The notes under the pieces are model-generated. The model was given only the letters and a program-made list of their open reading frames with translations. It did no database searches and was not told the origin of the DNA. A program made the translations under genes and the position numbers. A DNA stretch of 64,000 bases from Mesorhizobium sp. ES1-4 (GTDB lineage Bacteria; Pseudomonadota; Alphaproteobacteria; Rhizobiales; Rhizobiaceae), in assembly GCF_020164745.1 (NCBI RefSeq), contig NZ_JAIUGV010000002.1, positions 248,001-312,000 of the forward strand, written 5' to 3'. Positions 1 through 64,000 of the stretch are shown piece by piece (the stretch's first letter is position 1; each line of letters opens with the position of its first letter).

Positions 1-500
1 AGGCCGGCAAGACCTGGGGCTACGAAGTCGCGCTGCCGGCCGGCAAATTCCCAGCCGGATCGAGGACGTTGGCGCAATGGCAGGCGCTCGGCGTGGTCCG
101 CGCCAGCGGCAAGCCGTTCAAGAATCTCACTGACAAGGCGACGCTGAAAGTGCCGGACGGTCGTGGCGGGCCGGCCTTCCTGATGATCAGGAATTTCTCG
201 GTCATCAAGGCCTACAACAATGCCGACAAATACGCGCTCGCCGTCGGTCTGCTTGCCGACGAGATCGCCGGCGGCAACGGCCTGGTGCAGGACTGGAACC
301 GGCCCTTCACCAAGCTCAGCTTCGAGGAACGGCAGGAGCTGCAGAAGCGGCTTTCCCAGCATGGCCTTTATGATGGCAAACTCGACGGCAAGATCGGCGA
401 CGGCTCGAAGACGGCCATCATGGCCTATCAGGCAAAGGTCGGCTTGACCCAGGATGGCTATCCGAGCATGGAAGTGCTGAAATGGCTCAGGCAAAAATAG
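1..500 (+). CDS. Lytic murein transglycosylase, C-terminal part (cut by window start)
   Basis: The reading frame enters from the left edge (first whole codon at base 3) and stops at 498-500. The first ~100 residues visible match the end of an MltB-type soluble lytic transglycosylase domain (GYEVALP, TLAQWQALGV, FLMIRNFSVIKAYN, YALAVGLLADEIAGG). The last ~55 residues form a peptidoglycan-binding type 1 domain (ELQKRLSQHGLYDGKLDGKI, then TKTAIMAYQ-like and GYPSMEVL segments). Such enzymes cleave the MurNAc-GlcNAc bond in the periplasm, leaving 1,6-anhydroMurNAc. The catalytic Glu and signal peptide lie outside the window. The next gene, also exported, begins 33 bases downstream, so the two may be cotranscribed. 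Confidence 0.9.
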   Translation, partial: AGKTWGYEVALPAGKFPAGSRTLAQWQALGVVRASGKPFKNLTDKATLKVPDGRGGPAFLMIRNFSVIKAYNNADKYALAVGLLADEIAGGNGLVQDWNRPFTKLSFEERQELQKRLSQHGLYDGKLDGKIGDGSKTAIMAYQAKVGLTQDGYPSMEVLKWLRQK

Positions 501-532
501 GCCTGACGGCGCGTTGAACAGGGAGGGAGCGA

Positions 533-1762
533 TTGGTTTGGCCTGCGCGCATCGGGACGTTCGTTCGTCGCATGCCGGTGCTCATCCTGGCCTTCGCCGT
601 GCTCGCCATTGCCGTGGCCGGCGCCATGCATGCCCCGGCCATGGCGCAGGAGCAGCCGCAGCAGAGCCGGGGCTGGTCGTTGCGCGACCTCCTGTTTCCA
701 CGCCGCGGCGAGCGCGTCGAGCCGCCGCAGGACGTTCAGCAGGCGAAGCCTAAGCCGAAGAAAAAACCTCGTGCGCCTCGCCCGCCCGTCGAGCCAGCAG
801 CGCCCGTTGTTGAAAAAACGCCGGACGCCCGGACCGTCCTCGTGGTCGGCGACTTCATGGCGGCCGGCCTCGCCGAAGGTCTGGACGATGCCTTCGCCGA
901 GAACGCCGGCGTCAGGATCGTTGATCGCACAAATGGCTCGTCGGGGTTCGTGCGCGACGATTTCTATGATTGGCCCGAACAGATCAAATCGCTGCTCGAT
1001 ACCGAAAAACCCGCCGTCGTGGTCGTCATGCTGGGGTCAAACGACCGCCAGCAGATGAAGGTCGGCGACGTGCGCGAGCAGCCACGCTCGGAAAACTGGA
1101 CCAAGGAATACGAGCGCCGTACCGATGAGTTCGCCAACGCACTCGCAACCGCCAAAGTGCCTTTCCTGTGGGTCGGGATGCCGGCCTTCCGGGTGTCGAA
1201 CATGACCTCCGACATGCTGGCCTTCAACGATATCTACCACAAGGTCGCGGAGAGCCATGGCGGCGAATTCGTCGATGTCTGGGATGGCTTCGTCGACGAG
1301 AACGGCGCCTTCATCACCAACGGCCCCGACATGAACGGCCAGCCCGTGCGGCTGCGCGCCGATGACGGCATCAACGTGTCGAAGGCCGGCAAGCGCAAGC
1401 TCGCCTTCTATACCGAAAAGCCGCTGATGAAGATCCTTGGACTTGCCGCGCCAGGAAGCGTGGCGCCGGCCGTAGCGCCGGCGGGCGCCCCCGTCGAAGC
1501 ACCGGCTCCGGCGGCCGCGCCCATCGTCATCGATCGCACCCAACCGATGCTGCTCAACGATCCCGCGCTCGACGGCGGCACCGAATTGCTCGGCGCCGCC
1601 CCGCCGCCGAAGGCCAATCCAGCTCTTCCCGGCGAAAGGCTGGTGATCGAGGGCAAGGCGCCGGAAGCTTCGCCCGGACGCGCCGATGATTTCTCCTGGC
1701 CGCCGAAGGCAAGTCCGGCAGCCACAGCGGCCGCCGACACCACGACAGCCATCACCCCTTAA
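533..1762 (+). CDS. Exported SGNH/GDSL-fold protein (DUF459 type) with altered catalytic residues
   Basis: 409 residues from a TTG start preceded by GGGAGGGAG; an in-frame ATG at 572 is the alternative start. An N-terminal hydrophobic segment (residues ~14-38, ending HAPAMAQ) looks like a signal peptide or anchor. A basic, Pro-rich linker (~60-95) follows, then the SGNH fold (~100-305) and a Pro/Ala-rich tail. The fold is recognised from VLVVGD (101-107), VVVVMLGSND (block III, 162-171) and the C-terminal DDGIN..AGKRKLA block. Block I reads GDFM, with Phe108 where the nucleophilic Ser is expected, and the last block reads DGIN with Asn281 where His is expected. It may therefore be a non-catalytic or differently acting member, for example a cell-wall glycan-binding protein. 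That consequence is inference. Confidence 0.8.
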   Translation: MVWPARIGTFVRRMPVLILAFAVLAIAVAGAMHAPAMAQEQPQQSRGWSLRDLLFPRRGERVEPPQDVQQAKPKPKKKPRAPRPPVEPAAPVVEKTPDARTVLVVGDFMAAGLAEGLDDAFAENAGVRIVDRTNGSSGFVRDDFYDWPEQIKSLLDTEKPAVVVVMLGSNDRQQMKVGDVREQPRSENWTKEYERRTDEFANALATAKVPFLWVGMPAFRVSNMTSDMLAFNDIYHKVAESHGGEFVDVWDGFVDENGAFITNGPDMNGQPVRLRADDGINVSKAGKRKLAFYTEKPLMKILGLAAPGSVAPAVAPAGAPVEAPAPAAAPIVIDRTQPMLLNDPALDGGTELLGAAPPPKANPALPGERLVIEGKAPEASPGRADDFSWPPKASPAATAAADTTTAITP

Positions 1763-1763
1763 A

Positions 1764-1877
1764 TCGTTGTTTTGCGCAACTCCGGATGGAAAACCGTACA
1801 CACTTTTCCTGGAATTGCTCTCTAACTCTTTGTTTTCACGCAATTCCGGACGGAAAACCGCTACGCTGGAATTACTC
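1764..1877. repeat. Two adjacent copies of a rhizobial intergenic palindromic repeat
   Basis: The gap between the SGNH gene and gltD is filled by two side-by-side copies of one sequence. Copy 1 (about 1764-1821) runs from CGTTGTTTTGCGCAAC through TCCGGATGGAAAACCG to CTGGAATTGCTCT. Copy 2 (about 1824-1877) carries GTTTTCACGCAATTCCGGAC and GGAAAACCGC but lacks the CACTTTTC block before TGGAATTACTCT. A complete copy of the same element lies at about 40605-40667. The core CAATTCCGGACGGAAAACCG is of the kind seen many times in rhizobial genomes. The right end of copy 2 supplies the stop codon of gltD on the minus strand. Confidence 0.8.
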
Positions 1878-3331
1878 TAACGCGGCAGGACGGTCGTCCC
1901 CATCAGCGCCTCGTCGATCGAGCGCGCCGCCTGGCGGCCTTCGCGGATCGCCCAGACGACGAGCGACTGGCCGCGGCGCACGTCGCCCGCCGCGTAGAGG
2001 CGGTCGACGCTGGCCCTGTAGTCGCGGTCGTTGGCCTCGACATTCCTGGAGCGGCGGCTGTCGGTGGTGATCTTCATCTCACCCTCCAGTTCCGCCGCGA
2101 CACCTGCCATCGCCGGCCCGGCAAAGCCGATGGCTATGAAGGCGAGGTCGGCGCGGATGACGAATTCGGTGCCGGGGATCGGCTTGCGCTTCTCGTCGAC
2201 CTCGCAGCACTTGACGCCCGTAAGCTGGCCTTCCTCGCCGATGAATTCGAGCGTCGCCACCTGGAATTCGCGCTCCGCCCCTTCGGCCTGCGAGGACGAG
2301 GTGCGCATCTTGGTCGCCCAGTAGGGCCAGACGGCGAGCTTGTCTTCCTTCTCGGGCGGCTGTGGGCGGATGTCGAGCTGTGTGACGCGCACGGCACCCT
2401 GGCGGAAGGCGGTGCCGACGCAGTCGGAGGCGGTGTCGCCGCCACCGACGACGACGACATGCTGGCCGCCGGCGATGATCGGATGCGACGGCCATGCCAC
2501 GGACTGGATAGGCTCACCGCCGACGCGCCGGTTCTGCTGCACCAGATAGGGCATCGCGTCGTGCACGCCGCCGAGATCGTCGCCGGGAATACCGGCGGCG
2601 CGCGGCGTTTCCGAACCGCCGCAATAGAGCACCGCATCATGTTCGGCGAGGAGTTCCGCGACAGGCTTGTCGACGCCGACATTGACACCGCAATGGAAGC
2701 TGACGCCCTCGCCCTGCATCTGTTCGATGCGCCGGTCGATATAGCGCTTCTCGATCTTGAAGTCGGGAATGCCGTAACGCATCAGTCCGCCCGGACGGCT
2801 TTCGCGCTCATAGACATGCACGTCGTGGCCGGCGCGGCCAAGCTGCTGTGCGGCCGCCATGCCGGCCGGGCCGGAGCCGATGATGGCGACCCGCTTGCCG
2901 GTCTTCTTTTCCGGCGGGTAGGGCCTGATATGGCCGGTCTCGTAAGCCTTGTCGGCGATCGCCTGCTCCACCGTCTTGATGGCGACAGGGATATCCTCGA
3001 GGTTGAGCGTGCAGGCTTCCTCGCAAGGCGCCGGACAGATGCGCCCGGTGAACTCCGGGAAATTGTTGGTCGAGTGCAGGTTGCGGATCGCGTTGTCCCA
3101 GTCCCTGTTGTAGACGAGGTCGTTCCAGTCGGGGATCTGGTTGTGGATCGGACAGCCGGTCGGCCCGTGGCAGAACGGAATGCCGCAATCCATGCAGCGC
3201 GCGGCCTGTTTCTCGACCTCCTTGTCCGACATCGGCAGCGTGAATTCGCGGAAATGCCGGATGCGGTCGGAGGCAGGCTGGTACTTGTGCACCTGCCGGT
3301 CGATTTCGAGAAAGCCTGTTACCTTGCCCAT
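1877..3331 (-). CDS. gltD: Glutamate synthase [NADPH] small (beta) subunit
   Basis: 484 residues starting at ATG 3331 ([13 protein letters not shown]), the usual GltD N-terminus, with AGGAAC upstream; a longer frame to 3373 exists but is not typical. GltD delivers electrons from NADPH through FAD and [4Fe-4S] clusters to GltB, making two glutamates from glutamine and 2-oxoglutarate. Visible motifs are the N-terminal cysteine cluster [16 protein letters not shown] (~38-53), further cysteines in [10 protein letters not shown], the FAD-binding [14 protein letters not shown] (~155-168), the NADPH-binding [11 protein letters not shown], and a C-terminal [16 protein letters not shown]. Length is normal. 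It lies 141 bases downstream of gltB on the same strand; the stop codon is formed by an intergenic repeat. Confidence 0.97.
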
Positions 3332-3472
3332 AGTCCAGTTCCTGCTGTCCAGATGGTACGGATTTCGCCGCACCCGTTAACCTCTTGAGGCAGCCATGGC
3401 AACCTTGCGCCCGAGGTCAAACTGTCGATGAAGGTGGGCCGGGAAGCCTGGGCTCCCCGGCAATTGCAAAGT

Positions 3473-8206
<4,734 letters not shown>

Positions 8207-8680
8207 GGTCTTATCCTCCGTTCCGTGTCCCGTCGGGCGCTGGTGGGCCTCGGCGAGCACCTGGACTCGCCTTTCATTCTTGCGGCACGTCTTGCGAAAT
8301 CGCCGAACCAAGCGGCGCGCCGCTGGCTCACATCCGGTATCGTACAGGCCAGAACTGGTCCGTCCACCTGTCGCTCGCGGCAAAAGCCGGAGTGGCCCGA
8401 ACGATACGCCAATCCAGCCTGTTTTGTGCGACAAAATAAGACAGCACTACTGTCCTAAATTTTTATGACAGAAATCCTGGACCCACACAAGACCGATTCA
8501 CAAAAAACTTGGCCGCGCCGCGACACAAAATTTCGCGGGACGATTACAAAACGTAAGCTTCGGTCTCCGAAGGCGCCGCGTGCCCGACGCTGGCTTTACC
8601 TGTTTTCTTGTACCTGGCCCTTGCGGGAGGGTCATGAAAGCGATCAAGGTCCCGACGATTTTCCCAACACAGGCAGACAC
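8207..8680. other. Intergenic region between divergent gltB and threonine aldolase
   Basis: 474 bases with no convincing gene. It should hold the promoters for gltB (leftward) and the aldolase gene (rightward). The one clear structure is the inverted repeat at 8437-8457. A frame continuing upstream of the aldolase start from 8465 codes for basic, low-quality sequence with no family resemblance, so I treat it as non-coding. Confidence 0.6.
8437..8457. promoter_or_regulatory. 21-bp inverted repeat, candidate operator upstream of gltB
   Basis: TAAGACAG-CACTA-CTGTCCTA is an 8+5+8 inverted repeat with one mismatch between arms. It sits 231 bases upstream of gltB and ~224 bases upstream of the aldolase ATG. 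A related CTGTC...GACAG pair continues to 8474. The size and symmetry suit a dimeric repressor of the TetR or GntR type; which protein binds it is unknown and no such regulator is encoded beside it. Confidence 0.4.
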
Positions 8681-9733
8681 ATGTTCTTCGTTTCCGACAA
8701 TTGGGCAGGCGCCCACCCAAGCATTTCAGCCGGCCTCTCGGCTCATGGCGCGGGCTTCTCGACCGCTTATGGCGACGGTGCCCTCGACCAGGCCGTCTAT
8801 CGCCGCTTCAGCGAGATATTCGAACGCGAGGTGGCGGTGTTCTTCGTGGCGACCGGCACCGCCGCCAATTCGCTGTCGCTGACGACCTACAACAAACCCG
8901 GCGGCATTTCCTTCGCCCATCGCGAATCGCATGTCATCGAGGACGAATGCGGCGCGCCGGAATATTTCTCCGGCGGCGCGCGGCTGCACGCGGTCGATGG
9001 CGCGCTGGGCAAGGTCGACCCGCACAATCTGGACAGGGCGATCGGCCGTTTCGCCGGCGAGGTGGTCCATTGGGGCCGGCCGATGGCCGTCTCGATCACT
9101 CAGTCGACCGAGGTCGGCACCGTTTACGGCTTGGACGACATCGATGCGATCTCGGCCATCGCCAAGCGCCATTCCGTGCCATTGCATATGGACGGCGCCC
9201 GCTTTGCCAACGCGCTGGCCGCGCTCGAAACGACGCCGGCTGAAATGACCTGGAAACGCGGTGTCGACATCCTGTCCTTCGGCGGCACCAAGAATGGCTG
9301 CTGGTGCGCCGAGGCGATCGTGCTTTTCGATCTCGACCGCGCCAAGGAATTGGCGTTCCTGCGCAAGCGTGCCGCGCAGCTGTTTTCAAAGTCGCGTTTC
9401 GTCGCGGCGCAGTTCGGAGCCTATTTCAAGGACGGGCTGTGGCTCGACACAGCGCGCCATGCCAACGCCATGGCCGCGCGCCTGGCGGCGGTGATCGAGG
9501 ATTCGGCCGCGGCCAAGCTCGCCTGGCTGCCGCAGGCCAACGAAGTCTTCGCGGTGATCAGGAAGACGGAAGCCGAGAAGCTGCAGGCGGCTGGCGCGGC
9601 CTTCTACGACTGGCACAGGCCGCACGGCTTCGACGGCCATATCGGCGAGGACGAGATGCTCTACCGCTTCGTCACCAGTTTTGCGACGACCTCGGAGGAA
9701 GTCGACCGCTTTGGCCAGTTGATCGCCGGCTAG
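8681..9733 (+). CDS. Low-specificity threonine aldolase family protein (PLP enzyme)
   Basis: 350 residues from ATG 8681 (MFFVSDNWAGAHPSI), the usual family start. The enzyme class splits L-threonine or L-allo-threonine into glycine and acetaldehyde in the cytosol. Diagnostic parts are the fold-type I PLP signature: VFFVATGTAANSLSL (phosphate-binding region), HMDGARFANAL (Asp and Arg contacting PLP), and DILSFGGTKNGCWCAEA, whose Lys forms the Schiff base with PLP. A C-terminal ANEVFAVI...YRFVTSFATT domain closes the protein. Length fits bacterial members (~340-350). It stands alone between gltB and hsp20. Substrate preference (L-threonine, allo-threonine or another beta-hydroxy amino acid) cannot be read from sequence. 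Confidence 0.9.
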   Translation: MFFVSDNWAGAHPSISAGLSAHGAGFSTAYGDGALDQAVYRRFSEIFEREVAVFFVATGTAANSLSLTTYNKPGGISFAHRESHVIEDECGAPEYFSGGARLHAVDGALGKVDPHNLDRAIGRFAGEVVHWGRPMAVSITQSTEVGTVYGLDDIDAISAIAKRHSVPLHMDGARFANALAALETTPAEMTWKRGVDILSFGGTKNGCWCAEAIVLFDLDRAKELAFLRKRAAQLFSKSRFVAAQFGAYFKDGLWLDTARHANAMAARLAAVIEDSAAAKLAWLPQANEVFAVIRKTEAEKLQAAGAAFYDWHRPHGFDGHIGEDEMLYRFVTSFATTSEEVDRFGQLIAG

Positions 9734-9750
9734 CCGATATTCCCGACAAC

Positions 9751-9777
9751 AAAAAAGCGGCGCCTTTCGGCGCCGCT
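9751..9777 (-). terminator. Rho-independent terminator of hsp20
   Basis: On the minus strand AGCGGCGCC-GAAA-GGCGCCGCT forms a perfect 9-bp stem with a GNRA-like loop followed by TTTTTT, 33 bases past the hsp20 stop codon. In the opposite direction it follows the aldolase gene but lacks a good U-run, so it mainly serves hsp20. Confidence 0.85.
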
Positions 9778-9809
9778 TCCGTCTCGGGAGGAGACTTGAA
9801 CTAGCCTTG

Positions 9810-10277
9810 TTAGGCTGCAGTCTTGGCCTCGATCTGCTTGGCTTTGGCCGGAGCCGAGGTGATCGCGATCTTGCGCGGCTTCAGCTCTTCGGGAATGTTG
9901 CGCTTGAGATCGACGAAGAGCAGGCCGTTCTTCAGCGCGGCGCCGACGACTTCAACGTGATCGGCAAGCTGGAAGCGGCGCTCGAAGGCCCTGGAGGCGA
10001 TGCCTCGATAGAGCAGTTCCGAACCTTCACCGGTGCCCTCGTCCTTGCGCTCACCCTTCACGGTCAGCACGTTGCGGTGGGCCTCGATCGAGATTTCGTC
10101 GTCCGAGAAGCCGGCGACCGCCATCGAGATCCGGTAGGAATCCTCGCCGGTGCGCTCGATGTTGTAGGGCGGATAGGTCTGCGCGCCATCGGGCTGCGCG
10201 AGCGAATCGAGCATGGTGAAGAGACGGTCAAAGCCGACGGTCGAACGGTAAAGCGGGGAAAAATCAACGTGACGCAT
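9810..10277 (-). CDS. Small heat shock protein, Hsp20/IbpA family
   Basis: 155 residues from ATG 10277 (MRHVDFSPLYRSTVGFDRLF), the standard start of rhizobial IbpA-like proteins, with AGGAGA just upstream. These ATP-independent chaperones form large oligomers and hold unfolding proteins for DnaK and ClpB. The N-terminal arm (1-35) is followed by the alpha-crystallin domain (~40-125) with YRISMAVAGFSDDEISIEAH and GIASRAFERRFQLADHVEV; the ALKNGLLFVDLKRNIPEE segment is the last conserved block, and the tail is Lys/Ala-rich. Control is visible: a near-consensus sigma32 promoter (10383-10411), a ROSE-like thermometer covering the ribosome-binding site (10278-10345) and a terminator (9751-9777), so this is a single-gene heat-shock unit. 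Confidence 0.95.
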   Translation of the reverse strand: MRHVDFSPLYRSTVGFDRLFTMLDSLAQPDGAQTYPPYNIERTGEDSYRISMAVAGFSDDEISIEAHRNVLTVKGERKDEGTGEGSELLYRGIASRAFERRFQLADHVEVVGAALKNGLLFVDLKRNIPEELKPRKIAITSAPAKAKQIEAKTAA

Positions 10278-10345
10278 GATGTGTTCTCCTGTTGAGCAAC
10301 ATGGTTTGCGTATGGCCGTGCGAAACCCGTAAGCGGCGTTTCGGG
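10278..10345 (-). promoter_or_regulatory. ROSE-type RNA thermometer in the hsp20 5' UTR
   Basis: Read on the minus strand, the segment before the start codon is GTTGCTCAACAGGAGAAC. TTGCT (10295-10299) can pair with the Shine-Dalgarno AGGAG (10286-10290) across a CAAC loop, leaving one internal G opposite G. This U(U/C)GCU against AGGA(G) pairing, with its weak G-G position, is the hallmark of ROSE elements that block rhizobial hsp20 translation until heat melts the helix. A second hairpin (10321-10343, arms CGAAAC and GTTTCG) lies just 5', as in known multi-hairpin ROSE leaders. From the predicted start site the leader is ~100 nt, a typical ROSE size. Confidence 0.75.
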
Positions 10346-10382
10346 AAGACCAGCGGCCCCGACATTGGCGGCCGCAACCCAC

Positions 10383-10411
10383 ATCTGGGGAGCGCTTGAA
10401 AGCATTTCAAG
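10383..10411 (-). promoter_or_regulatory. Sigma32 (RpoH) heat-shock promoter of hsp20
   Basis: On the minus strand CTTGAAA (10405-10411) is followed, after exactly 14 bases, by CCCCAGAT (10383-10390). This closely matches the RpoH consensus CTTGAAA-N14-CCCCATNT. It lies ~105 bases upstream of the hsp20 ATG, in line with the length of the ROSE leader. Confidence 0.85.
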
Positions 10412-10755
10412 TTTCGTTGGCCGGCAAAAAAGAGTGAGGCGGCCAGCCTTTGGATGAACGGCAGATGAACCGGTGCTTCGGCGCCCGTTCAGACAGCCAC
10501 CGCTAACGTGGCTTTCAAGATCAAAGTTGACGGCGCCTGATCTGCAGAGGTGCCGCATCGAGGCCGAACCGGGTGTTAACGTCCCTTCCTCCCGGATCGA
10601 CAGGGGCCGGAAGCGCGCTCAAAGCCGCTTCCGGCCTTCCCCGTTGCAGTCCCGATTACCCGGAACGCCTTTGCTTTTAACGCATTGGCGTCTATCACCT
10701 TGGCGGGGCCAGCCATCTCGGGCAGGCACGGAAGACGCCGAGCACGAAGCGCCGA
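10412..10755. other. Intergenic region between hsp20 and the alpha/beta hydrolase gene
   Basis: 344 bases without a supported gene. It contains a direct repeat GATGAAC at 10453-10459 and 10464-10470 (11-bp spacing), a G+C-rich inverted repeat around GGCCGGAAGCG...CGCTTCCGGCC (about 10605-10638), and presumably the rightward promoter of the hydrolase gene at 10756. No clear -35/-10 pair stood out. Confidence 0.5.
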
Positions 10756-11733
10756 ATGACGGACATTTTCCACGACACTCCGCTTTTCCATGAAACCGAG
10801 GGCAATCCGCGGCCGGAAAACGCCACCGGCGGCTTCCTAACCACGCGCGACCGCAAGAAGATACGTTACGGCCTGTTTCCCCCGGTGGCGCGTCCGATGC
10901 GGGGCACCGTGGTGCTGCTCGGCGGCCGCAACGAGTGCATCGAGAAATATTTCGAGACCATCCGCGACCTTGCAGCCCGGGGCTTTGGCGTCGCCACCTT
11001 CGATTGGCGCGGCCAGGGCGATTCCGACCGGCTTATCCGCGACCGCCAGCGCGGCTATGTCAGGTCCTTCCGCAACTATACGGCCGATCTGGAACAGTTC
11101 TTCGAGGAGATCGTGCTGCCCGATTGCCGCGGCCCGTACTACATCCTCGCGCATTCTGCAGGGGCCGTGATCGCCCTCCTTGCGGCGCCGTCGATGGTGA
11201 ACCGCGTGCGCCGCATGGTGCTGATCGCGCCATTCCTGACGTTGCCCGACCTGCCGGTCTCGATTGGGACGGTCCGCCGGGTCTGTTCGTTTTTCTGCGC
11301 CCTGGGGCTTGGCCGGCTCTACGCCGCCTGGGGTCCACGGCCGAGACACACGCTGCCCTTCGAAGCCAACAAGGTGACGAGCGATCCGCAACGCTATCGT
11401 CGCAATACGCGCATCTACGAAGAGTATCCGCAACTGGCGCTTGGCGGCCCGACGATCCGCTGGCTGCGGGCGGCGGCGAAGGCGTCGGAAGCCATCAGCG
11501 ACCCCGACTTCATGGCCCGCATTCAGGTGCCTCTGCTGATCATCGCCGCCGGTGCCGACCAGGTCGTCTCGACCAAGGCGGTGGAAACATACGCGAGAAA
11601 TCTGCGGCTCGGTTCGCTGCTGATGATCGACGGCGCCAAGCACGAAATCCTGCAGGAAGTCGATCTCTACCGCGAACAGTTCCTCGCCGCCTTCGACGCC
11701 TTCATCCCTGGCTCGGACGACCCGAGCACCTGA
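10756..11733 (+). CDS. Alpha/beta hydrolase, lysophospholipase (PldB-like) family
   Basis: 325 residues. The alpha/beta hydrolase fold is shown by a strand-turn GTVVLLGGRNECIEKY, the oxyanion region FDWRGQGDSDR, the nucleophile elbow AHSAGA with Ser134, Asp in IAAGADQVVS and His in DGAKHEIL, giving a complete Ser-Asp-His triad. FDWRGQG is characteristic of monoglyceride lipase/PldB-type proteins, which release fatty acids from lysophospholipids or monoacylglycerols. There is no signal peptide, so it probably acts in the cytoplasm or at the inner membrane. It is convergent with the HisN-like gene, 28 bases away. The true substrate is not determinable here. Confidence 0.85.
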   Translation: MTDIFHDTPLFHETEGNPRPENATGGFLTTRDRKKIRYGLFPPVARPMRGTVVLLGGRNECIEKYFETIRDLAARGFGVATFDWRGQGDSDRLIRDRQRGYVRSFRNYTADLEQFFEEIVLPDCRGPYYILAHSAGAVIALLAAPSMVNRVRRMVLIAPFLTLPDLPVSIGTVRRVCSFFCALGLGRLYAAWGPRPRHTLPFEANKVTSDPQRYRRNTRIYEEYPQLALGGPTIRWLRAAAKASEAISDPDFMARIQVPLLIIAAGADQVVSTKAVETYARNLRLGSLLMIDGAKHEILQEVDLYREQFLAAFDAFIPGSDDPST

Positions 11734-11761
11734 CCGGCACCCTTCCATGGGCAGAACTGCA

Positions 11762-12550
11762 TCAGCGGCGCAAGGCAGCCATGGCGGCCGCGTGAAGCTC
11801 CGGCGTCGCGGCGGCCAGCACATCGCCGCCTTTTTCCGCCGGCCCCCCGTCGAAAGTGGTGACGACGCCGCCGGCCTTCTCGATGATCGGGATCAGCGCG
11901 ACGATGTCGTAAGGTTTCAACCCCGGATCGGCGACGATATCGACGCTTCCCGAGGCGATCATGGCGAAGGCATAGCAATCGGTGCCGTAGCGGGCGAGTT
12001 GCACCTGTTTCTCGAACGCGTCATAGCGCGTGCGCGCCTCCCCCGTGAACAGCGCCGGCGTGGTGGTGAACAGCGTCGCATCCGCCAGCCTGGTCGTCTT
12101 GCGGGTCGAAAGCTTGCGCGGCCCGCCCGGTCCCTCATAGTGCGAGCCGGATTGATTGGCGTAGAATAGTTCGCCGATGAACGGCTGCGACATCATGCCG
12201 GCGACAGCGTCGCCATCGACCGTCAGGCCGACCAGCGTGCCCCATACCGGCAGGCCAGAGATGAAGGCGCGCGTGCCGTCGATCGGATCGATCACCCAGA
12301 CATGCCGGCTGGCCGTGTTTTCGCTGCCATGCTCCTCGCCAAGAATGCCATGGTCGGGATATTCGGCCGATATGAGCGCCCGAATAGCGCGCTCGGCCTC
12401 CTGGTCGGCCTCGGTGACCGGATCGAAACTGCCCTTTTCCTTGTTGGCGACCACGCCCTGCCTGCGGAAGCGCGGCAAGGTTTCGGCCGCTGCCGCTTGC
12501 GCGATGCGGCGCATGAAATCGATGCTGATGTCCAACTGATTCCCCCGCAT
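11762..12550 (-). CDS. hisN: Inositol monophosphatase-family phosphatase, probable histidinol-phosphatase
   Basis: 262 residues from ATG 12550; a TTG at 12535 with GGGGGAATC before it is an equally possible start. The protein has the full Mg2+-dependent IMPase signature: ILGEEHGSE (metal ligand Glu), WVIDPIDGTRAFISGLP (the DPIDGT motif) and the C-terminal D-containing GLKPYDIVALIPIIEKAGG. Family members hydrolyse small phosphate monoesters. The short insertions and RAFISGLPVWGTLVGL segment resemble the HisN subgroup that completes histidine synthesis by dephosphorylating histidinol phosphate in actinobacteria and many alphaproteobacteria. Inositol-1-phosphatase activity is the alternative. 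No other his gene is nearby, as is usual for hisN. Confidence 0.85.
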   Translation of the reverse strand: MRGNQLDISIDFMRRIAQAAAAETLPRFRRQGVVANKEKGSFDPVTEADQEAERAIRALISAEYPDHGILGEEHGSENTASRHVWVIDPIDGTRAFISGLPVWGTLVGLTVDGDAVAGMMSQPFIGELFYANQSGSHYEGPGGPRKLSTRKTTRLADATLFTTTPALFTGEARTRYDAFEKQVQLARYGTDCYAFAMIASGSVDIVADPGLKPYDIVALIPIIEKAGGVVTTFDGGPAEKGGDVLAAATPELHAAAMAALRR

Positions 12551-12704
12551 TGCGGTCTGTCCGAACCCGGCTCTGCCGCACCCCGTCCACCAAAACAAGG
12601 TTTTGACGCCTTGGTCGGCCCGCTCACCGTTGCCCAAATGTCACATGAGCATGACCGGAGCGTGATTTCCACATCACTCTTAATTAAAAAAGCCTGAAGG
12701 TCGC

Positions 12705-12732
12705 TTGACATTTGTGCAGCGCACAATAGGCT
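12705..12732 (+). promoter_or_regulatory. Sigma70-type promoter of the small RNA gene, with embedded palindrome
   Basis: A consensus -35 TTGACA (12705-12710) is followed after 16 bases by TAGGCT (12727-12732). The spacer holds a perfect inverted repeat TTGTGC-AGC-GCACAA (12712-12726) whose centre is TGC-N3-GCA, the form bound by PhaR/AniA-type regulators of polyhydroxybutyrate metabolism. A protein bound there would sit directly between -35 and -10. Confidence 0.65.
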
Positions 12733-12738
12733 TATCCT

Positions 12739-12823
12739 CGGACAGGTTTTCCTGTCCATGCCCTCCTTGGGCGTTTCCTCCCTAGACTTCGACCGTATCG
12801 TGAAAACGATGCGGTCTTTTTTT
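12739..12823 (+). ncRNA. Small regulatory RNA, alpha-r14 / MmgR-like
   Basis: About 85 nt between promoter and terminator, with no sensible ORF. It starts with a perfect hairpin GGACAGG-TTTT-CCTGTCC (12740-12757). An unpaired C/U-rich centre follows with two anti-Shine-Dalgarno-like motifs, CCCTCCTTGG (12761-12770) and TTTCCTCCCT (12774-12783). It ends with a 10-bp terminator hairpin GACCGTATCG-TGAAAA-CGATGCGGTC (12791-12816) and seven Ts. The layout and the CCTCC/CCTCCC motifs match the alpha-r14 (MmgR, 'cuckoo-type') trans-acting RNAs of rhizobia, and the promoter palindrome fits the AniA control described for Sinorhizobium MmgR. Family assignment is from memory of the consensus; existence as an sRNA gene is better supported than the exact family. 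Confidence 0.75.
12791..12823 (+). terminator. Rho-independent terminator of the small RNA
   Basis: Stem GACCGTATCG / CGATGCGGTC (one T-G wobble) with a TGAAAA loop, followed immediately by TTTTTTT (12817-12823). It also lies just past the stop of the leftward amidohydrolase gene, but the U-run is on the plus strand. Confidence 0.9.
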
Positions 12824-12846
12824 AAGCTGCGAATCCGGCTGCAGTT

Positions 12847-13788
12847 TCACTCCGCGGCCAGCGGCAAGTCGATGAAATGATGGTCCGGCATCGCCATCAG
12901 GTCGGCTGAAAATCGCGTCAGATCGTCGGCAAGCGCATCGAAGCCGGCGGCTTTCTCGAATGTCCGCTCATTCATGTAGAGCCCACGATTGACCTCGATC
13001 TGCAGCGCATGCAGATGCCGCGCCGGGCGGCCGTAATGTTCCGTGATGAAACCGCCGGCATAAGGCTTGTTGTGGGCAACGGTATAGCCCATCGCGGTCA
13101 GCAGGCCGATCGCGGTTTGTGTCAACGCCGCGGCCGCCGAGATGCCGAAACGGTCGCCGATGATGAAATCCGGCCGCAGGCCGCTGTCGCCGACACGGAT
13201 GCTCGCCGGCATCGAATGGCAATCGATCAGCACGGCAAAGCCGAAACGAGCGTGGGTCCTGGTCAAAAGCCGCTTCAGCGTTTCGTGATAGGGCTTGTAG
13301 ACCGCCTCGATGCGGGCAACCGCCTCGGCGAGCGGCAAGCGGCCCGCATAGATGTCGAGGCCCTCGCCCACCAGCTTCGGCACCGTGCCGAGCCCGCCGG
13401 CCACGCGCGCGGAGCGGATGTTGCAGAAGGACGGCACCGGCTCGGCGAACATGCGCGGGTCGAGTTCCCACGGCTCGCGGTTGACGTCGAGATAGGCGCG
13501 CGGAAAATTCGCCGCCAGCATTGGTGCGCCCAGCGCCACGGCGCCGCCGAACAGCTCGTCGACATAGCAATCCTCCGAGCGGCGGATTGCGTTGCGGTCG
13601 AGCCTTGCCATGGCAAGGAAGCGTTCGGGATAGTAGCGGCCGCTATGCGGTGAATTGAAGAGGAAGGGGACGCGCTGCTCGGCGCCCGACCGGATTTCGA
13701 AGGGGGGAAAGACCGAAAAATCCTCGGCTGCCGTCTTCAATTTGAACGTACCCGAAAACACCAGTGCATCATGGCATGAAACTGCCAT
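12847..13788 (-). CDS. N-formylglutamate amidohydrolase family protein
   Basis: 313 residues from ATG 13788; the first ~25 residues are poorly conserved, so a start further in is possible. Recognised by VPFLFNSPHSGRYYPERFL near the N-terminus, DVNREPWELDPRMF, VLIDCHSMPA and GGFITEHYGRP, with HALQIEVNRGLYMNE near the end. These conserved His, Glu and Asp residues form the zinc-dependent hydrolase site of the HutG family, which releases formate from N-formyl-L-glutamate in histidine degradation. No hut genes are adjacent; in rhizobia this copy is commonly next to cpdR, as here, so its real substrate may differ. A second, divergent paralogue is at 51455-52273. Confidence 0.85.
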   Translation of the reverse strand: MAVSCHDALVFSGTFKLKTAAEDFSVFPPFEIRSGAEQRVPFLFNSPHSGRYYPERFLAMARLDRNAIRRSEDCYVDELFGGAVALGAPMLAANFPRAYLDVNREPWELDPRMFAEPVPSFCNIRSARVAGGLGTVPKLVGEGLDIYAGRLPLAEAVARIEAVYKPYHETLKRLLTRTHARFGFAVLIDCHSMPASIRVGDSGLRPDFIIGDRFGISAAAALTQTAIGLLTAMGYTVAHNKPYAGGFITEHYGRPARHLHALQIEVNRGLYMNERTFEKAAGFDALADDLTRFSADLMAMPDHHFIDLPLAAE

Positions 13789-13950
13789 CTTGCCGCCCGC
13801 ATGTCCAGTATTTCAGCGGCCGTGCCGCTGGGCAAATGTGGCTCAGGCACGTCCGCGTTCACTTGATGTTTACTCTCACCTCCTCATATACAGGATGGTT
13901 AACGGGCCTGCCCCACGGCAGTCTCGGGCGGGTGATTCGGACGGGATATC

Positions 13951-14313
13951 ATGGCACGCATTCTTCTGGCGGAAGACGACGACGATATGCGTCGGTTCCT
14001 CGTCAAGGCGCTTGAGCGCGCCGGCTACCAGGTCAGCGATTTCGACAACGGCGCCAGCGCTTATGAGCGGCTGCGCGAGGAACCGTTCTCGCTGCTTTTG
14101 ACCGACATCGTCATGCCGGAGATGGACGGCATCGAACTGGCGCGCCGCGCCACCGAGATCGACCCCGATCTCAAGGTCATGTTCATCACCGGTTTCGCCG
14201 CCGTCGCGCTGAACCCGGATTCCAAGGCGCCCAAAGACGCCAAGGTGCTGTCCAAGCCCTTCCACCTGCGCGATCTCGTCAACGAGGTCGAGAAGATGCT
14301 GCAGGCGGCCTGA
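13951..14313 (+). CDS. cpdR: CpdR-type single-domain response regulator
   Basis: 120 residues, all receiver domain with no output domain. Acidic pocket Glu8-Asp9-Asp10 (LLAEDDDD), phospho-acceptor Asp52 in LLTDIVMPEMDG, Thr in MFITGF and Lys in VLSKPFHL are all present. Sequence and length match CpdR, which when unphosphorylated helps localise ClpXP to the pole and promotes proteolysis of cell-cycle proteins such as CtrA; phosphate comes through the CckA-ChpT relay. In rhizobia CpdR1 is needed for normal cell cycle and bacteroid development. The neighbours (amidohydrolase upstream, tRNA-Val downstream) match the conserved rhizobial setting as I recall it. Confidence 0.9.
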   Translation: MARILLAEDDDDMRRFLVKALERAGYQVSDFDNGASAYERLREEPFSLLLTDIVMPEMDGIELARRATEIDPDLKVMFITGFAAVALNPDSKAPKDAKVLSKPFHLRDLVNEVEKMLQAA

Positions 14314-14385
14314 GCCGCCTTCCGCGGGCTGCCAGCGTCAGTCCACAGCCGGCCGGACGACGTTGTATTTCCTCTTTTCCCGCTA

Positions 14386-14414
14386 TTGACGCGCCGGACC
14401 AAAAATGGTGTATG
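14386..14414 (+). promoter_or_regulatory. Promoter of tRNA-Val
   Basis: TTGACG (14386-14391), a 17-base spacer and TGTATG (14409-14414), ending 13 bases before the mature tRNA 5' end. Confidence 0.6.
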
Positions 14415-14427
14415 CGCGGCTTCGGAT

Positions 14428-14502
14428 GGGCGTGTAGCTCAGCGGGAGAGCACTGCATTGACATTGCAGGGGTCACAGGTTCAATCCCTGTCACGCCCAC
14501 CA
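14428..14502 (+). tRNA. tRNA-Val (GAC)
   Basis: 75 bases folding into a full cloverleaf. The acceptor arm GGGCGTG pairs with CACGCCC, the D-arm is GCTC...GAGC, the anticodon stem is CTGCA/TGCAG with loop TTGACAT (anticodon GAC, reading GUC), and the T-arm is ACAGG-TTCAATC-CCTGT. The CCA end is encoded (14500-14502). Confidence 0.97.
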
Positions 14503-14536
14503 TCCGGTTCCAGGTCTGTAGGTCGCATAGTCCTTG

Positions 14537-14560
14537 GTGGAACGCGCCAGGGAACGTTCC
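14537..14560. repeat. Imperfect direct repeat, left copy
   Basis: GTGGAACGCGCCAGGGAACG continuing TTCC, containing inverted arms GGAACG and CGTTCC. A second copy with a few changes lies at 15342-15365, so the pair brackets the orphan gene 14638-15327. Confidence 0.6.
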
Positions 14561-14637
14561 GAGCAAAATCCTGGGGTCACACCAGCGGCGCTTCGAGTAA
14601 GACACTTTCGCGCTAAGGTGACGCCAAGGAGCGGTCG

Positions 14638-15327
14638 ATGACCCGAAGGACTTTAGCGATCTGGGCGGGGGTTCTTCTCACACTTTGGTTCGGCGGACCA
14701 GGCCTCCTCGGATTTCGAAGCTGGGAGTGGCACCAAAGACTAGTTCTCGAAGTCAACACGCCACGTGGGCTAGTGTCGGGAGGGAGCACCATTGCGGCTG
14801 GCGTGGGCCTTGATCCCAAATGGCTCCCTTCCAACGGAGGCGGCGGCCATAGCTGGATCAAGGGCGAGTCCTCCTTTGTTGAGGTTGCACCCGGCAAATA
14901 TCTGTTTGCGGTCCTTCGCGACCAAGATGAGACTGGCCGGGCCGTTCATTCTTTCAGCTCCCAAATCCACGCATTCAACGGCACTACTGAACAGATTTTC
15001 CACGGCCTTGAGACAATGCAGGGCACCCACAGAGTACCGCGCCCTCTTTATCCAACGTTGGTGACTTTCGACGACCTGAACGATCCAAGTTCGGTGAGGC
15101 TTGTCGATCCAGACCACCTTGACGTGGTGTTCGGCTCCGGCGTGACGCTTAACCGGATCACGTTGGAGATCACCAATAGTCGCATCACAAACGGAGAATT
15201 GGAAAATGTCCTCAAGTGGATTCCAAATTACTACGTCGCTCACTTCGATGGAGCGCGCTACGAGACAATGTCTGCTCCGAACCGACTGGCCAACGCGCTG
15301 ACATCCGGTGCCTTCAAGGTGCCTTGA
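14638..15327 (+). CDS. Hypothetical membrane-anchored or exported protein
   Basis: 229 residues; not recognised. ATG 14638 has AAGGAG 7 bases upstream. Residues ~7-25 (LAIWAGVLLTLWFGGPGLL) form a hydrophobic segment after a short basic start, so it is probably an uncleaved anchor or signal peptide with a periplasmic body. No cysteine motif or catalytic signature is evident; aromatic and Gly/Ser-rich stretches suggest a beta-rich domain. Codon use and base composition are visibly less GC-rich than in neighbouring genes. It follows a tRNA gene and is bracketed by an imperfect direct repeat (14537 and 15342), which together suggest lateral acquisition. No integrase is present. Confidence 0.65.
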   Translation: MTRRTLAIWAGVLLTLWFGGPGLLGFRSWEWHQRLVLEVNTPRGLVSGGSTIAAGVGLDPKWLPSNGGGGHSWIKGESSFVEVAPGKYLFAVLRDQDETGRAVHSFSSQIHAFNGTTEQIFHGLETMQGTHRVPRPLYPTLVTFDDLNDPSSVRLVDPDHLDVVFGSGVTLNRITLEITNSRITNGELENVLKWIPNYYVAHFDGARYETMSAPNRLANALTSGAFKVP

Positions 15328-15341
15328 AATGTCGTTGCTTC

Positions 15342-15365
15342 GTGGAACACGCCAGGGAACATTTC
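15342..15365. repeat. Imperfect direct repeat, right copy
   Basis: GTGGAACACGCCAGGGAACA continuing TTTC: 20 of 24 positions match the copy at 14537-14560. Confidence 0.6.
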
Positions 15366-15513
15366 ATGCGCAGTCCTGCGCCGCATCGAAGGCCCGAAAT
15401 GGGGCGCACTCTATGCGGTTGGCCGCTGCCGCGGGAGCCGCCCCCGGATTGCTGGATGGCGGCCCGGAGATATGTCGGACCTCAGGCAATCGCACGGCCC
15501 CCTCGACCCCAGC

Positions 15514-17001
15514 CTATAGCCAGTATAGTCTCAGCCGGCGAAGCCGCCACCTCGCCCTCGCCAGACGACCGGTTTTCGGCTTCTTGCCCAAGCGCACCCG
15601 CAGCCTGATTCTCCTGAAGATAGGATTTCCAGGCTCGACACTGACCAGCCTTTTTGCCATCTCCACCGCCGACGTTTTGTCTTCCAGCACTTCCAGGAGG
15701 ATAAAGGCCGAGCAGGCCATGGCGTAGGGATAGCCTGCCCTGGCCGCCGCGAAGAAGACCTCGAAATCCCGAACCATCGTCAGGTAGGCGCCGATCCGCT
15801 CCGTCAGGAGGTGCATCATCGGCAGCGGGATCTTCGAGCGGCGCCGCGATTGGCTCACCATCAGCGATTTCAGGATCGCATCGCCGGTCGGATAATCGCC
15901 CTCGCGGAAACAGGTGGCCGCCATCTTCAGATCATACGCGTCGTTTTCCGGGTCCAGCGCCTGCGCGCCTCGCAGCAGCTCTTTTGCTTGCGCCGGACCG
16001 ATCTCGTCTTCGAGCGACAGGAAAGCCCACTGGTAGCCGAAGGCTGCTTCGAGCGGATGATAGGCCGCCCGATGCGCCTGCAACTCCTCCATGATGATTT
16101 CCGCCGCGCGCTGCTTGCCGAACAGCGCGCTACTGCCCATGCACGGGACATCGCCCATGACGGACGCCACCATCGCGTAGATGCTGGTGCCGGCATGGAT
16201 CTGCTGGCACCTTGCCATCAGCCCCATTTCGAAAAACGCACTGAGGGCTTCCTCGCCCCGGAAGTCGCCAGCCCCGAAATCGTCAGTCCGCAAGGCTCCG
16301 GTTTCGGCGCCGAGATAGTCGAGCGTCGCGCGATCCTGGCCGACAAGAAGCGTTGTCATGCCTTTCGAGGCGAGTTCCGTGATGATCGCCTTCGCCAGCG
16401 TCGAAGGGATGACCTTGTCGGCGAAAATCAGCCTTCTGCGATATTGGCCACGGACGATGTCGCCGCTGCGAAGATGCAAGGCGGCCATCGGGCCGGGAAA
16501 GCGGCATTTGCCGGCCGCGTCCAGCGCCTGCCGCACGGCCGGCGCGAACCCGAAGGCCCGCAGTGTCTCGGATCGTCGAACCGGTTGGACACCTTCGTCG
16601 CGGAAAAAATCGAGTACGTCGAAGTCGTCGCAGATCCAGCCACGCAGCTTTCCCTCCCTTGCTGTCGCTGCAAGGTCGGACGGCGCGAAGGCGGAACGGC
16701 CAAGCACGCCCATGCCGGCAGCGTCGATCTTGTCGCCCAACCAATGCTTCTCGATGAAGTCGGCCGAAAAGATCTTCGTGACCACATCGACGGTATGGGA
16801 TCCTTCGTCGGTAACATCCCTGCTGCTCCAGGTGAAGCCGAAGCGGTAGCCGAGCCTGTCGGCAAGGGATTTTGCGTTGGCCATCGCCAGCAAGCGACCG
16901 CCCAGCCCGTCGCTCCGGTTGACCGCAATCAACATCGAGTTGTCTTCGAGCGCCCCCGAGCCGAAGGCCGCCTTTTTCGAGGTGGCGGAAAAACGATGCA
17001 T
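15514..17001 (-). CDS. Putative fucosyltransferase-like GT-B protein with C-terminal TPR-like part (paralogue B)
   Basis: 495 residues from ATG 17001 (GGAAAG upstream); ATG 16935 is an alternative. Residues ~24-300 show a pattern shared by GDP-fucose transferases of the NodZ/FUT8 and POFUT type: an N-terminal SDGLGGRLLAMANAKSLADR loop, the donor-binding ALHLRSGDIVRG (His176, Arg178, Asp181) and a later CQQIHAGTSIYAMVASVM helix. A region with TPR-like spacing (LDPENDAYDLKMAATCF, GDYPTGDAILKSLM) and a very basic C-terminus follow. It is a tandem paralogue of the gene at 17043-18467. Position directly behind GDP-L-fucose synthesis genes makes fucosyl transfer the best guess. Acceptor unknown; the family call is motif-based inference. 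Confidence 0.6.
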   Translation of the reverse strand: MHRFSATSKKAAFGSGALEDNSMLIAVNRSDGLGGRLLAMANAKSLADRLGYRFGFTWSSRDVTDEGSHTVDVVTKIFSADFIEKHWLGDKIDAAGMGVLGRSAFAPSDLAATAREGKLRGWICDDFDVLDFFRDEGVQPVRRSETLRAFGFAPAVRQALDAAGKCRFPGPMAALHLRSGDIVRGQYRRRLIFADKVIPSTLAKAIITELASKGMTTLLVGQDRATLDYLGAETGALRTDDFGAGDFRGEEALSAFFEMGLMARCQQIHAGTSIYAMVASVMGDVPCMGSSALFGKQRAAEIIMEELQAHRAAYHPLEAAFGYQWAFLSLEDEIGPAQAKELLRGAQALDPENDAYDLKMAATCFREGDYPTGDAILKSLMVSQSRRRSKIPLPMMHLLTERIGAYLTMVRDFEVFFAAARAGYPYAMACSAFILLEVLEDKTSAVEMAKRLVSVEPGNPIFRRIRLRVRLGKKPKTGRLARARWRLRRLRLYWL

Positions 17002-17042
17002 TTATCTTTCCAGTCGATTGCAGTTCGATAGCCAACCGGCGG

Positions 17043-18467
17043 CTAGCTGCGCAAGGGAGAACCGTCATTTGCCGTCGCGGCTGTCCGGACCGTCAATTCG
17101 ATTTCCCGAAAAAGCCGGTTGGCGGGTTCCGCCGTGAGGGATAGCGCCACCATTGACAGGGCGGCCTCGGTTCTGCCCAGAGCCGAGTGAAGGATTTGGG
17201 CCGAGCATGCCGCTGCGTAGGGATAGCCGGCATTGGCCGCGACAAAGTAGAGTTCGAAATCACCTGCCATCATCCGGCCGCGCCATGAGGGAGCGGTCAG
17301 GACGTCGAGGATAGGCATGGAATTTTCGGTGCCGGCATCGATTTCCCCGAGCATGAACGCTTTCAGAATTGCTTCGCCGTCGCCAAAATTCCTTTCCCGA
17401 AAATAGCCGGCTGCCAGCTTCAGCGCGTAGGCGGGATTTTGTGGATCGAGCGCGGCCGCCTTTTCGAGAATTCCCCTCGCCTGCGCTGGGCCAATGCTGT
17501 TTTCCATCAGCATGATGGCTGACTGATAACCGTAGGCTGCCTCCAGCGGATGGTAGTCCGATTGCCGAGCCTTCAATTCATCCAGGATGGCCGCGGCGGT
17601 GCCGCGAGCGCCGAACACGGCCTTTGGGCGTAGGACCCGGATCCCTCCCATCACCGACGCAATTGTCGCGAACACGCTGCTTCCCGCATGGATTTGCCGA
17701 CACCGAGCCATCAATGCCATTTCGAAAAACGCCTTGAGTGTCTCGTCCTCGAACTGTTCCGCCCCGAAATCATCGGAGAGGAAGGCTCCGGTCTCCGATT
17801 TCAGATAGTCGAGCGTTGCCCGGTCCTGGCCGATCACCAGCGTCGCCAAGCCCTTTGACGCCAGCTTCGATACGATCGCCCTGGCTAGCGGCGCGGGAAC
17901 GACCTTGTCGCCAAACGCCATCTGCGAGCGGTAGTTACCATGGATGATGTCGCCGCTGCGCAGATGCAGAGCGACCATCGGCCGTGGAAATCGGAACCCG
18001 TGGGCGGCAGCTATGGTTGCTTTTACCGACTCGGAAAAACCAAGCGTACCAAACGTCCGATGCCGCGATCGGGTGGGCCGGTAGGCTGGCAGCAACCCTT
18101 TGAACCAACCCTGCCGGAACGATCTCAGGATACGGAAATCATCGCAGATCCATCCTTGGAAGCCGTTGCGATCAGCATCGGCCGCCAGACTGTCCCGCGT
18201 GAATGGTGTCCCGCCGAGAACACCGAACCGGACTGCGTCGATCTTCTCGCCCAGCCAGTGTCGTTCGACAAAAGCCGGGGCAAAAACCTTGTCGACAGAA
18301 TCGACGATGTGGAATTGCATGTCGTCGATGGATCGGCGGTTCCAGGTGAAGCCGAAGCGACATCCCAGTTTGTCGGCGAGACATTTTGCGTTGACCATGG
18401 CAAGCAGGCGCCCTCCAAGGCCGTCTGCCCTGGTCGCCGCCAATGTCTTCCTGGAGAAATCACTCAA
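17043..18467 (-). CDS. Putative fucosyltransferase-like GT-B protein with C-terminal TPR-like part (paralogue A)
   Basis: 474 residues from a TTG start at 18467, seven bases after the fcl stop, so probably translationally coupled. It aligns end to end with paralogue B: ADGLGGRLLAMVNAKCLADK (14-33), HWLGEKIDAVRFGVLGG, GWICDDF, MVALHLRSGDIIHGNY (His168, Arg170, Asp173), LVIGQDRATLDYL and CRQIHAGSSVFATIASVMGG. The H-x-R-x-G-D motif followed by a Ser-containing helix is the donor site of GT23/GT65-like fucosyltransferases. The C-terminal third has TPR-like repeats (AAALDPQNPAYALKLAAGYF). No signal peptide is seen, so it would act in the cytosol on a lipid-linked or protein acceptor. GDP-fucose is the probable donor from context. 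Confidence 0.6.
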   Translation of the reverse strand: MSDFSRKTLAATRADGLGGRLLAMVNAKCLADKLGCRFGFTWNRRSIDDMQFHIVDSVDKVFAPAFVERHWLGEKIDAVRFGVLGGTPFTRDSLAADADRNGFQGWICDDFRILRSFRQGWFKGLLPAYRPTRSRHRTFGTLGFSESVKATIAAAHGFRFPRPMVALHLRSGDIIHGNYRSQMAFGDKVVPAPLARAIVSKLASKGLATLVIGQDRATLDYLKSETGAFLSDDFGAEQFEDETLKAFFEMALMARCRQIHAGSSVFATIASVMGGIRVLRPKAVFGARGTAAAILDELKARQSDYHPLEAAYGYQSAIMLMENSIGPAQARGILEKAAALDPQNPAYALKLAAGYFRERNFGDGEAILKAFMLGEIDAGTENSMPILDVLTAPSWRGRMMAGDFELYFVAANAGYPYAAACSAQILHSALGRTEAALSMVALSLTAEPANRLFREIELTVRTAATANDGSPLRS

Positions 18468-18473
18468 GCCCCA

Positions 18474-19448
18474 TCAACTTTCGGGTGCTGTCAGCCGGAT
18501 TTGGCCGGCTTCGATATTCCGGATGAACCATGCATATGTCTGCTCCAGCCCGCCGCGCAGCGCGTACCGGGGGCGCCAACCCGTCGCGAACAGCCGCGAC
18601 ACGTCCAGCAGCTTGCGCGGCGTGCCGTCCGGCTTGGTCGTGTCGAACGCAATCTCCATGTCTCCGCCGACGATCGAAGCGACCATCCTGGCCAATTCGG
18701 CGATGGTGATATCCTGACCCGAGCCGACATTGACGTGACCCTCACCGCTGTAGGCCTTCAAGAGGAAGACCAGGGCATCGGCGGCATCGTCGACATAAAG
18801 GAACTCGCGCATCGGTGTCCCCGATCCCCACACCTGCAGCGTCTTGCGGCCCGCTTGCCTTGCTTCATGTGCCTTGCGCATCAACGCGGGTATGACGTGA
18901 CCGGCTTCAAGGTGGAAATTGTCACCTGGACCGTAGAGATTGGTCGGCATCGCCGAAATGTAGTCGACCCCGTATTGACGCCGGTAGGCTTGGCAAAGCT
19001 TCAGCCCGGCGATCTTGGCGATCGCATACCATTCATTGGTGGGCTCCAACGGCCCAGTCAGCAGCGCATCCTCCTGGATCGGCTGCGACGCGAATTTCGG
19101 GTAGATGCAGGACGAGCCGAGAAACAACAGTTTGCGCACCTCGCTACGAAAGGCGCTATCGATGACATTGGTCTGCAGCACCAGGTTCTCATGCAGGAAA
19201 TCGGCCGAAAACCTGTCATTGGCCAGGATGCCGCCGACCTTGGCCGCCGCCATCACCACGGCATCCGGTCGGCGATCCATCATCCAGCGCCGCACACCGG
19301 CCTGATCCCCGAGATCCAGTTCAGTGCGCGCGGCGGTCAATACCTCGCAATCCTCACTTGCCAGCCTGCGCACGACGGCCGAGCCGACCATGCCGCGATG
19401 CCCGGCCACGAATACCTTTTTGCCCCTGAGGTCGAAGGTTCCGTTCAT
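18474..19448 (-). CDS. fcl: GDP-L-fucose synthase
   Basis: 324 residues from ATG 19448 (MNGTFDLRGKKVFVAGHRG), 13 bases after the gmd stop. This bifunctional epimerase-reductase turns GDP-4-keto-6-deoxy-D-mannose into GDP-L-fucose with NADPH. Features: Rossmann VFVAGHRGMVGSAV, the catalytic SSCIYP (Ser113 region), EWYAIAKIAG (Tyr141, Lys145), Cys and His residues expected for epimerisation (SCIYP; NFHLEAGHVIPAL), and TPMREFLYVDD. Length is normal for the family. It is the second gene of the gmd-fcl-glycosyltransferase operon. Also known as wcaG or, in nodulation clusters, nolK; nothing here is nodulation-linked. Confidence 0.95.
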   Translation of the reverse strand: MNGTFDLRGKKVFVAGHRGMVGSAVVRRLASEDCEVLTAARTELDLGDQAGVRRWMMDRRPDAVVMAAAKVGGILANDRFSADFLHENLVLQTNVIDSAFRSEVRKLLFLGSSCIYPKFASQPIQEDALLTGPLEPTNEWYAIAKIAGLKLCQAYRRQYGVDYISAMPTNLYGPGDNFHLEAGHVIPALMRKAHEARQAGRKTLQVWGSGTPMREFLYVDDAADALVFLLKAYSGEGHVNVGSGQDITIAELARMVASIVGGDMEIAFDTTKPDGTPRKLLDVSRLFATGWRPRYALRGGLEQTYAWFIRNIEAGQIRLTAPES

Positions 19449-19461
19449 CGCGCTGCCCTTG

Positions 19462-20529
19462 TCAGGAATGGCCGCCTGACGCGGCACTGGCCCCGGCGCA
19501 CGCCAGATCGGCGTGTACCATCTCCGCCACCAGTTCCCTGAAACCGGTCACGTGCGACCAGCCAATCCTGGTCCTGGCCTTGGATGCGTCGCCGACAAGC
19601 AGGTCGACCTCCGTCGGCCTGAAATAGCGTGGATCGATGCGCACCAGCACCGCACCCGACCCGGCATCGATCCCGACCTCGTCCGCACCGTGCCCCTGCC
19701 AGCGAATGGACCGTCCGGTCTCGGCAAAGGCCAGCTCGGTAAATTCGCGCACCGAGTGCGCTTCGCCGGTCGCCAGCACGAAATCGTCGGCCACGTCGTG
19801 CTGCAGGATGCGCCACATGCCCTCGACATAGTCGCGCGCATGGCCCCAGTCCCGCATGGCATCGATGTTGCCGAGATAGAGCGTTTCCTGGCGGCCATGG
19901 TGGATCGAGGCAACGGCCCGTGTGACCTTGCGGGTCACGAAAGTCTCGCCGCGAAGCGGACTCTCATGATTGAACAGGATGCCGTTGGCCGCGAAGATGC
20001 CGTAGGCCTCGCGATAGTTGACCGTCGTCCAGTAGGCATAAAGCTTGGCGGCCGCATAGGGTGACCGGGGACGAAAGGGCGTCGTCTCGCATTGTGGCAC
20101 CTCGCGGGTCTTGCCGTAGAGCTCCGAGGTCGAAGCCTGGTAGAAGCGCACCTTTTCTTCCAGGCGCAGGATACGGATCGCCTCGAGCAGCCTGAGCGTT
20201 CCCAGCGCGTCGGCATTGGCTGTGTATTCCGGTGTCTCGAAACTCACCTGGACGTGGCTCTGGGCACCGAGATTGTAGATCTCGCTGGGCTGCGTCTCCT
20301 GCACCAGCCGGATCAGGTTGGTAGCGTCCGTAAGATCGCCATGGTGCAGGAAGAAACGGGCGTCGCCTTCATGCGGGTCGACATAGATATCGTCTATGCG
20401 CGCGGTGTTGAACGAAGACGAGCGGCGCTTGACGCCATGGACGACATAGCCCTTCTGCAACAGCAATCGGGCCAGATAGGCCCCGTCCTGGCCGGTTACC
20501 CCGGTGATGAGGGCCACTTTGTCTGCCAT
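19462..20529 (-). CDS. gmd: GDP-mannose 4,6-dehydratase
   Basis: 355 residues from ATG 20529 ([19 protein letters not shown]). It dehydrates GDP-D-mannose to GDP-4-keto-6-deoxy-D-mannose, first step to GDP-L-fucose and related deoxysugars. Seen: the GVTGQDG nucleotide-binding loop, [12 protein letters not shown], the catalytic STSELYG (Thr134, Glu136) and [12 protein letters not shown] (Tyr158, Lys162), [15 protein letters not shown], and [16 protein letters not shown] near the end. First gene of a leftward operon with fcl 13 bases downstream; the 97-base gap to the convergent-side gene at 20627 probably holds the promoter. GDP-mannose would come from genes elsewhere. Confidence 0.96.
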
Positions 20530-20626
20530 TGCACGACGGGTCCGCTGATCGGTGCTCCCGCAATACAGCCTCAGGGCAGTAACGCAAATCCCCCCGGGGA
20601 GGATTCTTGGCAAAGGCTCGTTCGGT

Positions 20627-21781
20627 TCAGACGCCCGCGATAGCGCACAGGTTCTTCATCCTGGCGGCGGCAAGGTCCGGATCGGCCAGCAATCCTGCCT
20701 GGTCGGCAAGGCGGAAAATATCGGCATAGTGGCGGATGCCGCGCGCCGACTGCATGCCTCCGACCATCGCGAAATGGTCCTGATGACCGTTCAGCCAGGC
20801 CATGAAGACGATGCCGGCCTTGTAGTACTCGGTCGGCGCCTCGAAGATTTTTCGCGACAGCGGCACCGTCGGCGCCATCAGTGCGTCATAGCCGGCGCGG
20901 TCGCCCTCGGCCAGCTTCGCCAGGGCGACATTGGCGGCCGGCGCGATTGCATCGAAAATGCCAAGCAGCGCATGCGAGTGCCTTTTGCCGTCGCCGGCGA
21001 TCAGTTCGGGATAGTTGAAGTCGTCGCCGGTGAACATCAACACGCCATCGGGCAGCCGATCCCGCAGCGCGACCTCCTTGCCGGCATCGAGCAACGATAT
21101 CTTGATGCCTTCGACCTTGCCGGCATGGCGTTCGATGATGGCGACCACCGTGTCGAGCGCGGTCTCGAAATCGTCGCCGCCCCAATAGCCCTTCAAGGCC
21201 GGGTCGAACATGTCGCCCAGCCAGTGCAGGATGACCTTGCCGGAGGCCTGGCCCAATATGCGGTCGTAAACCAGGGCGTAGTCGTCCGGCCCCTTCGCCA
21301 CCGCTGCCAGGGCGCGGCTGGCCATCATGATCGCCTTGCCGCCCTGCCCTTCGATGAAAGCGAATTGCTCCTCATAGGCGGAGATCACATCGTCCAGTGT
21401 CCTCGCCGACGTCGGCGCCAGATGGTCGGTTCCGGCGCCCGAGGCGAGATCGGCGCCAGCGACGGTCCGCGCCTCCGCGATTGAACGGCGGATCAATTCC
21501 CTGGCGCTCGCCCAATCGAACCCCATGCCGCGCTGCGAGGTATCCATTGCCTCGGCGATGCGGAAGCCGAGCCGCCACAGATGATGACGGAACGCCATCG
21601 TCCCGTCCCAATCGACAACGGGCCGCGACCAGGGATCGGTCATTCCCAGGGGATCGGCAACGACATGCGCGGCGGCATAGGCGATGCGCGGGAACCGCGC
21701 GCCGATCACCGGCTGGACCGGCTGTCCGACAAGCGCGTAACGGGTCCTTCGGCCACCTTCGCCAGGCAAGGCAATTTCCAT
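20627..21781 (-). CDS. DUF993 family protein (aldolase-like, DapA-superfamily related)
   Basis: 384 residues from ATG 21781 with GGGAGAG upstream. It matches the DUF993 family as I know it, which is distantly related to dihydrodipicolinate synthase-type TIM-barrel lyases and sits in sugar-catabolic loci. Notable segments are [48 protein letters not shown] (a Lys at the position where class I aldolases of this superfamily carry the Schiff-base Lys) and [20 protein letters not shown]. It is transcribed away from a LacI-type repressor and two operator palindromes lie between them, so it belongs to the same regulon. A retro-aldol or dehydratase step on a keto-sugar acid is plausible but unproven. 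Confidence 0.75.
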
Positions 21782-21810
21782 CGGTCTCTCCCTTTCCGAC
21801 GCCTATTAAA

Positions 21811-21822
21811 TGGAACGTTCCA
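21811..21822. promoter_or_regulatory. LacI-family operator 1
   Basis: TGGAACGTTCCA is a perfect 12-bp palindrome centred on CG, extended by ATTAAA on the left and ATAAAT on the right. It lies 30 bases before the DUF993 start codon, where repressor would block that promoter. The same core recurs at 21974. Confidence 0.75.
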
Positions 21823-21973
21823 ATAAATCAAGAACCTTTAGGATTCACGAGCCTTTTCGCTGGGATACAGTACGCTGAAGCCTCACTCGATGCCCAGAAC
21901 GGGTTGCACTATTCGGGTTGGTGATTTTCCAGCCCGGGAAAAATCCCGATTGACTCCGCATCGCAGCAGTGAT

Positions 21974-21985
21974 TAGAACGTTCCA
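21974..21985. promoter_or_regulatory. LacI-family operator 2
   Basis: TAGAACGTTCCA, one mismatch from the perfect palindrome at 21811-21822, 36 bases before the repressor gene. Centre-to-centre spacing is 163 bp, so looping or independent control of both divergent promoters is possible. Confidence 0.7.
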
Positions 21986-22020
21986 ATAAAATTCGACCAG
22001 AAGAGGGAGGAGACATCGGG

Positions 22021-25682
<3,662 letters not shown>

Positions 25683-25690
<8 letters not shown>

Positions 25691-26459
25691 GCGCCTCGTC
25701 ACCTTCGAGCAGGATGGCGGCATAGGCACCATCACCTTGCGCCGGCCCGAAAAGTTCAACGCGCTCGATATTCCGATGCTGCGCGCACTGGAGGCGGCGC
25801 TCGATGAGGCGGAAAGCGCCGAAGGCGTGCGCGTCGTCCTCGTATGCGGCGATGGCAAGGGGTTTTGCGCCGGCGGCGATGTCGAGGCCTGGGGCGGCAT
25901 GAGCGCCGCCGATTTCCAGGTGCAATGGGTTCGCTACGGCCACCGTGTCTTCGACCGGCTGGCACGGCTGCGGCAGCCCACCATCGGGGTTCTGTCCGGC
26001 CATGCGCTCGGCGGCGGGCTGGAACTGGCTGTCGCTTGTGATTTCCGCGTCGCCGAAGCGCAAATCAAGCTCGGTTTTCCCGAAACCTCCATCGGCGTGG
26101 TCCCCGGCTGGTCCGGTACCCAGCGGGCGGTGCGTCGCTTCGGCGCCCAGACGGTGCGTCGCATGGCGCTTGGCGGCGAGATTTTTCTGGCGGCGGAAGC
26201 GCTTGCGCTGGGTATCGTCGACCGCGTCGTCGAAACCGGCAAGGCGTCGGATGAAGCCAAGGTCTGGGCAGAAAAAATCGCCGGGCGCGGGCCGCTGGCG
26301 ACCGAAGCGGCCAAGCTGATGATCGCCGTTGCCGAAGGCGAGGAAAGTGCCGCCGCAGTCGAAGCACTGGCCAGCGGCTTCATCGCGCTCACCGGCGACC
26401 TCAAGGCCGGCGTCGGCTCCTTCAAGACCAGGCAGAAGCCCGTGTTTTCGCGTTCCTAG
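25683..26459 (+). CDS. Enoyl-CoA hydratase/isomerase (crotonase) family protein
   Basis: 258 residues from ATG 25683 inside the end of the CoA-transferase gene. Crotonase-fold signs: LRRPEKFNALDIPM, the oxyanion segments CGDGKGFCAGGDVEAWGG and GHALGGGLELAVACDFRVA, and FPETSIGVVPGWSGTQRAVR, which carries the Glu used by hydratases. It acts on a CoA thioester, most simply adding water to a 2-enoyl-CoA, though isomerase, hydrolase or lyase activity is possible in this superfamily. With the CoA-transferase upstream and aldehyde dehydrogenase downstream it points to acid activation and beta-oxidation-like processing. Confidence 0.88.
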
Positions 26460-26476
26460 GACAGAGTGGAAATCAC

Positions 26477-27988
26477 ATGAATGCACCCCTGAAGATTTCC
26501 ATGCCCGCCGAGGCTTCCACGGCGCCAAAGGCATACAAGCTGCTGGTCGACGGCAAGCATGTCGATGCCCGCGACGGCCGCACACTTGAACGCAGCAGTC
26601 CCGGCCACGGCTTCACCGTTTCATGCTATGCTCAGGCAGGTGCTGCCGAAGTGGAAGCCGCGATGCAGGCCGCGCACAGGGCTTTCGAGACCGGTCCCTG
26701 GCCGCGCATGAAAGCAGCCGAACGCGCCGCGGTCCTGCTCAAGGCGGCCGACCTGATCGAGACCCGGCTGGAGGACATTGCCCGGCTCGATGCGCTGGAA
26801 TCCGGCAAGCCGATCGCCCAAGCCCGCGGCGAGATCGGCGGTGCGGTCGACATCTGGCGCTATGCCGCTTCGCTTGCCCGCACGCTGCACGGCGAAAGCT
26901 ACGCCAATCTCGGCGACGCCATGCTTGGCGTCGTGCTGCGCGAGCCGATCGGCGTCGTATCCATCATCACGCCGTGGAATTTCCCGTTTCTGATCGTCAG
27001 CCAGAAACTGCCCTTCGCGCTGGCCGCCGGCTGCACGGCCGTGGTCAAGCCCAGCGAAATGACATCGGCCTCGACCTTCGTGCTCGGCGACATCCTGATG
27101 GAGGTCGGTCTGCCCGCGGGCGTCGTCAACATCATCGCCGGGCTCGGCGCCGATGTCGGCGCGCCGATGGTGAGCCATCCCCTGGTCGAGATGGTGTCGT
27201 TTACCGGTTCGACCCGCGTCGGCAAGATGACCATGGCTTCGGCCGCGCAGTCGCTGAAGAAGGTGTCGATGGAACTCGGCGGCAAGAACGGCCAGATCGT
27301 CTTCCCCGATGCCGATCTCGAGGCGGCCGCCGATGCAGCGGTGTTCGGCGGCTTCTTCAATGCCGGCGAATGCTGCAATGCCGGCAGCCGGCTAATCGTG
27401 CACGAGGCGATCGCCGATGACTTCCTGGCCGCCGTGCAGGCGTTGACCGCCAGGGTAACGGTAGGCGATCCGCTCGACGACCGGACCAAGGTCGGCGCTA
27501 TGATCTCTTCCGACCATCTGGCCAAGGTGACCGACTACGTTGCGGCCGCCGCGCGCGACGGCGGCAGCATCTACAGCGGCGGCGGGCAACTCCCTTCCAA
27601 TGCCGGTCAGTATCTCGATCCGACGATCTTACGCAACGTCACCGAAAACATGGCCGTGGCCCGCGAGGAAGTATTCGGGCCGGTGCTCTCGGTGCTGACT
27701 TTTGAAACGATTGAAAAGGCGTTGCACATCGCCAACAACACGCCCTATGGTCTGTCGGCGGGTGTGTGGAGCGCCAGCATCGACACCTGCATGTCGGTGG
27801 CGCGGGGCGTGCGTTCGGGGACGGTCTGGGTGAACACGTTCATGGAGGGTTATCCAGAACTGCCGTTCGGCGGCTACAAGCAGTCGGGCCTGGGCCGCGA
27901 ACTCGGCAAGCGCGCCGTCGAGGACTATACCGAGGAAAAGACAATCCAGTTTCATCGCGGCCAGCGCACCGGTTGGTGGGTCGGCTGA
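26477..27988 (+). CDS. NAD(P)-dependent aldehyde dehydrogenase
   Basis: 503 residues, 17 bases after the hydratase gene. Complete ALDH superfamily enzyme: ITPWNFPFLIVSQKLPFALA (oxyanion Asn), KPSEMT, FTGSTRVGK (cofactor loop), MELGGKN with general-base Glu266, and FNAGECCNAGSR with catalytic Cys300. EEVFGPVLSV and FGGYKQSGLGRELG near the C-terminus are usual. It oxidises an aldehyde to an acid or CoA-independent product in the cytosol. Similarity is highest, by eye, to betaine/gamma-aminobutyraldehyde-type enzymes, but in this sugar-transporter operon the substrate is probably an aldehyde released from the imported compound. Confidence 0.92.
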   Translation: MNAPLKISMPAEASTAPKAYKLLVDGKHVDARDGRTLERSSPGHGFTVSCYAQAGAAEVEAAMQAAHRAFETGPWPRMKAAERAAVLLKAADLIETRLEDIARLDALESGKPIAQARGEIGGAVDIWRYAASLARTLHGESYANLGDAMLGVVLREPIGVVSIITPWNFPFLIVSQKLPFALAAGCTAVVKPSEMTSASTFVLGDILMEVGLPAGVVNIIAGLGADVGAPMVSHPLVEMVSFTGSTRVGKMTMASAAQSLKKVSMELGGKNGQIVFPDADLEAAADAAVFGGFFNAGECCNAGSRLIVHEAIADDFLAAVQALTARVTVGDPLDDRTKVGAMISSDHLAKVTDYVAAAARDGGSIYSGGGQLPSNAGQYLDPTILRNVTENMAVAREEVFGPVLSVLTFETIEKALHIANNTPYGLSAGVWSASIDTCMSVARGVRSGTVWVNTFMEGYPELPFGGYKQSGLGRELGKRAVEDYTEEKTIQFHRGQRTGWWVG

Positions 27989-28045
27989 GTTGGGAAGAAC
28001 CCGGTGGGCTTCACCGGTCGTGTAATGCAACAAGGGAGGAAGTAC

Positions 28046-29299
28046 ATGTTGCGCAAACTGCTTATCGGAACGGCTCTCGCGACAAGCTTTGCGTTCTCGG
28101 CCCACGCCGCGGACGTCAAGGAAGTGCAGATGCTGCATTGGTGGACGTCGGGCGGCGAAGCGGCCGCTCTCAACGTGCTCAAGCAGGATCTGGCCAAGGA
28201 AGGCTATGCCTGGAAGGACGTGCCGGTGGCCGGCGGCGGCGGCGATGCCGCCATGACCGCGCTGAAGGCGATGGTCGCGGCCGGCAACTATCCGACCGCC
28301 TCGCAGATGCTCGGCTACACCGTGCTCGACTATGCCGCCGCCGGGGTGATGGGCGACTTGACCGAGACGGCCAAGAAGGAAGGCTGGGACAAATCGGTTC
28401 CGGCGGCCCTGCAGAAATTCTCGGTCTATGACGGCAAGTGGGTTGCCGCTCCGGTCAACGTCCACTCGGTCAACTGGTTGTGGATCAACAAGGCGGTGAT
28501 GGACAAGATCGGCGGCACCGAGCCGAAGACCTTCGACGAATTCGTGGCGCTGCTCGACAAGGCCAAGGCCGCGGGTGTCATCCCGCTCGCCCTGGGCGGC
28601 CAGAACTGGCAGGAAGCAACCATGTTCGACTCGGTCGTGCTGTCGACCGGCGGACCTGAATTCTACAAGAAGGCCTTCAACGATCTCGACGACGCTTCGC
28701 TCAAGTCCGATACGATGAAGAAGTCGTTCGACAACCTCGCCAAGCTGGTCACCTATGTCGACCCGAACTTCTCGGGCCGCGACTGGAACCTTGCCACCGC
28801 CATGGTCATCAAGGGCGATGCCCTGGTGCAGGTGATGGGCGACTGGGCCAAGGGCGAATTCCATGCCGCCAACAAGACCCCGGGCACGGACTTCCTGTGC
28901 TATCGCTTCCCGGGTACCGACGGCTCGGTGATCTACAACTCCGACATGTTCGGCATGTTCAACGTCCCGGATGACCGCAAGGCCGCCCAGGTCGCGCTCG
29001 CCACCGCCACGCTCTCGAAGAGCTTCCAGTCGGCCTTCAACGTCGTCAAGGGTTCGGTTCCGGCCCGCACCGACGTTCCGGATACCGACTTCGACGCTTG
29101 CGGCAAGAAGGGCATCGCCGACCTGAAGAAGGCCAATGAAGGCGGCACGCTGTTCGGCTCGCTGGCCCAGGGCTACGGCGCGCCTCCTGCGGTCGCCAAC
29201 GCCTACAAGGACGTCGTCTCGAAGTTCGTCCATGGTCAGATCAAGACCTCGGACGAGGCTGTGACCGAGTTGGTCAAGGCCATCGACGACGCCAAGTAA
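28046..29299 (+). CDS. Sugar ABC transporter substrate-binding protein (CUT1 family)
   Basis: 417 residues from ATG 28046 with a strong GGGAGGAAG upstream. Signal peptide: [19 protein letters not shown], cleavage likely after AHA. The mature protein starts [20 protein letters not shown], typical of glucose/oligosaccharide-binding proteins of rhizobia, and contains [31 protein letters not shown] and [13 protein letters not shown]. It captures the substrate in the periplasm for the permeases and ATPase encoded downstream. A strong hairpin after its stop (29320-29343) fits the usual excess of binding protein over membrane parts. Confidence 0.93.
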
Positions 29300-29319
29300 G
29301 CACACGACGCATCAAAACA

Positions 29320-29363
29320 CCTTCCCCGCTCCGGCGGGGAAGGGTCCCGGCCCGTCAGGCCGG
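29320..29363 (+). repeat. Two hairpins between binding-protein and permease genes
   Basis: CCTTCCCCGC-TCCG-GCGGGGAAGG (29320-29343) is a perfect 10-bp stem, followed by CCGGCC-CGTCA-GGCCGG (29347-29363). Neither has a U-run, so they look like mRNA-stabilising or attenuating structures at the 3' end of the binding-protein gene, not a full terminator. Confidence 0.6.
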
Positions 29364-29391
29364 TCGGCTCAACGCCGACGGGAGGAAACCC

Positions 29392-30348
29392 ATGAGCACT
29401 GTTGCGACAAGCCAGATAAAGCTGACGCCGGAGCATACCCGGCGGCGCGCCTCGGTGCGCTCGCGCCTGCAGGATGCCCTGCCCAAGATCGTGCTGGCGC
29501 CGAGCTTCGCCATCACCATCGTCTTCGTCTACGGCTTCATCCTGTGGACGATCTATCTGTCCTTCACCAACTCCAAGACCTTCCCGTCCTACGCCATAAC
29601 GGGTGGACGCGCCTATCAGCGGCTGTGGAACTGGACCTTCGACGTCGACCCGCCGTCGAGCTGGTACACGTCGATCACCAATATGGGCATTTTCGGCTTT
29701 CTCTACATCGCCATCTGCCTGGCGCTAGGCCTGTTCCTGGCCATCCTGCTCGACCAGAAGATCCGCGGCGAAGGCGTGTTGCGGCCGATCTACCTCTATC
29801 CGATGGCGCTGTCCTTCATCGTCACCGGCGTCGCCTGGAAATGGTTCCTCGATCCTGGCCTCGGCCTCGAGCAGACTTTGCATCAATGGGGCTGGACGAG
29901 CTTCCATTTCGACTGGATCAAGAACAAGGATTTCGTCATCTACACCGTGGTGATCGCCGGTGTCTGGCAGGCCTCCGGTTTCATCATGGCGATGTTCCTC
30001 GCCGGCCTGCGCGGCATCGACGGCGAGATCATGAAGGCGGCGCAGATCGATGGCGCCACCACCTTCCAGCTCTATCGCCGCATCGTCATTCCGCTGCTGC
30101 GGCCGATCTTCCTGTCGGCTTTCATCGTGCTCGCCCACCTCGCCATCAAATCCTACGATCTTGTGGTGGCGCTGACCAGCGGCGGTCCCGGCGGCTCGGC
30201 CTGGCTGCCGTCCAACTTCATGTATGAGTACACCTTCAAGCGTAACGAAATGGCGGTCGGCTCCGCCAGTGCGGTGATCATGCTGATGACCATCGTCGCC
30301 ATCATCGTGCCCTATCTTTATTCGGAACTCAGGGAGAAGTCGCGATGA
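29392..30348 (+). CDS. Sugar ABC transporter permease 1 (MalF-like)
   Basis: 318 residues, six predicted membrane segments. A long N-terminal cytoplasmic tail (to ~residue 35) precedes the first helix (IVLAPSFAITIVFVYGFILW). The EAA loop that contacts the ATPase reads EIMKAAQIDGATTFQLYRRIVIPLL. It pairs with the permease at 30345-31289, overlapping it by 4 bases, and with the ATPase at 31294. Part of the CUT1 system fed by the binding protein at 28046. Confidence 0.93.
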   Translation: MSTVATSQIKLTPEHTRRRASVRSRLQDALPKIVLAPSFAITIVFVYGFILWTIYLSFTNSKTFPSYAITGGRAYQRLWNWTFDVDPPSSWYTSITNMGIFGFLYIAICLALGLFLAILLDQKIRGEGVLRPIYLYPMALSFIVTGVAWKWFLDPGLGLEQTLHQWGWTSFHFDWIKNKDFVIYTVVIAGVWQASGFIMAMFLAGLRGIDGEIMKAAQIDGATTFQLYRRIVIPLLRPIFLSAFIVLAHLAIKSYDLVVALTSGGPGGSAWLPSNFMYEYTFKRNEMAVGSASAVIMLMTIVAIIVPYLYSELREKSR

Positions 30349-31289
30349 GCACCATGGCCGCTCCCGTCCGCCAGGTCTCCGGCGGGGTCAACGTCAAGAT
30401 CGTCAACCGCGTCGTCATCTATGGGCTTCTGGCGCTGTTCGCGCTGTTCTACCTGATGCCGCTTTTCGTCATGCTGGTCACCTCGTTCAAGACCATGAAC
30501 GAGATCCAGAACGGCAACATGCTTTCGCTGCCCAAGGCACCGACTTTCGACCCATGGCTCAAGGCCTGGGGCGAGACCTGCGTCGGCCTCACCTGCGCCG
30601 GCATCAAGGGCTACTTCTGGAACTCCATCAAGATGGTGGTTCCCGCCGTGCTGATCTCGACCATGCTCGGCGCGCTCAATGGCTACGTGCTGACCAAATG
30701 GCGTTTTCGTGGCGCGACACTGGTGTTCGGGCTGATGCTGTTTGCCTGCTTCATCCCGTTCCAGTCGGTCCTGCTGCCCATGGCCACGATCCTGGGCAGC
30801 CTCGGCCGCTTGGGTGTCTCGCTGCAGAACTCGGTCGGCACCAGCTTCGGCCTCGGCAATCCGACGGTCAACCTGGTCTTCGTCCACGTCGTCTACGGCA
30901 TCGGCTTCACCACGCTGTTCTTCCGCAACTACTACGAGGCCTTCCCCACCGAACTGGTGAAGGCCGCGCAGGTCGACGGCGCCTCCTTCTTCCAGATCTT
31001 CCGGCGCATCATGCTGCCGAATTCGATGCCGATCTTCGTCGTCACCGTGATCTACCAGTTCACCAACATCTGGAATGACTTCCTGTTCGCGTCCGCCTAT
31101 GCCGGCACCGGCGACTCCATGCCGATGACCGTGGCGCTCAACAACGTCGTCAACACCTCGACCGGCGTCGTCGAATACAACGTCAACATGGCGGCGGCGA
31201 TGATCGCCGCGCTCCCCACCCTTCTCGTCTATGTGCTTGCCGGCCGCTATTTCGTGCGCGGTCTCATGGCTGGCGCCGTCAAAGGATAA
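30345..31289 (+). CDS. Sugar ABC transporter permease 2 (MalG-like)
   Basis: 314 residues, ATGA overlap with permease 1. Membrane helices include VIYGLLALFALFYLMPLFVML near the start; the EAA motif is ELVKAAQVDGASFFQIFRRI; and YQFTNIWNDFLFASAYAG is the conserved MalG-type segment. Together with permease 1 it forms the channel for the sugar-like substrate. Four bases separate its stop from the ATPase start. Confidence 0.93.
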   Translation: MSTMAAPVRQVSGGVNVKIVNRVVIYGLLALFALFYLMPLFVMLVTSFKTMNEIQNGNMLSLPKAPTFDPWLKAWGETCVGLTCAGIKGYFWNSIKMVVPAVLISTMLGALNGYVLTKWRFRGATLVFGLMLFACFIPFQSVLLPMATILGSLGRLGVSLQNSVGTSFGLGNPTVNLVFVHVVYGIGFTTLFFRNYYEAFPTELVKAAQVDGASFFQIFRRIMLPNSMPIFVVTVIYQFTNIWNDFLFASAYAGTGDSMPMTVALNNVVNTSTGVVEYNVNMAAAMIAALPTLLVYVLAGRYFVRGLMAGAVKG

Positions 31290-31293
31290 TCCG

Positions 31294-32407
<1,114 letters not shown>

Positions 32408-32409
<2 letters not shown>

Positions 32410-32513
32410 TGCATGTCGCCCAAAAGTGGTTGCGGTTTTGGGGCAACGACATGCATCAAAACAAAGAGCTGAAGCGCGTCATGTCTGTCAGCTCAAACAC
32501 GACGCGCTTTAGA
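32408..32513. repeat. Rhizobial intergenic mosaic-type palindrome
   Basis: Two nested inverted repeats. GATGCATGTCG (32408-32418) pairs with CGACATGCATC (32447-32457), with an inner CCAAAA/TTTTGG pair. AAGCGCGTC (32472-32480) pairs with GACGCGCTT (32501-32509). The ATGCATGTCGCCCAAAAGTG block and the following AAAACAAAGAGCT..AAGCGCG are a familiar dispersed element of rhizobial chromosomes. It separates the transporter from the first GMC gene and ends only a few bases before that start codon. Confidence 0.8.
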
Positions 32514-32515
32514 CC

Positions 32516-34015
32516 ATGACAAATCCGGACATCGTCATCATCGGTTCCGGCATCGGCGGCGCCACGATCGCCTCCGGTCTGGCCGGGAGCGGCGCCTCGA
32601 TCCTGATGCTGGAGCGCGGCGAGCCCTTGGTGGCGACGCCGCATGCACGCGACACGCGCGCCATCTTCCTCGACGGCCATTACCGGCCGAAGGAGATGTG
32701 GCGCGAGGCCGGCGGCGCTTCCTTCAACCCCGGCAACTACTACTATGTCGGCGGCAATTCGAAATTCTTTGGCGCGGTGCTGATCCGCTACCGCAAGGAA
32801 GACTTTTCCGCCATGGAGCATTTCGGCGGCGTCTCGCCGGCATGGCCGTTCTCCTATGACGAGTTCGAACCCTGGTATTCCAAGGCCGAGCAGCTGTTTC
32901 GCGTGCGCGGCTCGCTCGGCGAAGACCCGACCGAACCCTTCCACTCCATACCGTATGCCTACGAACCCGTGCCCGACGAGGCACCGATCGCGCGCGCCCG
33001 TGCCGAACTCAAGGGGCTTGGCCTGCACCCGGCGTCGCTGCCGCTCGGTGTCGACATCGAGACTTGGCTGAAGGAGGGCAGGACCGGCTGGGACGCCTTC
33101 CCGAACACCGGCCAGGGCAAGATGGACGCCCAGACGGCACCACTCGCGGCCGCGCTCGAGGATAGCAACATCCGGCTTGAGACGGGTGCTTACGTGGAAT
33201 ATCTCGAGACAGCACCTGACGGCAAAACAGTGGCCGCCATTCACTACCGGCAAAACGGCGAGGCGAGGAAGGTCGCACCGAAGCTGGTGATCCTCTCCGC
33301 CGGGGCGGTCAATTCGGCGGTCATCCTGCTGCGTTCACTCTCTGCCAATGGAAAGGGCCTCGCCAACAGGTCCGACCAGGTCGGCCGCAATTTCATGAAC
33401 CACAATTCGAGCGCCATGCTGGCGATCGATCCGCGCCGCCGCAACGATTCCGTCTACCAGAAGACGCTTATGCTGAACGACTACTATCTGTCCGACGGCC
33501 AGGGCGGCAAACCGCTCGGCAATGTGCAACTGCTGGGCAAGATCGACGGCAACATGCTGAGAGCCAACGTCAGGCTGGCGCCAAAATTCGCGCTCGATTT
33601 CATGGCCGGCCACGCCGTCGACTGGTACCTGATGTGCGAGGACCTGCCCGACCCCGAAAGCCGCATCATGGTCGACGGCAAGGACATCGTCATGCAATGG
33701 CGCCGTTCCAACATGCAATCGCTCGACGGGCTGACCAAGGTGATGCGCGAGAACTTTCGCGCTTGCGGCTATCCCATCGTCTTGTCGCGGCCTTTCGACA
33801 AGCGCACCCCCTCGCACCAATGCGGCACCGTGAAGATGGGGGACGATCCGGCGACGTCGCCGCTCGATCCTTTCTGTCGCGCCTTCGATCACCGGAACCT
33901 CTTTGTCGTCGACGCAAGTTTTCTGCCGAACTCGGCCGCCGTGAACCCGGCGCTGTCGATCGCCGCGCAGGCGCTGCGGGTTGCTGACCATATCCGCAAG
34001 AGCGAACTCCAATGA
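32516..34015 (+). CDS. GMC-family FAD oxidoreductase 1
   Basis: 499 residues. FAD-binding start DIVIIGSGIGGATIASGLAG, GGNSKFFGAVLIRYRKEDF, LVILSAGAVNSAVILLRS, and C-terminal HQCGTVKMGDDPATSPLD and FVVDASFLPNSAAVNPALSI, which carry the His/Asn pair of the GMC active site. This subtype resembles glucoside 3-dehydrogenase and pyranose-oxidising enzymes more than choline dehydrogenase, so oxidation of a secondary hydroxyl on a sugar ring is the best guess. No Tat or Sec signal is seen. It is in the same direction as the sugar transporter and 106 bases after it, with a palindromic repeat between. Confidence 0.85.
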   Translation: MTNPDIVIIGSGIGGATIASGLAGSGASILMLERGEPLVATPHARDTRAIFLDGHYRPKEMWREAGGASFNPGNYYYVGGNSKFFGAVLIRYRKEDFSAMEHFGGVSPAWPFSYDEFEPWYSKAEQLFRVRGSLGEDPTEPFHSIPYAYEPVPDEAPIARARAELKGLGLHPASLPLGVDIETWLKEGRTGWDAFPNTGQGKMDAQTAPLAAALEDSNIRLETGAYVEYLETAPDGKTVAAIHYRQNGEARKVAPKLVILSAGAVNSAVILLRSLSANGKGLANRSDQVGRNFMNHNSSAMLAIDPRRRNDSVYQKTLMLNDYYLSDGQGGKPLGNVQLLGKIDGNMLRANVRLAPKFALDFMAGHAVDWYLMCEDLPDPESRIMVDGKDIVMQWRRSNMQSLDGLTKVMRENFRACGYPIVLSRPFDKRTPSHQCGTVKMGDDPATSPLDPFCRAFDHRNLFVVDASFLPNSAAVNPALSIAAQALRVADHIRKSELQ

Positions 34016-34021
34016 TAGGTC

Positions 34022-34201
34022 GGCGCCACCCCTCATCCGCCTCCCGGCACCTTCTCCCCGTGAACGGGGAGAAGACAGCTGGCCGCAACCCTGGCGCTCT
34101 TCTTGCAGCGTTTGCGATTGGCGAAATCGGCGATGACAGCCTCCTTCTCCCCGTCACTATACAGGGAGAAGTGCCCGGCAGGGCGATGAGGGGCGGCGCT
34201 G
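34022..34201. repeat. Composite ~180-bp palindromic intergenic element
   Basis: The left end (34023-34058, CGCCACCCCTCATCCGCCTC.. to CTTCTCCCC) and the right end (about 34165-34200, GGAGAAGTGCCCGGCAGGGC.. to GGGGCGGCGCT) are ~35-bp inverted repeats of each other with few mismatches. Internal CTCCCCGTGAACGGGGAG and CTTCTCCCC.. repeats give further hairpins. The CCCCTCATCCG...CTTCTCCCCG terminal sequence is typical of dispersed rhizobial elements. A frame of 70 codons crosses it but has no gene-like character. Confidence 0.75.
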
Positions 34202-34220
34202 GCATACGGGTGAGCGTCCG

Positions 34221-34982
34221 ATGACCCGCCCGGCCGCCACAATCACCGGCGGTGCGCGTGGCATTGGCCTCGCCTGCGCCGAGGCGCTTGCGGACGCAGG
34301 CTTCGACATTCTCGTTGCAGACCTGGCCGACAACCCGGCTGACGGACTTTCGGAAAACATCACCGCACGAGGTGTGAAATTCGCCTATGTCAGCTGCGAC
34401 ATCGCCGATCTGTCAGGCCACGCCGCTTTGGTCGACGCCGCGTTGCACAGCTTCGGCCACATCGACTGCCTGGTCAACAATGCCGGCGTCGGTGCCGTGG
34501 TGCGTGGCGACCTGCTGGACCTCAAACCCGACAATTTCGACCGCGCGCTCGGCATCAACCTGCGCGGCACCGTCTTCCTCAGCCAGGCCGTCGCCAAGGT
34601 GATGCTCCGCCAGTCGGGCGATCATGCAAGATCGATCATCACCATCACCTCGGTCAGCGCCGAGATGGCCTCTCCGGAACGCTCCGAATATTGCATGTCG
34701 AAGGCCGGGCTTTCCATGTGGGTAAAGAACCTGGCGCTCCGGCTCGCCCCGGAAGACATTGGCGTGTTCGAGCTGCGGCCGGGCATCATCCGTACCGACA
34801 TGACGGCAGGCGTGACCGCCAAATACGACGCTTTGATCGAAGGTGGCCTGGTGCCGGCGAGACGCTGGGGCGAAGCCGCCGACATCGGCGCCATGGTGGC
34901 AGCGCTCGCTGCCGGCAGACTGGGTTTTTCGACCGGCTCGATCATCAATGTCGACGGCGCGCTCTCCGTGCCCCGGCTGTGA
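34221..34982 (+). CDS. Short-chain dehydrogenase/reductase (SDR)
   Basis: 253 residues of the classical SDR family. Cofactor loop TGGARGIGLACAEALA, an Asp (VADLADN) that favours NAD(H), NNAGVGA, catalytic Ser in ITSVSAEM and the YCMSK (Tyr-x-x-x-Lys) pair, and a C-terminal GFSTGSIINVDGALSV. It interconverts a hydroxyl and a ketone on a substrate of this catabolic operon. It lies between two GMC oxidoreductase genes, ending 12 bases before the second. Confidence 0.92.
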   Translation: MTRPAATITGGARGIGLACAEALADAGFDILVADLADNPADGLSENITARGVKFAYVSCDIADLSGHAALVDAALHSFGHIDCLVNNAGVGAVVRGDLLDLKPDNFDRALGINLRGTVFLSQAVAKVMLRQSGDHARSIITITSVSAEMASPERSEYCMSKAGLSMWVKNLALRLAPEDIGVFELRPGIIRTDMTAGVTAKYDALIEGGLVPARRWGEAADIGAMVAALAAGRLGFSTGSIINVDGALSVPRL

Positions 34983-34994
34983 ACGGATGAAACA

Positions 34995-36623
34995 ATGACC
35001 GACTACATCATCGTGGGCGCCGGTCCGGCCGGCTGCGTTCTGGCCAACCGGCTGAGCGAGGATCCCTCCAATTCCGTGCTCCTGCTCGAAGCCGGCGGCA
35101 GGGACTGGCATCCCTATATCCACATGCCGGCCGGCTTTGCCAAGATGACCAAGGGCATTGCCTCCTGGGGTTGGTCGACCGTGCCGCAGAAGCACATGAA
35201 CGACCGTGTCTTCTGGTACACGCAGGCCAAGGTGGTCGGCGGCGGCTCCTCCATCAACGCCCAGATCTACACGCGCGGCAATGCCCGCGACTACGACGCC
35301 TGGGAGAAGGAAGAGGGGCTTGCCGGCTGGGGCTATCGTGACGTGCTGCCCTATTTCAAGCGGGCCGAAAACAACCAGCGCTACGCCAACGATTTCCATG
35401 GCGACCAGGGCCCGCTCGGCGTCTCCAACCCGATCTCGCCGCTGCCGATCTGCGAGGCCTATTTCCGCGCCGGCCAGGAGATGGGGATTCCCTTCAACCC
35501 GGACTTCAACGGCGCCAGCCAGGAAGGCGTCGGCTATTACCAGTTGACGCAGAAGGACGCCCGCCGCTCGTCGGCTTCGGTCGCCTACTTGAAGCCGATC
35601 CGCACGCGCAAGAACCTGACCGTCAGGACCGACGTGCTGGTGACCCGCATTGTCGTCGAGAAGGGCCGCGCCATCGGCGTCGAAATTGTCGATAGGCCAG
35701 GTGGCGAAAAGACGATCCTGCGCGCCGACCGCGAAGTGGTCGTCTCGTCCGGCGCCATCGGCTCGCCGAAGCTGTTGATGCAGTCGGGCATCGGACCCGC
35801 CGACCATCTGACGTCGGTTGGCGTCACCCCGGTGCATGACCTGCCCGGCGTCGGCTCCAACATGCAGGACCATCTCGACCTGTTCGTCATCGCCGAATGC
35901 ACCGGCGACCACACCTATGACAATTACGCCAAACTGCACCGAACCGCCTGGGCCGGCCTGCAATACCTGCTCTTGAAGAAGGGGCCGGTGGCCTCCAGCC
36001 TCTTCGAGACCGGCGGCTTCTGGTACGCCGACCCGACCGCCGCCTCGCCCGACATCCAGTTCCATCTCGGGCTGGGATCCGGCATCGAGGCCGGCGTCGA
36101 GAAGCTGAACAATCCTGGCGTCACCTTGAACTCGGCGTTCCTGCGGCCGCGCTCGCGCGGCACGGTGCGGTTGAAGAGCGCCGACCCGGCCGACCATCCG
36201 CTGATCGACCCGAACTACTGGTCCGATCCCTATGACCGCGCCATGTCGCTCAAGGGGCTGCGGCTGGCGCGCGAGATCATGCGGCAGAGGGCGCTTGCCC
36301 CTTACGTGCTGCGCGAAGTGCTGCCCGGCCCGTCTCTCGCCAGCGACGACGAACTGATCGACTACGCCTGCCGCACGTCGAAGACCGACCATCACCCGGT
36401 CGGCACCTGCCGTATGGGCCATGACGAGATGGCCGTGGTGACGCCGGACCTGCGGCTGCGCGGCATTGACGGCCTGCGCGTATGCGATGCATCGATCATG
36501 CCGCGCGTGCCCTCATCGAACACCAACGCGCCGACCATCATGGTCGGCGAAAAGGGCGCCGACCTCATTCTTGGCCGTGAGCCGCTGCCGCCGGCTGTAT
36601 TCTCCGGAAATCGCGCCGCTTGA
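34995..36623 (+). CDS. GMC-family FAD oxidoreductase 2 (choline dehydrogenase-like)
   Basis: 542 residues, the length of BetA-type enzymes. DYIIVGAGPAGCVLANRLSE binds FAD; KVVGGGSSINAQIYTRGNARDYD is the first GMC signature, and the second, around GAIGSPKLLMQSGIGPADHL, is complete. The C-terminal active-site His and Asn are in HHPVGTCRMGHD and SSNTNAPTIMVGEKGADLI. It oxidises an alcohol to an aldehyde, probably passing electrons to the respiratory chain. No betaine genes are near, so choline is unlikely; an alcohol produced in this operon is more probable and would feed the aldehyde dehydrogenase at 26477. Confidence 0.9.
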   Translation: MTDYIIVGAGPAGCVLANRLSEDPSNSVLLLEAGGRDWHPYIHMPAGFAKMTKGIASWGWSTVPQKHMNDRVFWYTQAKVVGGGSSINAQIYTRGNARDYDAWEKEEGLAGWGYRDVLPYFKRAENNQRYANDFHGDQGPLGVSNPISPLPICEAYFRAGQEMGIPFNPDFNGASQEGVGYYQLTQKDARRSSASVAYLKPIRTRKNLTVRTDVLVTRIVVEKGRAIGVEIVDRPGGEKTILRADREVVVSSGAIGSPKLLMQSGIGPADHLTSVGVTPVHDLPGVGSNMQDHLDLFVIAECTGDHTYDNYAKLHRTAWAGLQYLLLKKGPVASSLFETGGFWYADPTAASPDIQFHLGLGSGIEAGVEKLNNPGVTLNSAFLRPRSRGTVRLKSADPADHPLIDPNYWSDPYDRAMSLKGLRLAREIMRQRALAPYVLREVLPGPSLASDDELIDYACRTSKTDHHPVGTCRMGHDEMAVVTPDLRLRGIDGLRVCDASIMPRVPSSNTNAPTIMVGEKGADLILGREPLPPAVFSGNRAA

Positions 36624-36635
36624 AGGAAAGAGAAA

Positions 36636-36953
36636 ATGATCAGACATTGTGTCTTCGGCAGGTTTCGCGATGATGTACCCGAGGGCAAACGCAAGGCGAT
36701 CCATGCCGACCTCGAGGCACTACGCCTGATGATCGACGGCATGGACACGGTGCAGTTCAGCGCCAACGCCAGCCCGGAGCCTTTCTCGCGCGGCTTGACC
36801 CATGGCTTCACCATCGATTTCCGCGATGCCGCGGCGCGCGACGCTTATCTGGTGCATGAAGCGCATCAACGCGCCGGCGCCCGGCTGGTCGCTGCCCTCG
36901 AGGGCGGCACCGACGGATTGTTGGTCTTCGATCTCGATCTTATGGAAAAGTGA
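36636..36953 (+). CDS. Dabb (stress-responsive A/B barrel) domain protein
   Basis: 105 residues, 12 bases after GMC 2. The single dimeric alpha-beta barrel domain is recognised from the start MIRHCVFGRFRDDV, the middle NASPEPFSRGLTHGFTIDFR and the AYLVHEAHQRAGARL segment, which has the usual conserved His residues. Family members include small cyclases and proteins of unknown function. As the last gene of the catabolic operon it could be an accessory lyase or cyclase; this is only a suggestion. Confidence 0.85.
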   Translation: MIRHCVFGRFRDDVPEGKRKAIHADLEALRLMIDGMDTVQFSANASPEPFSRGLTHGFTIDFRDAAARDAYLVHEAHQRAGARLVAALEGGTDGLLVFDLDLMEK

Positions 36954-37011
36954 CCGCTTCAGTCCGGAGCGGCGCGGTCGGGTAATGACGGTACTCGGCT
37001 GGCCTGAAGGG

Positions 37012-37857
37012 TCAGCCCATCCTCAGAGCGATGACACCGGCGACAATGCTGAGCGCGGCGGCACCGCGCCAGCCCGTCATCTTCTCGCCGAGCGCGTAGA
37101 CCGAGATCATCATGGCGAACAGGATCGAGGTCTCGCGCAGTGACGCCACGGAGGCGATCGGCGCCCTGGTCATTGCCCACATCACGATCCAATACGCGGC
37201 ACCGGAAAGCACGCCGGTGAACAGCCCGGTCTTCCAGTCGCGCGCCAACACAGGCAGCGCCTGTGGACCTCGGAAAACGAGGCACAGCACCAGGGCTCCA
37301 AGCGCATCGCAGATGAACAGCCAGGCGGCATAGCTTTGCGCGGTTGCCGCCAGCCTCGCACCGCTGCCGTCGGACAGCGTGTAGCTGGCGATGAAGACCG
37401 AAGTGCCGAAGGCGAAGCCGACCGCGCGCAGGTTCAGCTTCTCCAGATGCGCCCCGCCGCGAAACGACATCACCAGCGTGCCGGCCGACAAGAGCAGGAT
37501 ACCGACGATGGCGAGCGGCGCCGGAACCTCAGCGACCACGAATATGCCGCCGAGGGCCGCGAGCAAAGGAGCCGTACCGCGCGCCAGCGGATAGGTCTGG
37601 GCGAAATCGCCGGCCTGGTAAGCGCCGATCAGGAAGGTGCGGTAGCCCATGTGGAAAATCACCGAGGCGATGATGTAGGGCCAGACTTCCGCTTTCGGCA
37701 CCTCGACGAAAGGCAGCACCACGAGGCCCGCGACCCCCATACCCAATGTCATCAGCGTGATCGACAGGAAGCGGTCGAGATGGACCTTGACCAGCGCGTT
37801 CCAGATGGCGTGCATGGCGGCCGCGGCAAGCACCGCGAAGAAGACGAAAAGCGTCAT
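37012..37857 (-). CDS. EamA/DMT-superfamily transporter
   Basis: 281 residues, about ten membrane helices in two EamA repeats (1-140 and ~150-281). Hydrophobic segments include FVFFAVLAAAAMHAIWNALV, IVGILLLSAGTLVMSFRGG and AALSIVAGVIALRMG at the C-terminus. MHAIWNALVK is a familiar DMT start. These proteins export or take up small metabolites at the inner membrane; substrate cannot be predicted. It lies 6 bases downstream of the EEP-family gene and is convergent with the Dabb gene. Confidence 0.88.
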   Translation of the reverse strand: MTLFVFFAVLAAAAMHAIWNALVKVHLDRFLSITLMTLGMGVAGLVVLPFVEVPKAEVWPYIIASVIFHMGYRTFLIGAYQAGDFAQTYPLARGTAPLLAALGGIFVVAEVPAPLAIVGILLLSAGTLVMSFRGGAHLEKLNLRAVGFAFGTSVFIASYTLSDGSGARLAATAQSYAAWLFICDALGALVLCLVFRGPQALPVLARDWKTGLFTGVLSGAAYWIVMWAMTRAPIASVASLRETSILFAMMISVYALGEKMTGWRGAAALSIVAGVIALRMG

Positions 37858-37863
37858 TCAGGC

Positions 37864-38772
37864 TTATCGACCTCCCAAGCCGGGGGGCGTATCGAGATCG
37901 ATGTCGACCCGGACCGGGAAATGATCGGATGCCACCTGGCCCATATCCGACCCGACCGAGCGCACACGCCCGGCGAACATGCCGCCGACAAAGCAATGGT
38001 CGAGCCGGCGCTTTGCCAGCCTGCCGTCGATGATCTTCTCATGCGTGTGGAAGTCATCAGCCGCTTCGATCGCTACGGCGGCGGCATCGACGAAACCGTC
38101 GATATAGGCGGCACCGCGATGATACGGCGTGCCGCCGACGATGCGGCGATATTCGTCGCTGCCGGGCTCCATATTGAAATCGCCCAGCCAGATCGCCGCC
38201 AGCGGGTTTTCCGGCTCAGCCTCGCCATGTGTCCAGTTGCGCGACGGTTCGTCGTCCGCGCCGCTCCACGGTCCGCCTTCCGATGGCGCCCGGCGATGCT
38301 CGGCCAGGAGATAGTCGATCTGCTCCAGCCGCTCTTCCACCGCGATATGCGCGAGATGCAGCGAAAGCACCCTGACCGGGCCCGCAGGGGTGCGGATCAT
38401 GCATTCGAGCGCGGCATTGCGGGTGTTTAGCGGACGCAGCGTGCGGTGCATCGGCAGCGCATGCAGCCGCGACCAGACGATCGGCAGCTTCGACAGCAGC
38501 ATGGTGCCGAATTGCCGCCGACGATTGATCAGGCCGCCGTCACGCCGCTCGCTGGCATCCATGTCGAAAGCCGGTCCGTAGACCCAGTGATAGTCGGGCA
38601 GCAGGCGGGAAAGCAGTTCCGGCTGGTCGTCGAAATTGCTGCGCTGCCAGTGTCGCTCCACCTCTTGCAAGGCAATGATGTCCGCGCCGTCGACGATCCG
38701 CGCGGCACGCGAAAGATCGTAGCGCCCGTCGCTGCCGAATCCATACTGAATGTTATAGCTGATCAGTTTCAT
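37864..38772 (-). CDS. Endonuclease/exonuclease/phosphatase (EEP) family hydrolase
   Basis: 302 residues. EEP superfamily metal-site motifs are complete: SYNIQYGF (Asn), ALQEVERHW (Glu), VLSLHLAHI (His), LGDFNMEPGSDEY (Asp, Asn), RLDHCFVGG (Asp) and the C-terminal ASDHFPV (Asp-His). Members cleave phosphodiester or phosphomonoester bonds in nucleic acids, inositol phosphates or lipids. No signal peptide is visible, so it is cytosolic. Its stop is 6 bases from the EamA start, so these two form a unit. Confidence 0.88.
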   Translation of the reverse strand: MKLISYNIQYGFGSDGRYDLSRAARIVDGADIIALQEVERHWQRSNFDDQPELLSRLLPDYHWVYGPAFDMDASERRDGGLINRRRQFGTMLLSKLPIVWSRLHALPMHRTLRPLNTRNAALECMIRTPAGPVRVLSLHLAHIAVEERLEQIDYLLAEHRRAPSEGGPWSGADDEPSRNWTHGEAEPENPLAAIWLGDFNMEPGSDEYRRIVGGTPYHRGAAYIDGFVDAAAVAIEAADDFHTHEKIIDGRLAKRRLDHCFVGGMFAGRVRSVGSDMGQVASDHFPVRVDIDLDTPPGLGGR

Positions 38773-38886
38773 TGCTTAACCGGCTCACTTCTCGGCGTTG
38801 GCAGTAACGGTTCGGTCGATCGCTTGCAATGCGCAGGAAGACGGACGGGGCTTGGGCCAGCAGGCGATGGTCGGGAGGCGTACCTG

Positions 38887-40440
38887 CTAGTCGGTGGTCA
38901 GCGGCTGGAACCGCCCGGCGGGCGACGCCGCCAGCTCCGCCCAGTCGATCTCTTCCTCCAGCCGGTGATAGGCTTCATCGCCGATCGTGCCGTTGCTGCG
39001 CAATTCCTCCAGCGTGTCGCGTTGGCGGTTGATGGCATAGAGGCGCAGCCGGTCGTATTCGGTTGCCGCTTGCGCGTCCTCCGGGTTTTCCGCGATCAGC
39101 CGCTGAGCTTCGTACTGCTCGCGCACGACGGCCGCCGCCGCCGAGGTCTTGCGGCTCAACACGTCAAGCGCGGCCTGCATAACGGCGACGCGTGCCTGCG
39201 CCACCTCGCGGTCTATCGTCGTATCGCGTTCGAAGTTGAGTATCCGCAGCAGGGGCTTCAGGCTCATGCCTTGCAGCACCAGCGTACCCAGGACCACTGC
39301 GAAGGCGGCAAGCACGATCGGATCGCGGCCGGGAAAGCCGGCCGGCAGCGCAATGGCCACCACAAGCGTCACCAGTCCCCGCATGCCGCACCAGCCGACC
39401 AGCACGGCGCCGCGAAATGTCGGCGCTTCCCGCCTTCGGTCTTCGCCGCCGAAATGGGCGAACCACCGGATGATCGCAACGTAACTCGCCACCCAGACGA
39501 GGCGTGCCAGAATGACGACAACCAGCACTGTCGCGGCAAAGACAAAAGCTTCGGGTTGCGCGTCGCCGGAGAGCCGGCCGACGATCGAGCGTGCCTGCAG
39601 GCCCATCAGGACGAAAGCCAGCACGTTGAGCACGAACACCGCCGATTCCCAGACCGAATAGGTGCTGACGCGGCGTCTGGCCGACATGTGGCGCGGCGCG
39701 CTACGCGCGATGGTGATGGCGTAGACGACGATGGTGATGATGGCGGAAAGGCCCAGCCTGTCGGCCAGGATCCAGACGCCAAATGTGCCGGCGAACTGCA
39801 CCACGGTGCTGCTGGCAGCATCCTCGATCCGGGTGAGTGTCAGCAGCGAGAAGCGGCCAAGCAGATAGCCCGCCACCACGCTGCCGATGGTCGACAGCAG
39901 GATCGTTGGAACGGCGTTGCTCAGCATGATCGAGCCGAGCGCCGCCGAAACCGCCAGCCGGTAGATCAGGAGCGCGGTGGCATCGTTGAGCAGGCTTTCG
40001 CCTTGCAGGATGGCGGTGATGCGGTGCGGCACCTTGAATTGCCCGAGCACGGCACTTGCCGCCACAGCATCCGGCGGAGCGACGATGGCGCCGAGCGCGA
40101 TCGCCGCCGCGATCGGCAGGCCGGCCATCTTCCATCCGACGAAGGCAACCACCACGGTGGTGAAGACAACAGCGCCGAGCGCCAGCAGCACCAGCGACAG
40201 CCTGTAGCGTTTCAGGTCGCGCAGCGAGGTGTCATAGGCGGCATCGAGCAGCACCGGCGCGATGAACAGGGCAAGCGCCAGTTCCGGATCGATCTCGATC
40301 GTTGGCGCGCCGGGCACGAAGGCGATCGCGACGCCGGCCAGGGCCAGCAGCGACGGATAGGGAATCTCCAGCCGCCGCGACAGTGCCGTCAGCGCGACGG
40401 CGGCCAAAAGCAGGACAAGCGTCAGTTCGAAAAGAGCCAT
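38887..40440 (-). CDS. Na+/H+ antiporter, CPA1 (NhaP/YjcE-like) family
   Basis: 517 residues. An N-terminal half of about a dozen membrane helices carries AIALGAIVAPPDAVAASAVL (the helix 5 region with the Asp used for exchange) and GESLLNDATALLIYRLAV (the ND motif typical of CPA1). The cytosolic C-terminal ~130 residues are helical and charged. It exchanges Na+ (or K+) for H+ across the inner membrane, for pH and salt homeostasis. Single-gene unit; upstream is a dispersed repeat. Confidence 0.93.
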   Translation of the reverse strand: MALFELTLVLLLAAVALTALSRRLEIPYPSLLALAGVAIAFVPGAPTIEIDPELALALFIAPVLLDAAYDTSLRDLKRYRLSLVLLALGAVVFTTVVVAFVGWKMAGLPIAAAIALGAIVAPPDAVAASAVLGQFKVPHRITAILQGESLLNDATALLIYRLAVSAALGSIMLSNAVPTILLSTIGSVVAGYLLGRFSLLTLTRIEDAASSTVVQFAGTFGVWILADRLGLSAIITIVVYAITIARSAPRHMSARRRVSTYSVWESAVFVLNVLAFVLMGLQARSIVGRLSGDAQPEAFVFAATVLVVVILARLVWVASYVAIIRWFAHFGGEDRRREAPTFRGAVLVGWCGMRGLVTLVVAIALPAGFPGRDPIVLAAFAVVLGTLVLQGMSLKPLLRILNFERDTTIDREVAQARVAVMQAALDVLSRKTSAAAAVVREQYEAQRLIAENPEDAQAATEYDRLRLYAINRQRDTLEELRSNGTIGDEAYHRLEEEIDWAELAASPAGRFQPLTTD

Positions 40441-40604
40441 GCTCTATGGTAGCGGCCGAACGAAGCGATTGGCAGTGCCAAAGTCGCGGCTTTGAAACAA
40501 CAGGGCGACGCCTCCGGCATGGGCCGTCCCGCCTCGGACAGCACGGGAAATTCCGATCTCTGTGGCACCCATTCGGATGCCCCGATCGACCGCGACGTGC
40601 TTAG

Positions 40605-40667
40605 ACTCTTTGTTTTCACGCAATTCCGGACGGAAAACCGCTACGCACTTTTCCTGGAATTGCTCTA
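40605..40667. repeat. Rhizobial intergenic repeat, full copy
   Basis: GACTCTTTGTTTTCACGCAA, TTCCGGACGGAAAACCGCTA, CGCACTTTTCCTGGAATTGC then TCTAG in sequence: the complete form of the element found twice at 1764-1877. As there, its right end provides the TAG stop of the leftward gene beginning here (ABC ATPase). Confidence 0.8.
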
Positions 40668-41729
40668 GTGCAGCACCAGCATGTCCCCTGACGAGAACGA
40701 AATCTCGGCCTTCTCGCCAACGGCGGGTGGCGGGGTGGCGGAGTTGTTGAAGGTGTCGAGCGAGACCGTGTTGTTGCCGATGCCGACGCGAACCCGGATC
40801 ACCGAGCCGAGGAAGTGCACCTCGGAAATCTCGCCCGAAAGGCTGGAGTCGCGTCCAGGCTGGCGGCCTAGCGAAATCGCCTCCGGCCGCAGCGCCAGCG
40901 CCAGCGTATCGCCGGACTTCGAGCCGTTGAGCTTACCCTTGAGCTCGACCTCTTGCGTGTTGACCTGCACCTTGCCCGACGCGGCGTCGGTGACCTTACC
41001 TTCGAGAACGTTCAGCGTGCCGACGAAATTGGCGACGAACTTCGTCGCCGGCCGGTTGTAGATCTCGAACGGCGTTGCGACCTGCTCGGCCTTGCCGCCA
41101 TACATCACGGCGATGCGGTCGGAGATCGACAACGCCTCTTCCTGGTCATGGGTGACGAAGATGGTGGTGATGCCGAGCTTCTTCTGGATCGAGCGAATTT
41201 CCTCGCGCAGCGACACGCGCACCTTGGCATCGAGCGCCGACAGCGGCTCGTCGAGAAGCAGCAGTTTCGGCTTCGGCGCGATAGCGCGCGCCAGCGCGAT
41301 ACGCTGTTGCTGGCCGCCCGACAGCTGATAGGGATAGCGGTCGGCCATCTGCGGCAGCTTGATCATCTCAAGCATCTCGGCGACGCGCCTGTCGGCGTCG
41401 GCCTTGGGCATGCCGGCAACCTTCAGCCCGAAGGCGATATTCTGTGCGACGGTGAGGTTTGGAAACAGCGCGTAGGCCTGGAACACCATGCCGACATTGC
41501 GCTGATTGGGCTTCAGCCGCGTGATGTCCTTGCCGGCGACGAAGATCCTGCCGGCCGACGGCTCCTCGAAGCCGGCGACCATGCGCAACACCGTGGTCTT
41601 GCCGCAACCGGACGGGCCGAGGAACGAGACGAATTCACCCGGCTCGACGTCGAGGCTGAAGTCCTGGACCACGGTGTTGGAACCGTAGGATTTTCGCACA
41701 TGCTGGATGGACAGGAATGGCTCGGCCAT
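40665..41729 (-). CDS. ABC transporter ATP-binding protein (PotA/FbpC/PhnT-like)
   Basis: 354 residues. Walker A GPSGCGKTT, Q-loop MVFQAYALFPNLTV, signature LSGGQQQRIAL, Walker B LLLLDEPLSALDAKV, switch VTHDQEEALSI; the C-terminal ~110 residues are a TOBE_2 domain (ALRPEAISLG). This ATPase type serves importers of polyamines, ferric iron or 2-aminoethylphosphonate. It is the last gene of binding protein-permease-permease-ATPase, 30 bases after the preceding permease. The operon promoter has PhoB half-sites (44692-44720). Confidence 0.92.
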   Translation of the reverse strand: MAEPFLSIQHVRKSYGSNTVVQDFSLDVEPGEFVSFLGPSGCGKTTVLRMVAGFEEPSAGRIFVAGKDITRLKPNQRNVGMVFQAYALFPNLTVAQNIAFGLKVAGMPKADADRRVAEMLEMIKLPQMADRYPYQLSGGQQQRIALARAIAPKPKLLLLDEPLSALDAKVRVSLREEIRSIQKKLGITTIFVTHDQEEALSISDRIAVMYGGKAEQVATPFEIYNRPATKFVANFVGTLNVLEGKVTDAASGKVQVNTQEVELKGKLNGSKSGDTLALALRPEAISLGRQPGRDSSLSGEISEVHFLGSVIRVRVGIGNNTVSLDTFNNSATPPPAVGEKAEISFSSGDMLVLH

Positions 41730-41759
41730 GGCTTTTTCTCTCAGGTCAGTGCTTTTCGG

Positions 41760-42551
41760 TCAATTCGGGCGGTTCGCCGATTTCGGCGCGAAACGGGACA
41801 GGATCTGGATGAGCGACATGCAGCCCCAGGTAATCGCGAAGGCGATGATGGCAAGAGCCGCCGGCTCATAGGCACGGTTGGCGCCGATGTTCTGCAGATA
41901 GGGTCCGAAGGCCGGCCGGTTGAGCAGGCTCGCCATGGTGAACTCGCCGATGACGATGGCAAAGGTCAGGAACGCACCGGATAATACGGCGATCAGCACA
42001 TTGGGCAGGATGACCCGCGTGATGATCGTCGACCAGCCCGCGCCCAGGATCTGTGCTGCTTCGGTCAGCGTGCGCACATCGATGGTTCGCAGCCCGGTAT
42101 CGACGGCGCGATACATATAAGGCAAGGCCAGCGTCGCATAGCCGATCACCAGCAAGGCGTTCGCACCCATGTTGCTTGCCAGGAACGGCAGCGGTGAATT
42201 CGAACCGTACATCCTGATATAGCCGAAGACGATGACGATGGCCGGAATGACCAGCGGCAACAACGTGATGAACTCGACGATCGGCCTGAGCTGAGGCAGG
42301 CGCAGCCGAATCCAGTAAGCCGCCGGCACCACGACCAGGATGCCGAGGACGATGGTGAACACGGCCGCGATCACCGAATACAGGAAGGTCGACTGGAAGC
42401 GCGCGTCGCCCAGCACGATCTGATAGGCGTCGAAGGAGTGGACGCCACGCCGCATGCGCAGCGAGAATTCGACCGTCGCCATCAGCGGAATGAAGAAGTA
42501 AGCCGCGCCGACAATGAAGACGACCCAGGCCCAGAATTTGCCCGACTTCAT
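41760..42551 (-). CDS. ABC transporter permease 2 (PotC-like)
   Basis: 263 residues from ATG 42551, which overlaps the stop of permease 1 by 4 bases; the frame continues upstream without a stop, but that part is the shadow of permease 1. Six membrane helices, beginning FWAWVVFIVGAAYFFIPLMA, and the EAA loop LTEAAQILGAGWSTIITRVILP. Family: the PotC/PhnV branch of binding-protein-dependent permeases. Confidence 0.9.
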   Translation of the reverse strand: MKSGKFWAWVVFIVGAAYFFIPLMATVEFSLRMRRGVHSFDAYQIVLGDARFQSTFLYSVIAAVFTIVLGILVVVPAAYWIRLRLPQLRPIVEFITLLPLVIPAIVIVFGYIRMYGSNSPLPFLASNMGANALLVIGYATLALPYMYRAVDTGLRTIDVRTLTEAAQILGAGWSTIITRVILPNVLIAVLSGAFLTFAIVIGEFTMASLLNRPAFGPYLQNIGANRAYEPAALAIIAFAITWGCMSLIQILSRFAPKSANRPN

Positions 42552-43465
42552 TTGAGCCACCTTTCGGAGCGGGTCCGGAACCAGATGTAGAAGACGTTGG
42601 CCAAGCCCGTGATGACGATCATGCCGAAGGCGATGGCATAGCCGAGCTGCGGGTTGTGCAGCACGTCGCCATTGATCTGCGAATAGAGCTTGATGGGAAC
42701 GATGTTGAGCGCCGGGCCGGCAAACGCATAGGCCGTGGCGATGGCGCCGAACGAATTGGCGAACAACAGGATGACGGTGCCAAGGAAGCTCGGCCACAAC
42801 ACCGGGATCACCACCATGCGCCAATACTGCGACTGGGTGGCCCCGAGCGTGGCAGCGGCCTCGCCCCATTCCTTCTTCAACCCGTCGATGGCTGGCACGA
42901 TGATGACCACCATCAGCGGGATCTGGAAGAACAGATAGACCGCGATCAGCCCCGAGGTCGTGAGGAAATTGAAGCCCATCGCGTAGATGTTGACGTTGAG
43001 AACGTCGCGCAGAAGCGTTGTGACAATGCCGACACGACCGAGGGTCGCCAGGAAGGCGAACGCCAGCGGCAAGCCGGCGAAATTCGAGGCGACGCCCGAA
43101 AAGGTCAGGGTCGCCGAGCGGGTCCAGTTCGGAAGGCCGCCGCGCACGATCGCGATGGCTATCGCCAGCCCGGCAAAGGCCCCGATGATGGCCGACCAGA
43201 AACTGATCTTGATCGAAACCCAATAGGAGGCGCTGATCGAAGGATCGCTGACCAGTTGCAGGATGTTGTCCAGCGTCAGCTGCCCATCGCCATTCTGGAA
43301 AGCGCCGAGCACGAGATAGATCGTCGGCAGGATCAGGAACATCAGGACGAAAATGAAGAAGGGCGCCACGCCAATCCATTGCATCGGAAAGCGGAAGGCG
43401 GTCGCCTCGTTCGGCGGCGCGGGCTGGGTGGTAACAGCCTGATTTGAAAGCGTAAGATCGGTCAT
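42548..43465 (-). CDS. ABC transporter permease 1 (PotB-like)
   Basis: 305 residues, six helices. A cytosolic N-terminus of ~28 residues precedes the first helix (APFFIFVLMFLILPTIYLVL). The EAA loop reads WGEAAATLGATQSQYWRMVVIPVL. It forms the channel with permease 2. It lies 62 bases downstream of the binding-protein gene. Confidence 0.9.
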   Translation of the reverse strand: MTDLTLSNQAVTTQPAPPNEATAFRFPMQWIGVAPFFIFVLMFLILPTIYLVLGAFQNGDGQLTLDNILQLVSDPSISASYWVSIKISFWSAIIGAFAGLAIAIAIVRGGLPNWTRSATLTFSGVASNFAGLPLAFAFLATLGRVGIVTTLLRDVLNVNIYAMGFNFLTTSGLIAVYLFFQIPLMVVIIVPAIDGLKKEWGEAAATLGATQSQYWRMVVIPVLWPSFLGTVILLFANSFGAIATAYAFAGPALNIVPIKLYSQINGDVLHNPQLGYAIAFGMIVITGLANVFYIWFRTRSERWLK

Positions 43466-43527
43466 GCGCCGGCTACCGTCTTCGAGGGAAAGCGGGCGGC
43501 CTCGCGGCCGCCCGGTGGTTTCAAGCC

Positions 43528-44634
43528 TTACTTGACGTTGGCACCGACGACGGCGTCCCAGTTCTTGCTGATGACTTCCTTGGCCTTGCCCTGCTCGTCG
43601 AGCGTCGGGAAGGCAGCGGAAGCGTAGGATTCAGCCGGAGGCAGCTTGGCCAGCACGTCCGCCGGGACCTTGCCGTTCTTGGCGAGATCGTTGAAGCGGA
43701 TCGGGTGGCAATAGCCCTTGAGCCAGCCGATCTGGCCTTCGTCGGAATAGAGGTATTCCATCCAGAGCTTAGCCGCGTTCGGATGCGGCGCATAAGCGCT
43801 GATCGCCTGCACGTAGACACCGGCGACAACGCCGCTCTTCGGCACGACGACGTCGACCGGCGGATTGCCCTTCAGCGTGTCGCGGCCGGCAAGCGCGTTG
43901 TAATCCCAGTTGATCAGGATCGGGGTCTGGCCCTGTGCGAGCGTCGCGGGCTTGCCGACGACCGGGACGAAATTGCCGGCTGCGTTGAGCTTCTTGAAGA
44001 AGTCGAGACCAGCGGTGCCTGCGGCTGCACCAGCAGCGGCGCCCGTCGACAGACCGGAGGCATACACAGCCTGGATGGCCTGGTTCGAAGCGCGCGGGTC
44101 ACCGGCGACGGCGACGGCGTTGGCGAATTCCGGCTTCAGGAGATCAGCCCAGTCCTTCGGCGATTCCTTGATCAGGTCCTTGTTCACCATGAACGACAGC
44201 ACGCCGTAATAGTCGCCGTACCAGGCGCCATCGGCATCCTTGGCGCTGTCCGGGATCGAGTCCCAGGTCGATACCTTGTAGGGCATCAACAGGCCATCGG
44301 CCTTGGCGGTCGGACCGAAGGACAGGCCAACGTCGATGACGTCAGGAGCCTGCGGGCCCTTGTTGTCCTTGTTGGCCTTGATCGCCTCGACTTCGTCGCC
44401 GGAACCGGCGTCGGGGTTGAGTTCGTTGATGGTAATTTCCGGATACTTCGCCTTGAAGCCGGCGATGACGTCGCCGTAGCCGCACCAGTCATGTGGCAGG
44501 GCGATGGTGGTGAGTTGGCCCTCGGCCTTCGCGGCCTTGATGAGATCGTCCATCGAAGCAGCGGACGAAATCACCGACGACACCATCAGGGTCGCGGCCG
44601 AAAGGGAAAGCACTTTCCCCGTGAATTTGAACAT
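43528..44634 (-). CDS. ABC transporter periplasmic substrate-binding protein
   Basis: 368 residues. Signal peptide KVLSLSAATLMVSSVISSAA. The mature part begins SMDDLIKAAKAEGQLTTIAL and contains VIDVGLSFGPTAKA, GDYYGVLSFMVNKDL, LINWDYNAL and LWMEYLYSDEGQIGWLKGY, placing it with ferric-iron/putrescine/aminoethylphosphonate-type binding proteins (extracellular solute-binding family 1-like). The ligand cannot be assigned. It heads its own operon: a 243-base gap upstream contains three 11-bp-spaced PhoB-like half-sites, which suggests a phosphorus-containing ligand or phosphate-starvation expression. Confidence 0.9.
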   Translation of the reverse strand: MFKFTGKVLSLSAATLMVSSVISSAASMDDLIKAAKAEGQLTTIALPHDWCGYGDVIAGFKAKYPEITINELNPDAGSGDEVEAIKANKDNKGPQAPDVIDVGLSFGPTAKADGLLMPYKVSTWDSIPDSAKDADGAWYGDYYGVLSFMVNKDLIKESPKDWADLLKPEFANAVAVAGDPRASNQAIQAVYASGLSTGAAAGAAAGTAGLDFFKKLNAAGNFVPVVGKPATLAQGQTPILINWDYNALAGRDTLKGNPPVDVVVPKSGVVAGVYVQAISAYAPHPNAAKLWMEYLYSDEGQIGWLKGYCHPIRFNDLAKNGKVPADVLAKLPPAESYASAAFPTLDEQGKAKEVISKNWDAVVGANVK

Positions 44635-44691
44635 GTGTTCTCTCCGTTGAACTGACGCCGTTGGGCGCCTGCGATGCGGTATCGTTTTCGT

Positions 44692-44720
44692 GTGACAGCC
44701 AGATGAAAGCTTTGTGAAAC
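44692..44720 (-). promoter_or_regulatory. PHO box (three PhoB half-sites)
   Basis: On the minus strand: GTTTCAC-AAAG-CTTTCAT-CTGG-CTGTCAC. Three 7-base direct repeats related to CTGTCAT, each separated by 4 bases, give the 11-bp period of PhoB binding sites; the last two together match the 18-bp PHO box CTGTCAT-N4-CTGTCAY at 13 of 14 repeat positions. The box ends 58 bases before the binding-protein ATG, where an activator of that promoter should lie. Confidence 0.7.
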
Positions 44721-44877
44721 CGGCACCTCGCAGCGTGAAAAGTTAACTCTTTTTAACGGACTGTAGCAATTAGCCACCACTTAATTTTCCGGCTAAGCTT
44801 AATCCGCCCGCCTTTCGCCCCTTCCCCTTTCCTTTCCCCTCGTCTTCCCGATCAACTTCCGCACCCCGGAACCGGCC

Positions 44878-46050
44878 TCAGACCGTCCCGGCGATGGCAT
44901 TTTCGAGCAAGGTCAGCGCCGCCTTCTTGGTCAGCTTGACCGGGTTGGCGCCGGCCGTCGGATCGACCACCGCCATGTCGGCGATCAGCGCCTTGCGCTT
45001 CTTGTCCATGTCGAGGCCCTTGATCAGGCCTGGCAGCGCATGCGGCACCTTCAATTCCTTGCGCAGCTTAATGATCGCCTTGGCGAAGCCGTCGAAGCCG
45101 CCCTTTATGCCGCAATAGGCCGCGAGGCGAGCGATGCGCTCCTCGACCGCCTCGCGATTGAAGGCAAGCACGTAAGGCATGAAGACGGCATTGGTCATGC
45201 CATGATGGGTGTCGTAGAGGGCGCCGATCGGATGCGAAAGCGCATGAATGGCGCCCAGCCCCTTCTGGAAGGCCGCCGCACCCATGGCGGCAGCGCTCAT
45301 CATGTTGGCACGCGCGACGAGATCCTTACCATTGGCGTAGGCTTTGGGCAGGTTCTCGAAAACCAGGCGCACGCCTTCGACCGCAATGCCGTCGGCCATC
45401 GGATGATAGCCAGGTGTGCAATACGCTTCGAGACAATGGGCAAGCGCGTCCATGCCGGTGCCGGCGGTGATGAAGCCCGGCATGCCGACCGACAGTTCCG
45501 GATCGGCAATGACGATTGCCGGCAAAAGTTTCGGGTGGAAGATGATTTTCTTGGTGTGGGTCGCCTCGTTGGTGATGACGCCGGCGCGGCCGACCTCCGA
45601 GCCGGTTCCCGCCGTGGTCGGCACCGCGATGATCGGCGCGATGGCATCGGAGTTGGCGCGCGTCCACCAGTCGCCGACATCCTCGAAATCCCAGACCGGC
45701 CGCGTCTGGCCGGACTGGAAGGCGATCAGCTTGCCAAGATCCAGTGCGGAGCCGCCGCCGAAGGCGATGACGCCGTCATGCTTGCCCTTCTTGAACACGG
45801 CGATGCCGGCGGTGAGGTTGGAATCGACCGGGTTTGGCTTCACGTCGGAGAAGACGCCGTAGGGCACCTTGGCGTCGTCGAGGATTCTGAGCGTCGAAGC
45901 GACGACCGGCAGCTTCGCCAGCCCCGGGTCGGTGACGAACAACGGCCGCTTGATGCCGGTGGCCTCGAGCACTTCAGGCAGGTCCTTGATGCGCCCTGCG
46001 CCGAAGCGGACAGTGGTGGGGTAATTCCATTTGGAGATGAGCTTGGACAT
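44878..46050 (-). CDS. Iron-containing alcohol dehydrogenase
   Basis: 390 residues, the usual family size. NAD-binding GGGSALDLGKLIAFQ (GGGS), PTTAGTGSEVGRAGVI, and the metal-site region around HCLEAYCTPGYHPMADGIA with ALSHPIGALYDTHHGMTNAV, which carries the His ligands. Family members interconvert primary alcohols, diols or succinic-semialdehyde-like hydroxyacids and aldehydes. It is 17 bases downstream of an aldehyde dehydrogenase gene on the same strand, so together they would convert an alcohol through its aldehyde to an acid. Confidence 0.92.
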   Translation of the reverse strand: MSKLISKWNYPTTVRFGAGRIKDLPEVLEATGIKRPLFVTDPGLAKLPVVASTLRILDDAKVPYGVFSDVKPNPVDSNLTAGIAVFKKGKHDGVIAFGGGSALDLGKLIAFQSGQTRPVWDFEDVGDWWTRANSDAIAPIIAVPTTAGTGSEVGRAGVITNEATHTKKIIFHPKLLPAIVIADPELSVGMPGFITAGTGMDALAHCLEAYCTPGYHPMADGIAVEGVRLVFENLPKAYANGKDLVARANMMSAAAMGAAAFQKGLGAIHALSHPIGALYDTHHGMTNAVFMPYVLAFNREAVEERIARLAAYCGIKGGFDGFAKAIIKLRKELKVPHALPGLIKGLDMDKKRKALIADMAVVDPTAGANPVKLTKKAALTLLENAIAGTV

Positions 46051-46067
46051 GGCTTGTCTTTCAAAAA

Positions 46068-47453
46068 TCAGATGGCTTCACGCAGGTGGAATGATTTCGG
46101 CCTGGTCAGATTGTCGTAGCCGAGCGCCGACAGGGCAACACCCTTGCCGGTATCCTTGACCCCGGTCCAGACCAGCGCCGGATCGAGATAGTCGCAGCGG
46201 TTCATGAACACCGTGCCGGTCTCGATCCGGTCGCCGATCGCCACCGCATGCTCGGTGTCTCGAGTCCAGATCGAGGCGGTCAGCCCGTAGGGACTGTCAT
46301 TCATCAGGGCGATTGCCTCCTCGTCATTGCGCACCTTCATGATGCCGACGATCGGGCCAAAGCTTTCCTCGCGCATGACGCTCATCTGGTGGTCGACCCC
46401 GGTCAGCACCTCGGGCGCCAGATAGGGCGAGCCGGCCTTGTCGTTAGCCACCTTCATGTTGATATGCGCCGCCGCGCCCTTGCGCAACGCTTCGGCCTTC
46501 TGCTCGCGGATCAGGTCGGCGAAGCGCGCCTGCGCCATCGGTCCCATCGTCGTTGCATGGTCGAGCGGATTGCCGACCACGTAGTTCCTGGTCTCGGCGA
46601 TGAAGCCCTCGACGAACTCGTCATAGACCTTTTCATGCACATAGACACGCTCGATGCCGCAGCAGCATTGGCCGGAATTGTAGAAAGCGCCATCGACCAG
46701 ATTGGCGACCGCGTGATCCATCTTGGCGTCGGGCAGCACATAGGCCGGGTCCTTGCCGCCAAGCTCGAGGCCGAGCGTCATGAACGTGCCCGCCGCGGCC
46801 TTCTCGATGGCACGGCCGCCGCCGACCGAGCCGGTGAAATTGACATGATCGATCTTGCCCGATCCCAGCAGGTTTTCGGTCTGGGCGTGGTTGAGAACCA
46901 CATTCTGGAACACGCCTTTGGGCAGTCCGGCCTTGTCGAAGGCCTGTTGGAAACGTTCGCCGACCAGCAATGTCTGCGCGGCATGTTTCAGGATGACGGC
47001 ATTGCCGGCCATCAGCGCCGGCACGATTGTGTTGACGGCGGTGAGATAAGGATAATTCCACGGCGCGATCACCATGACCACGCCGAGCGGATCCTTCTTG
47101 ACGTAGCGGCGAAAACCGTCCTTCGGGTTGGAGGCCGGCACAGACTTGAGCGCCGCTTCCGCGATCTCGACCATGTAATTGGTGCGCTCCTTGACGCCGC
47201 CGAACTCGCCGCCATAGCGCACAGGTCGCCCCATCTGCCAGGCGATCTCCGGCACGATCTCGTCGGTCATCGCGACCAGAGCTTCCAGCATCGCCAGCAT
47301 GTACTTGCCGCGCTCGACGATCGGCGTTTGCGCCCATTTCTCCTGCGCCGCCTTGGCCCGCTCGACGGCGGCGTTGACCGCCTGGTCCGTCGCGATCGGA
47401 CGCTCGGCGTAGATCGAGCCATCGATGGGGGATTTGAGTTTTACGGTTTCCAA
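46068..47453 (-). CDS. Aldehyde dehydrogenase family protein
   Basis: 461 residues. IAPWNYPYLTAVNTIVPALM (oxyanion Asn), HVNFTGSVGGGRAIEK, LELGGKDPAYV (general-base Glu), NSGQCCCGIERVYVHE (catalytic Cys in the third position of the CCC run) and ESFGPIVGIMKV. The shortened N-terminus and GIERVYVH segment resemble the succinic-semialdehyde/betaine-aldehyde-like group used with polyamine or amino-alcohol catabolism. Located between a toxin gene (13 bases upstream) and the iron alcohol dehydrogenase. Confidence 0.9.
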   Translation of the reverse strand: METVKLKSPIDGSIYAERPIATDQAVNAAVERAKAAQEKWAQTPIVERGKYMLAMLEALVAMTDEIVPEIAWQMGRPVRYGGEFGGVKERTNYMVEIAEAALKSVPASNPKDGFRRYVKKDPLGVVMVIAPWNYPYLTAVNTIVPALMAGNAVILKHAAQTLLVGERFQQAFDKAGLPKGVFQNVVLNHAQTENLLGSGKIDHVNFTGSVGGGRAIEKAAAGTFMTLGLELGGKDPAYVLPDAKMDHAVANLVDGAFYNSGQCCCGIERVYVHEKVYDEFVEGFIAETRNYVVGNPLDHATTMGPMAQARFADLIREQKAEALRKGAAAHINMKVANDKAGSPYLAPEVLTGVDHQMSVMREESFGPIVGIMKVRNDEEAIALMNDSPYGLTASIWTRDTEHAVAIGDRIETGTVFMNRCDYLDPALVWTGVKDTGKGVALSALGYDNLTRPKSFHLREAI

Positions 47454-47466
47454 AGGATGCTCCAGG

Positions 47467-47886
47467 TTAGCAGGCTAGTGTTCGCAGATGGCCATTACGG
47501 CCATAGCGAAGGATGGGCTCGTCTCGCGTCACCAGAACCATGTCCAAGGCTCTGGCACTTGCCATCAGTATCCGATCCATCGGATCGCCATGAGGGGGGC
47601 CAGGCAAGTTGGAAGACGCAATCAGAATGGCTGGTGAAATAGCGCTGAGCTTCGCTGACATTCGCTCGATGAACCGCTCCACGAAATCGAGTGGCGCCAA
47701 CGGCAGGTTGAGCCGGCCCTTGGCCACACCGATCCCGATCTCCCATGCCGACATCGGCGAGAGATAGAGACGGCCATCGTATGCCGCCTCCGAAATCTCC
47801 CGGCTTGCGTGCGGATCAATTTGACTGTCGTTCGCGATAAAGATCATCGCGCATGTATCGAGAAGCAGCCTCGGCTCTTCACTCAT
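47467..47886 (-). CDS. PIN-domain toxin (VapC-like ribonuclease)
   Basis: 139 residues from ATG 47886 overlapping the antitoxin stop by ATGA. PIN acidic residues are in place: LLLDTCAMIF (Asp), SAWEIGIGVAKGRL (Glu), DPMDRILMASARAL (Asp) and LVTRDEPIL (Asp). VapC toxins cleave specific tRNAs or rRNA; the target here is unknown. Together with the upstream gene it forms a toxin-antitoxin pair inserted between the glutamine synthetase-like and aldehyde dehydrogenase genes of a catabolic locus. Confidence 0.88.
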   Translation of the reverse strand: MSEEPRLLLDTCAMIFIANDSQIDPHASREISEAAYDGRLYLSPMSAWEIGIGVAKGRLNLPLAPLDFVERFIERMSAKLSAISPAILIASSNLPGPPHGDPMDRILMASARALDMVLVTRDEPILRYGRNGHLRTLAC

Positions 47887-48335
47887 TTACGCACCGCGCG
47901 TTTGCCATCGCCTGCCTGAGCCTCGCCGCCCAGATAGCCCCGGTCCCAAGGCTCATCATCGAAAGGCCTGGTGACATCAAATCCGGCCTCAATTGTTATC
48001 AAGCCCTTCATGAAACCAAAGCCGGGGTGGCGGTCCGGACGCGCTTCCTTTCGCGCAGGCGCGCTACCGCTGGGCGACGTCGAAACGGGCGCCTTGCGAA
48101 CGCGGCGAAAGACCAGTTTCCCACTGCCGACGTTGACAGATTCGGTCTCGAACCCAGCTTCAAGCCACTCCCTTGTCATGGGATTGTTGCTCGGATTGTT
48201 GCTCCACCACGCAGGGTATCGCTTCGATGCGGGCAGTGGCAGATTGAGCACTTTCTCGATTTCGGCAAACGACATCGGCACACGATCAACGTCTTGGGAA
48301 ATGAGGAAGTCCTTGAGCGGCGCATATTTTGACAT
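47883..48335 (-). CDS. Antitoxin with DUF7662-like N-terminus and VapB-like tail
   Basis: 150 residues from ATG 48335 (GAGGAA upstream). The first ~70 residues (KYAPLKDFLISQ, MSFAEIEKVLNLPLP, YPAWWSNN, WLEAGF, LVFRRV) resemble the small DUF7662-type domain, a probable DNA-binding part. A disordered Pro/Ser/Ala/Lys linker follows. The C-terminal HPGFGFMKGLITIEAGFDVT and PFDDEPW segment resembles the toxin-neutralising tail of VapB partners of PIN toxins. Translation is coupled to the PIN gene through ATGA. Domain names are from memory and the antitoxin role is inferred from tail and context. Confidence 0.7.
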   Translation of the reverse strand: MSKYAPLKDFLISQDVDRVPMSFAEIEKVLNLPLPASKRYPAWWSNNPSNNPMTREWLEAGFETESVNVGSGKLVFRRVRKAPVSTSPSGSAPARKEARPDRHPGFGFMKGLITIEAGFDVTRPFDDEPWDRGYLGGEAQAGDGKRAVRK

Positions 48336-48425
48336 TGTAAGTTCCTCAATGCAGCACATTGCAACTGACAGGTCTCATATGGCCTCAGCGTCACTGCATT
48401 GTCAACTTTAAAACTGTATAAAGCT

Positions 48426-49796
48426 TTAGTATCGCTCGAACCCCCGGTGCAGCTCCCAATCCGTAATGCGGCGGTCGTATTCGAACTGCTCCCATTTCGC
48501 TGTGTGGACATAGTGTTCGACCACAGCCTCCCCCAGCGCCTGTTTCAGCATCTTCGACTTTGCAAGCGTCTCGGTGGCATCGCGCAACGTCTTGGGAATC
48601 TCCGGCAAACGAGATGCCTGATAGGCGTCGCCGACGAACGGTTTTTGCAGCTCCAGTTTTTCGTCGATGCCGGCAAGGCCGGACGCGATCAGTCCCGCGA
48701 AGGCGAGATAGGGGTTGAGGTCGGCGCCGCCGATGCGGCACTCCATGCGGATGCCCTTGGTGCCTTCGCCACAGAGACGGAAGCCGGCGGTGCGGTTGTC
48801 TTCGCTCCACATGATCTTGGTTGGCGCGAAGGTGCCGGCCTGGAACCGTTTGTAGGAATTGATGTAGGGCGCCAGGAACCACGTGAACTCCTTGGCGTAC
48901 TTAAGCTGCCCGGCCGCCCATTGCTGGCCGAGCGTCGACAACGTCCAGTCGGCGTTTTTGTCGAAGAACAGCGGCGTCTTGCCGTCGGCGCTCCACAGCG
49001 AATTGTGGATGTGGCTGGAATTGCCGGCGAGCCCGTAATTGTATTTGGACATGAAGGAGATCGCCTTGCCTTCGGACTCCGCGATTTCCTTGGCGCCGTT
49101 CTTCAGGATGACGTGGCGATCGGCCATGTCGAGCGCTTCGGCATAGCGCACATTGATCTCTTCCTGGCCCGGGCCCCACTCGCCCTTGGAATTCTCGATC
49201 GGGATGCCGGCTGCTTCCATCTCGTTGCGAAGCCGGCGCATGACGCCTTCTTCCTTGGTGGTGATGCCGATCTGGTAGTCGCCGATATAGGGCGAAGCGG
49301 TGTCGAGACCTTGCCAGTGCTTCTTGCGGGCGGAATCGTAGGTCTCGTTGAACAGGTAGAATTCGAGCTCGGAAGCGAAATAGCCGATATAGCCGCGCTC
49401 CGTCAGCCGCTTCACCTGCTTCTTCAGGATGGCGCGCGGCGAATGCGGCAGGTCGTCGTGGGTGTGGTGATCGAGCACGTCGCAGATCACCAACGCCGTC
49501 TTTTCCAGCCAGGGAATGCGCCGTAGCGTCGCCAGGTCCGGCTTCATGACGAAATCGCCATAGCCCTTCGACCAGCTTGCCGCCTTGTAGCCCGGCACCG
49601 GCTCCATATCGATGTCGGCCGCCAGCAGGTAGTTGCAGCCATGCGTTTCGTCATGCGCGGAATCGACGAAGTATTGCGCCAGGAAACGTTTTCCCGCCAG
49701 TCGGCCCTGCATGTCGACGATGCAGGCCAGCACCGTGTCGATCTCGCCGCTGGAGACCGCTTTCTTCAACTGATCGAACGAGAAATTTCCGGCCAT
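48426..49796 (-). CDS. Glutamine synthetase family protein (probable gamma-glutamyl-amide/polyamine ligase)
   Basis: 456 residues from ATG 49796 (MAGNFSFDQLKKAVSSG); upstream in-frame residues are not family-like. GS fold: beta-grasp N-domain, then ELEFYLFNETY (metal Glu), GEWGPGQEEINVRYAEAL (ammonium/metal Glu), GNSSHIHNSLW (His loop) and NRTAGFRLCGEGTKGIRMEC (ATP/glutamate Arg). The usual Tyr-adenylylation loop of GlnA is absent. This GS branch includes PuuA-type enzymes that join glutamate to amines as the first step of their degradation. The nearby APC permease, N-formylglutamate hydrolase homologue and aldehyde dehydrogenase match an amine-utilisation pathway. Exact substrate unknown. 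Confidence 0.85.
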   Translation of the reverse strand: MAGNFSFDQLKKAVSSGEIDTVLACIVDMQGRLAGKRFLAQYFVDSAHDETHGCNYLLAADIDMEPVPGYKAASWSKGYGDFVMKPDLATLRRIPWLEKTALVICDVLDHHTHDDLPHSPRAILKKQVKRLTERGYIGYFASELEFYLFNETYDSARKKHWQGLDTASPYIGDYQIGITTKEEGVMRRLRNEMEAAGIPIENSKGEWGPGQEEINVRYAEALDMADRHVILKNGAKEIAESEGKAISFMSKYNYGLAGNSSHIHNSLWSADGKTPLFFDKNADWTLSTLGQQWAAGQLKYAKEFTWFLAPYINSYKRFQAGTFAPTKIMWSEDNRTAGFRLCGEGTKGIRMECRIGGADLNPYLAFAGLIASGLAGIDEKLELQKPFVGDAYQASRLPEIPKTLRDATETLAKSKMLKQALGEAVVEHYVHTAKWEQFEYDRRITDWELHRGFERY

Positions 49797-49892
49797 TCGT
49801 TTGGCACTCCAGTGCTTGGTCGTTTCGAGCTTGGTGGTGTTGAACGGGAGGAAAACCGTGGCGAGCGAACCCGCCACGGTTTGATTGGCAGT

Positions 49893-51434
49893 TTAGGCGG
49901 ATTCGCCGACGGCCTTTTCGGCCGCTGCGATGGCCGCCCTGCGCTTGGCGATTGCGGCCTCGCCGATGGGCGGCCCCTGGAAGCGGCGATTTTCAACGGC
50001 GAACCACAAAACGACGAGCAGAATGATCAATCCAATCGCATAGTTGATCAGGATGTCGAAGGGCGGCTGAATGCCGGCATACATCAGCACCAGGACACCA
50101 AGCACGGTGATGATGGCGAACGGCTTCGACCAGACGCCGAGCCGGAACGGTCCGAATTCGGTCCAGGTCTTTCCTTCCGCGAAAAGTCCGGCCGCTACCG
50201 GCATGGCATAGGAAATGTAGAGGAAAAGCGCGCACCCGGCTGCAAGCGCCGCGAAAGCCGGCGAATAGAGCGTGGCGGCGATCGACAGCACGACACCCAG
50301 CCAGATAGCCGGAACGGGCGTGCGCCAGGTCGGCGAAACCTGCTTCCACAAAGATGATCCCGGCAGACCTCCGTCACGCGAAAAGGCGAAGATCATACGC
50401 GAGGTCGAAGTGAGGCCGGCCAGCGCGCAAAGATAGTTCGCCAGCACGATGCAGATGCCGAGCACGGCCTTCAGCAACGTTGGCGCCGGCAGATTGTTGA
50501 ACAGGTTGAACCAGGCATTGCCTCCGTCCTTGGCGGTCGCCACGAGATCGGGGCTGGCAAGAACGAAGGAAACCGCCATGACGAAACCGAAGACGAGAGA
50601 CCAGAGGACCGCGTGGATCATGCCTCTGGGCACAGCAACGCGGGCATTGTGCGTTTCCTCGGCGGTATGGGCGGAGGCGTCGAAGCCGGTGATCGTGTAA
50701 AGCGGGTAGAGAAGGCCGATCAGGAAGGCCACGAATGCGGTGCGGGCCGTCGGAACATAGCCACCACCGAGATCGCCGGTCGTGTTGACGAAGGTCGTCA
50801 ATCGCGAAAAATCGAAGCTATGCGCGCCCCAGATCAAGAAAGTCAGCGTCAGCACAACCGCGACGACGAGGATGAGGTAACCGGAAAAATCGGTCAATCT
50901 CGTTGTCGTCTTGATGCCCAGATGATTGAACAGGCCCTGGGTGACGGTGATGATGACGACAGCCGCGGTCTGCTGCCAGAAGCCCCAGGTCGATGTGTCC
51001 CAGCCGAAGATCGGCCCCGCGACAAGCCCTTGAAACAGCAGGTAGACGCCGACATTCACCGAGGCGACCACGAAGATCAGGCCGAGTAGGTTGATCCAGG
51101 CCGTGGCCCAGCCCCAGCCGCGTCCGCCCAGGATTGACGACCAGTGATAGAGGCCACCGGCGGTAGGATAGGCCGAGCCGATCTGGCCCAGCGAAGTGGC
51201 GACGACAAGGGCAAAGGTGCCCCCGATGGCCCAGCCGATGGTCGCCTCGAAACCACTGCCGGTGGCCATCGCCAGCGGGAAAGACGTAATGCCGCCCGCC
51301 AGGATGCATATGATCGAGAAGGAAATGGCGAAGTTCGAGAAGCCGCTCATGCGGCGAGCCAATTCCTGGGCGTAGCCCATGCTGTGAAGGATCTTTACAT
51401 CCTCCGACTTGTCTGTGTGATCCGGTGCTGCCAT
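49893..51434 (-). CDS. APC-family amino acid or amine permease
   Basis: 513 residues from ATG 51434 with AGGGGAC upstream. Twelve or more membrane helices, starting FAISFSIICILAGGITSFPL; GLYHWSSILGGRGWGWATAW and TGFDASAHTAEETHNARVAVP are signature segments of the GABA/amino acid-choline transporter branch. Cation-coupled uptake of an amine or amino acid for the GS-like enzyme downstream is the likely role. It is 20 bases downstream of the amidohydrolase gene. Confidence 0.9.
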   Translation of the reverse strand: MAAPDHTDKSEDVKILHSMGYAQELARRMSGFSNFAISFSIICILAGGITSFPLAMATGSGFEATIGWAIGGTFALVVATSLGQIGSAYPTAGGLYHWSSILGGRGWGWATAWINLLGLIFVVASVNVGVYLLFQGLVAGPIFGWDTSTWGFWQQTAAVVIITVTQGLFNHLGIKTTTRLTDFSGYLILVVAVVLTLTFLIWGAHSFDFSRLTTFVNTTGDLGGGYVPTARTAFVAFLIGLLYPLYTITGFDASAHTAEETHNARVAVPRGMIHAVLWSLVFGFVMAVSFVLASPDLVATAKDGGNAWFNLFNNLPAPTLLKAVLGICIVLANYLCALAGLTSTSRMIFAFSRDGGLPGSSLWKQVSPTWRTPVPAIWLGVVLSIAATLYSPAFAALAAGCALFLYISYAMPVAAGLFAEGKTWTEFGPFRLGVWSKPFAIITVLGVLVLMYAGIQPPFDILINYAIGLIILLVVLWFAVENRRFQGPPIGEAAIAKRRAAIAAAEKAVGESA

Positions 51435-51454
51435 TTGAAGTCCCCTATGGTTTC

Positions 51455-52273
51455 TTAGCTGGCCGTTTGTACTGATTTTCCCATTGCGCCTTGTCGGGAG
51501 CCCCTGGCCTCGTCGGGCTCCAGATTCGAAAAAATGCCTGTGAGCAGATCCGCCCATTTCCGCTGCCCAGTCTCGTCGGAGATTTCGTCGTTGCGAATTT
51601 CGATCATCGCGCAGGGCAACCTGCGCGTGCGTGCATGCCGCTCCAGCGTGAAATAGACGCGGTCATCAGGCGAATAGGGTTCGTTGACACCAACCGTGAC
51701 GCCGGCCAGCCGCCGCAGCGCCGATATCAGCGGCGCCGCCAGCCGGCGATCCTCGTCATGGATGACGCCGATGTGCCACGGCCGGTTGCGGCCATTGTAG
51801 ATTGGCGTAAAGGAATGCACCGACACCAGCCGGGTCTCATGGCCGCGCGCCAGCCTGTCCTCCACGATCTGCTCGATGGTGTCGTGAAATGGCTGCCATG
51901 ACAGCGCAATCCGCGCCGCGCGCTGATTTTCGGAGAGACCTGCATTGCCAGGTATGGGAGTGCTTTCGCTGAGCGGCGGCACCAGGTCCGGCGCATCGAG
52001 CGCCCGGTTGCAGTCGATGACCAACCGCGAAATGCGGGTTTCGACCAGCGTCGCGTCGAGCGCCCGCGCCATGCGCAACGCAACCGGCAGCGCGCCGGGA
52101 TCCCAGGCGATGTGACGCGACAGGTCCTCGGCGGCAAGGCCGAGCGTGCCGAATTCCGCCGGCAGGAAGTTGGAAGCGTGGTCGCAGGTCAGCACGAAAG
52201 GGCTCGATCCGCCGGGGTTGGTGACCCCAACGGTATCAGACGATGCAAGGCTGGCGGGCCGCGCTGTCTCCAT
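51455..52273 (-). CDS. N-formylglutamate amidohydrolase family protein (second copy)
   Basis: 272 residues. FVLTCDHASNFLPAEF (the family's first metal motif), DCNRALDAPDLVP, SVHSFTPIYNGRNRPWHIGV, GVNEPYSPDD and CAMIEIRNDEI (Glu) give the zinc-hydrolase pattern. It is clearly divergent from the paralogue at 12847-13788. First gene of the leftward amine/glutamate-type locus, opposite an RpiR regulator. Here the family may remove a gamma-glutamyl or N-acyl group from an intermediate made by the GS-like enzyme; that is inference. Confidence 0.85.
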   Translation of the reverse strand: METARPASLASSDTVGVTNPGGSSPFVLTCDHASNFLPAEFGTLGLAAEDLSRHIAWDPGALPVALRMARALDATLVETRISRLVIDCNRALDAPDLVPPLSESTPIPGNAGLSENQRAARIALSWQPFHDTIEQIVEDRLARGHETRLVSVHSFTPIYNGRNRPWHIGVIHDEDRRLAAPLISALRRLAGVTVGVNEPYSPDDRVYFTLERHARTRRLPCAMIEIRNDEISDETGQRKWADLLTGIFSNLEPDEARGSRQGAMGKSVQTAS

Positions 52274-52335
52274 AGTCCTGCCGTCCCCCGGGAGCGCTGT
52301 ACCGTATGTTACGTATTTTGTCTCATTGCGTCCCG

Positions 52336-52349
52336 ATGAATGATTTCAT
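52336..52349. promoter_or_regulatory. Candidate RpiR operator
   Basis: ATGAA-TGAT-TTCAT is a perfect 5+4+5 inverted repeat in the 147-base divergent gap, 72 bases before the regulator start and 63 bases from the amidohydrolase start. Placement fits control of both promoters, but it is short and could be chance. Confidence 0.4.
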
Positions 52350-52420
52350 ACAGTTTATCCGGCTTTGTCAAATGCGATCTGGGGAAAAGACCGTCGGCCG
52401 GGCCAAGGGTGGGGACAACG

Positions 52421-53248
52421 ATGATTTCCAGCATTGCTGAACTGATTGCCGACCGCATCGGCACCATGCCCGCCGGCGAACGGCGGGCGGCCCAGACGCT
52501 GATCGCCAGCTATCCGATGATCGGCCTGAAGACGGTCGCAGAATTCTCGGCCGCGGCCGGCGTCTCCTCGCCGACGATCCTGCGTTTCGTCGCCCGGCTG
52601 GGCTTCCAGAACTATCCCGAGTTCCAGTCGAGCCTGCAGGACGAACTGGCGGCGCAACTGCAGTCGCCGGCGATACGAACGCTCAACCCGCCCTCGCCCA
52701 ACGGCGGCACGGTGTCGCCTATGCTGGAAGCGACGCTCGAAAATATGCGCGAGACCTTCAGGCACCTGTCCGACAGGCAGCTTGCCGACATTGCCGCAAG
52801 GCTGGCCGAACGGCGTGGCAAGACATTCTTGATCGGCGGCCGCTTCACCGACCCTCTGGCACGCTACATGGCCGCCCATCTTGCCGTCATCCAGCCCGAT
52901 GTCTTTCACCTCGCCGGCCAGGAGAGCATGTGGCGCGACAGGCTGATCGACATGGGCAAGCGCGACGTGCTGGTGATCTTCGACATCAGGCGCTACCAGG
53001 ACAGCCTCGTCCGATTCGCCGAGAAAGCGCATCAGCGCGGTGTTCACATCGTGCTCTTCACCGACCAGTGGCTATCGCCGATCGCCCGCTTCGCCCGCCA
53101 TGTCATTGCCGGGCGAACCGCCGTGCCTTCCGCATGGGATTCCTCGGCGGCACTCTTCGTCGTCGCCGAAACGCTGATCGGGGCCGTCACCAGGCAGCTC
53201 GAAGCCGACGGCGCCCGGCGCATCCGCGAGATGGAAGGCCTGCGGTAA
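52421..53248 (+). CDS. MurR/RpiR-family transcriptional regulator
   Basis: 275 residues from ATG 52421 (MISSIAELIADRIGTMPAGE). N-terminal HTH_6 domain with AEFSAAAGVSSPTILRFVAR, C-terminal SIS domain (~125-260) with KTFLIGGRFTDPLARYMAAH, DVLVIFDIRRYQDS and RGVHIVLFTDQ. SIS domains sense phosphosugars or related ligands. Divergent from the amidohydrolase-permease-GS series, which it probably controls. Confidence 0.92.
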   Translation: MISSIAELIADRIGTMPAGERRAAQTLIASYPMIGLKTVAEFSAAAGVSSPTILRFVARLGFQNYPEFQSSLQDELAAQLQSPAIRTLNPPSPNGGTVSPMLEATLENMRETFRHLSDRQLADIAARLAERRGKTFLIGGRFTDPLARYMAAHLAVIQPDVFHLAGQESMWRDRLIDMGKRDVLVIFDIRRYQDSLVRFAEKAHQRGVHIVLFTDQWLSPIARFARHVIAGRTAVPSAWDSSAALFVVAETLIGAVTRQLEADGARRIREMEGLR

Positions 53249-53451
53249 GCAGGTTTCCCGGGCCGTCGCATCGGCTCCGCCAGGCGGCGCGAATTCACGT
53301 TACCGAGATTTAATGTGCACGATTGCGTGATAATTGCCATAAACCGATGATACCGGGGTGTGGCGTGGCCGGGTTGTCGCCGCCAGCCCGCATCGTCGCT
53401 GCATCCGCTTCCACCTGGAACCAGTGGACGACCTTTGCCGCTGGAGTATCG

Positions 53452-54606
53452 ATGTCGAGCTGGAAACAGATTGTCCTTGCATTCGTGATCGTGGTCGCCG
53501 CCGCGGCCGCGTGGGCGCGTTTCTTCCCCGGCGCTCCCGACATGCTGGCACGCTGGGGGATGGACTGGGCGTATGGCGCGACGCCTCCAGCAAAGGACAC
53601 CGCGGCGTCTGGCGCCCGGCAGGCGGTGCGCGCCAGGATCGCCACTATCGTCGCGTCGCCAGCCAGCATGGCCACCATCAACGACCGCCTGCAGGCGATC
53701 GGCACCGGCCGCGCCAACGCCTCCGTCACCGTCAATCCCTACAGTTCGGGCCGCCTTACCGAACTGCTGGTCGAATCCGGCACGCATGTCGACAAGGGGC
53801 AGATCATCGCCACGCTCGATTCCGAAACCGAGATCATCGCCCAGAACCGGGCCAAGCTCGCTTTGCAGGACGCGCAGGCCAAGCTCGACCGCGTCAAGTC
53901 GTTGCGCGCCTCGAACGCCGCGACGCCGGTCGCGGTGGCTGACGCCGAAGTTGTGCTGGCCGGCGCCAAGCTGGCGCTTCAGGATGCCGAGCTTGCGCTG
54001 CGGCGCCGGTCGATCCCGGCGCCGATCGCCGGCACCGTCGGCATTTTGCCGATCTCGGCCGGCAATTACGTGACCAACCAGTCGGCGATCGCCACGCTTG
54101 ACGACCGGTCCTCCATCCTGGTCGATTTCCAGGTGCCGGAGCGCTTCGCGGCCGCCGTCAAGGTCGGAGCGCAATTGACGGCAACGCCGATCGCCAATCC
54201 GGGCAACGCCTATACCGGAACGGTGTCGGCGATCGACAACCACATCGACGAAAAGAGCCGCACCCTGCTGGTCAAGGCAAAGATCGCCAACCCGGCCGAT
54301 TCGCTGCGCGCCGGCATGTCGTTCGGCATCACCATGAAATTCCCCGGCGAGACCTATCCGGCCGTCAGCCCGCTGGCGATCCTCTGGGGATCGGACGGCG
54401 CCTATGTCTGGCAGGTCCAGGACGGCAAGGCCAGGCGGTTGCCGGTTCGCATCATCCAGCGCAACACCGACACCGTGCTGATCGACGCCGAGATCGGCAG
54501 CGGCGACATGGTGGTCACCGAAGGCACCCAAAGTGTCAGCGAAGGCGGCGAGGTTCGGATCGCCGGCCAGGAGCAGCGCGCCGCCAACGCCGCGGAAGGC
54601 TCATGA
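53452..54606 (+). CDS. RND efflux periplasmic adaptor (membrane fusion protein)
   Basis: 384 residues from ATG 53452 (GGAG upstream). N-terminal hydrophobic helix IVLAFVIVVAAAAAW, then the HlyD/AcrA arrangement: lipoyl half-motifs NPYSSGRLTELLVESGTHV and PIAGTVGILPISAGNYVTN around a short coiled hairpin (LALQDAQAKLDRVKSLRA), a beta-barrel and a membrane-proximal domain. It links the RND pump to an outer-membrane channel, which is not encoded here. Its stop overlaps the pump start by ATGA. Confidence 0.92.
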   Translation: MSSWKQIVLAFVIVVAAAAAWARFFPGAPDMLARWGMDWAYGATPPAKDTAASGARQAVRARIATIVASPASMATINDRLQAIGTGRANASVTVNPYSSGRLTELLVESGTHVDKGQIIATLDSETEIIAQNRAKLALQDAQAKLDRVKSLRASNAATPVAVADAEVVLAGAKLALQDAELALRRRSIPAPIAGTVGILPISAGNYVTNQSAIATLDDRSSILVDFQVPERFAAAVKVGAQLTATPIANPGNAYTGTVSAIDNHIDEKSRTLLVKAKIANPADSLRAGMSFGITMKFPGETYPAVSPLAILWGSDGAYVWQVQDGKARRLPVRIIQRNTDTVLIDAEIGSGDMVVTEGTQSVSEGGEVRIAGQEQRAANAAEGS

Positions 54607-57600
54607 CCAGCGCCGTCAACGCCGCCAGCGATACTGGCTTCACCGCGCTGTTCATCCGCAGGCCGGTCATGGCCTTCGTGCTGAACACCCTTATTGCCGT
54701 TGCCGGCCTTGCCGCCTTCTACGGTGTCGAGATCCGCGAATTGCCAGACGTCGATCGCGCCGTCATTACCGTGTCCACCAGCTTCGAAGGGGCCGCGGCC
54801 GAAACCGTCGACCGCGAACTGACCGACACGATCGAGGGCGCGGTCGCCCGCGTCTCCGGCGTCAAGTCGATCTCGTCTTCCTCCTCCTTCGGCTCGAGCC
54901 GCGTCACCATCGAGTTCAATGACGGTGTCGACCTCAACGTCGCCGCCTCGGACGTGCGTGATGCCGTCGGCCGCGTTGCCAACCAGATGCCGGACACAGC
55001 CGATCCGCCACGCATCGTCAAGGCCGACGCCAATTCCGACGCGGTGATGCGGCTGGCAGTGACTTCGGACAACATGTCGATCCAGGACATGACGGTGGTG
55101 GTCCAGGACCGGATCGAGGACGAACTGGCCGCCGTGCCCGGCGTCGCCGACGTCCAGGTCTACGGCGACCGCGACAAGATCTTTCGCATCGATGTCGACC
55201 AGAACAAGCTCGCCAGCCTTGGCTTCACTGTTGCGGATCTGAGGGCAGCGCTTGCCTCGGTCGCCTTCGATTCACCGGCCGGCTCGATCACCACGACCAA
55301 CCAGGACCTGATCGTGCGCACCACGGCCGACGTGACGACGCCCGGGGAATTCGAGAACATCATCATCGGCGGCACGACGCGCATCCGCGATGTCGCGACC
55401 GTCACGCTCGGCCCCGATGTGGGCCAGACCACGCTGCGTTCGGACGGCAAGGCCGGCATCGGCATCGGCATCATCCGGCAGGCGGAATCGAACACGCTGG
55501 ACATTTCGACCGGCGTCCAGGCCGCCGTCGCCAAGCTGCAGGAGAACCTGCCCAAGGGCATGGCGATCAAGATCACCAGCGACGACGCGGTCTTCGTCAA
55601 GGGTGCCGTGCACGAGGTCGAGATCGCACTCGGCCTGTCGGTCACCATGGTGCTGATCGTCATCTACATCTTCCTGCTCGACTGGCGCGCCACGCTGATC
55701 CCGGGCCTGTCGATGCCGGTCGCCATGATCGGCACCATCGCCGCCATCTATCTGGCCGGTTTCTCGGTCAACATCCTGACGCTGCTCGCTTTGGTGCTGG
55801 CCACGGGCCTGGTTGTCGATGACGCCATCGTGGTGCTGGAAAACATCGTGCGACGGCGTAACGAAGGCATGGGCCCGCGCGCGGCCGCCGTACTCGGGGC
55901 ACAGGAAGTATTCTTCGCCGTTGTCGCCACGACGCTGACGCTGGTCGCCGTCTTCGTGCCGATCTCGTTCCTGCCGGGCCAGACCGGCGGCCTGTTCCGT
56001 GAATTCGGCTTCGTGCTTGCGATGTCGGTGCTTCTGTCCTGCGTGGTGGCGCTGACGCTTTGCCCGATGCTTGCTTCGCGCATGCTGACCAGCGCGTCGC
56101 TTCACCGCGAAGACAGCCGCGGTATTGGCGCGCGCATCGGTGGCGTTCTGAACGCGGGCTACAAGCGCGCGCTCCATGCGTGTCTCGATGCACCCTGGAT
56201 CGTGGTTCTTGTCGCCGTGCTGTTTGCCGGGATCGCGTTTGCGCTGTTCGGCACGATCCGCCAGGAACTGACGCCGACCGAGGACCGTGCCGTCGTGCTG
56301 TTGCGCATCAGCGCCCCCCAAGGCGTCAGCCTCGACTACACGACGCAGCAGATGCAGAAGATCGAACGACTGATCCAGCCGATGCGCGATTCCGGCGAGA
56401 TTCGCTCGACCTTCGAGAATGCCGGCCGCAACGGTTCCTACAACTCCGGTTTCATGGTGATGACATTGGCGCCGTGGGACGAGCGCAGCCGGAGCCAGCA
56501 GGAGATCATGGCTGAGATCAGCCAGTTGACCAGGCAGGTGCCCAGCGTGCGTATCTTTCCGGTGCAGCCGAACAGCCTCGGCATCCGCGGCGCCGGCAAC
56601 GGCCTGCAGTTCGCTCTGGTCGGCAACGACCGCAAGGCGCTTGGGGATGCGGCGGTCAAGATCATCGCCGAGATGCAGAAGGACCAGCGCTTCCAGACCC
56701 CACGCCTGTCGATCGACCCGACGCAGCCGCAACTGGCCGTGGCCATCGACCGCGAGCGCGCTTCCGATCTCGGCATCGACATCACCGGGCTCGCCAACAC
56801 CATGCAAGCCATGCTCGACGGCAACGATGTCGCCGATGTCTACATCGCCGACCGCAGCTACGGCGTGAAGCTTGTCTCGACCACCAATCCGATCAACGAT
56901 CCGACCGATCTGGAAAATGTCTTCCTCAAGACGGCGGATGGCCGCTTCGTGCCGATGTCGACGATCGCCACGCTGACCGAGCGCGCCGTGCCGCCGTCGC
57001 TGTCGCGCGAACAGCAGCAGCCTTCGGTGGCAATCACCTCGAACCTCTCAGGCGATTTCGCGCTTGGCGATGCGCTGACACGCGCCGAGGAGATCGCCAC
57101 GCCGCTCCTGCCACCCGGAAGCCGCGTCCTGCCGCTGGCCGAGGCCGCGACTTTGGGTGAAACTAACAGCGCCATGGTCACCATCTTCGGCTTCGCGCTG
57201 GTCATCATCCTTCTGGTGCTGGCCGCCCAGTTCGAGAGTTTCGTCAGCGCCGTCATCATCATGGCGACGGTGCCGCTCGGTCTTGCCTGCGCCATTTTCG
57301 CGCTGCTGCTGTCTGGCACCAGTCTCAACGCCTACAGCCAGATCGGCCTGGTCCTTCTGGTCGGCGTCATGGCCAAGAACGGCATCCTGATCGTCGAATT
57401 CGCCAACCAGTTGCGAGATCGCGGCCTGGGCGTGCGCGAAGCGATCGAGCAGGCCTCCACCATCCGTCTGCGGCCGGTGATGATGACGATGATCTGCACC
57501 ATACTTGGCGGCGTGCCGCTTGTGCTGGCCGCCGGCGCGGGCGCCGAGGCGCGCGTCGCGCTCGGCTGGGTGATTGTCGGCGGGCTTGGTCTGGCCACCA

Positions 57601-57734
57601 TCTCGACGCTGTTCCTGACGCCGGTCGCCTATCTCCTGCTTGGCCGCTTCGTCACGCCGAAGACCCACGAGGAAACACGGCTCAAGCGCGAACTCGAGGA
57701 AGCCGCTTACACCAACGTGGAACCGGCGGAATAG
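54603..57734 (+). CDS. RND multidrug efflux permease (HAE1 family)
   Basis: 1043 residues, standard RND length with twelve membrane helices and two large periplasmic loops. ALFIRRPVMAFVLNTLIAVA starts helix 1. VLATGLVVDDAIVVLENIVRR in helix 4 carries the paired Asp residues used for proton transfer, and LVGVMAKNGILIVEFANQLR in helix 10 the partner Lys. It exports hydrophobic or amphiphilic compounds using the proton gradient, with the adaptor encoded just upstream. Substrates and outer-membrane partner are unknown. Confidence 0.95.
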   Translation: MTSAVNAASDTGFTALFIRRPVMAFVLNTLIAVAGLAAFYGVEIRELPDVDRAVITVSTSFEGAAAETVDRELTDTIEGAVARVSGVKSISSSSSFGSSRVTIEFNDGVDLNVAASDVRDAVGRVANQMPDTADPPRIVKADANSDAVMRLAVTSDNMSIQDMTVVVQDRIEDELAAVPGVADVQVYGDRDKIFRIDVDQNKLASLGFTVADLRAALASVAFDSPAGSITTTNQDLIVRTTADVTTPGEFENIIIGGTTRIRDVATVTLGPDVGQTTLRSDGKAGIGIGIIRQAESNTLDISTGVQAAVAKLQENLPKGMAIKITSDDAVFVKGAVHEVEIALGLSVTMVLIVIYIFLLDWRATLIPGLSMPVAMIGTIAAIYLAGFSVNILTLLALVLATGLVVDDAIVVLENIVRRRNEGMGPRAAAVLGAQEVFFAVVATTLTLVAVFVPISFLPGQTGGLFREFGFVLAMSVLLSCVVALTLCPMLASRMLTSASLHREDSRGIGARIGGVLNAGYKRALHACLDAPWIVVLVAVLFAGIAFALFGTIRQELTPTEDRAVVLLRISAPQGVSLDYTTQQMQKIERLIQPMRDSGEIRSTFENAGRNGSYNSGFMVMTLAPWDERSRSQQEIMAEISQLTRQVPSVRIFPVQPNSLGIRGAGNGLQFALVGNDRKALGDAAVKIIAEMQKDQRFQTPRLSIDPTQPQLAVAIDRERASDLGIDITGLANTMQAMLDGNDVADVYIADRSYGVKLVSTTNPINDPTDLENVFLKTADGRFVPMSTIATLTERAVPPSLSREQQQPSVAITSNLSGDFALGDALTRAEEIATPLLPPGSRVLPLAEAATLGETNSAMVTIFGFALVIILLVLAAQFESFVSAVIIMATVPLGLACAIFALLLSGTSLNAYSQIGLVLLVGVMAKNGILIVEFANQLRDRGLGVREAIEQASTIRLRPVMMTMICTILGGVPLVLAAGAGAEARVALGWVIVGGLGLATISTLFLTPVAYLLLGRFVTPKTHEETRLKRELEEAAYTNVEPAE

Positions 57735-57740
57735 AACTCG

Positions 57741-58151
57741 CTATTTCAGCAGCCGGCCCTCGATCGACCAGCGCGCGGCAAGGAAGTTGAGCACCGCCGC
57801 CACGATGACACCGCCGATCTTTGCCGGCCACACGCCGGCGACACCGGCGAGGAGTGCGATCGACAGACTGGAGACGCCGAGTGAAATCAGCGCTCCGAGC
57901 GAGACGAACCGCAGGAAGGCGTGATGCAGTCGTATGGCGTGATTGCGCTCGAACGACCAGAAGCCATTCGCCACGAAAGAGACGACGACGGCGATCGACC
58001 ACGAGATGACATTGGCGGGCAGCGGCGGGACGTGCAGCTTGAGCAGCAGGAAAAATGCGGCAAGGTCGATGGCCGTATTTGCCAGTCCGACGAGCGCGAA
58101 ACGGACGATCTTGCCGCCGGTCGAACGCCGGAGATGGTCGGCGCCGCTCAT
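57741..58151 (-). CDS. GtrA-family membrane protein
   Basis: 136 residues, four membrane helices (IVRFALVGLANTAIDLAAFF; VISWSIAVVVSFVANGFWSF; FVSLGALISLGVSSLSIALL; IGGVIVAAVLNFLAARW). FALVGLANTAIDL and NFLAARWSIEG are family signatures. GtrA proteins are thought to flip undecaprenyl-phosphate-linked sugars. Its start overlaps the deacetylase stop by ATGA, last gene of a four-gene glycan module; convergent with the RND gene 6 bases away. Confidence 0.9.
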   Translation of the reverse strand: MSGADHLRRSTGGKIVRFALVGLANTAIDLAAFFLLLKLHVPPLPANVISWSIAVVVSFVANGFWSFERNHAIRLHHAFLRFVSLGALISLGVSSLSIALLAGVAGVWPAKIGGVIVAAVLNFLAARWSIEGRLLK

Positions 58152-58957
58152 CCCTTGCCATCCAGGATCTCGACACCGGCACGGGCAAGGCCCGCGCCGA
58201 ACGCGTCCGAGGCCAGAACCCCGAATTCCACTTCGCGCACGCCTTGCATCGGGTCGCGCGTGCGCAGCGTCTCATCGACATGGCCGGGATGGCACATGAA
58301 CAGCCCCTCTTGCGGCAACGTCTCGACGGCGGTTTTCAGGGCAGGCGCGAACTTTTCCGGCTGCCGCCAGTCGTAGATGCCCGCAAGGGGCGTCATGACG
58401 AAAAAACCGGCGCTCCGCATCGACCGGTCGAAGCCGCTGGCGAGCGCTGCGATGGCCGCGATCTTCGGCACCACCGCGGGCGCGGGAGCGCCGCGCAGCA
58501 TCGGCCTGCCGGGGCCCGCTGGAAAACGGGCCAGCAGCCATTCGCGCACGACCGGCAGGAAATGCACATGCTGGTGCCCGTCGATATGGCTCGGCCCGCG
58601 GCCCAGCGCCTCGACGAAACGAGCGTACTGCGCATCGAGTTCGGCATGGACGTCGCGCCCGTCGATCCGGCCGCGCAGAACCGGCAGGGCCAGCGAACGA
58701 AGCGGCGGCAGTCGGCCCTCGGGCGCCAGGCTCGATTTGCCCGTGACGGCTGGCTGGTCCGTAAGGGTCAAGTGCAACCCGATCGCCACGCGGCCGCTCA
58801 GCGGCTTGATGAGCGCCGCCGCCTCCCCCCATTCGGGAAAGCCGGTCATGCAGCTTGTGCCGGTTAGGCGGCCGCGGTCGATCAGATCGAGAATCCCGGT
58901 GGAGACCCCAGGCGCCAGGCCGTAGTCGTCAGCAATCAGGCGGATGCGCCGCGTCAT
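58148..58957 (-). CDS. ChbG/YdjC/HpnK-family carbohydrate deacetylase (NaxD-like)
   Basis: 269 residues from ATG 58957, overlapping the stop of the GT2 gene. Metal-binding and catalytic residues of the family: RLIADDYGLAPGV (Asp-Asp), VAIGLHLTLTDQP (His), PSHIDGHQHVHFLP (His-x-His) and FMCHPGHVDE (His). The fold removes N-acetyl groups from chitobiose, hopanoid head groups or, for NaxD/LgmC-type members, undecaprenyl-phosphate N-acetylhexosamine. The neighbours (GT2 lipid-sugar transferase, GtrA, GT87-like protein) favour the last of these. Confidence 0.88.
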   Translation of the reverse strand: MTRRIRLIADDYGLAPGVSTGILDLIDRGRLTGTSCMTGFPEWGEAAALIKPLSGRVAIGLHLTLTDQPAVTGKSSLAPEGRLPPLRSLALPVLRGRIDGRDVHAELDAQYARFVEALGRGPSHIDGHQHVHFLPVVREWLLARFPAGPGRPMLRGAPAPAVVPKIAAIAALASGFDRSMRSAGFFVMTPLAGIYDWRQPEKFAPALKTAVETLPQEGLFMCHPGHVDETLRTRDPMQGVREVEFGVLASDAFGAGLARAGVEILDGKG

Positions 58958-59955
58958 GAGCCGGATGCGCCTGACGGCTCGCCCGAAACGTCGCTGCGCA
59001 CCACATCGCGCACCAGGTACACCGGCCGGTCCTTGCTCTCCGAAAGCGTAACCCAGACATATTCCCCGATCAGGCCGAGCAAGGTCAGGTTGAGGCCGCC
59101 GAGCAGGACGACGGCGACCATCAGGCTGGGATAGCCAGGCACGGCAATGCCGTAGAACATCACTTCGAAGAACACCTTGGCGCCGTAAACGATGCCCGCC
59201 AGCGCGGCCAGCATCCCGCTCAGGCTGATGATGCGCAGCGGGATGACCGAAAACGACGTAAAACCTTCCAGCGAGAAGGCGAGCAGGTTGAGCCGGCTCC
59301 ATTTCGAGGTGCCGCTGGCGCGGTTCTCCGGCGAATAGGGTATGGCTTTCTGGCGGAAGCCGGCCCAGGCGAACAGCCCCTTGTTGAAGCGCCGCTTGTC
59401 GCGCAGGCTGGTCAGCGCGCGCGCAACGGTGCCGCGCATGACGCGAAAATCGCCGGCATTTTCGGGAATGTCGAAGCGCTGGCTGGAGTTGATCAGGCTG
59501 TAGAAAAGCCGCGCCAGCTGGCTGCGCCGCCAACTCGCCTCGCGGCGGTCGTTCTGCGCGTAGACGACGTCGATCTCGCGATTGTCAACCAGTTCGGTGA
59601 TCATCTGCAGGCTGATGTCCATGGAATGCTGCAGGTCCGAATCCATGATCAGCACCATCTCGCCGCGCGAGTGGTCGAGGCCGGCGAGCACAGCGACCTC
59701 CTTGCCGAAATTACGGCTGAGGCGAACGATCTCCCACGATCCCGACAGAGCCTGCGAAAATCGCCCGGCGCCGTCGTCGCGGCTGCCATCGTCGACCAGG
59801 ATCTTGTGGACGGCCATGCCGAAACGCTGGGACACCGCTGCTTCGAGCTTGTCCAGCAATTTGGCAAAAGCCGACGCGGATTGCGCCTCGTTGAAGAATG
59901 GCGCGACGATATCGAGAACAGGCCTGGACTCAGCCATTTGCGACAGGCCTTTCAT
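58954..59955 (-). CDS. Glycosyltransferase family 2, polyprenyl-phosphate sugar transferase (GtrB/ArnC-like)
   Basis: 333 residues from ATG 59955 (AAGGTGATG upstream); ATG 59937 is possible. The GT-A domain shows DIVAPFFNEAQSASAF, KILVDDGSRDDGA (DDGS) and VLIMDSDLQHSMD (DxD), then a Gln/Arg-rich acceptor region, and two C-terminal helices (FSVIPLRIISLSGMLAALAG; VAVVLLGGLNLTLLGLIGEY). This is the DPM1/ArnC/GtrB layout that loads a sugar on undecaprenyl phosphate. Its start lies inside the end of the GT87-like gene and its stop overlaps the deacetylase start, so the module is translationally coupled. Confidence 0.92.
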   Translation of the reverse strand: MKGLSQMAESRPVLDIVAPFFNEAQSASAFAKLLDKLEAAVSQRFGMAVHKILVDDGSRDDGAGRFSQALSGSWEIVRLSRNFGKEVAVLAGLDHSRGEMVLIMDSDLQHSMDISLQMITELVDNREIDVVYAQNDRREASWRRSQLARLFYSLINSSQRFDIPENAGDFRVMRGTVARALTSLRDKRRFNKGLFAWAGFRQKAIPYSPENRASGTSKWSRLNLLAFSLEGFTSFSVIPLRIISLSGMLAALAGIVYGAKVFFEVMFYGIAVPGYPSLMVAVVLLGGLNLTLLGLIGEYVWVTLSESKDRPVYLVRDVVRSDVSGEPSGASGS

Positions 59956-61111
59956 TCATCACCTTGTCTCGCGCCACCTTGTCTCGCGCCCTGGCCCAAA
60001 ACCACCAGATCAGCGAACCGGCAATGATGGTCACCGCGATCGGCCGGAACCAGGGGTATGAGAAATCCTGGATATGACGCTCGACCCCCGTCAATCCTGT
60101 CACGAACAGCATCACAGACAGTATCGAGGCGAGCACACCGCCTCGCTCCTCGCGCCATAACAAGGCAATGGCGAGACCGGCGGGCACTGCGACCATGGCA
60201 TAGGTGTTGGGCTCGACGCGCGGGTTGAAGACGCACATGTAGAACGTCGCCGTCAGGAAGATGGCAAGATCAGCCGTTCCACGTTCGAGCTTGCGGTCGA
60301 ACCAGACGACCGTGAAAAGCGTAAACAGCGCCATGACGATGCGCATGATCGTGGCGCCGAACTCCGGGATCGGCAGCCCCACCCTGGTAAAGGGCGCGGT
60401 GAAGTCGGTTGGAACAAAGTGGCTGGTGTTGTCGACGGCCATCGATGTCAGCATCCCGGCAAAAACCCGGTACTGGTCGGTGAGATAGCCGGCTGGCGCG
60501 AAAGCGTAGGGCAGCGCGATCACGAACAGCACCGACAGTGCCAGCACCGGTATCAGCCGGAACCGCAGGGCACCCACCAACAACAGCATGATGACCGCCG
60601 TCGGTTTGGCGATGATGGCGACCGAGGCCCAGAAGAAGGTCTCGGCGCGCCGCCCTTCGAGCGCCGACAGGGTCAGGAGCCAGCAGGCACCGGTCAGGAG
60701 AATCGTCGCCTGGCCGTTGCGGATCGCACCCAGTGCCATCGGCAAGGCGAGGAAGACCCCGAACGAAAGCAGCCACGTCAATTCGCTGCCGCCGAGCTTG
60801 CGCACCTGCCGCATCGCGGCGAAGGTAAGCACCGCGAAACCGATAATATGCCATACCAGGCCGCCCAGATGCGGTCCGAGCTTCAGCACCGGAACGTAGA
60901 GTGCTGCAAAGGCCGGCGCGTAGAGATATCCCATTTCGGATTGGACATTGTAGAGCGGCCGGCCGGCCAGGAATTCCTCGCTGCCGTACCTGTAGGCCAT
61001 CAGCACGGAGCGCGTGTCGGGCGCCCACAGGACGAGGACGAGAACGACCAGAAACGCTCCGATCCAAACGCCAAGTCCCAATCGGTCGAAAACCGGCTTG
61101 GAAATCGTCAT
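59930..61111 (-). CDS. GT87-family-like polytopic glycosyltransferase (DUF2029)
   Basis: 393 residues from ATG 61111; the in-frame upstream part is not conserved-looking. About nine to ten membrane helices (GLGVWIGAFLVVLVLVLWAP; AVLTFAAMRQVRKLGG; VLALSVLFVIALPYAF; VTIIAGSLIWWFW). The first periplasmic loop has a Glu-containing YRYGSEEFLAGRPLYN segment and YLYAPAFAALYVPVLKL, seen in GT87 (mannosyl/arabinosyl) C-type transferases that use polyprenyl-phosphate sugars. It would move the sugar from the lipid carrier to an envelope acceptor. First gene of the module. Confidence 0.82.
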   Translation of the reverse strand: MTISKPVFDRLGLGVWIGAFLVVLVLVLWAPDTRSVLMAYRYGSEEFLAGRPLYNVQSEMGYLYAPAFAALYVPVLKLGPHLGGLVWHIIGFAVLTFAAMRQVRKLGGSELTWLLSFGVFLALPMALGAIRNGQATILLTGACWLLTLSALEGRRAETFFWASVAIIAKPTAVIMLLLVGALRFRLIPVLALSVLFVIALPYAFAPAGYLTDQYRVFAGMLTSMAVDNTSHFVPTDFTAPFTRVGLPIPEFGATIMRIVMALFTLFTVVWFDRKLERGTADLAIFLTATFYMCVFNPRVEPNTYAMVAVPAGLAIALLWREERGGVLASILSVMLFVTGLTGVERHIQDFSYPWFRPIAVTIIAGSLIWWFWARARDKVARDKVMNERPVANG

Positions 61112-61334
61112 AAAAGCACCACCCCACACCATTTCAGAACGGGCCCTTGCCCGCGGCGTCCGGCATTTCGATGGCGGCATATCACGGACGAAGCGAAATG
61201 GCATAGGGGGATGGAGCGCGCGCCCCTCAACTTAGCGGACTGCGGCGGGTGGTCATGCACCAAGACAAGACAGCCAACTCGGAAAAAGCCTCGGAAGCCT
61301 CGCATGGAAACGTCCTGCGCAGCTTCGGAAGGCA

Positions 61335-62372
61335 TCAAGGCCGGATGAAAACCTTGCCGTTGGGCTTGGCCAGTTCCGCCGGCACGCGCGCCATTGCCTC
61401 GGCCATCGGAATGACCGCCGTTACGTCGGTCGACCAGCGTCCATCGGAAAAACGCTTCTGCGCCTCGAGAATCGCCGGACCACGCCGATCCCTGGATTGC
61501 CGCATCCATTCGCTCAGCCAGAAGCCCTCGATGTGCTTGTGCTGGAAGATCAGTTGACCCGGCTCGCGGATGACCGTGGCCTCGGGATCGAGCCTGCCGT
61601 AGATGATCCAGCGCGCCCTTTTCGGCATCGCATTGAAGATGGCCGATGCCAGCGGCCCGGTGACCGCATCGAGGAAGATGCGCGGCTGCTCGACCTTCAT
61701 CACCTCGCGCAGCGTGGCCTCGAAATCCGGCGCCTTCTCGTTGAGGACATGCGCTGCTCCAAGCTCTTTCAGCAACGCGATCTGCTCGTCGCGGCGCACG
61801 GTGACAATAGGCCGAAACCCTCCCTCCCTGGCGAGGCCGATGATCAGCTTGCAGAGCTGGCTGGCCCCGGCGGTCATGACGAAGGCTTTTTCGCCTTCCT
61901 GCTTGATGATGTCGAACATGGCGATCGCGGTGAGCGGATTGACGATCATCGCGGCCCCGTCCTCATCGCGCACCGTATCGAGCAGCGGAATGCAGGCCGC
62001 CGCCTCGGCGACAGCGTACTCAGCCCACGAGCCCCAATTGCTAAGGCCGGTGGCGAAGGCGACGCGCTTGCCGGCGAGGCTTTTGGGATAAGGCTCGTCG
62101 CCACCGGCGACGACGGTGCCGACGCCCTCGAACCCCGCTGGCCGGCCCTTGGCACGCGGCTGGCCGTATTGGCCCTTGATGAAGGCGACGTCCGATGGAT
62201 TGATCGAAGCCAGGCTGACCTTGATCAGCACTTGTGTCGGTCCAGGCGTTGGCACCGCGATGCTGCCCGGCTGAAGATAAGGCTCCATCGCCTCGAGCAC
62301 ACTGCCGCTCGGCGTCCTGGTGTAGCCGTCGCCGACCAGGAGCAGCGCCTTCATTTCGGAGGGAATGGTCAT
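61335..62372 (-). CDS. Medium-chain (quinone-oxidoreductase-type) dehydrogenase
   Basis: 345 residues from ATG 62372 with AAGGAG upstream. Zinc-free MDR pattern: VLIKVSLASINPSDVAFIKG, GRPAGFEGVGTVVAGG, then the NADP-binding AFVMTAGASQLCKLIIGLAR (variant of AxxGxxG) and WIIYGRLDPEA. Such enzymes reduce quinones, enoyl thioesters or 2-alkenals with NADPH. It follows an acyl-CoA dehydrogenase gene by 57 bases on the same strand, so an enoyl/acyl-CoA or related aldehyde role is plausible. Confidence 0.87.
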   Translation of the reverse strand: MTIPSEMKALLLVGDGYTRTPSGSVLEAMEPYLQPGSIAVPTPGPTQVLIKVSLASINPSDVAFIKGQYGQPRAKGRPAGFEGVGTVVAGGDEPYPKSLAGKRVAFATGLSNWGSWAEYAVAEAAACIPLLDTVRDEDGAAMIVNPLTAIAMFDIIKQEGEKAFVMTAGASQLCKLIIGLAREGGFRPIVTVRRDEQIALLKELGAAHVLNEKAPDFEATLREVMKVEQPRIFLDAVTGPLASAIFNAMPKRARWIIYGRLDPEATVIREPGQLIFQHKHIEGFWLSEWMRQSRDRRGPAILEAQKRFSDGRWSTDVTAVIPMAEAMARVPAELAKPNGKVFIRP

Positions 62373-62429
62373 CGGTAACGCTCCTTGGTTGCCGCGGGAA
62401 GAACCGTATGTGGCCGGCCGAACCGACGC

Positions 62430-63671
62430 TCAGACCTTCTCTTGCGTGTATTTCTTCAGCTCCGTCCGCGCCACCTGCCGCCGATGCACCGCATCCGGCC
62501 CATCGGCAAGGCGCAAGGTCCTCAGATGCGTCCACGAACGCGCCAGTGGCGTGTCCTGGCTGATGCCTTGCGCGCCGAACATCTGCACCGCCTCGTCGGT
62601 GACCTTCAGCGCCACGCGTGGCGCGACGACCTTGATCTGGCTGATCCAGGGGGCCGCGGCACGCGCGTCTCCCTGATCGATCATCCATGCCGCCTTGAGG
62701 CAGAGCAGCCGGGCCATCTCGATCTCCATGCGGCACTCGGCGATGATGTCGAAATTGGCGCCCAACCTGGCCAGCGGCAGGCCGAAGGCCTCGCGGCGCA
62801 CGGAGCGCTGGCACAGCATCTCCAGCGCCATCTCCGCCTGTCCGATGGCGCGCATGCAGTGATGGATGCGGCCGGGGCCGAGCCGGCCCTGCGCGATCTC
62901 GAAGCCCCTGCCCTCGCCGAGGATCAGGTTCGACGCCGATACCCGCACATTTTCGAAGCGCAGATGCATGTGGCCATGCGGCGCGTCATCGTCGCCATAG
63001 ACCTGCATGGCGCGAACCTTGGTCACGCCTTTCGTGTCCGAGGGCACCAGGATCATCGAATGGCGGCGATGCTGCGGTTCTTCATCGCCGCCGGACCGCA
63101 CCATGACGATGTAGATGGCGCAGCGCGGATCACCGGCGCCCGACGCCCACCATTTCTCGCCGTTGAGCACATAGTCTTCGCCCTGCCGCTCGCAACGCAT
63201 GGAAATGTTGGTGGCGTCGGAGGAAGCGACGTCCGGCTCCGTCATCAGGTAGGCCGAGCGGATTTTTCCCTCCAGCAGCGGCTCGAGCCATTCCCGCTTG
63301 TGCTCGGCCGAGCCGTAGCGTTCCAGGACCTCCATATTGCCGGTGTCGGGCGCGGAGCAGTTAAAGGTTTCGGCGCCGAGATGTGCCTTGCCCATCTCCT
63401 CGGCCAGATAGGCGTATTCGACAGTGGACAGGCCGTAGCCGCGTTCCGAGCCGGTCAGCCAGAAATTCCACAGGCCACGCTCCCGTGCGGTCTTCTTCAG
63501 CCCTTCGAGGATCTCGCTCTGACGCTTACTGTACACCCAGCGATCACCCGTCTTGCCGACTTCGGCCAGGAATTCCTTGTCGAGCGGCATGATCTCGTCG
63601 CGCACCATGGCCGCAACGCGTGCGTGGATCGGCTTCAGCCGCTCGGTCATGCCGAGATTCATCTGCGTCAT
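62430..63671 (-). CDS. Acyl-CoA dehydrogenase
   Basis: 413 residues. ACAD fold: N-terminal helices (VRDEIMPLDKEFL), SAYLMTEPDVASSDATNISM (FAD contact), NGEKWWASGAGDPRCAI, FENVRVSASNLILGEGRGFE and the C-terminal FGAQGISQDTPLARSWTHLR. The FGLPLARLGANFDIIAECRM segment also matches. The longer ~410-residue form, with TLRLADGPDAVHRRQVAR at the end, matches proteobacterial enzymes of the ACAD10/11 type. It oxidises an acyl-CoA to 2-enoyl-CoA, giving electrons to ETF. Divergent from an SDR gene (63792). Confidence 0.93.
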   Translation of the reverse strand: MTQMNLGMTERLKPIHARVAAMVRDEIMPLDKEFLAEVGKTGDRWVYSKRQSEILEGLKKTARERGLWNFWLTGSERGYGLSTVEYAYLAEEMGKAHLGAETFNCSAPDTGNMEVLERYGSAEHKREWLEPLLEGKIRSAYLMTEPDVASSDATNISMRCERQGEDYVLNGEKWWASGAGDPRCAIYIVMVRSGGDEEPQHRRHSMILVPSDTKGVTKVRAMQVYGDDDAPHGHMHLRFENVRVSASNLILGEGRGFEIAQGRLGPGRIHHCMRAIGQAEMALEMLCQRSVRREAFGLPLARLGANFDIIAECRMEIEMARLLCLKAAWMIDQGDARAAAPWISQIKVVAPRVALKVTDEAVQMFGAQGISQDTPLARSWTHLRTLRLADGPDAVHRRQVARTELKKYTQEKV

Positions 63672-63791
63672 CGGTCGCTAACCCTTCATGCACGCCAGGC
63701 ATTTTATCCGTGGCAAGGATGACCGTACTTCGGATAGCCTTGTCAACGCGAACTGTTTTGCCCGCGGTTGGCAAGGGCGCGGAGAATTTGG

Positions 63792-64000
63792 ATGAGTTAT
63801 CTGGATGAGCTGTTTTCGGTTGCCGGCAAGACCGCGCTGGTGACGGGAGCGGCGACCGGCATCGGCCGCATGGCGGCAAGCGCGCTGGTCAGGGCCGGCG
63901 CCAGCGTGATGATCGCCTCGCGCAAGGGCGAGGACTGCATCAGGGTCGCCGACGAATTGAACGGACTGAGCGCCCCGGGCCGTGCAGAAGGCTTTGCCGG
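63792..64000 (+). CDS. SDR family oxidoreductase, N-terminal part (cut by window end)
   Basis: 69 codons from ATG 63792 to the edge, open throughout. [20 protein letters not shown] shows the SDR cofactor loop TGAATGIG, followed by [15 protein letters not shown], whose SRK suits NADP(H). The catalytic Tyr-Lys lies beyond the window. Divergent from the acyl-CoA dehydrogenase gene, with a 120-base shared promoter region, and probably in the same fatty acid or branched acid pathway. Confidence 0.85.

Follow-up and report, generated by a model that had tools for sequence, protein, structure and literature searches.

An MmgR small RNA gene of Mesorhizobium with a PhaR-type operator in its promoter, and the keeping of that operator across Rhizobiales

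In the stretch of Mesorhizobium sp. ES1-4 DNA examined here (64,000 nucleotides, hereafter the window), a gap between two minus-strand genes holds a promoter-like sequence, a palindrome, a hairpin and a terminator, and the locus raises the question of which RNA is made there and which regulator its promoter serves. We conclude that the segment is an mmgR gene, very probably repressed by PhaR (AniA) together with the phasin gene, released by PHB and acting as a brake on granule formation. The arrangement of a PhaR operator at mmgR is already known from Sinorhizobium meliloti, where PhaR binding, repression and the effect on PHB and phasins have been shown by others; the present organism is a new host. 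New here is a quantified account of how widely, and in which form, the PhaR-type site of mmgR is kept.

The RNA and its flanking genes are laid out as follows.

11762–12637, minus strand: inositol monophosphatase family gene beside mmgR (PF00459, 6.2e-50)
12740–12823, plus strand: MmgR small RNA (alpha-r8, RF00519), from covariance match and fold, with an inferred start at about 12740–12742
12740–12757, plus strand: 5′ hairpin, from the fold; outside the pairs of the Rfam model
12758–12774, plus strand: weak second hairpin holding the first CCUCC-type motif (fold, Rfam scan)
12774–12783, plus strand: family 10-mer UUUCCUCCCU, anti-Shine-Dalgarno pairing region (sequence, likeness to Caulobacter SisA)
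12791–12823, plus strand: intrinsic terminator, an 11-pair stem plus seven T (fold, terminator scan, covariation)
12847–13788, minus strand: N-formylglutamate amidohydrolase (FGase) gene (PF05013, 3e-75)

The original prediction of an MmgR-type small RNA is borne out by cmscan, which matches RF00519 to plus-strand positions 12753–12830 at 65.3 bits (1.6e-13), where the cut-off is 41; scanning 12600–12900 with the Rfam library brought no other family to its gathering score. The model, named 'suhB' in Rfam, begins inside the first hairpin of the RNA, and we place the start at about 12740–12742 because the distance from operator to start is 13 bases in S. meliloti. For the resulting 84-nt RNA the predicted fold (−41.6 kcal/mol; z = −7.7; equally stable shuffles, 0 of 200) consists, in order, of the 5′ hairpin, the weak hairpin, an unpaired part that takes in most of UUUCCUCCCU, and the terminator. 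Both the 5′ hairpin and the strong terminator with seven T had been foreseen: the terminator stem spans 12791–12816, the T run follows at 12817–12823, and the stem pairs are kept in relatives through changes on both sides. When sequences are folded singly, the 20 bases matching the 5′ hairpin give a fold at least as stable as −4 kcal/mol in 95 of 108 relatives, and 33 different 5′ arms occur; in the consensus fold of a common alignment the first stem does not appear. Two unpaired CCTCC-type motifs had also been proposed, of which the second (12774–12783) is essentially unpaired but the first lies in the hairpin 12758–12774. As for the claimed lack of an ORF in 12705–12823, the sense strand has none of at least 80 amino acids, but a mechanical antisense ORF (12292–12759) overlaps the 5′ part. 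Given the RF00519 match, the fold and the conservation of hairpin and terminator, the window RNA is MmgR, of the alpha-r8 family.

The surroundings agree with those of known relatives. The 10-mer UUUCCUCCCU stands after the weak hairpin as it does in alpha-r8 RNAs, to which it is common, and serves as a pairing site in SisA of Caulobacter crescentus (PMC12559287). SisA–D of that species belong to the same family and share the 10-mer, sisA adjoins an FGase gene, and FGase is the usual neighbour of alpha-r8 RNAs (PMC12559287), a linkage found again at the window mmgR (PF05013 at 12847–13788). In Mesorhizobium huakuii 7653R, MH_s24 likewise belongs to RF00519 and is flanked by two minus-strand genes; a table row of the source gives it a 71-nt RNA-seq product (PMC5596092). 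Expressed alpha-r8 RNAs are expected to measure about 77–85 nt. Among the matches listed, the nearest relatives over 11762–13800 belong to Mesorhizobium, the identity reaching 89.5% (L104).

Elsewhere in the same genome, a weak RF00519 match (L037 1501–1552, G000 C43:349069–349120) scores 34.2 bits against the cut-off of 41, includes part of the alpha-r8 core and shows no TGC-N3-GCA within 75 bases upstream; it is possibly a decayed alpha-r8 copy. Another, on a minus strand, reaches 33.7 bits, also under the cut-off. Past the FGase gene and before a tRNA at 14428, 13951–14313 (plus strand) encodes a 120-aa single-domain response regulator (PF00072). Further on, 15514–17001 and 17043–18467 (minus strand) are adjacent look-alike ORFs of 495 and 474 aa that both carry GLGGRLLAM and RFGFTW close to the N terminus, neither with a Pfam match at 0.001.

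Three elements upstream of the RNA make up its promoter.

12705–12710, plus strand: −35 element TTGACA of the mmgR promoter (sequence; TTGAC positions kept in 69–73 of 73 aligned host-family promoters)
12709–12729, plus strand: PhaR (AniA)-type operator, 21-mer CATTTGTGCAGCGCACAATAG (matrix score, conservation)
12727–12732, plus strand: weak −10 TAGGCT after a 16-base spacer (aligned position in 73 host-family promoters)

The consensus −35 and the perfect palindrome, TTGTGC-AGC-GCACAA at 12712–12726, are present as described, the palindrome filling the space between −35 and −10. The 16-base spacer holds if TAGGCT is the −10, but that hexamer is weak: a strict sigma-70 consensus scan found no promoter at mmgR, and the commonest letters at this position across the 73 aligned host-family promoters are TAAACT. 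With a matrix built from 11 published S. meliloti sites, leaving out that of mmgR, the window operator scores 16.1 bits and S. meliloti's own mmgR site 17.1. The stretch TGCAGCGCA fits the core YGCRNYGCR with AT-rich arms of the S. meliloti PhaR consensus, given in full as WNWD2NYGCRNYGCRNH2WNW in the cited part of PMC12542648. The genome also has phaR (TIGR01848, 5.8e-43; also PF07879), phaC and a phasin gene, so the proposed PhaR/AniA-like box in the promoter is upheld. S. meliloti MmgR shares the RNA family, the 10-mer core, the terminator and a PhaR site inside the promoter; unlike the perfect palindrome here, with its right half GCACAA, the site there reads TTGTGC-ACC-GCAGCA (PMC12542648, as excerpted).

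How far the operator is kept was read in the 77 bases that precede the RNA core. A total of 206 copies, drawn from 195 genomes and with at most three differences in the 21-base core, made up the sample, which covers part of the order and of the host's family and includes 160 chosen stretches; copies with more differences, or too near a stretch end (four such cases printed), were dropped before counting. Most genomes with only sub-cut-off RF00519 matches fall outside it, the phaR-negative G269 and G274 included, as do 11 phaR-negative genomes whose loci had no core within three differences. Within this sample, the alpha-r8 promoter carries a box of at least 10 bits in 161 of 188 phaR-positive Rhizobiales genomes versus 18 of the 722 control windows that these loci supplied, and one of at least 8 bits in 170 of the 188. 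A separate count with controls taken further upstream gave 160/201 versus 1/71. The host's family accounts for 82 of the phaR-positive genomes, 74 of them with a box of at least 10 bits. The 27 of 188 below this score, eight of the 82 in the host's family among them, comprise some just under it and others plainly lacking a box. Of the eight, G234 stands at 9.2 bits and scores are low in G200, G215, G220, G233, G277, G292 and G315, and G233 is without a box despite having phaR and phaC. In Caulobacter, by contrast, no motif common to the four SisA–D promoters is reported and a sponge RNA, CrfA, acts on these RNAs (PMC12559287); the PhaR operator is therefore not universal in alpha-r8.

Presence of the box was also read in nine phaR-negative genomes, seven from the first sample plus G163 and G123, added later. 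It falls below 10 bits in six and reaches that score in three (G228, G026 and G123). The six genomes that are at least 98% complete and lack both phaR and phaC (PF07167) all lack a box of 10 bits, with best scores of 0.0 (G214), −3.6 (G314), 6.5 (G291), −3.4 (G022), 3.4 (G163) and 8.5 bits (G182), and they span four genera. Before G163 and G123 were added, and with kinship ignored, the Fisher p was 0.006 in the host's family and 0.0015 overall. Two of the genomes that keep the box with phaR not found are 56% (G123, 24.4 bits, with phaC) and 67% (G026) complete. The third, G228, has two phaC and two phasin matches and an mmgR operator of 20.5 bits in an assembly of 140 contigs, 96% complete, in which neither TIGR01848 nor PF07879 matches any phaR; an assembly gap or a replaced regulator is perhaps the reason. 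A separate case is G158, a congener of G182, in which phaR is present, phaC was not found by PF07167 and the box is kept at 15.9 bits; PhaR may have a role there without PHB synthesis.

The same layout precedes phasin genes. In S. meliloti, whose PhaR (AniA) regulon shares the operator consensus and counts both phasin and mmgR among its targets, gel shifts place PhaR on the promoters of mmgR, phaP1, phaP2, phaZ and SMa1961, and the shifts disappeared once the palindromes were excluded or mutated (PMC12542648, in the part cited); that regulon is known by experiment, unlike ours, which is read from sequence alone. The phasin promoter of the window genome reads TTGAC-TTT-TTGTGC-AGT-GCACAA, with a second box 22 bases on. 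Scanning genome contigs for TTGAC-N1-4-TTGTGC-N3-GCACAA yielded at least 116 stretches, which among the matches listed divide into 42 alpha-r8, 32 phasin and 42 other. Eighty of these listed matches are titled: all 51 with Rhizobiales titles are alpha-r8 (29) or phasin (22), and the 29 with other titles are one phasin, from Caulobacter, and 28 other. Searched for independently of the box, phasins were found in 86 of 121 host-family genomes; in the best 30 matches, 30 of 30 loci have an upstream box of at least 10 bits and 21 of 30 a second of at least 8 bits. The two classes of box differ in the base after GCA, which is C in 24 of 73 mmgR boxes versus 24 of 30 phasin boxes (p = 2e-5, not corrected for kinship).

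The strongest competitor to PhaR control sees in the conserved element chiefly a site responding to nitrogen status, whose left half, TTGTGCA, is linked to NtrC and resembles a PhaR half-site, PhaR being secondary. A 2018 paper in Microbiology on mmgR reportedly found the heptamer TTGTGCA to be needed for nitrogen induction, which counts for this reading, as does the pattern in the aligned host-family mmgR promoters, 73 selected for a box of at least 10 bits at the usual place: the left arm is the stricter of the two, nearly invariant, and the right arm is loose. In S. meliloti, moreover, control by NtrC and AniA together rests on a dyad between −35 and −10 (PMC8401924, as excerpted), and NtrC, or nitrogen status, is a positive control of mmgR (PMC7143759 and PMC8401924, in part). 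This positive control was left out of the original prediction, whose ascription of mmgR to AniA otherwise finds its published S. meliloti operator matched here. Yet the left half too is lost in G214, G314 and G291, the host-family genomes that lack phaR and phaC and in which a PhaR-independent site should have stayed, and phasin genes are preceded by the same layout; we regard a primarily nitrogen-responsive site as unlikely.

Far less probable still is that the palindrome is chance, or merely promoter-shaped sequence that no regulator reads. Numbers of palindromes do favour it: TGTGC-N3-GCACA occurs at 4 places in the 6.46-Mb genome versus 3 for the reversed control pattern, and loose matches (at most two mismatches) number 2 in the window versus 2.34 expected. 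Rarity of the palindrome, hardly commoner than the control pattern, was accordingly dropped as evidence; promoter position and conservation carry the weight, not the palindrome alone. Against chance stand the S. meliloti gel shifts (PMC12542648, as excerpted), the excess over control windows in the same loci (161/188 versus 18/722) and the loss of the box in six of six near-complete genomes without phaR and phaC. In the 73 aligned promoters, chosen as they were for a box of at least 10 bits, the half-site letters GC and GCA are invariant (73/73), with the T of TGC kept in 71. Two more perfect TGTGC-N3-GCACA sites in the genome (L033 1501–1513 and L034 1501–1513; G000 C2:32978 and C8:116002) lie near ORFs that by eye encode an efflux membrane-fusion protein and a cytochrome o oxidase subunit II/MFS transporter pair, and are possible extra PhaR targets.

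An alpha-r14 (NfeR1) identity, the label first attached to this RNA, has in its favour that alpha-r8 and alpha-r14 are both small RNAs with anti-Shine-Dalgarno motifs. It is contradicted by the RF00519 match at 1.6e-13, with no other family of the Rfam library used at its gathering score in 12600–12900, and by a review that places MmgR in alpha-r8 and NfeR1 (Smr14C2) in alpha-r14 (PMC7143759, in the portion cited).

We return to PhaR control, under which the locus would work as follows. From a housekeeping promoter an RNA of about 84 nt would be made. When PHB is scarce, free PhaR (AniA) would occupy the palindrome that separates −35 from −10, shutting out RNA polymerase, and the phasin gene of the same genome, with its box at the same place, would be blocked too. 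As PHB builds up, granules would titrate PhaR, as in a published model (PMC12542648, in part), and the mmgR and phasin promoters would both open. The anti-Shine-Dalgarno core of MmgR would then pair with target mRNAs, probably including that of phasin, and limit granule formation, the brake being made together with the thing braked; NtrC would add nitrogen control. Of the conserved direct repression originally suggested, the wide conservation of the site stands, but PhaR binding and repression in this organism are inferred, and the gel shift for S. meliloti had already been published.

The phasin mRNA of the window genome is a candidate direct target, on mixed evidence. The MmgR core is predicted to pair with its ribosome site and start codon (AAGGGA, GGAAAUG, CCC); the plain duplex energy is −25.9 kcal/mol, as strong in 0 of 249 control starts, and with the cost of opening structure it is −11.4, as strong in 4 of 249. 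For 27 phasins of Mesorhizobium and near relatives, 8 of 249 controls attain the median of −19.5 kcal/mol at their first start, and 24 of 249 when the best among several starts counts; with opening cost, 35 of 249 controls match the median of 26 phasins. Across the host's family, 30 phasins compared with 32 window starts showed no excess of pairing (p = 0.73), which limits the phasin lead to the genus Mesorhizobium. In S. meliloti, deletion of the mmgR core raised PhaP1 and PhaP2 with mRNA unaffected, an effect that may be direct or indirect (PMC8401924, as excerpted); no direct MmgR target has been described so far, according to the relevant parts of the review (PMC7143759) and the Caulobacter paper (PMC12559287).

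Operator number also varies among the small RNA promoters. Counting as a second box one of at least 6 bits lying at least 15 bases from the first, and among genomes having a box, we find it in 55 of 88 alpha-r8 promoters outside the host's family versus 5 of 75 inside; outside, it stands 19–22 bases away, some two turns of the helix, in 51 of the 55 cases. There it extends over both the probable RNA start and the 5′ arm of the RNA's first hairpin, and its conservation may for this reason be partly due to the RNA itself. No description of a two-box alpha-r8 promoter was found in the literature searched, partial texts included, the 2016–2018 mmgR papers lying outside its reach. That operator number sets the order of events and that, in Mesorhizobium, MmgR also targets phasin mRNA directly, binding across its ribosome site and start codon, is a joint proposal that we put forward tentatively, as the less probable outcome.

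With these results, what was known from a single species becomes a rule that can be tested throughout an order: granule coat protein and restraining small RNA both appear to be under the control of the PHB sensor PhaR, and those near-complete genomes examined that have neither PHB synthase nor PhaR lack the site too. In addition, phasin mRNA is put forward as a candidate for direct targeting by MmgR. If the joint proposal is true, titration of PhaR by PHB would open the single-box small RNA promoter before the double-box phasin promoter; the brake would be in place ahead of its target, and phasin would be the first direct MmgR target shown.
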